Source: Opitutales bacterium
GTDB lineage: Bacteria; Verrucomicrobiota; Verrucomicrobiia; Opitutales; T3Sed10-336
NCBI GenBank assembly: GCA_007130045.1
Contig: SLTG01000001.1
Location: 1-44,863, forward strand
Direction of reading: 5' to 3'
DNA: 44,863 bases
A program made the translations under genes and the position numbers. Below the pieces are notes generated by a model that worked only from the letters and a program-made list of their open reading frames with translations, was not told the DNA's origin and ran no database searches. Positions 1 through 44,863 of the stretch are shown here, one piece after another (position 1 is the first letter of the stretch; each line of letters starts with the position of its first letter).

Positions 1-947
1 CGACGTTCTTCCAACATCCACCTTCGGGAGAATTGGCTGGCGGAGGCCGCTTGCCCCATACCCAGCCTTTTCGTCAGCCAACCATTCGTTACCGAGGTAC
101 GTCGCTTCATCACCGATGCAAGCAGGCATTTCTCGACCGCGGATTTAGGCCGGGGCAGATTATCCAAGTCGATTTTCGCCAAGGTTGCCGCCTGTTCCAA
201 GGTCTCCTCCCAATACGCTTCACGCTCGACTCTCAACGCCTCCATTTCCAGCCCCTCGAAACGCATCCGGTCCAATTCCGCTCCCCTCTCCCGGGCTTCC
301 TGGCGTACATGTTCTTTGAACTCCCGACCACCAATGCACCACCCGCGACTCATCTTTCGGGCGACAAGTTCTTTGCCGGCAACATCGTCGGTCGCGAGAA
401 ATTCCAGATACTCCTGATACTTCCTCCAGCCACGTTTCGTATCGGCCAAGCCGCCCGACTCCCCAAGCACCGTTGCGGGATCGAGCCATTCCGGCCGTTT
501 CTTCGATACGAACTTCGGCAAGCTGCTCCACGGGTAATCGATCGCGTGATCGGACTTCACCAGTCCGGCCCGCACAGGATTAAGATGAATATAATGACAG
601 ACCTGAGCGAAGCAATGCCCCGGTTCGACCATCAACGCCTTGTATCTCCCCTGGAACGGCCGTCCCACCAACTTTCGAAAACGATTATAGCGACGAATCC
701 ATGTCCCCTGCAACCACTTCATCCCCTCACTCAGGTTCGGCTCGTTCAGTTCGATTCCAAGATGAAAATGATTTCCCATCACCACATACGCATGAAGCGC
801 CCACCCATACCTTTCGGCCGCCTCCCACAGGGTGCGCTCGAATGCCTCCGCCGCCCCTTTCCCCTCGAAAATCCTCCGCCGGTAGTTCCCCCGGTTGATC
901 ACGTGGTAACACCCTCCCGCAAACTCAACTCTCAACGGCCTGGCCAT
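1..947 (-). CDS. REP-associated tyrosine transposase (RAYT, Y1/IS200-like), 3' end cut by window edge
   Basis: Reading the minus strand from the ATG at 947 gives an open frame of about 315 codons that runs off the left edge without a stop. The N-terminal 150 residues are a Y1 (HUH) transposase domain: a YHVINRG segment near residue 14, the metal-binding His-Phe-His at residues 60-62 (MGNHFHLGI), and YIHLNPVRAGL at 119-129 carrying the probable catalytic Tyr119. The C-terminal part is rich in basic and acidic residues, as in RAYT proteins. RAYTs are single-copy domesticated transposases that mobilise or maintain REP palindromes. AGGAGG directly abuts the ATG, one of the few purine-rich SD-like stretches in the window. 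A duplicated 61-bp block lies just upstream. Family assignment is firm; activity is unknown. Confidence 0.88.
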   Translation of the reverse strand, partial: MARPLRVEFAGGCYHVINRGNYRRRIFEGKGAAEAFERTLWEAAERYGWALHAYVVMGNHFHLGIELNEPNLSEGMKWLQGTWIRRYNRFRKLVGRPFQGRYKALMVEPGHCFAQVCHYIHLNPVRAGLVKSDHAIDYPWSSLPKFVSKKRPEWLDPATVLGESGGLADTKRGWRKYQEYLEFLATDDVAGKELVARKMSRGWCIGGREFKEHVRQEARERGAELDRMRFEGLEMEALRVEREAYWEETLEQAATLAKIDLDNLPRPKSAVEKCLLASVMKRRTSVTNGWLTKRLGMGQAASASQFSRRWMLEER

Positions 948-950
948 CCT

Positions 951-1072
951 CCTATCAGGATAAAAGAAATCACATTTGTCAACAGTCAACACCTGACGTC
1001 TTCCCGGCCTTCCTATCAGGATAAAAGAAATCACATTTGTCAACAGTCAACACCTGACGTCTTCCCGGCCTT
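951..1072. repeat. Perfect 61-bp tandem duplication upstream of the RAYT gene
   Basis: Positions 951-1011 and 1012-1072 are identical, each starting CCTATCAGGATAAAAG and ending CTTCCCGGCCTT. On the minus strand each copy contains two adjacent TGTTGAC heptamers followed by an AT-rich stretch and TATCCTGATAGG, so each may carry a promoter or a protein-binding site for the transposase gene. The two units abut with no spacer and only two copies are present, so this is a recent tandem duplication and not a CRISPR. Confidence 0.9.
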
Positions 1073-1156
1073 CCAACAAGAGCGTGCCTCCATCCGCGAC
1101 GAAAAGCGAACCGGCAACGATGGTCCGGTTTCTCCGGATAATGACGGGGCCGCGAG

Positions 1157-1177
1157 AACGTTAAAGGGCTTAACGTT
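1157..1177. repeat. Short inverted repeat next to the microsatellite
   Basis: AACGTTAA (1157-1164) and TTAACGTT (1170-1177) are perfect complements around a 5-nt centre. Each arm contains the self-complementary AACGTT. The repeat ends where the GA tract begins. It could be an operator or a cruciform-forming site; no function is assigned. Confidence 0.6.
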
Positions 1178-1213
1178 AGAGAGAGAGAGAGAGTGTGTGT
1201 GTGTGTGCGTGTG
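1178..1213. repeat. Compound (GA)n(TG)n microsatellite
   Basis: An uninterrupted AG/GA dinucleotide run (1178-1193) changes directly into a TG run (1194-1207) and then an imperfect CGTGTGG. Dinucleotide tracts this long are uncommon in bacterial intergenic DNA. The tract lies in a non-coding stretch between the transposase gene and sulfatase 1, and replication slippage could change its length. Confidence 0.9.
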
Positions 1214-1671
1214 GCGCTTTCTCTACTCCCACACAACCACCGCGATCACACCGTTCCGCACCGGCCCCTCGTCTTACAAACGGAGAGGCAGGAAAACGAA
1301 CGAATGGTTCTTCGCTGCCTGCTCCGCGCAGACCGCCGGCGGTCCTGTTTGCAAACCAGCGCGTGCCGGAAAGTAAACGCGGATATGGGGAGGTAGTCTT
1401 CACGGGACGCTTCGGGTTCGATTGGTATTTGGAGGGAAAATAAAACGATACAATTTGCGTGCAACGCAAATCATAGGGAAAATTTTTGGTCGGTTCAAAA
1501 ATTTTTTTTCGACACCGGATGGTAATTTTCTTATTATTCTGTGAATCAGCCTTTTATGTTCTAAAAAAATTTTCGCCCGTGCCGTGGCGATGGATGAATT
1601 GACTTCCGGATATTCGACGGATGTTCAGGAACCCGCGCCGGCGGAAAGTCGATTATCAATTCCATTCCTTT
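1214..1671. other. Non-coding upstream region of sulfatase 1
   Basis: I see no convincing gene here. From about 1430 the base composition shifts to AT-rich, with long A and T runs near 1480-1510 and 1560-1575 that stand out from the GC-rich surroundings. This is the likely promoter region of the downstream sulfatase, but I could not fix a -35/-10 pair. A TTGACT occurs at about 1599 without a good partner. Confidence 0.4.
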
Positions 1672-3465
1672 ATGAAGCCTCCTGTTGAAAGACCCTCTGA
1701 ATTCGTCTCCAAATGCGCCATCGGCCTCTTTGCGGCCGCAGGGATGATTACTCCTGCGGCAACAGCATCCACCGCTGAAAACCGGCCCCCCAACATCGTC
1801 TTCATTTTGGCGGACGATCTCGGTTATGTCGATATCAACGCTTATGCGGAGCGCGTCACGGGCGTTCCCGCCGCCGGGCAGTATTATGAGACGCCGCACA
1901 TGGACCGCCTGGTGAGTGAAGGTTTCTCGTTTTCGCGCGCCTACGCCACCCACCTTTGCTCGCCCACCCGGGCCAGCCTGCTCACGGGAAAGAACGCCGC
2001 CAGGCTCGGATTCACCACCGCCACGCCGCACACGGCCCGATCATGGTACAGCCGGAGCATGACGCCGCCGGAAGGTTACCTGTCGCAGGATGCTGTGTAT
2101 TGGGGGGATGATATCGAGACTCCGCAGGCCTTGCTCAACGGGTCCACCCTGCTTGCCCTGCCGTCAGGACAGCCCGCCGATCGGGGGCGTGACGAGGTCA
2201 CGTTCGCCGAAGCATTGGAGGACTACCGGTCCGTATTCATCGGCAAATGGCACGTGGGCGGACACGGCGCCGAGGGCTATCAGCCGCACGATCAGGGATT
2301 CGAGAGCATCAGCTTCTTCGATGCCGGCGGCTCGCCTTATTTCAATTGGCGCGGGCTTTGGAATCGAACGAACAAACACTACGCGGAAATGCCGCAAGAC
2401 GAACTGCATTGGGGCGACGCCGGCCCGGATACGGGGGAGGAGTATTTGACCGATGAACTGACCGCCCAGGCGGTCCGTTTCATTCGTTCCCAAACCGAGG
2501 AACGTCCGGAGGAGCCTTTTTTGCTCTATTTCTGCCACTTCGCGGTTCACACGCCAATTCAGGGAAAGCAGGAATACGTCGAATACTTTGAAGACAAGGA
2601 GACCCGCGGGTGGAACGGCCATCACGATCCCGTCTATGCCGCCATGATCAAGAGCCTTGATGATTCGGTGGGGGAAATCCTCGCGACCCTCGACGAACTC
2701 GGTGTGGAGGAAAACACCCTCTTCATCTTCATGAGTGACAACGGAGGGGTTTCCTGGGTGAGAAGCGAAGGAGAAGTTCCCATTACGAGCAACGCTCCCC
2801 TGAAGGGCGGCAAGGCGATGATGTTCGAGGGTGGCGTCCGGGTTCCCCTGATGATGCACTGGCCGGGCGTCATTGACGGCGGAGTCTGGTCGGATGCGGC
2901 GGTCGAATCGAGCGATATCTTTCCGACCTTGCTTGAAGTCGCCGGCTATGACCTGGAGCCGTTTTACGGTGACGTCGGCATCGATGGGCGCAGCCTCGTT
3001 CCCCTCTTCAACGATCCGGAGAACACCTCGGAGGGTTATCCGCGCGACACGTTTTACTGGCATTATCCGCTGAATGTCGTGCCCTTGCACCCGGATGACA
3101 ATCTTCCCCTGACCCCGCACTCGACGATCCAGCGAGGCGACCACAAGTTGATTTATGACTGGCACGGAAGACTTTACCTGCACAACATCAGCCGGGATCC
3201 GTTCGAACGGGACAACCTGAAGGAGAGCAAGCCGGAATTAACCCGCGAACTTTTCGTTCAGCTGAACGACTGGATCGACGACAACGTCGCCGTCAAATAC
3301 ATGCCCGCGTTGAATCCCGAATACGATCCCGAGGAGGAGGTGCGAGAGATTCCGTTCACGGATCTGCGAAAAAAGATCCTGGGTGAGGAACGCGCAATCC
3401 GTCATCCGGACACCGACCCGCGGTTCGAAATCCTTCGGAAACTTGAGCAGGGACAGGGGAATTAA
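1672..3465 (+). CDS. Secreted type I sulfatase (sulfatase 1)
   Basis: Alkaline-phosphatase-superfamily sulfatase predicted to remove sulfate esters from a polysaccharide or oligosaccharide. The sequence has the entry motif PNIVFILADDLGY with the metal-binding Asp pair, then CSPTRASLLTGK, whose Cys is the residue converted to formylglycine (C-x-P-S/T-R). GKWHVGG and MSDNGG follow, also typical metal and sulfate ligands. The start at 1672 (MKPP) gives a short charged N-terminus and a hydrophobic stretch (CAIGLFAAAG) before an Ala-rich cleavage region, so export is likely. An in-frame ATG at 1621 would add 17 basic residues. An insertion before FIGKWHVGG is long for the family. No maturase (FGE or anSME) is present in the window. 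The exact substrate cannot be read from sequence. Confidence 0.9.
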   Translation: MKPPVERPSEFVSKCAIGLFAAAGMITPAATASTAENRPPNIVFILADDLGYVDINAYAERVTGVPAAGQYYETPHMDRLVSEGFSFSRAYATHLCSPTRASLLTGKNAARLGFTTATPHTARSWYSRSMTPPEGYLSQDAVYWGDDIETPQALLNGSTLLALPSGQPADRGRDEVTFAEALEDYRSVFIGKWHVGGHGAEGYQPHDQGFESISFFDAGGSPYFNWRGLWNRTNKHYAEMPQDELHWGDAGPDTGEEYLTDELTAQAVRFIRSQTEERPEEPFLLYFCHFAVHTPIQGKQEYVEYFEDKETRGWNGHHDPVYAAMIKSLDDSVGEILATLDELGVEENTLFIFMSDNGGVSWVRSEGEVPITSNAPLKGGKAMMFEGGVRVPLMMHWPGVIDGGVWSDAAVESSDIFPTLLEVAGYDLEPFYGDVGIDGRSLVPLFNDPENTSEGYPRDTFYWHYPLNVVPLHPDDNLPLTPHSTIQRGDHKLIYDWHGRLYLHNISRDPFERDNLKESKPELTRELFVQLNDWIDDNVAVKYMPALNPEYDPEEEVREIPFTDLRKKILGEERAIRHPDTDPRFEILRKLEQGQGN

Positions 3466-3581
3466 AGTCTATAATGCGCAATGATTCCGTACCGGGCACG
3501 AAGTGCGAAACCAGCAGTCCGCCGGGCTTGGGTTTTCGAAAGTCGGCGTTGTTTTTCGCGCCTTTGGAAACTCCAACGGGT

Positions 3582-4442
3582 TTATCCTTCGATTTCCACG
3601 ACGACGGCTGTGGTGTTGTCTTTTCCTGAAGCCTGCACGCTGTCGGCGACGAGACCCTCAGCAGGCGAGAGGTGTTGCATGCGCTTTGGGCGGTCCCGGA
3701 TCAGGTGGTCGATACCGTTGGGGGAAATTCCGTCGATGAGTCCGTCGGTGCAAATTATAAACCGGTCGCCCGGCTCGTAGCCGGTTGCGCCGTGCTGGGG
3801 ATCGATCCGGTTGCTTCCCGCGGCGAGAGCCTGACTGAGCTGATTCCGGCCCGCGTGAAAGCGCGCCTGCGCCTCCGTGATCCGTCCGGTTCGCAGCAGC
3901 CAGCCGACGTGAGTATGGTCTTCGGTGAGTTGCTTGATGCCGCCGGCTTTGGGGAGGTAGTAGATGCGACTGTCGCCGACATGGCAAAAATGCATCCATT
4001 CCGGCTGAAACCAGCAAAGGCTGAGGGTCGCGCCCATGTCGCTGCATTCCTCGTATGCCCTCCCCATGGCAATGATGGCGCTGTGGATTTCCGTAAACAG
4101 GTGATCGAGGAAATCTCCGGAGCCGCGACGCATTCCCATGGCGCCAAGGCGAAAAACCGCGGGTGCAAGCGCGGTGATTTTTTCGACTGCGATACGACTC
4201 GCGAACTCGCCCGCCTTGTGACCTCCCATACCGTCGCTGACGGCGAACACGAAGTCTTCGCGTTCCAGCGTGGCCCGGCCCGTTTTACCCAGACGGACCA
4301 CCTCCCGGCCGTCCAACCTGAGCGCGAGAAACGCGTCCTCGTTATTCTTTCGAAACCGTCCGACATCGCTCACACCCGACCAGAGAAGGCTGGCGGGCGG
4401 GGAGGAGTCGGGCGCGTTCGGAGGATGATGGGTGTCGGCCAT
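3582..4442 (-). CDS. PP2C-family serine/threonine protein phosphatase
   Basis: A soluble PP2C (Stp1/PrpC-like) phosphatase that dephosphorylates Ser/Thr residues using two metal ions. All core motifs are visible: SDVGRFRKNNEDAF with the first metal Asp, VSDGMGGHKAGEFAS, CTDGLIDGIS, and SGKDNTTAVVVEI with the last metal Asp. I chose the ATG at 4442 because it lies 10 nt after the stop of the upstream kinase-like gene. An upstream in-frame ATG at 4496 would overlap that gene by 44 nt. The two genes look co-transcribed, suggesting a matched kinase/phosphatase switch. The gene converges on sulfatase 1. Confidence 0.9.
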   Translation of the reverse strand: MADTHHPPNAPDSSPPASLLWSGVSDVGRFRKNNEDAFLALRLDGREVVRLGKTGRATLEREDFVFAVSDGMGGHKAGEFASRIAVEKITALAPAVFRLGAMGMRRGSGDFLDHLFTEIHSAIIAMGRAYEECSDMGATLSLCWFQPEWMHFCHVGDSRIYYLPKAGGIKQLTEDHTHVGWLLRTGRITEAQARFHAGRNQLSQALAAGSNRIDPQHGATGYEPGDRFIICTDGLIDGISPNGIDHLIRDRPKRMQHLSPAEGLVADSVQASGKDNTTAVVVEIEG

Positions 4443-4452
4443 GGCAGGCGGA

Positions 4453-4893
4453 TTATTCAGATGACCGCTTGTTCTTCTTGACGGCGGCTTCGACATCCTT
4501 CAGTCGCAACCCTTCGCCCGTCTCCTTTATCAAGGCGAATTCGAAGTCGATGATGCAGAACCGGCCCGTCTGCGGGTTGTAAGTGATATTCCGTGCGGCC
4601 CGGTCGTCGTGCCGCACGCCAAAGGACTCGAGTTCGTCGAAGAGCCGATTCATTTTTTCTTCGCCGATCCTGGGCGCGATTCTCCCGGCGTTCGTGGTCA
4701 CGAGGTAGAGCTTCTCCGGATGCTCCTCCAACACCCGCGGAACGAAATCGCAGCCCTTCTCTTCGAGGTAACGGAGAATCCGAAGCTCGTTGTTGTAACG
4801 CTCCGCGGCCATGGGGCCGCGATAGCGTTTGTGGACCAACCCGTCGAATCCGATGCGCACGGAGGCCACGGCGGAGTCTTTCATATCCCTCAT
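4453..4893 (-). CDS. Minimal protein-kinase-like protein paired with PP2C
   Basis: About 146 residues resembling a stripped-down kinase fold. It has a VAIK-like Lys (VHKRYRG, about residue 22), a possible helix-C Glu (YNNELRIL, about 36), a catalytic-loop-like VRHDDRAARNI (about 94-103) and IIDFEFA in the DFG position. It ends soon after, so most of the usual C-lobe is missing. Compact RIO/Bud32-like kinases and lipopolysaccharide-kinase-type proteins share this layout. The first ATG is at 4893; another is at 4884. It precedes the PP2C gene by 10 nt and is divergent from glnA. Kinase activity is an inference; a pseudokinase or small-molecule phosphotransferase is possible. Confidence 0.7.
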   Translation of the reverse strand: MRDMKDSAVASVRIGFDGLVHKRYRGPMAAERYNNELRILRYLEEKGCDFVPRVLEEHPEKLYLVTTNAGRIAPRIGEEKMNRLFDELESFGVRHDDRAARNITYNPQTGRFCIIDFEFALIKETGEGLRLKDVEAAVKKNKRSSE

Positions 4894-4972
4894 GTGTCCG
4901 TTTTTTTCCCGTTTTCGGTCAAAAAGCAACCCCGGTGGTCAAAATATGCCATTTCGGCCCGATTTTCGAGTT

Positions 4973-4988
4973 TGGCATAACACCTGCT
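4973..4988 (+). promoter_or_regulatory. Sigma-54-type (-24/-12) promoter of the glutamine synthetase gene
   Basis: TGGCATAACACCTGCT has GG at 4974-4975 and GC at 4986-4987, separated by exactly 10 nt, and matches 13 of 16 positions of TGGCACG-N4-TTGCW allowing the N positions. Transcription would begin near 4999, leaving a leader of about 83 nt. RpoN control of glutamine synthetase is well known in other bacteria, which makes the match more credible than an isolated motif. I did not find a clear NtrC enhancer palindrome. Confidence 0.65.
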
Positions 4989-5081
4989 TTTATTTGGTTG
5001 CGTTGAAATCAATCCCTTCCTCTTCTTAAGGGGCAATCAAGCGGGATTCACAAAACCTGACAAGACAACACCTGGACGAAT

Positions 5082-6137
5082 ATGGCAAAATACAAGCTTG
5101 AATACATCTGGCTCGATGGCTACCAGCCGGTTCCCAATCTTCGCGGAAAAACGCGTATCGCCAACGACGCGCCGAAATCAGTCAAGGACTGCCCGATCTG
5201 GGGATTCGACGGCAGCTCGACGCAGCAGGCGGAAGGACACAGTTCCGACTGCATGCTCAAGCCCGTGGGGCTCTATCCGGACGCGGGCCGGGGCGACAAT
5301 GCGTTTCTCGTGATGTGCGAAGTGATGATGCCCGACTGCAAGACGCCCCATCCTTCGAACATGCGCGCCACGATCGAAGACGATCCGGACACCTGGTTCG
5401 GCTTCGAGCAGGAGTACTTCATGTTCCACGACAAGCGTCCGCTCGGATGGCCCCATGACGGATTTCCGAATCCGCAGGGTGAATACTACACCGGCGTCGG
5501 TTACGCGAACGTGGGCAACGTCGCCCGGGAAATCGTGGACAAGCATCTCGACCTCTGCCTCGAAGCGGGAATCAATCACGAGGGAATCAACGCTGAAGTC
5601 GCCAAGGGCCAGTGGGAATTTCAGATCTTCGCGAAGGGATCGAAGAAGTGCGCGGACGACATGTGGATCGCACGCTACCTCCTGCTTCGCCTTTGCGAAA
5701 AGTACGGGGTGGACGTCGAGTGGCACTGCAAACCCTTCCTGGGTGACTGGAACGGTTCCGGCATGCACTGTAACTTCTCCACGAAATACATGCGGGAAGC
5801 CGGTGGCGAAGAGTATTTCAAGAAACTGATGGACGCCTTTGAAAAGAACAAGGACGAACACATCGCCGCTTACGGACCGGACAATCACCTGCGGCTGACC
5901 GGTCTGCACGAAACCCAGTCGATCGACAAGTTCTCCTGGGGCGTCGCCGACCGCGGAGCCTCGATCCGTGTGCCGCACAGCTTCGTCAACGACGGATACA
6001 AAGGGTACCTCGAGGATCGACGTCCAAATTCCCAGGGAGATCCCTATCAGATTGCGGCGAGGATTCTCCGTACGATCTCGGAAGTTCCAATCGCGGCGGA
6101 AGCTCCCGCTGAGGAATCTGTCGGGCTCGCGAAATAA
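5082..6137 (+). CDS. glnII: Glutamine synthetase, type II (GSII, eukaryote-like)
   Basis: Condenses glutamate and ammonia with ATP to make glutamine in the cytoplasm. The protein has 351 residues, the length of GSII and much shorter than the ~470 of GSI. Diagnostic segments are WGFDGSSTQQAEG near residue 40, WFGFEQEYFMF near 105, the PNPQGEYYTGVG region, NAEVAKGQWEFQI, GDWNGSGMHCNFSTK, RLTGLHETQSIDKFSWGVADRGASIRVP and YLEDRRPNSQGDPY, all shared with eukaryotic and rhizobial GSII. The family lacks the adenylylation Tyr loop of GSI, so control should be transcriptional, consistent with the upstream sigma-54-like element. It is monocistronic and divergent from the kinase/phosphatase pair. Confidence 0.95.
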   Translation: MAKYKLEYIWLDGYQPVPNLRGKTRIANDAPKSVKDCPIWGFDGSSTQQAEGHSSDCMLKPVGLYPDAGRGDNAFLVMCEVMMPDCKTPHPSNMRATIEDDPDTWFGFEQEYFMFHDKRPLGWPHDGFPNPQGEYYTGVGYANVGNVAREIVDKHLDLCLEAGINHEGINAEVAKGQWEFQIFAKGSKKCADDMWIARYLLLRLCEKYGVDVEWHCKPFLGDWNGSGMHCNFSTKYMREAGGEEYFKKLMDAFEKNKDEHIAAYGPDNHLRLTGLHETQSIDKFSWGVADRGASIRVPHSFVNDGYKGYLEDRRPNSQGDPYQIAARILRTISEVPIAAEAPAEESVGLAK

Positions 6138-6250
6138 CCGCCCAGGATCCGCCGCAGCCACGGCTGCCTCCTGGAGCGTTCCGCCGAACAACATTACATT
6201 CATCTTCCCGCATTCCATTCGGCATAACGAGGTTGCAAGGTTGGGTTGAA

Positions 6251-6281
6251 AAAAGGCGGCCGGGTGAATATGCCCGGCCGC
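6251..6281 (-). terminator. Intrinsic terminator reading on the minus strand
   Basis: A 9-bp GC-only stem (GCGGCCGGG, 6256-6264, pairing with 6273-6281) closes an 8-nt loop. On the minus strand it is followed by C and a T run (complement of A's at 6247-6254), the classical terminator arrangement. On the plus strand there is no T run after the stem. No minus-strand gene lies between here and 6574, so what it terminates is unexplained. Confidence 0.6.
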
Positions 6282-6290
6282 TGCGGAAAT

Positions 6291-6330
6291 GGCGGGAAAC
6301 GTGGTTCGAATTCGAACCACGTTTTCCGCC
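6291..6330. repeat. 40-bp near-perfect palindrome downstream of glnII
   Basis: Two 20-nt arms meet with no spacer at GTTCGAA|TTCGAAC; only one pair departs from perfect complementarity (a G-T). The flanks (CTGCGGAAAT on the left, GCATCCGGCAG on the right) continue the pairing imperfectly. There is no T run, so it is not a simple terminator. It may be a transcript 3'-end stabiliser, a protein-binding site or a mobile palindrome. Confidence 0.8.
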
Positions 6331-6538
6331 GCATCCGGCAGGCTCAAGGTCGGGCGACACTACACGGGCAGTTTCAGCATCACCCATCCATCCCTTGCCA
6401 AATAATCGCAAATCACCGCACCAAATAAAAATCCCGCCTGCCGGAAACGGCGATAGCAAGAGTCGAGGGGCGGGCGGACCGCGCGGGCCAACCGAGAGTG
6501 AAACCCCTCTCCGGACGATCTGGAAATCGGATACAAGC

Positions 6539-6566
6539 TTGACTATTGGTGAGTAAAACCTATATC
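6539..6566 (+). promoter_or_regulatory. Sigma-70-like promoter of sulfatase 2, close to the ATG
   Basis: TTGACT (6539-6544), a 16-nt spacer, then TATATC (6561-6566). Only 7 nt separate the -10 from the ATG at 6574, so transcription would begin at or next to the start codon. There is no Shine-Dalgarno sequence. Confidence 0.5.
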
Positions 6567-6573
6567 GTCCAGA

Positions 6574-8472
6574 ATGTACATCCGGCAGGTTTTTCTCCTG
6601 GCATTGCTTGCCATTGCCATTCTTTGGACCACCCCCGCCGCCGCCGCCGAGCCGCGCCCCAACATCCTTTTCATTCTCGTCGATGACATGGGGTATTCCG
6701 ATGCGGGCGCCTACGGAGGAGAAATCGACACTCCGAGCGTGGATCGTCTGGCCGAGGAGGGCATCCGCTTTTCCCATTTTCGGGCGACGCCCATGTGTGT
6801 GACGAGTCGCGTGACCATACTTTCCGGAATGCCTCACCAGGCCAGCGGGGAGGATTACGAGCGGGTTAAACCTCTGCCCCAGGCGTTACGGGAAGCGGGC
6901 TACCGGACCTACACAGCCGGCAAGTGGCACGCCGGCGATCCTCATCCGGTTTCCGAAGGCTTTTTCGACCGCTTCCACGGTTTTCTCGGCGGCATGACCG
7001 ATGCCTACGTTGGCGGCCCTGATTGGTACCTCGACGACCAACCGTATGGGGATTTCGATGAAGATTTCGACTCCACCATCCGCATTACCGATCAAAGCAT
7101 AGCGTACATGCGGGAGGCATTGGAGATGGAACAGCCGTTTTTCATGTTCGTCTCTTACAATGCCCCCCACCATCCGTTGCAGGCGCAAGAGGAAACCTAT
7201 GAAAAATACCGGGGCCGATATCGGGAAGGCTTTGAAGTCATCCGGAATCGCCGCCTCGAACGCCTGCGGGAAATGGGGCTCCTGCATGAGGATTGGAAAC
7301 CGGCGGCGCCCGGCCCGGAGATCTTCCGATGGGACGAGATGACGGATTTCCGGCGAGACACCGAGGACATGCGAATGGCGGCTTATGCGGCGATGGTGGA
7401 CGAAATGGACCAGGGAGTCAGTCGCCTGCTCGCCTTTCTCGATGAACAAGACCTGCACGACGACACGATCGTGATATTCGCTTCCGACAATGGAGGCTAC
7501 TACAACAACGGCAGCATTCATCGACATCATCTCCAGATTCCATGGCAGCCCCGAAGCAACCAGACCGTCAGCAACGGTTGGGGATGGGTGCAAAACGCTC
7601 CCTTCAATTATTACAAGCAAACCAGCTATGAGGGAGGCCTGGCGGTCCCTTTTATCGTCCGATGGCCGCAGGCGCTCTCACACCGAGAGGGAAACATCGT
7701 CGATATCGAGGCGGATTTCACAGACCTCTATCCGACATTTCTGGAGGTCGCGGGAGGGCTCCCGCCGTCACAGGATCCGAACGATGATTTCAAGCCGCTG
7801 ACGGGCCTCAGTTTTCTGAGCGCTTTGAAGCGGGACGAAGCGTTTGAGCCGCCGCCGCGATTTCATTGGTTCACTCAATCCCGCGCCTGGATCGAGGGCG
7901 ACCACAAAGTCACCTCCTTTCACAACGGACCCTGGAAACTGTTCAACTTAAAGGAAGACCGGACCGAACAGTTCGATCTCTCCGACCGCAAGCCCGAGCT
8001 GCGAAACCGCCTGATCAACGCCTGGCACAACTACGCCGAAGAAATCGGCATGCAGCCTGAAGAACGTCGGCCCGTTCACGACCATCAACACGCGTGGGGG
8101 TGGCATCGTTTCGGAATGGTCTTGCCCCATTTTGCCGGCATGTTTCCCGAGAACGGGAAACTCGTCGATCCCGGCAGTGACCGTCTCGAACTGCGTTTCA
8201 GTCGACCCGTGGCTTTTTCGAACACGGAGAACCGGCTCATCCGGCTTTTCAAGGTCAGCGACGATGAAACACCGGTCTGGGAACTGGACCCGGACGCATC
8301 CCATCCCTCCCAAGGCGAAAACGTGGCAAGGTTTGAAAACATTCCACGACTCGAGCCGGATACGCACTATTATATTTTAATCGATGCCGGAGCCATGAAG
8401 GTCGGCGGACAAGCCACTGGACCGATCAACGACGGCGCCTTCTGGTGGCGTTTTCGCACCCGCGCCGATTAA
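6574..8472 (+). CDS. Secreted sulfatase with C-terminal Ig-like domain (sulfatase 2)
   Basis: Type I sulfatase of 632 residues. A textbook signal peptide (residues 1-25, hydrophobic core then PAAAAEP) is followed by PNILFILVDDMGYSD with metal-binding Asp37-Asp38. The modification motif is MCVTSRVTILSG with Cys75; the third motif position is Thr where Pro or Ala is usual. GKWHAGDPHP and FASDNGGYYNNG follow. Residues from about 510 to the end (FGMVLPHFAGMFPENGKLVDP to the C-terminus) resemble a bacterial Ig-like (Big_5) module, perhaps for substrate binding or surface display. It precedes the lyase gene by 21 nt, so the two probably form an operon and act on one sulfated, uronate-containing glycan. 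It is more similar in layout to exo-sulfatases than to sulfatase 1, but the substrate is unknown. Confidence 0.92.
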   Translation: MYIRQVFLLALLAIAILWTTPAAAAEPRPNILFILVDDMGYSDAGAYGGEIDTPSVDRLAEEGIRFSHFRATPMCVTSRVTILSGMPHQASGEDYERVKPLPQALREAGYRTYTAGKWHAGDPHPVSEGFFDRFHGFLGGMTDAYVGGPDWYLDDQPYGDFDEDFDSTIRITDQSIAYMREALEMEQPFFMFVSYNAPHHPLQAQEETYEKYRGRYREGFEVIRNRRLERLREMGLLHEDWKPAAPGPEIFRWDEMTDFRRDTEDMRMAAYAAMVDEMDQGVSRLLAFLDEQDLHDDTIVIFASDNGGYYNNGSIHRHHLQIPWQPRSNQTVSNGWGWVQNAPFNYYKQTSYEGGLAVPFIVRWPQALSHREGNIVDIEADFTDLYPTFLEVAGGLPPSQDPNDDFKPLTGLSFLSALKRDEAFEPPPRFHWFTQSRAWIEGDHKVTSFHNGPWKLFNLKEDRTEQFDLSDRKPELRNRLINAWHNYAEEIGMQPEERRPVHDHQHAWGWHRFGMVLPHFAGMFPENGKLVDPGSDRLELRFSRPVAFSNTENRLIRLFKVSDDETPVWELDPDASHPSQGENVARFENIPRLEPDTHYYILIDAGAMKVGGQATGPINDGAFWWRFRTRAD

Positions 8473-8493
8473 CCTTCAAAACTGGAATTGATC

Positions 8494-11400
8494 ATGCGAA
8501 TCGCGACTGTGTTCTTAATAATAGCCTGTGGTCTCGCGCATGGACTGGCGGCAACCGATTTTTCATATCTCAGTCCCGAGCGTCTGGAAGAGCTCAGATC
8601 GGCGCCCGCGAACTCGGACCTTGCCGCGGCTCGTGCGGAGGCGATCACGGATGCGGATGCCGTTTTGAATGACGGCAAAACGTATTCGGTCACTTTCCAA
8701 ACCCCCTCGGTGCAGGTTCATGAGGATTGGACACCTAATGACTTTTTCAGCATGGGGCCTTACTGGTGGCCGAATCCCGACACTGAGGACGGCCTGCCCT
8801 ACGTTCACCGTGATGGCGAGGTGAATCCTGAGTTTCGTGAAGGTACGGACCGGCACCCCAAACAGAATATGATCCATGCGGTGAGAACGGTGGCGCTCGC
8901 CTATGCATTGACGAACCGGGAGAGATACGCGGAGCATGCTGTCAAACTGCTCCGTGTCTGGTTTCTCGATGAGGAGACGAAAATGAACCCGCACCTGCTC
9001 TATGCGCAAGCGATCCCGGGAAGAAGCACCGGGAGGGGGATTGGCATTATCGATACACTCAGAAATGCGTTCCTGGTCGATTCGATTCGGCTCCTGCGGG
9101 GATCCGGGAGTTATTCGTCCGACATCGAAACAGAGATTGTCGCCTGGTTCGAGACCTACCTGGACTGGCTGGTCGAGCATCCCCAGGGGCAAGACGAAGC
9201 GGCGATGGGCAATAACCACGGCACCTCCTATGACGTGCAGATCCTGTCCATTGCCAGGTTCGTCGGGCGCGATGACTGGGCACGGAATTGGATCGAGAGG
9301 GTGACCAAAGAACGATTCGATTCTCAAATCGAAGCCGACGGCCGTATGCCTGCCGAATTGAGCCGGACGAGGAGCTGGAACTACACGACCGGAAACCTTG
9401 GCCATATTACGAATCTCGCGATTATCGCCGAGCGGCTGGGCATTGATTTGTTCCACTATCCAAACGCCGAATCCCCGGCCTTAAAAGCAGCCTTGGATTT
9501 CGCCCTGCCGTATGTTGATCGACCGAGCGATTGGCCCTATGAACAAATCGTTAGTTGGGATGGGTCGCGCATGCGGCATCCTGTCGTCACCGCCGCCACC
9601 GTGTACGACGATCGTCGTTATGGAGAAGCGATCGACCGGTTTGGGTGGACCGCGATGTCGGCGATGGACTACGTGAATGCCCGCGTCGAGGAGTTTGGTC
9701 TCGACCCGGATTCCGGGGAGACCCCGCCATGGGTGTTGCCGGCCGAGCTGACCGACCTGCATCATTTCCGCCTCAATTTCGGCACCAACTGGGACCCTCC
9801 GGAATTGCACTATAATTCAAGCGCCGAAGAGATCATTGGCAGTTCCGGGTCGCCGGAAGGTCGTAATGCGAGAGCTCCGGTTCACGGATTCGAGCTTCCC
9901 GCAGTCGAGAACGGCGCCGGCATCACTGGCGGGACCTACACGTTTACGCTGACGGAATCGGGCCACAACCGGGCCGTTCAACTCTACATCTTCAACCCGG
10001 ATATCACTCCGCCAGACGTCGCGGATCCCGAAGATATTCATTGGGCGGCTCCGGGGGAGGACACCCGCGAATTCGTTCGCACGGTTGACCTTCAGGTGGT
10101 TACTCCTGATGACGATCCGGGCACCTTTAACATCGATCTCACGGAGGAGATGCTCGAAGGTTTCTATGATCAGGACGGGAATCCCATTTCGGCGGGCGGC
10201 AAGATCTGGTTTCGAATGAGCGAAGGCGATGAGCCGAATGATGGCGTTTCACGGTACCGCGTCGAGAGCGATATGGATTCCCCGAATGCTCCCGGTTTCA
10301 CGATCAACCTGAATCCCCTTACCGAAAACTTTGACGAGGGTCTTGATGCATATACGGCGACGATAGTCCTGGGCGCGGACAGAAGCGATGAGACCGAGTG
10401 GGAGACCGTGGGCGGCGCTCTCCGGCTCAACAGCGGCTTTGTGGAAGACGTGGAAGGCCAGGAAGCTGTTGTGGGCATGGAAGATGGCCCGCAGGACCGA
10501 TTGGATTCGACTGGAAATATCTCCGCCATCCGCGCTGTCGCCGACGTTTCAATGACCGCCGACACCATGAACGCCCGCTGGGCTGCAGGCAGCGGCGATA
10601 TTCGAATGGCGATCTACGCCGACGACGGCGGATCACCGGGAGAACTCCTTGGAGAAACCGGGGAATTTTCTCTCGGACCCGGATTGAACTCCGGCGCGTT
10701 GATCGAACCGGTCGAGATCAGCAGTGGTTCGGTTTACTGGCTGACGAGCTGGCACGCCGCCGGTGAACGGGCCGTTGTCGAAAATGGCGTCGGGGAAAGG
10801 TGGAGAGCATCGGGAGATTATAGCTCAACCGATCCCTTCCCTCCCGGATCGGCTTACACGTTTTCGGCGGAAACCACCTACGCCTACTTCGTTACCGGCC
10901 AGATCACCGGGCCCGGTGGGCAGCAGCACACCCTTACCCGCACGGATGTCCCGCTTCGGGTTGGTTACGAATGGAGGGCCTCGGCCATTGCGGGCTTCAC
11001 CGGCTCGCAGGACATCGGTCTTTATGCCGGTGCCAGCCACCCGGTCGAGAATGTCCGGGAGGACTTTATCAACGTCTTCATGCGCAACCGGGGCGAGGGC
11101 ACTTCTATCGTTGGCGCCGGGTTTGCCGGCACGGAGGACTACGATGCCGTGGAGGAAGATGTCGACTCGTTCGATTCCCTGTTCATCGCCCGCACGGGAC
11201 CGAACGCCTTTGACGTGGGCTGGTACGACGGGGCCACCCGCAACGTTCTAACCACCCGCACGACGACCAATCCCAACGTCGGAACAGCGATCGGCTATTT
11301 CGGGGATGTGCGGGATGCGGGCATCGTCGGCTCGCTCACGAGTGCGACGGTCGAACTCGTCCCCGATGTGGCGCAGCCTCCCAAGTTCGACGCGTGGGCC

Positions 11401-11808
11401 GGGGATAACATTCCCGAGGGCGCCGACCGGAGTTTCAGCGGCAGCGCCGCGGGAGACGGGGTGGCCAACGGCGTCAAATTCGCCTTCGGTCTTGATCCGA
11501 TGCAGCCGGCCGGGGCCGGGGATCTGCCTTCGGTCGGCACGGATGAAGAAGGACGTTTGACGATAACCTACCGCGTGGATACGAACGCGGAGGGCGTGAG
11601 CGTGGTACCGGAGGTGGCGCTGTCGCTCGATCCGGATGTCTGGTTCCGGGAAGACACCGGGGGTGATGCGCCGTATGTGGTGATCGGTGAAGGCACGCCT
11701 GTTGAAGGGAACATTTACGAGTTCACCGCTACCGCGATGAACATCGAGGGAGACTCCGCCGCCTTTATGCGGGTTTCGATCAATTCGGAGGCTGTCGGCT
11801 TCCAGTAG
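8494..11808 (+). CDS. Large secreted alginate-lyase-family (PL38-like) polysaccharide lyase with C-terminal modules
   Basis: A 1104-residue exported protein. The signal peptide is MRIATVFLIIACGLAHGLAA. Residues about 25-440 match the alginate lyase superfamily (PF05426): PYWWPNP near 89-95, MNPHLLYAQAIPG then GRGIGIIDT near 165-188, GNNHGTSYDVQ near 239-249 with the probable catalytic Asn/His, and ELSRTRSWNYTTGNL near 288-302. Such enzymes cleave beta-1,4-linked uronates by beta-elimination; PL38 members act on glucuronan or alginate. The remaining ~650 residues are probably several beta-sandwich modules that I cannot name, ending in a region with AGDGVANGVKFAFGLDP, a phrase like those in other verrucomicrobial secreted proteins. 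I chose the ATG at 8494; a TTG lies two codons upstream. The gene is 21 nt after sulfatase 2. Subfamily and substrate are uncertain. Confidence 0.85.
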   Translation: MRIATVFLIIACGLAHGLAATDFSYLSPERLEELRSAPANSDLAAARAEAITDADAVLNDGKTYSVTFQTPSVQVHEDWTPNDFFSMGPYWWPNPDTEDGLPYVHRDGEVNPEFREGTDRHPKQNMIHAVRTVALAYALTNRERYAEHAVKLLRVWFLDEETKMNPHLLYAQAIPGRSTGRGIGIIDTLRNAFLVDSIRLLRGSGSYSSDIETEIVAWFETYLDWLVEHPQGQDEAAMGNNHGTSYDVQILSIARFVGRDDWARNWIERVTKERFDSQIEADGRMPAELSRTRSWNYTTGNLGHITNLAIIAERLGIDLFHYPNAESPALKAALDFALPYVDRPSDWPYEQIVSWDGSRMRHPVVTAATVYDDRRYGEAIDRFGWTAMSAMDYVNARVEEFGLDPDSGETPPWVLPAELTDLHHFRLNFGTNWDPPELHYNSSAEEIIGSSGSPEGRNARAPVHGFELPAVENGAGITGGTYTFTLTESGHNRAVQLYIFNPDITPPDVADPEDIHWAAPGEDTREFVRTVDLQVVTPDDDPGTFNIDLTEEMLEGFYDQDGNPISAGGKIWFRMSEGDEPNDGVSRYRVESDMDSPNAPGFTINLNPLTENFDEGLDAYTATIVLGADRSDETEWETVGGALRLNSGFVEDVEGQEAVVGMEDGPQDRLDSTGNISAIRAVADVSMTADTMNARWAAGSGDIRMAIYADDGGSPGELLGETGEFSLGPGLNSGALIEPVEISSGSVYWLTSWHAAGERAVVENGVGERWRASGDYSSTDPFPPGSAYTFSAETTYAYFVTGQITGPGGQQHTLTRTDVPLRVGYEWRASAIAGFTGSQDIGLYAGASHPVENVREDFINVFMRNRGEGTSIVGAGFAGTEDYDAVEEDVDSFDSLFIARTGPNAFDVGWYDGATRNVLTTRTTTNPNVGTAIGYFGDVRDAGIVGSLTSATVELVPDVAQPPKFDAWAGDNIPEGADRSFSGSAAGDGVANGVKFAFGLDPMQPAGAGDLPSVGTDEEGRLTITYRVDTNAEGVSVVPEVALSLDPDVWFREDTGGDAPYVVIGEGTPVEGNIYEFTATAMNIEGDSAAFMRVSINSEAVGFQ

Positions 11809-11911
11809 CGAAAATCAAACTTGCGCGCTCCCGCAAAACTTTCGCGACGGGAATCGTAAAGCCGGTATTGCATCAGGACCGGTTCCGATGCCGCGTCGGC
11901 GCAAAAAAACA

Positions 11912-11941
11912 TTGGAGAAAGGCGGAGGAAACTGATTATAG
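11912..11941 (+). promoter_or_regulatory. Candidate promoter of thiG, close to the ATG
   Basis: TTGGAG (11912-11917), 18 nt, then TTATAG (11936-11941), with 9 nt to the ATG at 11951. AGGCGGAGGAAA lies inside the spacer, too far from the ATG to serve as an SD. No TPP riboswitch pattern is visible here, unlike upstream of thiC. Confidence 0.4.
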
Positions 11942-11950
11942 TGGTTTGTT

Positions 11951-12745
11951 ATGCCGGACAACCTTTCCATTCAACCACTGACCATCGCAGAGCGCACGTT
12001 TGATTCGCGGTTGCTGGTCGGGACGGGCAAATTCTCCAGTAACGAAACGATGCGCGACGCGCTTGCCGCCTCGGGAACAAACCTCGTCACGGTCGCGCTC
12101 AAGCGGGCCAATCTCAGCGGCGAACGCGATCCCTTCGCCAATATACTCGATTTCCTGGAGTCGGATCGCTACCTGATCATGCCGAATACCGCCGGGGCGA
12201 TGAACGCCGAGGAGGCCGTGCGGATCGCCCGCCTGGCGAAAGCCGCGGGCCTGCCGAACTGGGTGAAGCTCGAGATCCATCCCGACCCCAATTACCTCCT
12301 GCCCGACCCGATCGAAACGCTCAAGGCCGCCGAGATCCTGGTCAAGGAAGATTTCGTCGTGCTCCCCTACATCAATGCCGATCCCGTTCTCGCCCGGCGT
12401 CTCCAGGACGTGGGCGTCGCCACGGTCATGCCTCTGGGCTCGCCGATCGGGAGTAACCGCGGACTCGAAACGCGCGCTCAGATCGAAATCATCATCGAAC
12501 AGGCCCGGGTGCCGGTCGTTGTCGATGCCGGGCTCGGCCAGCCGTCCCAGGCGGCCGAAGCCATGGAAATGGGCGCCGATGCCGTTCTCGTTAACACGGC
12601 TATCGCCGTCGCGTCGGATCCGTGCATGATGGGACGCGCGTTCGCGGCCGCGGTGCGCGCGGGACGTTGTGCATTCGAGATCGGCCGGAGCAGCATCAGC
12701 CAAAACGCCCGGCCCACGAGCCCGCTGACCGCGTTTCTCGATTGA
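11951..12745 (+). CDS. thiG: Thiazole synthase
   Basis: Forms the thiazole phosphate of thiamine from 1-deoxyxylulose 5-phosphate, ThiS-thiocarboxylate and dehydroglycine, in the cytoplasm. The 264-residue TIM barrel is full length. Visible features are LVGTGKFSS near residue 22, [15 protein letters not shown] near 77, the Schiff-base Lys106 in [22 protein letters not shown] near 137, the phosphate-binding [14 protein letters not shown] near 159, and [30 protein letters not shown]. No thiS, thiH, thiO, thiE or thiF is adjacent; thiC is 23 kb away. It stands between the lyase gene and dciA on the same strand. Confidence 0.95.
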
Positions 12746-12810
12746 ACGGGACAGGTCACTCACAAACTCCGAACAGGATTCGGGACTGGAATCCCAAATG
12801 GAGTTTCCAA

Positions 12811-12839
12811 TTGCAGCGGCGACCGGCCTTCCCTACCTT
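12811..12839 (+). promoter_or_regulatory. Candidate promoter of the dciA-like gene, close to the ATG
   Basis: TTGCAG (12811-12816), 17 nt, then TACCTT (12834-12839), and 8 nt to the ATG at 12848. There is no Shine-Dalgarno sequence. The geometry matches the sulfatase 2, thiG, proA and pyrG promoters. Confidence 0.4.
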
Positions 12840-12847
12840 TGGCGCAT

Positions 12848-13216
12848 ATGAGATTCGGAAGGAACGTGGAGAACATGATAGCCGCCCTCCGCGGGTTGCC
12901 GGAAAACCGCAGCCGATCCATCCTCCGCGAGCCCAAGTCCGCCGAAAACCTGATGCGGGAGGTGATGGAAAAGTACCGGCTAGGCGGAAAAACTCCGGAA
13001 GACACGATCATGGAGAACTGGTCCGACCTGGTCGGAACGGCGAATGCCGAATACAGCCGGCTGATGCGTATCGACGAGCGCAAGCGCGCGATTGTCGGAG
13101 TGACCAACCCCATCGTGCGCCAGGAGCTTTACTTTCATCTCAAGGAAGTGCGCGAGCGAATCCGCGCCCTGCCAGGGTGCGCCCACATCAAAATCGTCAT
13201 TCTCCGTGCCGGTTAG
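12848..13216 (+). CDS. dciA: DUF721 / DciA-like replicative helicase operator protein
   Basis: A 122-residue protein with the DUF721 core: LMREVMEKYRLGGKTPEDTIMENWSDLVG followed by A..YSRLMRIDERKRAIVGVTNPIVRQELYFHLKEVRERIRAL and a short C-terminal strand HIKIVILRAG. DciA proteins load or operate DnaB helicase in bacteria lacking DnaC or DnaI. The ATG at 12848 is preferred over a TTG three codons upstream. It is single, on the same strand as thiG, with a promoter candidate upstream. Family membership is likely; the replication role is inferred from the family. Confidence 0.75.
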   Translation: MRFGRNVENMIAALRGLPENRSRSILREPKSAENLMREVMEKYRLGGKTPEDTIMENWSDLVGTANAEYSRLMRIDERKRAIVGVTNPIVRQELYFHLKEVRERIRALPGCAHIKIVILRAG

Positions 13217-13313
13217 CCCGGCATTCAGGCCATCGCTTGGTTTTAAAAAACCTGGTGTTGACTTTTTCCGGAATCCTGTTCAGCTCAATAATTGGTTTCG
13301 TACTGTTTTAAAC

Positions 13314-14051
13314 ATGGAAAGGCGGGAATTTATCAAACGGATTTCGCTCGTCGCGTTCGGTGCATGCGCCGTCCCCGCCGCCGGGTCGCAACTGCTTGCC
13401 TCCTCCGATGAAACCGCCAACACGACTCACCTCGTTCGTTCCGGCGATACGCTTTCTCACATTTCCCGCCGTTACGGGGTGAGCGTGGCCTCGATCCGAC
13501 GCGCCAACGGCCTGAACGGCGATCTGATTCGAGTGGGCCAGCGGCTGATCATTCCCGGTGCCGGGACATCTTCGTTCCTCGACCCGGTGAAGAGCCGGAT
13601 CGATATTTCGAATTTCAATGCCGAGCGATGGAAAAACATCATCGGTCATCACAGCGCCACCGGCAACGGCAACGCGGAGATCTTCGACCGCTTTCACCGG
13701 CGCCACCGAAACATGCCCAACGGACTCGGCTACCATTTCATCATCGGGAACGGCACCAATTCCGGAGACGGCGAGATCGAGGTCGGCGATCGCTGGACCC
13801 GCCAGATTCAGGGCGGACACGTCAGCAGCCTGGCCTACAATAACAATTCGATCGGCATCTGCCTCGTGGGAAACTTTGAAAACACCCGCCCCACCGGCAA
13901 CCAGATTGCCGCCTTCACCCAACTGGTGCGCCACCTGAAGGACACCAAGCTCAAGGGGAACTGCCGTTTCCTCGTGCACCGCGAGATCGAGACCACCCTT
14001 TGTCCAGGCCGCCACTTCCCCCTCCAGCAGATGCAGCAACTGTTCGCTTAG
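13314..14051 (+). CDS. Tat-exported LysM domain N-acetylmuramoyl-L-alanine amidase
   Basis: A 245-residue cell-wall hydrolase. MERREFIKRISLVAFGACAVPAAG is a twin-arginine signal (RREFIK) with a hydrophobic core. A single LysM domain follows at about residues 38-82 (HLVRSGDTLSHISRRYGVSVASIRRANGLN...VGQRLIIP), binding GlcNAc chains. An amidase_2/PGRP-type domain fills the rest: IIGHHSA with a zinc His, GLGYHFIIGNG, IGICLVGNFENTRPTGNQ, and VHREIETTLCPGRHF with the second His and the conserved Cys. Predicted to cut between muramic acid and L-Ala in the periplasm. I chose the ATG at 13314 because it gives the Tat signal directly. Confidence 0.9.
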   Translation: MERREFIKRISLVAFGACAVPAAGSQLLASSDETANTTHLVRSGDTLSHISRRYGVSVASIRRANGLNGDLIRVGQRLIIPGAGTSSFLDPVKSRIDISNFNAERWKNIIGHHSATGNGNAEIFDRFHRRHRNMPNGLGYHFIIGNGTNSGDGEIEVGDRWTRQIQGGHVSSLAYNNNSIGICLVGNFENTRPTGNQIAAFTQLVRHLKDTKLKGNCRFLVHREIETTLCPGRHFPLQQMQQLFA

Positions 14052-14147
14052 CGCCCTGCCCGGCGGTTTCGGGCCAACCGGTTCGCACCACTCCTTTTCC
14101 ACAGAAATCGTTTGCCTCGGTGGCGGCGCTCCCCTAGACCGGTTCGA

Positions 14148-14936
14148 ATGACAGATTTTGCCCGTCCCGATGGACGCGAAACCGACCAACTCAGAACGTT
14201 ACTGTTCCATCCGAACATTGCGCCGAACGCCCAGGGGTCCGTTCTCGCCTGTTTCGGGGAAACGCGGGTAATCTGCGCGGCGAGCCTGGAGAAGAAAGTG
14301 CCGAACTGGATGCGCCAGCAGGGCGTTCCCGGAGGCTGGCTCACCGCCGAATACTCCATGCTCCCCTACAGCACATTGGATCGGAAGCAGCGCGATATTT
14401 CAAGAGGGCGGCAGGACGGCAGGGGGGTTGAGATCCAAAGGCTGATCGGGCGCTCTCTCCGGACGGTGATCGACCTGAAAAAACTGACCGCCCACACACT
14501 CTGGATCGACTGCGACGTTCTTCAGGCGGACGGAGGCACCCGGACGGCCTCGATCACCGGAGCCTACCTGGCGGCGCGAATGGCCGTTCAAAACCTGATC
14601 AACGAAGGCGCCCTGGAGGAAGACCCGTTCGTCGATTCGATCGCCGCGGTCAGCGTCGGCGTGTACCGCGGCAAACCCGTGCTCGACCTCAACTACCTTG
14701 AAGACAAGGAAGCCTCCGTGGACTTCAACGTCGTGCGCACGGGAGGCGGACAATATGTCGAAGTCCAGGGTTCCGGAGAGGAAGCGACCTTTTCCGGCGA
14801 GGAACTCGATCAACTGCTCGCCCTCGCCCGCGGCGGAATCGACGAGCTTGCCCGCCGCCAGGAAACCTTCCTCAATGCCCATCTTCCCGCGAAAGTCGTT
14901 GATTCCGCGAATCTCGCCAACAAGATTCCACTGTGA
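14148..14936 (+). CDS. rph: Ribonuclease PH
   Basis: Phosphorolytic 3'-5' exoribonuclease that trims tRNA 3' ends. The 262-residue protein carries RPDGRETDQLR at the start, VLACFGETRVICAASLEKKVPNWM, GWLTAEYSMLPYST, RQDGRGVEIQRLIGRSLR, and IDCDVLQADGGTRTASITGAYLA, all hallmark RNase PH segments including the phosphate-binding Arg region and catalytic Asp. ATG 14148 is used because upstream in-frame TTG only adds a basic tail. It is 6 nt before sucC. Confidence 0.95.
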   Translation: MTDFARPDGRETDQLRTLLFHPNIAPNAQGSVLACFGETRVICAASLEKKVPNWMRQQGVPGGWLTAEYSMLPYSTLDRKQRDISRGRQDGRGVEIQRLIGRSLRTVIDLKKLTAHTLWIDCDVLQADGGTRTASITGAYLAARMAVQNLINEGALEEDPFVDSIAAVSVGVYRGKPVLDLNYLEDKEASVDFNVVRTGGGQYVEVQGSGEEATFSGEELDQLLALARGGIDELARRQETFLNAHLPAKVVDSANLANKIPL

Positions 14937-14942
14937 ACTTTC

Positions 14943-16130
14943 ATGAACATTCACGAATACCAAGCCAAAGAACTTTTCGCCAAGTATGGAGTACCGGCTC
15001 CCGCGGGCGCCTACGCCAGTGATGAGGCCGAATTCGCTTCGGCCCTGCAACGGTTGCCGGAGGGACTGATCGTCGTCAAATCCCAGATCCACGCCGGAGG
15101 CCGCGGCAAGGGTTCCTTCACCGACGGCTTCAAGGGCGGCGTCAAGCTCACCGAAAGCCGGGAAGAAGCCGCCGATTACGCTCGGAAGATGCTGGGCAAC
15201 ACGCTTGTCACGCACCAGACAGGACCGGAAGGCCGAAAGGTCAGGACGGTCTATTTCAGCGAGGGCTCCGATATCGAGAAGGAGTACTACCTCGCGATCG
15301 TCATGGACCGGGCAACCTCGCGTCCCGTTGTCATCGCCTCCACCGAAGGCGGAGTCGAAATCGAGAAGGTCGCCGAGGAAACGCCCGAAAAGATCACCCG
15401 CGCCGTCATCGACCCCACTCTCGGACTCCGGCCCTACCAGGCTCGAAACATCGCGTTCGGCCTTGGTTTTCGAGGCGAGCAGGTCAAGCGGACGATCAAG
15501 CTTCTCGACGGCCTTTACCGCCTCTTCTGGGAAAAAGACGCGTCCCTGGTCGAGGTCAATCCCCTCATCACCACCCCGGACGGGGACGTGCTCGCGCTGG
15601 ATGCGAAAGTCGGTTTCGACGACAACGCCCTGTTCCGCCTCCCCGATATCGCCGCCTTCCGCGACCTCAACGAGGAGGATCCCAAAGAGGTGGAAGCCTC
15701 AAAGGCCAATCTGAACTACATCGCCCTCGACGGAAACATCGCCTGCATGGTCAATGGCGCCGGACTCGCGATGGCCACAATGGACATCATCAAGCACTAC
15801 GGCGGATCCCCGGCAAACTTTCTCGACGTCGGCGGCGGCGCGAATGCCGAACAGGTCACACAGGCTTTCAAGATCATTCTCCAGGATGAAAACGTTAAAG
15901 GAATCCTCGTCAACATCTTCGGGGGCATCATGAAATGTGACGTCATCGCCACCGGAATTCTCGAAGCCGCCAAGGCGGTGCATCTCGATCGTCCGCTGGT
16001 CGTCCGGCTCGAAGGCACCAACGTCGAGGACGGAAAGAAGCTTCTCGATGAGAGCGACCTGAAGATCGTCTCCGCCGACACACTCGCCGACGCGGCAAAA
16101 AAAATCGTCAACCTCGTTTCGGGCAGGTAA
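14943..16130 (+). CDS. sucC: Succinyl-CoA ligase [ADP/GDP-forming] beta subunit
   Basis: With SucD it interconverts succinyl-CoA and succinate with substrate-level phosphorylation (TCA cycle). The 395-residue protein is full length: [20 protein letters not shown], the ATP-grasp segment [20 protein letters not shown]-type [12 protein letters not shown], and the C-terminal CoA-ligase part [25 protein letters not shown] with NFLDVGGGA and [13 protein letters not shown]. It starts 6 nt after rph and is 47 nt before sucD, so rph-sucC-sucD may be co-transcribed. Confidence 0.97.
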
Positions 16131-16177
16131 TCGGACCCGCCGCGCATCATCGCCAACAAACCACTTCCAACCGTCAC

Positions 16178-17053
<876 letters not shown>

Positions 17054-17063
17054 GCAGAGATAT

Positions 17064-17726
17064 ATGGTCGACTATCAAAATCGATTTCAGGGCCCGAGCC
17101 ACAGCGCGGATGACGGTGAATCCCCTTCTTCGCCGCAGCGTTCCGGAAACGCCGGACTGATGCCCCGTGCCGGCGCGTTCGCCGCCGACATCTTCGTCGT
17201 TGTCCTGCTCGTCGTCACAATCGTCAATTTCTTCGTCCTAAGCCAGAATCCCGATGCCGTGCAAGCGCTCGAGGAGTATACCGAGGAAGTACGGGAGCAC
17301 CAGGAATCCAATGACACCGACGAGGCGCTGGAGCCCCCGCCGCCCCCTCCCGAAGCGGTCGAACGACTCGTTCGCTCGATCTACATCACCATCCTCCTCA
17401 CTCTCCTCATCTACTTTGCCGCGGCCGAACTCTTGACGAAGGGCGCTTCGCCCGGCAAACTGCTGTTCAAGCTGCAGGTCGTGCGAACGGACGCGGGAGA
17501 AACGCTTGCCACAAGCGCCACGGTCGTCCGTTCGGTGATCAAAGCAGTCACACTTGCCCTGGCAATTCTTCATCCGCTCCTGCTCGTATTCGTTTTCAAC
17601 TACCTGTTCGCATTTTTCACCCAGGAACGACGAGCCGGTCATGATTACATCGCACGAACCCGGGTGATCGCAAAACCTTCCACTTCCTTTTATGGCCAAG
17701 CTCCCTCCCAGGATCCAGTTCCTTGA
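17064..17726 (+). CDS. RDD-family membrane protein
   Basis: A 220-residue inner-membrane protein of unknown transport or stress role. It shows the RDD signature pieces: PRAGAFAADIFVVVLLVV (Arg near helix 1 with Asp), a Pro-rich acidic loop (EPPPPPPEAV) around residues 91-98, a second helix YITILLTLLIYF, the conserved LTKGASPGKLLFKLQVV, a third helix LALAILHPLLLVFVFNYLFAFF, and RRAGHDYIARTRVI. It follows sucD by 10 nt and overlaps the next histidine kinase gene by 35 nt in another frame, so translation may be coupled. Confidence 0.8.
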   Translation: MVDYQNRFQGPSHSADDGESPSSPQRSGNAGLMPRAGAFAADIFVVVLLVVTIVNFFVLSQNPDAVQALEEYTEEVREHQESNDTDEALEPPPPPPEAVERLVRSIYITILLTLLIYFAAAELLTKGASPGKLLFKLQVVRTDAGETLATSATVVRSVIKAVTLALAILHPLLLVFVFNYLFAFFTQERRAGHDYIARTRVIAKPSTSFYGQAPSQDPVP

Positions 17727-18765
17727 AGACTCCGATAGAGGAGACGAAACAATACGTCAGGCACTTCGCTTGATCAGCGCGCTGCTTGTTCCCTCGCAGG
17801 ATTCCACATCGCTCCCGAATGCCGCCGACGAGGCTCCCGATCTCGTTGTCGTTGACGCCCGTTTCTCGAACGCGGGATTGGAGCAACTTCGATCGCTCGC
17901 CGCCTCAGGCCCCGGACGGGTGCCCGCCGCTCTGGTTATCGGCGACAAGCCGCCTGAGAATTGGAATAGCGATTTCCCCATGGACTTCATCGCCGCCTCC
18001 CTGCCACCGGAAGAAATCACCGCACGGATCCAATGGCAGCTTCGCTTCGCGGATCTCAAGCGCGAGAAGGAACGCCTTGAAGAACGGCTCGAGGAAGCCC
18101 GTCGCCGTGCGTCCGTCGGCGCGATCGCGGACGGAGTCGCCCACAATCTCAATAATGTTCTGGGTGTGATCTTCGGATACATGCACCTGATCAAGAACAA
18201 TCACCGGAAGCCGGAAGTCGTACTTAAACATCATGCGAGCCTTCAAACGGCAGTGGATAAGATCACCGATATGGTACGCCGCTTCGGGGCCGTCGCCCGG
18301 GAGAGTGAAAGCGATCCTGCTCCGGCCTCGGCCGCCGCGCTCCTTTCCCGGTCGGTCGAACGGTTTCGACACGAAGCCGGTGTCGCGCGCGAGTATCCGT
18401 TTACCCTGAATCCCGCCGATCTTTCGGTAAACACTCGTTTCAACTCGGTCGAAGAATCCCTGGTTGAAGTCTTGAAGAATGCCTGGGAAAGCTACGGGGA
18501 CCTTCCCGAGTCCGAACGTGAAATCGAAATCTCCGCGGAATCGGTGGACGACGAGAATCTTTTCATCCGGATCCGCGACCGCGGGTGCGGGATCGATCCC
18601 GCCATCGAATCGACGATGTTCGAACCGTTCTCCGGCACCAGGAATCACGACGGACTGGGACTGACTCTCGCCCGCCGGTGTTTCCGGAATCTCGACGGCG
18701 ACCTTATCCTCTCGGCCCACCCGGAAGGAGGCACGGTCGCCGAGATCCGCCACCCGCTGCATTGA
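17692..18765 (+). CDS. Soluble sensor histidine kinase with degenerate receiver-like N-terminus
   Basis: A 357-residue cytoplasmic kinase. Residues 1-115 resemble a receiver fold (PDLVVVDARFSNAGLEQL) but lack the usual acidic pair and phospho-Asp context. A coiled-coil stretch (KREKERLEERLEEARRRA, about 123-140) leads to the H-box GVAHNLNNVLGVIFGYMHLI with His151, in the AHxxNN class. The ATPase part has an N-box (VEVLKNAWESYGD), G1 (RDRGCGID), MFEPF and GLGLTLARR. No transmembrane segment is present. It overlaps the RDD gene by 35 nt, and no response regulator is adjacent. The ligand is unknown. Confidence 0.8.
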   Translation: MAKLPPRIQFLEDSDRGDETIRQALRLISALLVPSQDSTSLPNAADEAPDLVVVDARFSNAGLEQLRSLAASGPGRVPAALVIGDKPPENWNSDFPMDFIAASLPPEEITARIQWQLRFADLKREKERLEERLEEARRRASVGAIADGVAHNLNNVLGVIFGYMHLIKNNHRKPEVVLKHHASLQTAVDKITDMVRRFGAVARESESDPAPASAAALLSRSVERFRHEAGVAREYPFTLNPADLSVNTRFNSVEESLVEVLKNAWESYGDLPESEREIEISAESVDDENLFIRIRDRGCGIDPAIESTMFEPFSGTRNHDGLGLTLARRCFRNLDGDLILSAHPEGGTVAEIRHPLH

Positions 18766-18778
18766 GCACAGCTTCGAC

Positions 18779-19792
18779 ATGACCAAACACGTAATGAATG
18801 GATTCCGCGGGACCGTGGGGAATACTCCGCTCATTCGGATCGAAAGCCTTTCCAAAGCGACCGGCTGCGAGATTCTCGGCACGGCCGAATTTCTGAACCC
18901 GGGCGGGTCGGTCAAGGATCGTGCCGCGATGGGCATCGTCGAAGACGCCGAAGCGCGCGGTCTTCTCAAACCGGGAGGCGTCATCGTTGAAGGAACCGCC
19001 GGCAACACCGGCATCGGGCTCGCGCTCGTCGGCAACGCCAAGGGGTACCGCACCGTCATCCTTATTCCGGACACCCAGTCACAGGAAAAAATCAACCTCC
19101 TCCGCGCCATCGGCGCCGAAGTCCGACCCGTTCCCGCCGCCCCGTACAAAGACCCCGCGAACTACAATCATATCGCCCGCCGCCTTGCGGAGGAGATCGA
19201 AAACGGCTTCTGGGCCAACCAGTTCGACAATACCGCCAACCGCGACTTCCACGCGCGCACCACGGGGCCGGAGATCTATGCGCAAACCGGAGGAGAGGTC
19301 ACCGCTTTTGTCACGTCCGTCGGCACCGGCGGGACTCTTGCCGGAGTCGCTTCATTTCTGAAGGAAAAGAAGCCCGAAGTGAGGACGGTCTGCGCCGATC
19401 CCTATGGCGCCGCCATGTGGTCATGGTTCAAGAACGGGAACCTCGATACCGACGACGGCGACTCCGTCGCCGAGGGAATCGGCCAGGGGCGCGTCACGAA
19501 GAACATCGAATCCGCGCCCATTGACGACGCTTATCGCATCCACGACAGCGTCATGATCAAGATGCTCTACCACCTGTTAATGAAAGAGGGCCTCTTCCTC
19601 GGGGCATCGTCGGCAATCAATGTTTGCGGAGCGGTCAAACTCGCCCTCGAAAAGGGTCCCGGCCAGGTCATCACCACCATTCTCTGCGACGACGGCCAAC
19701 GCTACATCTCCCGCCTCTACAACCCCGAATGGCTCAAAGAGCAGAACCTGGATCCTTCAAGAAACGACTTGGATTTTCTCGACGGGATTTGA
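18779..19792 (+). CDS. cysK: Cysteine synthase (O-acetylserine sulfhydrylase)
   Basis: PLP enzyme making L-cysteine from O-acetylserine and sulfide in the cytoplasm. In the 337-residue sequence the PLP Lys sits in NPGGSVKDRAA near residue 45, the substrate loop is EGTAGNTGIGLA near 78, and SVGTGGTLAGVA holds the phosphate-binding loop near 181. EGIGQ and FLGASSAINVCGA near the end are typical of CysK rather than cystathionine beta-synthase. It starts 13 nt after the kinase stop and converges on sufS with 11 nt between the stops, which places cysteine synthesis and cysteine desulfuration side by side. Confidence 0.93.
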   Translation: MTKHVMNGFRGTVGNTPLIRIESLSKATGCEILGTAEFLNPGGSVKDRAAMGIVEDAEARGLLKPGGVIVEGTAGNTGIGLALVGNAKGYRTVILIPDTQSQEKINLLRAIGAEVRPVPAAPYKDPANYNHIARRLAEEIENGFWANQFDNTANRDFHARTTGPEIYAQTGGEVTAFVTSVGTGGTLAGVASFLKEKKPEVRTVCADPYGAAMWSWFKNGNLDTDDGDSVAEGIGQGRVTKNIESAPIDDAYRIHDSVMIKMLYHLLMKEGLFLGASSAINVCGAVKLALEKGPGQVITTILCDDGQRYISRLYNPEWLKEQNLDPSRNDLDFLDGI

Positions 19793-19803
19793 GGGGCCGG
19801 TTG

Positions 19804-21027
19804 TCATCCGAAGAACGCCTGGATTTCCTCGATTACTTCGACAAACCGGTCGATTTCCTCCTTTGTGTTGTAGATATAGAAGCTGGCGCGGACAGTCGAT
19901 TCCAGCCCGAGGCGCTTCATGAGCGGCTGGGTGCAATGATGGCCTCCCCGCAACGCCAATCCGCGGCGGTCGGCGAAACTCACCACATCGTGGGCGTGCA
20001 CGTTCGGCAAGTGAAAACTCGCGATGCCCGCCCGCTCCGCCGGTGGCCCGAGCAGGCGAAGATTCCTCAGGCTTCTCAGTCGCTCGGCCGCGTATTCGCC
20101 GAGTTCCCGGTCATGCGAGTAGATCGCCTTCCGTCCGATTTCATCCAGATAGTCCATCGCCGCGTGCAGCCCGATCGCTCCGGAAATGTGCGGGGTACCC
20201 GCCTCAAATTTGTGGGGCACACCCTTCCATTCGCTGCGGTGCAAATCCACCTTCCGGATCATTTCCCCACCTCCATGGTAAGGCGGCAGCGCCTCCAGCA
20301 GATCGCGTCTTCCGTACAGCGCTCCGATTCCCGTCGGGCCGCACATCTTGTGACCGGAAAACGCCAGGAAATCACACCCGATCCCGCTGACGTCCAGCGG
20401 CGCGTGACCCACGCTCTGGGCGGCATCGACAAGCGTCACCACGCCTTGGTCCCGCGCGCGCCGGCAAAGCTCGGCCACGGGGTTGATCGTCCCAAGTGCG
20501 TTCGAAATGTGGGTGAACGCAAACAGCTTGACGTTCCCGGCGAGCAACGCGTCCAAACGATCGAGCTGGAGGAGTCCCTCGTCACCGGTAACCGGCACAA
20601 AGACAAGTTCGGCGCCGGTCCGCTCGGCCGCAAGCTGCCAGGGAACGAGGTTGCTGTGGTGCTCCATTTCCGTCAGGAGAATCCGGTCGCCCGGCTTGAG
20701 GTACCGGTTGCACCAGGAGGAGGCGACGAGATTGATCGCCTCGGTCGTTCCGCGCGTAAACACGATTTCCTTCTCGCTCCCGGCGCCGATAAACGCGGCA
20801 GCCCGCGCCCGCGCCGCCTCGTACGCCTCGGTCGCCCGGTGACTCAACGCGTGAATCCCTCGGTGAACGTTACTGTTATCCTTTTCGTAATACCCGCTGA
20901 CCGCGTCGATTACCGAACGCGGTTTCTGCGTTGTCGCCGCATTGTCGAAATAGATCAGGTCGTGCCCGTACACCTGCTGGTCGAGCACGGGAAATTCCTC
21001 GCGAATGGAAGTCATTGTTTTCTTCAT
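19804..21027 (-). CDS. sufS: Cysteine desulfurase SufS
   Basis: PLP-dependent group II cysteine desulfurase delivering persulfide sulfur for Fe-S cluster assembly. The 407 residues include IYFDNAATTQKP near 26, NVHRGIHALSHRAT near 53, FTRGTTEAINLVA near 89, TEMEHHSNLVPW near 119, the PLP-binding SGHKMCGPTGIGALYGR, and RGGHHCTQPLM with the catalytic Cys. It follows sufU on the same strand (160 nt apart) and could have its own promoter in that gap. No sufBCD is in the window. Confidence 0.96.
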   Translation of the reverse strand: MKKTMTSIREEFPVLDQQVYGHDLIYFDNAATTQKPRSVIDAVSGYYEKDNSNVHRGIHALSHRATEAYEAARARAAAFIGAGSEKEIVFTRGTTEAINLVASSWCNRYLKPGDRILLTEMEHHSNLVPWQLAAERTGAELVFVPVTGDEGLLQLDRLDALLAGNVKLFAFTHISNALGTINPVAELCRRARDQGVVTLVDAAQSVGHAPLDVSGIGCDFLAFSGHKMCGPTGIGALYGRRDLLEALPPYHGGGEMIRKVDLHRSEWKGVPHKFEAGTPHISGAIGLHAAMDYLDEIGRKAIYSHDRELGEYAAERLRSLRNLRLLGPPAERAGIASFHLPNVHAHDVVSFADRRGLALRGGHHCTQPLMKRLGLESTVRASFYIYNTKEEIDRFVEVIEEIQAFFG

Positions 21028-21064
21028 GAATCATGCAGCCACGGACGGGAGCTCTCTCCGCCCA

Positions 21065-21091
21065 TCAATAGGCGATCGGAATGCTTGTCAA
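21065..21091 (-). promoter_or_regulatory. Candidate promoter of sufS
   Basis: On the minus strand TTGACA (complement of 21086-21091) is followed after 15 nt by TATTGA (complement of 21065-21070). The spacer is short. The leader to the sufS ATG at 21027 is about 30 nt. The match in -35 is perfect, the -10 moderate. Confidence 0.35.
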
Positions 21092-21187
21092 GGTTACCTT
21101 CCCCCTCAATTCCCGCCAAACGGCAATTCTCCAACCGCTCACCCTTCAGCTCCGCTCAGGACACGCGAACCAACAACCGCCCCTCCC

Positions 21188-21640
21188 CTACTCCGTTGTG
21201 ACCGGTTCCGGTTCTTCTCCGGGACGCTCGGCCGCGTTGAGGGCCGCATGCCATGACAAGGTCGCACACTTGATCCGCGCAGGGAACTGGTGAACGCCGG
21301 CAAACGCGGACAGGTCGCTGAGGTTGCCCTCGTCGATCTCCCCGCTGGTAACCAGGTGATGAAAATCGCTGTACAGCGCCTTGATTTCCGCAAGCGTCTT
21401 GCCCTTGAGCATCGACGTCATAACCGACGCGGATGCCTTGGAGATCGCGCATCCCGCGCCATGAAAAGTGATTTCCCGGATCCGGTCGCCATCCATCTGG
21501 AGGAAAACCGTGTAATGGTCGCCGCACACAGGGTTATCCCCTACGGCGACCCTGTCCGGATTCTCCATTTCCCCGAAATTCCGCGGTCTGCGATTATGAT
21601 CGAGAATGACTGCCTGATATAAATCCGCAATGTCCTGCAT
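21188..21640 (-). CDS. sufU: SufU-type Fe-S assembly protein
   Basis: A 150-residue SufU/IscU-like protein that accepts sulfur from SufS. It has LYQAVILDHNRRPRNFGEM, the three conserved cysteines in NPVCGD, GAGCAISKASAS and RIKCATLSW, and the insertion typical of SufU between the second and third Cys. In SufU these Cys bind zinc and take the persulfide from SufS. The ATG at 21640 is used; a GTG immediately precedes it. It lies just upstream of sufS on the same strand, the usual pairing. Confidence 0.92.
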   Translation of the reverse strand: MQDIADLYQAVILDHNRRPRNFGEMENPDRVAVGDNPVCGDHYTVFLQMDGDRIREITFHGAGCAISKASASVMTSMLKGKTLAEIKALYSDFHHLVTSGEIDEGNLSDLSAFAGVHQFPARIKCATLSWHAALNAAERPGEEPEPVTTE

Positions 21641-21664
21641 CACTCGGCCTTTTTACACGACAAA

Positions 21665-21676
21665 GCGTTCGAACGC
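21665..21676. repeat. GCGTTCGAACGC palindrome between sufU and the hybrid kinase
   Basis: A perfect 12-bp palindrome in the 180-nt divergent region (21641-21820). It lies just upstream of sufU and could be a regulator site. The rest of the gap is AT-rich and holds TATACT (21811-21816) 4 nt before the hybrid kinase ATG, without a good -35. Confidence 0.3.
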
Positions 21677-21820
21677 AAAAACTATCTTGAGAAATTTTCC
21701 TCCGACAGAGTTTTCTTAAATCAGCAATCCTTATCAGTTGCATTTCGAAAGCGTCTGATTTGCAAAGAAATAAGGTTTGACTCACCCGTCTGATCGGGCT
21801 TCTTTCGAACTATACTCGCC

Positions 21821-23746
21821 ATGACCGATCCTGTCCGCATAGTCATTCTTGAAGATCACAACGCCGGTGAATCCCCTCTGCGCGAAACACTTATGGGCGC
21901 TGGATTCACCTCGGAAATCATCAGTGTTACCCTCGAATCGGACTTCAGGGAAAACCTAACCAGGGACTCCCATGTGATTCTCGTCGATACCCGATCGCCG
22001 GAGTCCGCCGCAGTCCGGGCTCTTGAGATCCTCCGGGAGGCGGAGATCGATGCGCCCTTGATTGTGGTCTCCGACGCCCTGACTCCGGATTCGACGCGCG
22101 CGCTGAGCGAGAACGGCGTCCACATCCAGATTCCAAAGGACCGGCTCGAATTCCTCGGTCCTGCCGTGCGCCAGGCACTCGAACAGAATCTTCTCCGCCG
22201 GGAATGCCGGGCCGCGTTGAAAACGCTCGGGGAATCCGAAACGCGTTATGACGCAATCACCGGTATCGCGCTCGACGTCGTGTTTGAAATCGATGCCGAG
22301 GGGCGCTTCACCCGATTGAGCCCCTCCTTCGCGGATGTCACCGGCTGGGAAATCGAAAACTGGATGGGCCACACCTTTCCCGCGATAATCCATCCGGAGG
22401 ACCGGGAACAGGCGCGCAACGTCTTTCACCGGACGCTCGTGGGAGAACGGGTCAATCTATTCGAGCTGCGAATCGCGCACAGAAGCGGCGGCTACATCAT
22501 AGCGGAATTCATGGTCATCCGTCATCAAGCGAAAAGCGGCGAGCGTTCCGTTCTCGGGGTCGGACGAGACATTACCGAACGGAAACGTCTCGAATCCCAG
22601 TCGCGGCAATCACAGAAGATGGAAAGCCTCGGCGCTCTTGCAGGAGGAATCGCCCACGATTTCAACAACCTCATCGGCATTATCAGCGGATACTGCGAGT
22701 TGGCCGTCGAATCCATCGGTGACGACCATCCCGCGCGCCCCTACCTCAGCCAAATCGACACGGCCGGACAGCGCGCGGCCGCGCTCGTCCAGCAGATTCT
22801 ATCCATTGCGCGCAAAGCCCGTGTTTCGCTCGAACCTCTTGCGCTCAACCAGGCGGTTCTCGATATCTTCAAGCTGCTGCACGAAACCTTTCCCAGGACC
22901 GTCGAGCTTTCGCAAGACCTCGAATCCGGCCTGCCCGACATCATCGGCGACACCTCCCAGATCAACCAGATCCTCATGAACCTCTGTGTCAACGCGCGCG
23001 ACTCCATGCCGTCCGGAGGAAGGCTCGTCATAAAGACCCGCAGCCTCACCGCCGCCGAACTGCCCGGTTCGATCCCGAACGCCAAGCATGAGCGCTATGT
23101 CTGCATGAGCGTATCCGACACGGGAACCGGTATGACCGAAGACGTCCGCAAGTCGATGTTCGACCCTTTCTTTTCCACAAAGGAGACCGCGCAAGGAAGC
23201 GGCCTCGGCCTTGCCGTGGTGCAGGGGATTATCAGGAACCACGGCGCCCACATCCGGGTGGACAGCGAACCCGGACACGGTACCACCTTTGAGATCTATT
23301 TCCCGGCCTGCTCCCGGGAGAGCGAGGAGACCGGAACGACACAGGAGGTTCCCGAAACCGCGGAAGGAACTGAATTGCTTCTGCTGGTGGAAGACGAGTC
23401 CAGCATCAGTGAAATGACTCAGAAGGCCCTTCGAAACAACGGTTACAAAGTAGTGAGCGCCAGGGACGGCGCCGAAGGTCTCGACCTCTACAAAAGGCAT
23501 CGTGTCGAGATCGCGCTGGTGTTGCTGGATCTGGGACTGCCGAAAATGGACGGCATCGCCGTGCTCGAACGTATCCGTCAGACCGATCCCGAGATGCACG
23601 TTATCCTGTCGAGCGGCTTCCTCGATCCCGACCAGGAAAAAAGCCTCGCCAACGACCGGTTCGTCTGTTTTCTCCCCAAACCTTACGAACTCAGGGAAAT
23701 GCTCAAGACGATTCGCGAGACCCTTTACCCGTCCGGCGCGAGTTGA
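21821..23746 (+). CDS. Hybrid sensor histidine kinase (REC-like, PAS, HisKA, HATPase, REC)
   Basis: A 641-residue soluble hybrid kinase. Residues 1-125 are receiver-like (RIVILEDHN, VILVDTRSP), followed by a PAS domain at about 140-255 (TRYDAITGIALDVVFEID...FADVTGW...GVGRDITERKRLE). The H-box LGALAGGIAHDFNNLIGIISGYCELA has His279. The ATPase has an N-box (QILMNLCVNARDSMP), VSDTGTGM, MFDPFFSTK and GSGLGLAVVQGI. The C-terminal REC (from about 516) has VEDESS, phospho-acceptor Asp570 in LLDLGLPKMDG and Lys620 in FLPKPY. No transmembrane helix is visible, so it probably senses a cytoplasmic signal through PAS. It overlaps the 3' end of the converging phosphatase gene by 44 nt. Confidence 0.92.
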   Translation: MTDPVRIVILEDHNAGESPLRETLMGAGFTSEIISVTLESDFRENLTRDSHVILVDTRSPESAAVRALEILREAEIDAPLIVVSDALTPDSTRALSENGVHIQIPKDRLEFLGPAVRQALEQNLLRRECRAALKTLGESETRYDAITGIALDVVFEIDAEGRFTRLSPSFADVTGWEIENWMGHTFPAIIHPEDREQARNVFHRTLVGERVNLFELRIAHRSGGYIIAEFMVIRHQAKSGERSVLGVGRDITERKRLESQSRQSQKMESLGALAGGIAHDFNNLIGIISGYCELAVESIGDDHPARPYLSQIDTAGQRAAALVQQILSIARKARVSLEPLALNQAVLDIFKLLHETFPRTVELSQDLESGLPDIIGDTSQINQILMNLCVNARDSMPSGGRLVIKTRSLTAAELPGSIPNAKHERYVCMSVSDTGTGMTEDVRKSMFDPFFSTKETAQGSGLGLAVVQGIIRNHGAHIRVDSEPGHGTTFEIYFPACSRESEETGTTQEVPETAEGTELLLLVEDESSISEMTQKALRNNGYKVVSARDGAEGLDLYKRHRVEIALVLLDLGLPKMDGIAVLERIRQTDPEMHVILSSGFLDPDQEKSLANDRFVCFLPKPYELREMLKTIRETLYPSGAS

Positions 23747-24293
23747 AATCCTCGCGCTGCAGTTCGCGCAACAGCTTCAGCACCGCCTGCTCGACCTGGG
23801 GAAGCGCTTCCTCCGGGGGCGCCGCGTCCAGGTCATGAATGTGCCAATACTCGATGTGCGGCTCCCATTCGGCGAAATTCTTCTTGATGTAGGCCTCGTG
23901 CTCCGCCTGCTTCAGGGCGATCCTGCGGACCGCCCTCTCCAGGTCTTCGGTCATCAATCCCAGGCGCGTGGGAGCGGTCATCTGAAGATCGATTCCCCGC
24001 GATTCCAGTGCCTCGTGCGTGAAGGGAGAGAGATCGTTCGGGGCCAGGTGCACCGCCACTCCCCGGGAGAACGCCCGCCATGCCAGTCCGGCTTCGATCG
24101 CATTGTGATTGAAGACGGCTTCCGCGAATCGGCTTCGGTAATAGTTTCCGGTACAGATAAAAAGCACTTCACGAACTCCCTCCGGCGGAACTGAAACCGA
24201 ATCCGGTTCCGGCTGATTCGAAAGAGCACGGTTCCTCCTTCTGTCCCAGAAATCCAGTAATGCCTTGCGCAGCCTTTCCATTCTCCCGGTCAT
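23703..24293 (-). CDS. Low-molecular-weight phosphotyrosine phosphatase-like protein
   Basis: A 196-residue protein with a basic N-terminal extension of ~40 residues before the LMW-PTP fold. The P-loop is FICTGNYYRSRFAE with nucleophile Cys47 and Arg53 (C-x5-R-S). SPFTHEALESRGID and WHIHDLDAAPP carry candidate acid residues (Asp154 or Asp156). Relatives act as tyrosine phosphatases or arsenate reductases; the YYRSR variant of the P-loop is common in an uncharacterised subgroup. The stop lies inside the end of the convergent kinase gene. It is on the same strand as kdsA but 190 nt downstream. Confidence 0.8.
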   Translation of the reverse strand: MTGRMERLRKALLDFWDRRRNRALSNQPEPDSVSVPPEGVREVLFICTGNYYRSRFAEAVFNHNAIEAGLAWRAFSRGVAVHLAPNDLSPFTHEALESRGIDLQMTAPTRLGLMTEDLERAVRRIALKQAEHEAYIKKNFAEWEPHIEYWHIHDLDAAPPEEALPQVEQAVLKLLRELQREDFNSRRTGKGSRESS

Positions 24294-24378
24294 TCTTGCT
24301 ACTTTATTCCTCGATGCAATCCCGCAAAAACCCTTCTTCCCACTTCCGTGTTCGACCTGTGCCGGACACAGCGAGGGG

Positions 24379-24393
24379 GGCCTCCCGGAGGCC
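24379..24393. repeat. GC-rich palindrome after kdsA
   Basis: GGCCTCC and GGAGGCC pair around a single central C in the 189-nt gap between kdsA and the LMW phosphatase gene. No T run follows on the minus strand, so a simple intrinsic terminator is not supported. The rest of the gap shows no gene. Confidence 0.35.
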
Positions 24394-24482
24394 GCGCGGA
24401 CACCGGCGAACGTCGTCCTCGCTCAGCGATACCATTTCATCAGCGGGAGAATACGGGTGTCCCGCCCCGGCGGCCCTCTTGC

Positions 24483-28358
<3,876 letters not shown>

Positions 28359-28464
28359 CCACGTTACCCAACTCCGTTATGCATCAGCGAAAAGCACACT
28401 CCATTTTGAGCCCTAGAGGCGTCGAAGCTGCCTCCAACCAAAACACCATTAGAGGACTCCAACC

Positions 28465-29229
28465 ATGCTGACACCAGGTCTCGTATCCGTCACCTTTCGC
28501 CAATATTCCGTGGATGAAATCATCGCGATCGTCACCCGCGCCGGTCTGAAGAGCATCGAATGGGGCGGCGACGTCCACGCTCCACACGGCGATACGGATC
28601 GGGCGAGCGAGGTGCGCCGCAAAACCGAAGCGGCGGGGCTCGAGGTCGCCTGTTACGGATCCTACTACCGCCTGGGCACAAGCGAAGAAGATGGGCTTCG
28701 CTTTGACGATGTCCTTCAAACCGCCCGCGCACTGGGAGCTCCGCACATCCGCGTCTGGGCGGGCAACGTTTCGTCCGGCGAGGCCGACGAATCCTACCGC
28801 GGCAAGGTGGCCGCGGACGCCCTGCGCATCGCGGGCCAGGCGGCGGAACACGAAATCGGAATCGCCTACGAGTTCCACCGCAATACTCTTACGGACACAA
28901 ACGAATCCGCCCTTGACCTCCTCGGCCGCACGGAACACCCGAACATCACGACCCTTTGGCAGCCGCCCAACGGACAACCCCTCGAATACTGCGTCGAGGG
29001 CCTAAGAGCCGTCCTGCCGCGCATGAGCAACGTTCACGTCTTCCACTGGTGGCCGACGAACAAGGACCGAAATCCGCTGGATGCAGGCTACGGCCGATGG
29101 AAAACCTACCTGGACCTGATTCGTTCGACCGGACGCGACCACCACCTGCTGATGGAATTCGTCAATGACAACGATCCGGAGAACTTCCTGGCTGACGCCG
29201 CCACCCTGCGGAGCTGGATCGAAGGCTGA
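28465..29229 (+). CDS. Sugar phosphate isomerase/epimerase-like TIM barrel protein
   Basis: A 254-residue protein of the xylose-isomerase-like/AP endonuclease 2 superfamily. MLTPGLVSVTFRQYSVDEII opens strand 1, SIEWGGDVHAPHGD gives an early metal-site region, and later barrel strands include IRVWAGNVSSGEADESYRG, IAYEFHRNTLTDTN with a likely metal Glu, NVHVFHWWP with His and LLMEFVNDND with a Glu. No signal peptide is present. The SD-like AGAGGA is 9 nt before the ATG. Its place beside KDPG aldolase and the uronate genes suggests sugar-acid isomerisation or epimerisation. The chemistry is not defined by sequence. Confidence 0.75.
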   Translation: MLTPGLVSVTFRQYSVDEIIAIVTRAGLKSIEWGGDVHAPHGDTDRASEVRRKTEAAGLEVACYGSYYRLGTSEEDGLRFDDVLQTARALGAPHIRVWAGNVSSGEADESYRGKVAADALRIAGQAAEHEIGIAYEFHRNTLTDTNESALDLLGRTEHPNITTLWQPPNGQPLEYCVEGLRAVLPRMSNVHVFHWWPTNKDRNPLDAGYGRWKTYLDLIRSTGRDHHLLMEFVNDNDPENFLADAATLRSWIEG

Positions 29230-29269
29230 ACACGCTGCCCCGCGTATCGGTTAGGCGTTAGGCGTGGGC

Positions 29270-29896
29270 CTAATCGCCCTTCCCGATCGCGGCCGCTTCA
29301 CGACTAAGCTGGCCAATGCGATCCCAGTCTTGCGCGGCAATCAGCTTCCGATCCACAAACCACGATCCTCCGATCGCGGCGACGACAGGCAGTTCGAGGT
29401 ACGCCGGAGCATTGGCGGCATTGACTCCGCCAAGCGGAATGAATCCGACGCCAGTGTGTTTATAGGGGCCTGCGAGCGCCTTCAGTGTCTTGATACCGCC
29501 CGCCGGTTCCGCCGGAAAGAATTTGAGCAGTTTCAAACCGAGGGATAGCCCTTTCTCGATATCGGAAGGCGTCATCACACCGGGAATGAACGGCAGATCC
29601 AGGGATTGCGCCTTCTCGACCACTGCCCGGTTGATGCCGGGCGAAACGCCGAATTTGGCGCCGGCTTTGACGGCCTCGGCAACCTGGTAAACATCGAGCA
29701 GCGTTCCCGCCCCAACGAGCATGTCGGGAAACGCCTCCACGATCGCTCGGATCGAATCCTGGGCGGCCTCCGTTCGAAACGTCACTTCGACAATGTTGAT
29801 GTCCGCCGAGCGCAGAGTTTCAGCCAAGGGTACCGCGTTCTGTATCTTGTCGATCACGGCAACCGGCACAATCCGGGTCTTACTGATATTCTCCAT
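29270..29896 (-). CDS. eda: 2-dehydro-3-deoxyphosphogluconate (KDPG/KHG) aldolase
   Basis: Class I aldolase splitting KDPG to pyruvate and glyceraldehyde 3-phosphate. The 208-residue trimer-type barrel has VPVAVIDKIQNAVPLAETL near 10, NIVEVTFRTEAAQDSI near 33 with the catalytic Glu, GAGTLLDVYQVAEAVKAGAKFGVSPG near 65, FIPGVMTPSDIEKGLSLGLKLLKFFPAEPAGGIKTLKAL near 106 with the Schiff-base Lys in the KFFPA motif, and PLGGVNAANAPAYLELP. The ATG at 29896 has a strong SD (GGGAG, 6-nt spacing), rare in this window. It is divergent from the XRE-cupin regulator. Confidence 0.94.
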   Translation of the reverse strand: MENISKTRIVPVAVIDKIQNAVPLAETLRSADINIVEVTFRTEAAQDSIRAIVEAFPDMLVGAGTLLDVYQVAEAVKAGAKFGVSPGINRAVVEKAQSLDLPFIPGVMTPSDIEKGLSLGLKLLKFFPAEPAGGIKTLKALAGPYKHTGVGFIPLGGVNAANAPAYLELPVVAAIGGSWFVDRKLIAAQDWDRIGQLSREAAAIGKGD

Positions 29897-29917
29897 AAAT
29901 TTCTCCCGTTTCTTTCC

Positions 29918-29951
29918 TTGACTATTTATTAGAGCAAAAAATATATTGCAA
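29918..29951. promoter_or_regulatory. Interlocked divergent promoters of the aldolase gene and the regulator gene
   Basis: Plus strand: TTGACT (29918-29923), 18 nt, TATATT (29942-29947), for the regulator at 29971. Minus strand: TTGCAA (29946-29951), 17 nt, TAAATA (complement of 29923-29928), for the aldolase at 29896. Each -10 overlaps the other promoter's -35 by one or two bases, so RNA polymerase can occupy only one direction at a time. TTGACT and AGAGCAA flank the overlap and may form an imperfect operator half-site pair for the regulator. Confidence 0.6.
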
Positions 29952-29970
29952 GAGAAATTCGGTAACCCGC

Positions 29971-30531
29971 ATGATTTCACAGTTTAACAAAAAAAAGCCG
30001 GTTTCTCCCGGAATGTTCGATTTTTCAGTCGTACGGGAGTTGCGCAAGCGGGAAGGCATGAATATTTCCGAACTCTCCAGTCGCTCCAACGTCTCCGCCG
30101 CAGTGATATCAAAACTCGAACGGAATCAGACTCAGGCCGAACTCGAGACCTTGTTCAAACTCAGCCGCGTGCTCGGGATCAGCACGACTGACATGCTTGC
30201 GCTTGCGGAATCCCGGACCGCCCACAAGGAGTACGCCAGCACACACAAAGCGGGCGGTTTTACTTTTAAGGAAATCCGCTACGCCAATATCCGCTGCCTG
30301 ACCGGAAAGGCGCCCGCGGGCGCTTGCGTTTCACGTCCGGAAGTTCATCGCGACGATTACGAGCTTTGCTGGTTGCTCCGCGGAAAGGTGCGCTTCACCC
30401 TCCCCAATGAATCCCATGTTCTCTCGGCGGGAGAGGCGATCCAGTTCGACGCCATCCTTGACCACACCTACGAAGCCGTAGAAGACTCGGAGATCCTGAT
30501 CCTTCACCTTCGCAAAGACAAACGATTTTGA
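29971..30531 (+). CDS. XRE-family HTH regulator with C-terminal cupin domain
   Basis: A 186-residue transcription factor. The HTH spans about residues 19-77 (VVRELRKREGMNISELSSRSNVSAAVISKLERNQTQAELETLFKLSRVLGISTTDML). A single cupin_2 domain covers about 105-182 (RPEVHRDDYELCWLLRGKVRFTLPNESHVLSAGEAIQFDAILDHTYEAVEDSEILILHL), likely binding a small effector. Such regulators often control neighbouring catabolic genes. It is divergent from the KDPG aldolase gene and upstream of the GH88 operon on the same strand, so it probably controls both. The effector could be a uronate or ketodeoxy-sugar acid, which is inference. Confidence 0.88.
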   Translation: MISQFNKKKPVSPGMFDFSVVRELRKREGMNISELSSRSNVSAAVISKLERNQTQAELETLFKLSRVLGISTTDMLALAESRTAHKEYASTHKAGGFTFKEIRYANIRCLTGKAPAGACVSRPEVHRDDYELCWLLRGKVRFTLPNESHVLSAGEAIQFDAILDHTYEAVEDSEILILHLRKDKRF

Positions 30532-30684
30532 AATTCCGCCGGCATTCGAACCGCGCCGACACACTAAAATCCAAAAAACCGAAATGTTTGTGTGGATGAG
30601 TCAAGATTCGAGAAACCGGGAACGAACCCGCATTCCACCAATCCAGTCAGCAAACTCACCGACTCTCCAACTGAAAACCGAGCC

Positions 30685-32079
30685 ATGATCGATATCAATA
30701 ATGACCTGAAACCCGCCGACCTTACAGCGCAAATCGAGAAGCTGTGGACGGTATCGGCGCCAAAGATTTTTTCAATCGCCAGGAACTACGACCGCTCCCA
30801 GGGATCACCGGTTTACACGGTCAAGGGACACTACACCACCCGGGGTTGGACCGAATGGACTCAGGGATTCGAATACGGCGCGGCGATTCTCCAGTACGAT
30901 GCCACCGGAGACAAAGACGCGCTCCCATATGGACGCGAAAGTACATTGCACCTCATGGCGCCGCACCTCACCCACATGGGTGTGCACGATCACGGTTTCA
31001 ACAACGTGAGCACCTACGGCAATCTTCGACGGCTGATGCGGGAAGGAAAGATCGAGCACAACGAGTGGGAGATGAACTTTTACGAACTCGCTCTCAAGCT
31101 AAGCGGGGCGGTCCAGGCCCGGCGCTGGACGAAAATCAAGGCGGGCGGCGGCTACATCTACTCGTTCAACGGTCCGCACTCCCTTTTCGCCGACACCATC
31201 CGATCGCTCCGCGCCCTGGCGATCGGTTACCGTCTCGGTCACAGCCTCATGGAAGAAGGCGATGAGACTATCTCCCTTCTCGACCGCCTCGTCCAGCATG
31301 CGCGCACCACCGCCCGGTTCAGCGTCTATTACGGTGAAGGTCGCGACGCCTACGACCTTCGCGGACGCACAACCCACGAAGCCATCTTCAACCTGAATGA
31401 CGGCAACTTCCGTTGTCCGAACTCCCAGCAGGGATTCTCTCCCTTCACGACCTGGACGCGCGGCCTTTCCTGGATTCTCTGCGGCTTCCCCGAGGAACTC
31501 GAATTTCTCGATACGCTCGAGGACAAGGAGTTCGAACCGTACGGGGGACGCGCCGAAATCGAAGGGTTCATGCGCAAAGCGGCCGAAGCCGTGGCCGATT
31601 TCTTTATCGAACACACACCGACCGACGGGATACCCTACTGGGATACAGGCGCGCCGAATCTCCACAGAATCGGCGACTACCTGAATCAGCCAGCGGATCC
31701 CTATAACGATTTCGAACCGGTGGACAGCACGGCTGCCGCGATCTGCGCGCAGGGCTACCTCCGCCTCGGCCGCTACCTGCGGGAGAAGGGCGGGAACGAA
31801 GGACAGGAGACGATCGACAAAGGAAATAAGTACTGGCAGACCGGCCTGACGATCGCAAAGACACTTTTCGCCGAACCCTATCTCAGCACCGATGACAATC
31901 ACCAGGGACTGCTCCTTCACTCGATCTACCACCGCCCCAACGGATGGGACCACATTCCCGATGGCAGCAGGATCCCTCACGGCGAATCCAGTATGTGGGG
32001 CGATTACCACATCCGTGAACTCGCGCTCTACATACAGCGCGTCATCAATGACGAACCTTACCTCACGTTCTTTGGATGA
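30685..32079 (+). CDS. GH88-like unsaturated glucuronyl hydrolase
   Basis: Hydrolyses the terminal 4,5-unsaturated uronate of lyase products. The 464-residue (alpha/alpha)6 barrel protein has GVHDHGFNN with the expected catalytic Asp region, WTRGLSWILCG corresponding to the family's WARGQAW segment, and GIPYWDTGAP, DSTAAAICAQGYLRL, HQGLLLHSIYHRPNGWD and GESSMWGDYHIRELALYIQR towards the end, typical of GH88/GH105 enzymes. No signal peptide is seen, so it acts in the cytoplasm on imported oligosaccharides. The ATG at 30685 is used; an upstream extension to 30592 is Pro/Thr rich and unlike the family. The next gene follows after 43 nt. Confidence 0.88.
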   Translation: MIDINNDLKPADLTAQIEKLWTVSAPKIFSIARNYDRSQGSPVYTVKGHYTTRGWTEWTQGFEYGAAILQYDATGDKDALPYGRESTLHLMAPHLTHMGVHDHGFNNVSTYGNLRRLMREGKIEHNEWEMNFYELALKLSGAVQARRWTKIKAGGGYIYSFNGPHSLFADTIRSLRALAIGYRLGHSLMEEGDETISLLDRLVQHARTTARFSVYYGEGRDAYDLRGRTTHEAIFNLNDGNFRCPNSQQGFSPFTTWTRGLSWILCGFPEELEFLDTLEDKEFEPYGGRAEIEGFMRKAAEAVADFFIEHTPTDGIPYWDTGAPNLHRIGDYLNQPADPYNDFEPVDSTAAAICAQGYLRLGRYLREKGGNEGQETIDKGNKYWQTGLTIAKTLFAEPYLSTDDNHQGLLLHSIYHRPNGWDHIPDGSRIPHGESSMWGDYHIRELALYIQRVINDEPYLTFFG

Positions 32080-32122
32080 AGATGGAATTAGTTGACCGCC
32101 AACCAACCACCCACAACCGATC

Positions 32123-32569
32123 ATGACCATAGCAGACATCAACAAACTCGACGGCAAACGCTTCCCGGCACGCCGGTGGACTCGCAATCTCGTTGGAGGC
32201 GCATCTCCGATTCAGACGGAAAATTTCGCCATCGGCTACGTCGTCCTCGAGCCAAAAGGGGGACAGGTTCCCTGGCACAACCAGGAGCAGGAGGAAATCT
32301 ACTTTGTACTCGAAGGCGAGGGCGAAATTTGCGTTGGAGAAGAGTGTCGGCCGATCTCCTCCGGGCAGGCCGTTTACCTTCCTCCCAAGGTTTTCCACCA
32401 ATTGACCAATACCGGAGACACCCCGATGACCATGATCTACTGCTATGGTCCCGACGGCGATGTCGCCCACTGGAAACAGGAGCTCGAAGGCTCCCTCCCA
32501 AAAGCCGGAGTGGAAGCGCCGCCCCTCCCGGACGGCGCCCACCCGCAATGCACGGAAAAACCACTTTGA
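32123..32569 (+). CDS. Cupin-domain protein, KdgF-like candidate
   Basis: A 148-residue single cupin. Motif 1 is WHNQEQEEIYFVLEGEGEI (about residues 51-69), motif 2 VYLPPKVFHQLTN (about 84-96), giving a His/Glu/His metal set. KdgF enzymes are small cupins that open 4,5-unsaturated monouronates to the linear keto form, and they usually lie beside GH88/GH105 genes, as here (43 nt after the GH88 gene). KdgF itself is nearer 110 residues; this protein has a longer N-terminus. A role in another sugar-binding step is possible. It is 15 nt before the oxidoreductase gene. Confidence 0.7.
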   Translation: MTIADINKLDGKRFPARRWTRNLVGGASPIQTENFAIGYVVLEPKGGQVPWHNQEQEEIYFVLEGEGEICVGEECRPISSGQAVYLPPKVFHQLTNTGDTPMTMIYCYGPDGDVAHWKQELEGSLPKAGVEAPPLPDGAHPQCTEKPL

Positions 32570-32584
32570 GACATCTCACAGCCA

Positions 32585-33739
32585 ATGAAAACACAATCGA
32601 TCGGAATCATACTCAACGGCGTCACCGGACGCATGGGAACCAACCAGCACCTTGTGCGCTCGATCCTTGGGATCATCGAACAGGGTGGAATCAAGGTGTC
32701 GGACGATCTTGTCCTGATGCCGGATCCCGTCCTGACCGGCCGCAATGAGAACAAGCTTCGTGGCCTCGCCGGAAGATACAACGTCGAGAAATACACCACG
32801 GATATCGACAAGGCCCTCGGCGACGACCATAACCAGATCTTTTTCGACGCGTCTTCGACACTGCTGCGCGCGAAGTTCGTCGAAAAGGCCGTTGAAGCCG
32901 GTAAAGCCGTGTATTGCGAAAAGCCCACCGCGGTCACGACAAAAGAAGCGCTTCGCCTGGCGGAGCTCTGTGAAAAGGCCGGGCTCAAGAACGGGGTCGT
33001 CCAGGACAAGCTCTGGCTCCCCGGGCTGCGCAAGTTTCGTATGCTCAAGGAGCAGGGATTCTTCGGTGAAATCCTTTCGGTGCGCGGCGAATTCGGCTAC
33101 TGGGTCTTCGAAGGAAATGTGTACGACCAGCCCGCGCAGCGGCCTTCATGGAATTACCGGAAGGAAGATGGCGGCGGAATCATCATCGATATGCTCTGTC
33201 ACTGGCGCTACGTGATCGACAACCTTTTCGGCAATGTGAAAGGCGTTTCCTGCCTCGGCGCCACCCATATTCCAACCCGCTACGACGAATCCGGTAAAGC
33301 CTATGATGCGACCGCCGACGACTCGGCCTACGCAACCTTCGAGCTGGACAACGGCATCGTCTGCCATTTCAACAGCTCCTGGAACGTGCGCGTCCGCCGC
33401 GACGACCTTCTCACCATGCAGATCGACGGCACCAAGGGTTCCGCGATCGTCGGACTGCGCAAGTGCTGGGTCCAGTCCTCGGCCATGACGCCCAAACCGG
33501 TCTGGAACCCGGACGTCGATCAACCAATCGACTTCTACAACGACTGGAACGAGGTCCCCGACTGCGCAACCTACGACAATGCGTTCAAAATCCAGTGGGA
33601 ACTATTCATCCGCCACGTCGTCCTCGACGAACAGTTCCCTTGGACACTGCGCGAAGGCGCCAAAGGAGTCCAACTTGCCGAAGCGGGAATCCGTTCATGG
33701 AACGAACGCAAGTGGATCGAACTGGAGGATATCGCTTAG
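32585..33739 (+). CDS. Gfo/Idh/MocA-family oxidoreductase
   Basis: An NAD(P)-dependent sugar oxidoreductase of 384 residues. The N-terminal Rossmann region has IGIILNGVTGRMGTNQHLVRSI and VYCEKPTAVTTKEALRLAELCEKAGLKNGVVQ near 107, containing the EKP motif with the catalytic-type Lys. The C-terminal alpha/beta domain includes GGGIIIDMLCHWRYVIDNLFGNVKGVSC near 197, where Asp-x3-His fits the family's DxxxH substrate-site motif. The first glycine loop (LNGVTGRMG) differs from the usual G-x-G-x2-G. Substrate is unknown; position between the cupin and SDR genes suggests uronate or deoxy-keto sugar acid oxidation-reduction. Confidence 0.85.
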   Translation: MKTQSIGIILNGVTGRMGTNQHLVRSILGIIEQGGIKVSDDLVLMPDPVLTGRNENKLRGLAGRYNVEKYTTDIDKALGDDHNQIFFDASSTLLRAKFVEKAVEAGKAVYCEKPTAVTTKEALRLAELCEKAGLKNGVVQDKLWLPGLRKFRMLKEQGFFGEILSVRGEFGYWVFEGNVYDQPAQRPSWNYRKEDGGGIIIDMLCHWRYVIDNLFGNVKGVSCLGATHIPTRYDESGKAYDATADDSAYATFELDNGIVCHFNSSWNVRVRRDDLLTMQIDGTKGSAIVGLRKCWVQSSAMTPKPVWNPDVDQPIDFYNDWNEVPDCATYDNAFKIQWELFIRHVVLDEQFPWTLREGAKGVQLAEAGIRSWNERKWIELEDIA

Positions 33740-33743
33740 GAGT

Positions 33744-33777
33744 CTGTCGGGCTTGCCTTGGCGGCGAAGTCCGACAG
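33744..33777. repeat. REP-like imperfect palindrome after the Gfo/Idh gene
   Basis: CTGTCGG (33744-33750) pairs with CCGACAG (33771-33777). The stem continues through GCTTGCC with GGCGAAGT, one wobble and one bulge, to a 5-nt loop. The bulged, GC-rich, 34-nt form resembles REP sequences that RAYT transposases recognise. A RAYT gene lies at the start of the window. I found only one copy here. Confidence 0.5.
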
Positions 33778-33792
33778 GGCTGGCGGAGGAAA

Positions 33793-33879
33793 ATGCCGAA
33801 AATTGTTGTAATTGAGTCAAATTTCCGAATGGATGCGGGAAAGGCCGCTCACGCTTCCATCGCGTTTTCTCTCACGTAA
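33793..33879 (+). CDS. Possible 28-residue small protein
   Basis: ATG at 33793 is preceded by GGAGG at 3-nt spacing, one of the best SD matches in the window, and the frame runs 28 codons to TAA, beginning MPKIVVIESNFRMDAG. It lies between the REP-like palindrome and a hairpin in the 244-nt gap before the SDR gene. No homologue is recognised, and the SD may belong to the REP-like sequence. Confidence 0.2.
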   Translation: MPKIVVIESNFRMDAGKAAHASIAFSLT

Positions 33880-33897
33880 GATTGGTACGCTACTTCG

Positions 33898-33917
33898 GGT
33901 CCGAGGTCGCTCGGACC
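33898..33917. repeat. GGTCCGAG hairpin upstream of the SDR gene
   Basis: GGTCCGAG (33898-33905) and CTCGGACC (33910-33917) pair perfectly around GTCG. A pyrimidine-rich stretch follows (CTCCCGTTTCTTATTCC), so it might attenuate transcription into the SDR gene, but there is no T run proper. Confidence 0.35.
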
Positions 33918-33983
33918 GGATCTCCCGTTTCTTATTCCTGATTCCTCGTTTTCAATTTCAAATCGAAGATTGGAGAGCCCAAA

Positions 33984-34769
33984 ATGAACAATAAGAAAAC
34001 TTCGCGGGTGGCGTTGATTACCGGTGGCAGCCGCGGCATCGGGTTCGGGATCGCCGAATGCCTTGCAATGGATGGTTTCGATCTCGCCATAAACGGGATG
34101 CGCGAAGAGTCGGCGGTCTCCGAACCGCTCGATAAACTCCGCGCCCACGGAGCAGAGGTCTTTTACTGCCAAGCGGACATCGGGCGCACGGAAGCGCGAA
34201 GGCGGATATTGGACGACGTTCGCGAGCGCTTCGGCCGTCTCAATGTCCTCGTCAACAACGCCGGCGTCGCCCCCAAGGAACGCAAAGACATTCTGGAAGC
34301 CACCGAGGACAGCTTCGCCTGGGTGCTCGCCACCAATCTCCAGGGTCCTTACTTTCTCACCCAGGGCGCCGCGAACTGGATGGTCGAGCAGAAAGCGCAG
34401 TCCCCCGACGATTTCTTCTGCGTCGTCAATGTCGGCTCCATTTCAGCAACCGTCGCCTCGGTTAATCGAGGCGAATACTGTATCGCAAAAGCGGGCATCG
34501 GCATGATGACGCTTCTGTTCGCGTCACGCCTGGGCGAATACGGAATTCCCGTGTACGAAATACGCCCGGGTGTGACAAAGACCGACATGACCTCCGCAGT
34601 CCAGGAAAAGTACGACAAACTGATCGCTGAAGGACTTTGCGTCCAAAAGCGATGGGGTTATCCGAAAGACTCCGGAAAAGTCGTCGCCGCCCTCGCCCGC
34701 GGCGACCTCCCCTACTCCACAGGCCAGGTCATCATGGTGGACGGCGGTCTCACCATTCCACGTTTGTGA
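33984..34769 (+). CDS. Short-chain dehydrogenase/reductase
   Basis: A 261-residue classical SDR. The cofactor loop is TGGSRGIGFG (residues 13-22), NNAG is at 91-94, catalytic Ser152 lies in NVGSIS, and the Tyr165-x3-Lys169 pair in YCIAKAG. The SD GGAG is about 8 nt before the ATG. Members include FabG-like enzymes and KduD, which reduces 2,5-diketo-3-deoxygluconate to KDG. Its position at the end of the GH88 cluster makes KduD-like chemistry attractive. It is separated from the Gfo/Idh gene by 244 nt containing two hairpins, so its expression may differ from the upstream genes. Confidence 0.88.
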   Translation: MNNKKTSRVALITGGSRGIGFGIAECLAMDGFDLAINGMREESAVSEPLDKLRAHGAEVFYCQADIGRTEARRRILDDVRERFGRLNVLVNNAGVAPKERKDILEATEDSFAWVLATNLQGPYFLTQGAANWMVEQKAQSPDDFFCVVNVGSISATVASVNRGEYCIAKAGIGMMTLLFASRLGEYGIPVYEIRPGVTKTDMTSAVQEKYDKLIAEGLCVQKRWGYPKDSGKVVAALARGDLPYSTGQVIMVDGGLTIPRL

Positions 34770-34770
34770 T

Positions 34771-34789
34771 TATTTTGCCTGGCAAAATA
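34771..34789 (+). terminator. Weak hairpin after the SDR gene
   Basis: TATTTTGC and GCAAAATA pair around a 3-nt loop, one nucleotide after the stop codon. The stem is AT-rich and no T run follows, so termination is uncertain. Confidence 0.3.
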
Positions 34790-34853
34790 TCGGTGGAGGT
34801 ATTTCCGCGTTGAAATCTCCTGGATGGGTCGTGTAGGGTTGCCATTCTACACT

Positions 34854-36938
<2,085 letters not shown>

Positions 36939-37136
36939 CTCGCCGGGTTCCGGAAGGCGCTCCAATCCTGTTCGCGTTTATGATTCAGACGGGCCGCCAG
37001 CCTCCGTCGGCCGGAGGGAACCTACGCTGCCGGGAAGAAATCTTCCGGGAGCACGCCCTTGCCTAACGCGGGATTTTTCACCATTAAGTAAAGGTCGTAA
37101 CGGGCATCTTTCGGCCTTCAGAAACGTAGCAACGCG

Positions 37137-38468
37137 ATGGCAACGGCATCGGAAAAAGAAGAAAAGAAAAACGTGCACGCGTGGTGCGTTTACGACTGGG
37201 CGACCAACGGGTACCAGGTTACCACCGCGTCCGCTCTCTTCCCCGTTTTCTTCGTCGAAGCCATCGTACCGGAGGGGTTTTCGGTTTTCGGCCGTGAGAT
37301 ACCGGCCACCGGCCTGTGGGGATTCGGCCTCGGAATCGCCGCGCTGATCGTTTTCGCGCTGGCTCCAATGCTGGGCGCGATCGCCGATCTTACCCTTCTC
37401 AAAAAACGTTTTCTCATGGCCTTTGCGTGGAGCGGCTGCCTTTTCGCATCCCTCCTTTTCTTCGTTACTCCCGGGATGGTCTGGCTTTCGCTGCTGACCT
37501 TCATAGCCGCACAGGTCTGCTATACGTCCGGAAACGTCTTCTATAACGCATTCCTTCCCGGACTTGCCACCGATGAAGATATGGATCGCATTTCCGGCCG
37601 GGGCTTTGCATACGGATACATTGGCGGTGCGCTGCAGTTCGGTCTGGCGCTGGCCCTGGTCACCGGTCACGACGCGGTCGGTCTTTCCGAGGAAACGGCC
37701 ATTCGCGTATCCCTGCTGACCGCCGGCCTCTGGTGGCTCGGTTTCTCCACGTACACCTTTATTCACCTCAAGGAAACCCCTCCTCCCGGATTCCAGGAGA
37801 CGGTATTTTCAAGTCCCCTCTCCGCCGTCCGGCACGGCGTACGCCAGACCTGGACACTTGCCCGGCGCCTTCCGAAATTCCCGCCCCTCCTGATATTCCT
37901 GTTGGCATTTTTTTTCTATAACGACGGCATTCAGACCGTGATCGGAGTATCCGCCGCGTACGCGCGGAGCGAGCTCGACCTTCCGACACAGTACATAATG
38001 ATCGCGTTCTTGATCATCCAGTTCGTCGCGTTCGGAGGAGCACTGCTGTTTTCACGGCTTGCCGGGATCATGGGAACGAAAGGGGCGGTCCTGCTTTCAC
38101 TCGCAATCTGGAGCGGAGTCGTGATTTACGCCTATTTTCTGAGGGAAGGAGACGTTGTCGGATTTTTCGTTCTGGGCATCATCGTCGGGCTCGTTCTCGG
38201 CGGAAACCAGGCCCTCAGCCGTTCGCTCTTCGCCAGCATGATTCCGCGGGAGGCATCGGCGAACTTTTTTGGATTCTTTACCGTCTTTCACAAACTCTCG
38301 GCGATTATGGGGCCCATGCTATTCGGACTCCTCGCCACGATTTTCGGAGCGGCACGGCCCGCCATCCTGGCATTAATCGTCTTTTTTCTTATCGGCGCCG
38401 TTCTACTATCCTGCGTCGACGTTAAAAAAGCCCGCGCCTCACGCGGGTTCTGGCTGGAGAAAGCGTGA
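37137..38468 (+). CDS. MFS transporter, UMF1/Atg22-like family
   Basis: A 443-residue integral membrane protein with 11-12 hydrophobic segments. The start (HAWCVYDWATNGYQVTTASALFPVFF) is characteristic of the UMF1/Atg22-like branch, whose bacterial members begin with WxxYDWANSA-type motifs. GAIADLTLLKKRFLMAFAW near residue 80 corresponds to the MFS motif A region, and NQALSRSLFASMIPREASANFFGFFTVFHKLSAIMGPMLFG near 365 to the conserved C-terminal part. The substrate is unknown; amino-acid-type efflux is a guess from yeast Atg22. It follows thiC but has no thiamine-specific feature. Confidence 0.85.
   Translation: MATASEKEEKKNVHAWCVYDWATNGYQVTTASALFPVFFVEAIVPEGFSVFGREIPATGLWGFGLGIAALIVFALAPMLGAIADLTLLKKRFLMAFAWSGCLFASLLFFVTPGMVWLSLLTFIAAQVCYTSGNVFYNAFLPGLATDEDMDRISGRGFAYGYIGGALQFGLALALVTGHDAVGLSEETAIRVSLLTAGLWWLGFSTYTFIHLKETPPPGFQETVFSSPLSAVRHGVRQTWTLARRLPKFPPLLIFLLAFFFYNDGIQTVIGVSAAYARSELDLPTQYIMIAFLIIQFVAFGGALLFSRLAGIMGTKGAVLLSLAIWSGVVIYAYFLREGDVVGFFVLGIIVGLVLGGNQALSRSLFASMIPREASANFFGFFTVFHKLSAIMGPMLFGLLATIFGAARPAILALIVFFLIGAVLLSCVDVKKARASRGFWLEKA
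38424..38447 (-). terminator. Minus-strand terminator inside the 3' end of the MFS gene
   Basis: CCCGCG (38431-38436) and CGCGGG (38442-38447) pair around a 5-nt loop. On the minus strand the stem is followed by C and six T's (complement of 38424-38429). No minus gene lies just to the right. On the plus strand only TTCT follows, so it might weakly terminate there as well. Confidence 0.5.
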
Positions 38469-38694
38469 ACCCGTACCGCCCGGCGGCGATTTGATGGCGG
38501 AGTTCCGCGGCGATTTGCCTCGGAAGCGAACCAAATCACGAAGCGACTCCGGTCGAAACCGGTGAAAACATCAAACTCTAAACAGCTCGAACGAATTGCA
38601 GCATCAATCCAACCCCGCAACCGCCATTCGTTCCAACCCGGATGCCTTGGCGCATAATTTCTCCATTTTCGTGTTGCGCTTACGGTCTTCGGCC
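38469..38694. other. Intergenic region upstream of the metal ABC operon
   Basis: 226 nt without a recognised gene. The right end contains the palindrome-flanked promoter: TTGCGC at 38674-38679 is a possible -35. The left half holds two imperfect GGCGATTTG phrases (38484, 38510) of no known meaning. Confidence 0.4.
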
Positions 38695-38722
38695 TATTTG
38701 TTTTGATTAATCAAAACAAATA
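38695..38722. promoter_or_regulatory. Perfect 28-bp palindrome, candidate metalloregulator operator
   Basis: The half-site TATTTGTTTTGATT (38695-38708) is followed immediately by its exact reverse complement up to 38722. It lies 1 nt before the ATG at 38724 of the Mn/Fe-type binding protein and overlaps the likely -10 region. Operators of DtxR/MntR, Fur or Zur repressors are AT-rich palindromes in this position. No such regulator gene is in the window, so the regulator class is inferred. Confidence 0.75.
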
Positions 38723-38723
38723 T

Positions 38724-39701
38724 ATGCCAGCAATGAAAATTTTAATTTGCCAGACCGGACGTTTATCAAGGCTGATGAGAGCCGCCGCCGTCGCTCCGTT
38801 TTTCCTGGCGGGATTCGGCTGCGGAGTGGAAAATCACAACGCCGAAGACAACGACGGCCCGGTGGTCGTCACCAGTTTCTCGATCCTCGGAGACTTCGCG
38901 AGCCGGGTCGCCGGCGACAGCGCCAACGTCCGCGTCCTGGCCCCGGCCGGATCGGAAGTCCACGAATGGGAACTCAGCCCGCGCAATTTCATCGATCTGG
39001 CAACAGCGGACCTGGTGTTCACCAACGGCCTCGGCCTCGAACAATGGCTCCCCCAGCTCGAAGCCACGGTTCCCGACGGCGTACGAATCGTGCCGCTGGC
39101 AGAGGAGACCGGCGCCACCGTCATTTCCATTCGACTCGGCGACCTCCGGGGCGAGCCCGACCCGCACATGTGGATGGACCCGCGCGCAGCCGCACGTTAC
39201 GTGGAGGTCATTCGCGACCGTATGATCGAGCTGGATCCCGACAGCGAAGAGGTCTATCGCCAGAACGCGCGGAACTACCTCGACGACCTCGCCGCCCTCC
39301 ACGATGAACTGACCGAAACGTTCGCGGCGATTCCGGACGAAAAGCGCCTGCTTGTCACCAGCGAAGCCGCGTTCCTCTACTTCGCCGACGCCTACGGCTT
39401 CGATCACGACGGGATCTGGGGAAACAACGCCGAACATGAGGGCACCCCTCAGCAGATAGCGAGAATCATCGACCTGATCCGCGACCGCCGGCCCGCCGCG
39501 CTCTTCTGGGAAAGCACGATCACGGACCGGTACGTCCGCAGCGTTTCCGACGATACCGGCGTTCCGATCGCCGGCCCCCTGTACGTCGATTCCCTGGGAC
39601 GGGCCGGAACGGGAGCCGAAACGTACATTGAGCTGATGCGCACGAACGCGCGCGTGATTTCCGAAGCGGTGGCCGCCGGCTTGACGGAAGGAAAAAGCTG
39701 A
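38724..39701 (+). CDS. Mn/Fe-type ABC transporter substrate-binding lipoprotein
   Basis: A 325-residue cluster A-I solute-binding protein. A hydrophobic leader ends in the lipobox LAGFGC (Cys33), so it is probably membrane anchored. The four metal ligands can be placed by comparison with PsaA: His in SEVHEWELSP, His in EPDPHMWMDP, Glu in TSEAAFLYFADAYGF and Asp in YVDSLGRAG. The His-His-Glu-Asp set fits manganese/iron binders (PsaA, MntC, SitA) rather than zinc binders, which have a third His. The His-rich loop of ZnuA is absent. An ATG three codons downstream (38733) is an alternative start. It overlaps the ATPase gene by 1 nt. Confidence 0.87.
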   Translation: MPAMKILICQTGRLSRLMRAAAVAPFFLAGFGCGVENHNAEDNDGPVVVTSFSILGDFASRVAGDSANVRVLAPAGSEVHEWELSPRNFIDLATADLVFTNGLGLEQWLPQLEATVPDGVRIVPLAEETGATVISIRLGDLRGEPDPHMWMDPRAAARYVEVIRDRMIELDPDSEEVYRQNARNYLDDLAALHDELTETFAAIPDEKRLLVTSEAAFLYFADAYGFDHDGIWGNNAEHEGTPQQIARIIDLIRDRRPAALFWESTITDRYVRSVSDDTGVPIAGPLYVDSLGRAGTGAETYIELMRTNARVISEAVAAGLTEGKS

Positions 39702-40555
39702 TGCAGAACGTGAGCCCAACAATGATCGAGCGCACACGCGACCGGCTGCGAACAGTCAGAAAGCCGCGTACCGCCGCGGCGGAAATCCACGCGCCCGCGG
39801 TCAAAGCGGAAAACGTGTCGGCAACCTACGGCGGGCCACTCGTTCTCAGGCGCCTCAATCTCACGCTTCCCAGGGGAGAGTTGATCGCTGTGATCGGCCC
39901 CAACGGCGCGGGCAAATCCACATTTTTCAAACTCCTGAGCGGCGTCATGCGACCGAACGAAGGTTCGATTACCGTATTCGGCGAGCCGGTACGCTTTCAG
40001 CGAAAACGCAGCGCGATCGCCTATGTGCCGCAGGAGGAACAGATCGACTGGGATTTTCCGATATCCGTTTGGGACGTGGTCCTCGCAGGACGGTTCGGAC
40101 GGATGCGCGAGGAGGGAGTCCCCCGCAGATTCCTTCCGCCGGGGTTTTTCACCAACGGTCACCGCACGGCGGTCAGAGACGCCCTGGACGCGGTCGATAT
40201 GCTGGACCTTTCCCGGCGGCCGGTCGGAGCGCTGTCCGGGGGACAGAAGAAACGGGTCTTTCTTGCCCGCGCCCTTGCCCAGGAGGCGCAGTTGCTCCTG
40301 CTCGACGAGCCGCTTGCCGGCGTTGACGGGCGGTCGGCCGAGTTGATCTTCGACGTGTTCGCCCGGGCGCGAAGGGAAGGACGCACCCTGGTGCTGGTCA
40401 CGCACGATCTCGCTTCGGCCGAAAAGTACGCGGACCGGATCGCCCTTCTCAACCGAACTGTCGTGGCGGAAGGAGCGCCGTCCTCGGTCCTGACTATGGA
40501 AAACCTGGCGCAGGCGTTCGAAGGAGGCTTTATCCCGGCCAAGTACGAGAAATAA
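39701..40555 (+). CDS. Metal ABC transporter ATP-binding protein
   Basis: A 284-residue ABC ATPase energising the importer. Walker A GPNGAGKST is at 66-74, the Q-loop follows in AYVPQEEQIDWDFPISVWDVVLAGR (a phrase typical of Mn/Zn/Fe importer ATPases), the signature is LSGGQKKRVFLARAL and Walker B LLLLDEPLAGVD, with the switch His in LVTHDLA. An unusual N-terminal tail of ~30 basic residues precedes the domain. Its start overlaps the binding-protein stop by 1 nt, and the permease follows after 4 nt. Confidence 0.92.
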   Translation: MQNVSPTMIERTRDRLRTVRKPRTAAAEIHAPAVKAENVSATYGGPLVLRRLNLTLPRGELIAVIGPNGAGKSTFFKLLSGVMRPNEGSITVFGEPVRFQRKRSAIAYVPQEEQIDWDFPISVWDVVLAGRFGRMREEGVPRRFLPPGFFTNGHRTAVRDALDAVDMLDLSRRPVGALSGGQKKRVFLARALAQEAQLLLLDEPLAGVDGRSAELIFDVFARARREGRTLVLVTHDLASAEKYADRIALLNRTVVAEGAPSSVLTMENLAQAFEGGFIPAKYEK

Positions 40556-40559
40556 GGGC

Positions 40560-41549
40560 ATGAGCGGCGGGATTTTTTCAGATCTGCCGGCACGAATCGG
40601 CGTCCTGATGGTCGAGGAAGGAGGCCGGCTCTCGCAATGGGGCGAAGTCGTCGTCGATTTTCTGATCGCCTGCATGATGCTCGTCGTGAATCTTTTTCCC
40701 GACCGCATCGTGGAGCCGTTTCAATACCCGTTCATGCAGCGGGCCCTGCTGACGTCCATTCTTGTCGGAATGGTTTGCGGAGTCCTGTCCTGCTTCGTGA
40801 TCCTGAAGCGTTGGGCGCTGCTCGGGGACGCGATCTCCCACGCCGTCCTTCCCGGCGTGGCGATCGCCTATCTGCTCGGGCTTCCCTTCTTTATCGGCGC
40901 GTTCGCGTCCGGGGCGTTGACCTCCCTCGGGATCGGCGTCATCGAACGCAACACACGGATAAAGGAGGACGCTGCCATGGGAATCATGTTCACCGCGGCC
41001 TTCGCGCTCGGCGTGGTGATCATCAGCCAAATCGCCACATCGACCCACCTGATGCATATCCTGTTCGGAAACGTCCTCGGCGTGCGCATGCCGGTCCTTC
41101 AATTGACGCTTTTTGCCGGGATCGTCACCCTCTTCACCGTCTTTCTATTCTATAAGGAGCTTCTTCTCTACACCTTCGATCCCGTCCAGGCCAGCGCCCT
41201 CGGCATGAACACCACGTTCATTCATTACGGCCTGATGCTGCTGTTGACCCTGACGATCGTCGCCAGCCTGGAAACCGTGGGAATCATTCTGGTGGTGGCA
41301 ATGCTGATCATTCCCGGCGCGACCGCCTACCTGCTGGTCAACAGCCTGCCGCGCATGATGCTGATCGCGGCGGCTGTCGGAATCTTTTCGGCGATCGCCG
41401 GCCTTTACCTGTCCTTCGTTTACAATATCGCCTCGGGAGGAACCATCGTGATCGTCGCCGCGGGCGTATTCGCCCTGGCGTTCCTGTTCTCCCCGCACGG
41501 AGTCCTGGTGAAGATCCTTCGCCACCGGACCGCCGTACAGGAGGGATAA
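40560..41549 (+). CDS. Metal ABC transporter permease
   Basis: A 329-residue ABC-3 family permease with about 8-9 hydrophobic segments. Diagnostic segments are LLTSILVGMVCGVLSCFVILKRWALLGDAISHAVLPGVAIAYLLGLPFFIGAF (the conserved DAISHAVLPGVA), IERNTRIKEDAAMGIMFTAAFALGVVIIS, and SALGMNTTFIHYGLMLLLTLTIVASLETVGIILVVAMLIIPGATAYLL. An N-terminal extension of ~60 residues precedes the usual start. With the two preceding genes it forms a complete importer: binding protein, ATPase, one permease acting as homodimer. Confidence 0.93.
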   Translation: MSGGIFSDLPARIGVLMVEEGGRLSQWGEVVVDFLIACMMLVVNLFPDRIVEPFQYPFMQRALLTSILVGMVCGVLSCFVILKRWALLGDAISHAVLPGVAIAYLLGLPFFIGAFASGALTSLGIGVIERNTRIKEDAAMGIMFTAAFALGVVIISQIATSTHLMHILFGNVLGVRMPVLQLTLFAGIVTLFTVFLFYKELLLYTFDPVQASALGMNTTFIHYGLMLLLTLTIVASLETVGIILVVAMLIIPGATAYLLVNSLPRMMLIAAAVGIFSAIAGLYLSFVYNIASGGTIVIVAAGVFALAFLFSPHGVLVKILRHRTAVQEG

Positions 41550-41573
41550 GCGGACAAGCCCCATCCGTTCAGG

Positions 41574-42602
41574 TTATCCGCCGGGAAGGGTGTCCTGCTT
41601 CTGCGTCTGTCCGGCAATTTCCTTCGCGTGGTCCACGACCGGGAAGAACAGGATCGCTTCGTAAAGCGCCTGACCGATCTCCTCGGTGCGTCGTTGCAGA
41701 TTGCCAAGGTACTGGTGGAGGCCCGCCTCAAAAATGTCGTCAACGGTGCTGTAGTTGAGTTCGTAAAGGAGACGTCCGGCCAGCTTTCCCGCATGATTGG
41801 AGAAGCGTCCCTCCCTGACACCGGAGATGGTCCGTATGCAAGCGTCGAGGTACCGGAGACAGAAGAGAATGGAGCGGGGAAACTCCTCCGAAAGTATCAG
41901 GAACTCCGCGACGTTCCAGGGCTGAACGTCCGCGCCGTAAATGTGGTGGTACGCCTCGAATCCGCTGCACGAACGCAGCACCGCCATCCATTGCAGCGCG
42001 TCGATCGCCCCGCCCACGTCGCGGGTGCTCGGAAGCAGGATGTGGTACTTGACGTCCACCAGGATATTGGTCTGGATCGCCCGCTCCAGGTAGCGTCCGA
42101 CCTGGAGAAACTCCCATCCTTCGTCACGGACCACCGTCGAGTCGCCCAAGCCTTGCAGCAGCAGTGAGCTCTGTTTGATCTCGCGGTAAAAGTCGTAGGG
42201 ATCCGAGGCCCAGATTTTCTTCGCGCTCTGGGAACGCACGTAGTGGTAGAGCCGGTTGATCTCCTCCCAGACCTCGGTGGAGATCTTGTCCCGGACCATG
42301 CGGGCGTTCTCCCGGGCCGTCACCACGCAGGAAAGGATCGAACTCGGATTTCCCGTATTGAAGGTAAGGAAATCCGTCACGCTTTCGCTGTCCGCGTGTT
42401 CGTAAAATTTGTTGAAAAGCGCGAGATCGCCCGTGCTCTTGATCAGCGGCTCCCAGTGCGCCGTGATGCGGCTGTCGTCAAGGCGTTCCAGATCGAGCAG
42501 AAGCTGGAGATTGACGTCCACCATGCGGGCGGTGTTTTCGGCCCGCTCGATGTAACGGCTCAGCCAATACATGCAGTCTGCGACTCGTGAAAGCAGGATC
42601 AT
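41574..42602 (-). CDS. Alpha-E domain protein (DUF403)
   Basis: A 342-residue all-alpha protein starting MILLSRVADCMYWLSRYIERAENTARMVDVN, the hallmark of the alpha-E family, with a matching later phrase FLQVGRYLERAIQTN near 190 (an internal repeat of the SRYIERAENTAR motif). Function is unknown; the family lies next to circularly permuted ATP-grasp proteins in many genomes and is thought to act with them in a peptide-bond-forming system. The ATG at 42602 is used. It is 68 nt downstream of the ATP-grasp gene, same strand, likely co-transcribed. Confidence 0.87.
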   Translation of the reverse strand: MILLSRVADCMYWLSRYIERAENTARMVDVNLQLLLDLERLDDSRITAHWEPLIKSTGDLALFNKFYEHADSESVTDFLTFNTGNPSSILSCVVTARENARMVRDKISTEVWEEINRLYHYVRSQSAKKIWASDPYDFYREIKQSSLLLQGLGDSTVVRDEGWEFLQVGRYLERAIQTNILVDVKYHILLPSTRDVGGAIDALQWMAVLRSCSGFEAYHHIYGADVQPWNVAEFLILSEEFPRSILFCLRYLDACIRTISGVREGRFSNHAGKLAGRLLYELNYSTVDDIFEAGLHQYLGNLQRRTEEIGQALYEAILFFPVVDHAKEIAGQTQKQDTLPGG

Positions 42603-42670
42603 CGGTGGTTTCGGATTTCGGTGTTCGCGTTTCGGGTGTCGGTCGATTATTGCCGTGTTTCCCGCTCGGA

Positions 42671-44110
42671 TCATTCGTCGCCGTACAGGACCCACGTGTC
42701 CTTGCTTCCCCCACCCTGGGAGGAATTGACGACCAGGGAGCCCTTTCTCAGGGCGACGCGGGTGAGCCCGCCCGGAACGATGCTGACGTTTTCACCATAA
42801 AGGATGTACGGCCGGAAGTCGATGTGCCGGCCTTCGAAAACGCCGTCGCAATACGTCGGGTGCCGGGACAGGGAAATGGTCGGCTGGGCGATGAAGTTCC
42901 GCGGCTCGGCCCGGATCAGTTCCCTGAACTTCTCCACCTCCGCCTTCGACGCCTTCGGGCCGACCAGCATGCCGTATCCTCCGGATTCGTTCGCCGCCTT
43001 GACCACCAGTTCGGGAAGGTGATCCATGATGTACTTCATATCCTCCTTCTCGGACGCCAGGTAGGTGGACACATTCGAAATGATCGGATCCTCGTCAAGG
43101 TAGTACTTGATCATGCGCGGGACAAAATAATACATGACCTTGTCGTCGGCGACTCCGGTTCCGATGCAGTTGGCCAGCGTCACGTTGCCCGCCCGGACCG
43201 CGTTCACCAACCCGGGAACCCCAAGGAGCGAATCCTTGCGAAACACGGTCGGATCGAGAAAATCGTCGTCAATCCGCCGGTACAGCACGTCCACCTGCCT
43301 AAGGCCCTGGGTGGTTTTCATGAAAACCTTGTCATCACTCACGGTCAGATCGCGCCCCTCGACCACCTCGATCCCCATCTGCTGCGCCAGGAAACAGTGT
43401 TCGAAGTACGCACTGTTGTAGACACCCGGGGTCAGCACCGCGCATACGACATGTCCCTTCCCCCCCGGCGCCACGTACCGCAGGGTTTTCAACAGTTCCT
43501 TCGGATACGTCGCCACCGGACGAACGCCGGCCTTGTTGAAAAGATTCGGAAACGCCCGCTTCATGGCGATGCGGTTCTCCAACACGTAGGATACACCGGA
43601 CGGGGTTCTCCCGTTGTCCTCGAGAACGAGGTACTCTCCCTTTTCGTTGCGGATCAGGTCCGTGCCGCAAACGTGAATGTAAATGTCGCGCGGTACGTCG
43701 ATTCCCACAAACTCCGGGCGGAAATGCCGCGCCGAACGAACGTAGGATTCGGGTATGACACCGTCGCCGATGATTTTCTGATCGTGGTAAATATCGTAAA
43801 GATAATGGTTCAGGGCGGTGATCCGCTGGGTCAGCCCGCGTTCCAGGAACTCCCATTCCGTGCTCGGGATGATTCGGGGGATCAGATCGAACGGGAAAAT
43901 CCGTTCCGTGCCTTCCGAATCACCGTACACGGTGAAAGTCACCCCCTGGCGCCAGAGCGACAGATCGACCGCCTGCCGCTTCTGGTTGAACTCCTCGTCC
44001 GTCAGGTTGCGGAATCGCTCGTAAAGGCGGCGATAGTGCGGCCGGACTTCGCCGTTGCCGGCAAACATTTCGTCGAAAAATCCTTCCGTCTGGTAATCCT
44101 GAAACAACAT
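42671..44110 (-). CDS. Circularly permuted ATP-grasp type 2 protein (DUF404/DUF407)
   Basis: A 479-residue protein beginning [33 protein letters not shown], typical of the family. Further markers are [29 protein letters not shown] near 54, [20 protein letters not shown] near 129, [18 protein letters not shown] near 155 with ATP-grasp acidic residues, [17 protein letters not shown] near 362 and [28 protein letters not shown]-grasp enzymes join an acid to an amine through an acylphosphate. This family often accompanies alpha-E and transglutaminase-like genes. The alpha-E gene follows here; no transglutaminase gene is seen. Product unknown. It is divergent from purD. Confidence 0.9.
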
Positions 44111-44270
44111 AATCCAAAGGCAGGCGGCCGGATGCCGAAGAAGTCTTAACACGGTTCCCGCACGCTTCTTATCTCCTACCGGATTTCCGGACGCGGTGCA
44201 ATCGCCAACTTTTTTGGCTTGAACGCCTCGCCGGGCGTCCACCATGCTGTCTGATCTTTTGTAATCACAG
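44111..44270. other. Divergent promoter region between the ATP-grasp gene and purD
   Basis: 160 nt without a gene. TGTAAT (44260-44265) lies 5 nt before the purD ATG at 44271, but no good -35 is visible at the right distance. A run of T's and AACTTTTTTGG occurs near 44207-44217. Confidence 0.35.
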
Positions 44271-44863
44271 ATGCAGTCGCACAAATCGCTGAAAGTCCTT
44301 GTGGTGGGGAGCGGAGGACGCGAGCACACGCTGGTCCGGACGTGCCGCCAAAGCCCCCTTTGCCGGGAAGTCATCGCCGCTCCGGGAAACGGAGGCATCA
44401 AAGAGGATGCCGCCTGTTTCGACGTTCCCTCCGACGATGTCCCGGGCATCGTCCGGCTGGCATCCGATGAGGAAGTCGACCTCGTCGTGGTCGGTCCCGA
44501 GGTTCCCCTGAGCCTCGGCGTGGCCGACGCCCTCCGCGACAAGGGAATCCTCGTTTACGGTCCCGGAAAGGACGCCGCGAAACTCGAGGCCAGCAAGACT
44601 TTCACCAAGGAGCTTCTTCAGAAGTACGGTATTCCGACCGCCGCCTCGGAAATATTCACTCGCAGCGACGAGGCGCTCGCGTACCTTGACCGGCGTTCGG
44701 ACTATCCTGTGGTGATAAAGGCCGACGGCCTGGCGGCCGGCAAGGGCGTCTTGATCGCGGCCGACCGCGTGGAAGCCGAGGCCGCGGTCAGCGCCTGTCT
44801 GGAGCAGGAAACGTTCGGTGAAAGCGGACGCTCCATCCTGATTGAGGAATACCTGACGGGTGA
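44271..44863 (+). CDS. purD: Phosphoribosylamine-glycine ligase, truncated by window edge
   Basis: Joins phosphoribosylamine and glycine in purine synthesis. About 197 codons are present. The N-terminal domain has [16 protein letters not shown] near 7, [13 protein letters not shown] near 38, [51 protein letters not shown] near 74, and the ATP-grasp part starts [19 protein letters not shown] near 145. The start at 44271 gives [12 protein letters not shown]. It is divergent from the ATP-grasp/alpha-E pair. Confidence 0.95.

Follow-up and report, generated by a model that had tools for sequence, protein, structure and literature searches.

Among described systems, the TroR-controlled tro operon (troABCDR) of Treponema is the closest to the locus analysed here. 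According to the promoter/operator oligonucleotide table of PMC2628430, the tro operators are ATTTTGATATATCAAAAT in T. denticola and ACTTTGATGCATCAAAAT in T. pallidum; both have TTTGA-N4-TCAAA arms about an even centre and precede the gene for the binding protein of a metal ABC importer. TroR repression in the operator experiments of the same paper reached 96% for the native T. denticola operator and 88% for that of T. pallidum, and 23% when four bases were changed. The passages on metal ligands in PMC2628430 place N10 of T. denticola TroR where DtxR has M10 and MntR has D8, and E102 in the position of C102, with both Treponema TroRs identical at all seven ligand positions; T. denticola TroR answers to Mn and Fe, and T. 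pallidum TroR is cited there for Mn or Zn. We also draw on parts of PMC8464063 and PMC1978522.

Regulators of the DtxR type act on Mn or Fe supply elsewhere. Sections of PMC3327659 describe DR2539 of Deinococcus radiodurans as a repressor answering to Mn and Fe whose target is mntH, Bacillus subtilis MntR controls Mn uptake (PMC2628430, in part), and in Chlamydia an importer of the type considered here, YtgABCD, is placed under the DtxR-type repressor YtgR in the relevant portions of PMC6504234 and PMC5599777. Here we describe a perfect 28-bp palindrome from an Opitutales genome that is very probably, judging from sequence comparison, the operator through which a TroR-type member of the DtxR family controls a three-gene importer.

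The palindrome and the importer operon

The window, by which we mean the whole 44,863-nt stretch of DNA analysed, contains at 38695-38722 the palindrome TATTTGTTTTGATT followed directly by AATCAAAACAAATA, two 14-nt arms that are 100% complementary with a spacer of 0 nt and have no assigned strand. A preliminary description of this DNA had held such a perfect 28-bp palindrome to be improbable by chance, and the statistics confirm it: base composition predicts 0.00025 perfect palindromes per window whose arms reach 14 nt or more, the longest arm in 60 first-order Markov simulations was 11, and after the two 28-bp palindromes of the window the next longest arms are 8. The second of these, AAACGTGGTTCGAATTCGAACCACGTTT at 6297-6324, is unrelated to the one before the importer; it is flanked on one side by a glutamine-synthetase-like ORF and on the other by a sulfatase ORF that precedes an alginate-lyase ORF, and a search with its inner 22-mer, allowing up to 3 mismatches, gave one site in the genome and none in 7 relatives.

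Within the palindrome, the 18-bp core GTTTTGATTAATCAAAAC (38700-38717, likewise without strand) is the counterpart of the published TroR operators as listed in the table cited above, matching that of T. denticola at 14/18 positions and that of T. pallidum at 13/18 with ten arm positions identical, and it is the best match to either Treponema operator anywhere in the window. The preliminary description saw in the palindrome no obvious copy of a textbook MntR, Fur or Zur box; this is borne out, but the sequence belongs to a published kind, the TroR box. The same description had the palindrome overlapping a probable -10 element, an overlap that we do not claim because a consensus scan found 0 sigma-70-like sites in 38440-38800.

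The palindrome stands just upstream of a TroA/ZnuA-type importer gene and is followed by three genes in the same direction, on the + strand: a metal-binding protein of the ZnuA/TroA/MntC type (PF01297, E 2.5e-78; 38733-39701, with an alternative start at ATG 38724), the importer ABC ATPase (39701-40555) and a single ABC-3 permease (PF00950; 40560-41549). The closest NCBIfam models for the importer are of Mn, Fe and Zn types, and the top models for the ATPase of Mn and Mn/Fe types, all below the curated cut-offs; the best solved relatives of the binding protein are YfeA, Mn transporter subunits and PsaA. Its proposed His-His-Glu-Asp ligand set holds up, in that H77, H145, E211 and D286, numbered from ATG 38733, align with the same letters in YfeA. 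The palindrome had further been said to end 1 nt before the ATG of this gene. Either of two codons in one frame may be the start: ATG 38724, which indeed comes 1 nt after the palindrome, or ATG 38733. In the orthologues, four in number, alignment to the window protein begins 37-84 nt past the box core, compared with 16 nt for ATG 38733 here. Upstream lies a co-directional gene for an Atg22-like transporter, whose end is ~230 nt from the box. As had been noted, no regulator gene adjoins the operon: none was recognised among the ORFs from 34000 to the window end, 4 of which were Pfam-scanned. Compared with the Treponema tro operon, the window has its regulator on another contig and one permease in place of troC and troD; it also belongs to a different phylum, and its symmetry reaches 28 bp. 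Two further ZnuA-type importer operons occur in the same genome (L069 on contig C57, L070 on contig C114), and no box of up to 3 mismatches was found at either.

Conservation of the box

We searched 8 genomes of the window's family, its own included. A binding protein of 60-100% identity is present in 5/8 (own included), and in 5/5 the box lies at the same place, its 16-nt core carrying 0, 1, 2, 2 and 3 mismatches. The orthologous importers, those of G001, G002, G003 and G006, have binding proteins 60-68% identical to that of the window and 1-3 core mismatches, and when the upstream region of each was Markov-shuffled, a box as good as the real one seldom arose (P at most 0.002). A strong homologue of the regulator described below is present in 4/5 of the box-bearing family genomes, the exception being G006 (67% complete), which has the box and no regulator homologue. 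In G004, G005 and G007 no strong regulator homologue was found, and the binding proteins there are distant (about 32-33%).

These results bear on the notion that the palindrome is not regulatory at all, being instead the remnant of a mobile element, a terminator or an RNA element. Consistent with such an origin, the 28-bp symmetry of the window copy exceeds the ~20 bp retained in relatives and the outermost bases are unconserved; against it, a conserved version occupies the same place in four orthologues, the core has a single exact copy in the genome, there is no loop, and neither a terminator-like site on the palindrome nor an Rfam match in 38300-39000 (E up to 1) was found. On the Rfam result we set the RNA element aside, and we consider a non-regulatory origin as a whole very improbable.

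Across the order, TWTTTTGATTAATCAAAAWA, when 2 mismatches or fewer were allowed, gave 79 sites in 61/273 genomes, compared with 19 sites in 18/273 for the reversed pattern. A strong regulator homologue is present in 45/61 motif-bearing genomes and 66/212 others (odds ratio 6.2, shared ancestry ignored); with the control pattern the corresponding figures are 8/18 and 103/255 genomes (ratio 1.2). Part of the order-wide matches are probably chance, because 16/61 motif-bearing genomes lack a strong homologue and some boxes fall inside ORFs (L087, L091 and L113, three of the hand-picked sites considered below). In 39 hand-picked sites, the best per locus, the arms TTTGA and TCAAA are invariant and the middle four and outer bases vary, giving a consensus of about TATTTTGATTAATCAAAATA. 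Among 27 binding-protein loci, a script that lists near-perfect palindromes only reported a box at L017, L018 and L022; the remaining members are not proven box-free because degenerate boxes such as those at L011, L013 and L019 escaped the script as well.

A TroR-type regulator in the same genome

The search for dtxR/mntR, fur and zur genes that the preliminary description had proposed yielded one DtxR-family and four Fur-family proteins in the genome (96.7% complete). The DtxR-family gene, P0001, lies on contig C121, away from the importer contig, and encodes a 231-aa protein with all three domains of the family: DNA-binding, metal-binding/dimerisation and FeoA. Its best solved relatives are 5zr4, 8pvt, ScaR and SloR. 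The ligand positions of P0001 are N8, H79, E83, H98, E102, E105 and H106, with K11 besides, so that 7/7 ligand residues are as reported for TroR. By this sequence criterion P0001 is of the TroR kind, because its ligand set matches that reported as common to both Treponema TroRs, with N at the D8/M10 position together with H79, E83, H98, E102, E105 and H106; T. denticola TroR also shares its FeoA/SH3-type C-terminal domain. DR2539 resembles P0001 in having K at the position of MntR's E11, H98 and an SH3-like domain within the DtxR family (PMC3327659, in part), a likeness drawn at the level of the protein. B. subtilis MntR, of the same family, differs in having D8 and E11 and, on the account given in PMC2628430, no FeoA/SH3-type domain, where P0001 has N8, K11 and such a domain. 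The metal sensed here is predicted to be Mn and/or Fe; Fe is plausible because FeoA and FeoB are among the box-bearing genes of relatives.

Autoregulation of the P0001 gene through an adjacent box was considered and rejected, the best match there having 6 mismatches. Of the homologue loci across the order, the best 30, that of the window's genome among them, have a box with 2 or fewer mismatches in 2 cases and lack one in 28; both findings count against the operator reading proposed here. One in-frame stop inside the aligned stretch was observed in the regulator homologues at L137, L139, L140, L142, L146, L147 and L152.

Genes accompanying the box in relatives

To the matches listed we applied a selection by eye, omitting less symmetric ones, which gave 44 sites from 38 genomes with up to ~4 kb of flank on each side; two G018 sites at contig ends are possibly one site. 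Gene starts falling between 60 nt upstream and 300 nt downstream of the box centre were counted, and the counts do not describe a random sample, as the sites were chosen by eye. A ZnuA-type gene follows the box at 14 of these sites and a DtxR-family gene at 13, both being present at 7; at 3 an ATPase gene follows as well. None of the query genes follows the box at 24/44 sites, and 18 ORFs from 17 of these 24 were Pfam-scanned. They comprise six TonB receptors, two PF13557 outer-membrane proteins and, at two sites, two FeoA and one FeoB, besides one each of MauG-like, antiporter, FG-GAP and HTH proteins and three without a family. The importer loci L125, L126 and L127 each have two boxes, of which the first precedes the binding-protein gene and the second that of the ATPase.

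In other bacteria importers of this sort are under Fur-family control, and with four Fur-family proteins encoded in this genome the palindrome might be the operator of a Fur, Zur or Mur type protein. The Fur box looks different from the palindrome, however, whose sequence matches the TroR operators, and with the four own Fur-family proteins as queries a Fur-family gene follows the box at 0/44 sites (loci L072-L127), compared with a DtxR-family gene after 13/44. We therefore set the Fur/Zur/Mur operator aside on the 0/44 count and give it scant probability. The least credible reading replaces the standalone regulator by a DtxR domain fused to the permease, as in YtgC/YtgR. In its favour are the 17 permease ORFs in relatives' loci that carry a DtxR-like part and the report, in passages of PMC6504234, that Chlamydia YtgR, cleaved from its permease, represses its own operon; against it, the window permease (329 aa) is unmatched by the DtxR query, and searches of the window's genome with PF01325 and with P0001, the standalone protein, each gave a single match.

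Reading by the standalone TroR-type protein is the interpretation followed below. The likeness to Chlamydia extends to the importer type and to the permease fusions of the window's relatives; the difference is that the window permease is unfused. The comparison is of importer and permease type (PMC6504234, PMC5599777).

Regulator-side scan of GTDB genomes

As query for a scan of GTDB genomes we aligned P0001 with 14 homologues, chosen as box neighbours, and kept the best 80 loci, 79 of which had enough upstream DNA (L206 repeats G191). Among these 79 DtxR homologues from the best 80 loci, 24 carry TTTGANNNNTCAAA within 250 nt upstream; the reversed pattern gave 0, and shuffling a mean of 0.09 with a maximum of 2 in 200 rounds. 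Sixteen of the 24 box-bearing homologues are labelled outside Verrucomicrobiota, in planctomycetes, Acidobacteriota groups and one Cyanobacteria. The box accompanies 23/46 homologues of one recognition-helix type and 1/33 of the other, figures uncorrected for ancestry; as evidence of helix-to-box covariation this is suggestive but not significant on independent pairs (median p 0.25), and we did not retain it. TTTAG-like repeats were seen by eye at some Bacteroidota homologues, but the strict pattern TTTAGNNNNCTAAA occurred upstream of 0/79. On a spirochaete contig with tro-like gene order (L190) the arms occur just before the binding-protein gene.

Further boxes in the genome

TTTGANNNNTCAAA occurs exactly five times in the genome, the window copy included; the loose pattern, at 1 mismatch or fewer, has 49 matches there and its reversal 40, so it is not enriched. 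The half-site search of the genome suggested by the preliminary description thereby led to two more likely targets, a porin and a YceI-like protein. The box of the outer-membrane porin (PF07396; contig C50, L242:741-2053) is TTTGACGAATCAAA, some 14 nt before the likely start, and in G002 the corresponding position before an 85% identical porin orthologue reads TTTGACTAATCAAA. The box of the YceI-like gene (PF04264; contig C1, L244:1367-2002) is TTTGACATGTCAAA, 34 nt before the aligned start; orthologues have exact arms in G002 (57%) and G001 (55%) and a one-mismatch core in G003 (53%). By mismatch score the YceI box of the window's own genome is not notable (6 mismatches in the 16-mer, P 0.57), and the case for it rests on the exact arms and the orthologues. 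No box was found at four loci of distant porin homologues (25-33% identity) or at the 26% identical YceI-like gene of G005. The cores at C1:3878, well inside a 643-aa ORF, and at C83:19849, a few bases past the first start codon of a 653-aa ORF, were taken as chance, and a further two sites, which differ from the 16-mer by 2 mismatches and fall within unrelated ORFs or at their edge, were likewise rejected. On sequence grounds, then, the porin and YceI-like genes are likely further targets, and because conserved boxes precede them the regulon is probably a small one and not a single operon. Bradyrhizobium offers a precedent in MnoP, a porin linked to Mn and controlled by a metalloregulator.

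Discussion

Several observations favour the suggestion, already made in the preliminary description, that the palindrome is a candidate metalloregulator operator: it is conserved in orthologues, it stands repeatedly before importers and DtxR-family genes, and it is nearly identical to the published TroR operators. In the mechanism we propose, when Mn(II) and/or Fe(II) is sufficient in the cytoplasm, metal-loaded P0001 dimers would bind around TTTTGATTAATCAAAA; lying over the importer promoter/start region, the bound TroR-type dimers would block transcription of the three-gene importer, and when metal is scarce the regulator would release and the importer would be made. The porin and the YceI-like protein, with their similar boxes, would probably be made together with the importer. 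Observed are the sequence and conservation of the box, its neighbouring genes, the domains and ligand residues of the regulator and the match to experimentally tested operators; we infer binding in this organism, repression as the direction of control, and the metal.

The operator is of a known kind in a new place, and its spread over several phyla together with the extra targets is the fresher part. From the distribution of sequence matches, a TroR-type switch is apparently used beyond Treponema, in Opitutales, planctomycetes and some Acidobacteriota too, which suggests that this type of metal switch reaches far beyond spirochaetes; it may also pair inner-membrane metal import with an outer-membrane porin. 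An orphan palindrome is in this way tied to a named regulator class, and it provides a testable box for metal regulation in these phyla. An exact-string search of the open-access literature, which differently written boxes would escape, found no such motif in print for them.

More tentatively, and with doubts that outweigh our confidence, the TroR box could be the hub of an undescribed Mn/Fe regulon across Verrucomicrobiota, Planctomycetota and Acidobacteriota. Such a regulon would comprise TroA-type importers, outer-membrane routes (the PF07396 porin here; TonB receptors and PF13557 proteins in relatives), FeoA/FeoB, a YceI-like protein and a MauG/phosphonate-type ABC operon ending in the regulator gene, and the permease-fused DtxR domains of the same operons would read the same box; if they do, Chlamydia YtgR would be a derived form of the system.

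The MauG/phosphonate-type arrangement was observed at L246:394-5596 in G037, of the f5 family, the closest to the window's regulator once the window's family is left aside: a box heads a row of MauG-like, phosphonate-type binding protein, ATPase, permease and DtxR-family genes, possibly a metal importer of another ABC type. Like Chlamydia YtgC, the permease of many relatives' importers includes a fused DtxR-like domain, and a separate DtxR-family gene is often found next to it; L077, L093, L111, L118, L125 and others are such fusion loci, as are L163-L168, L190 and L239 among others.
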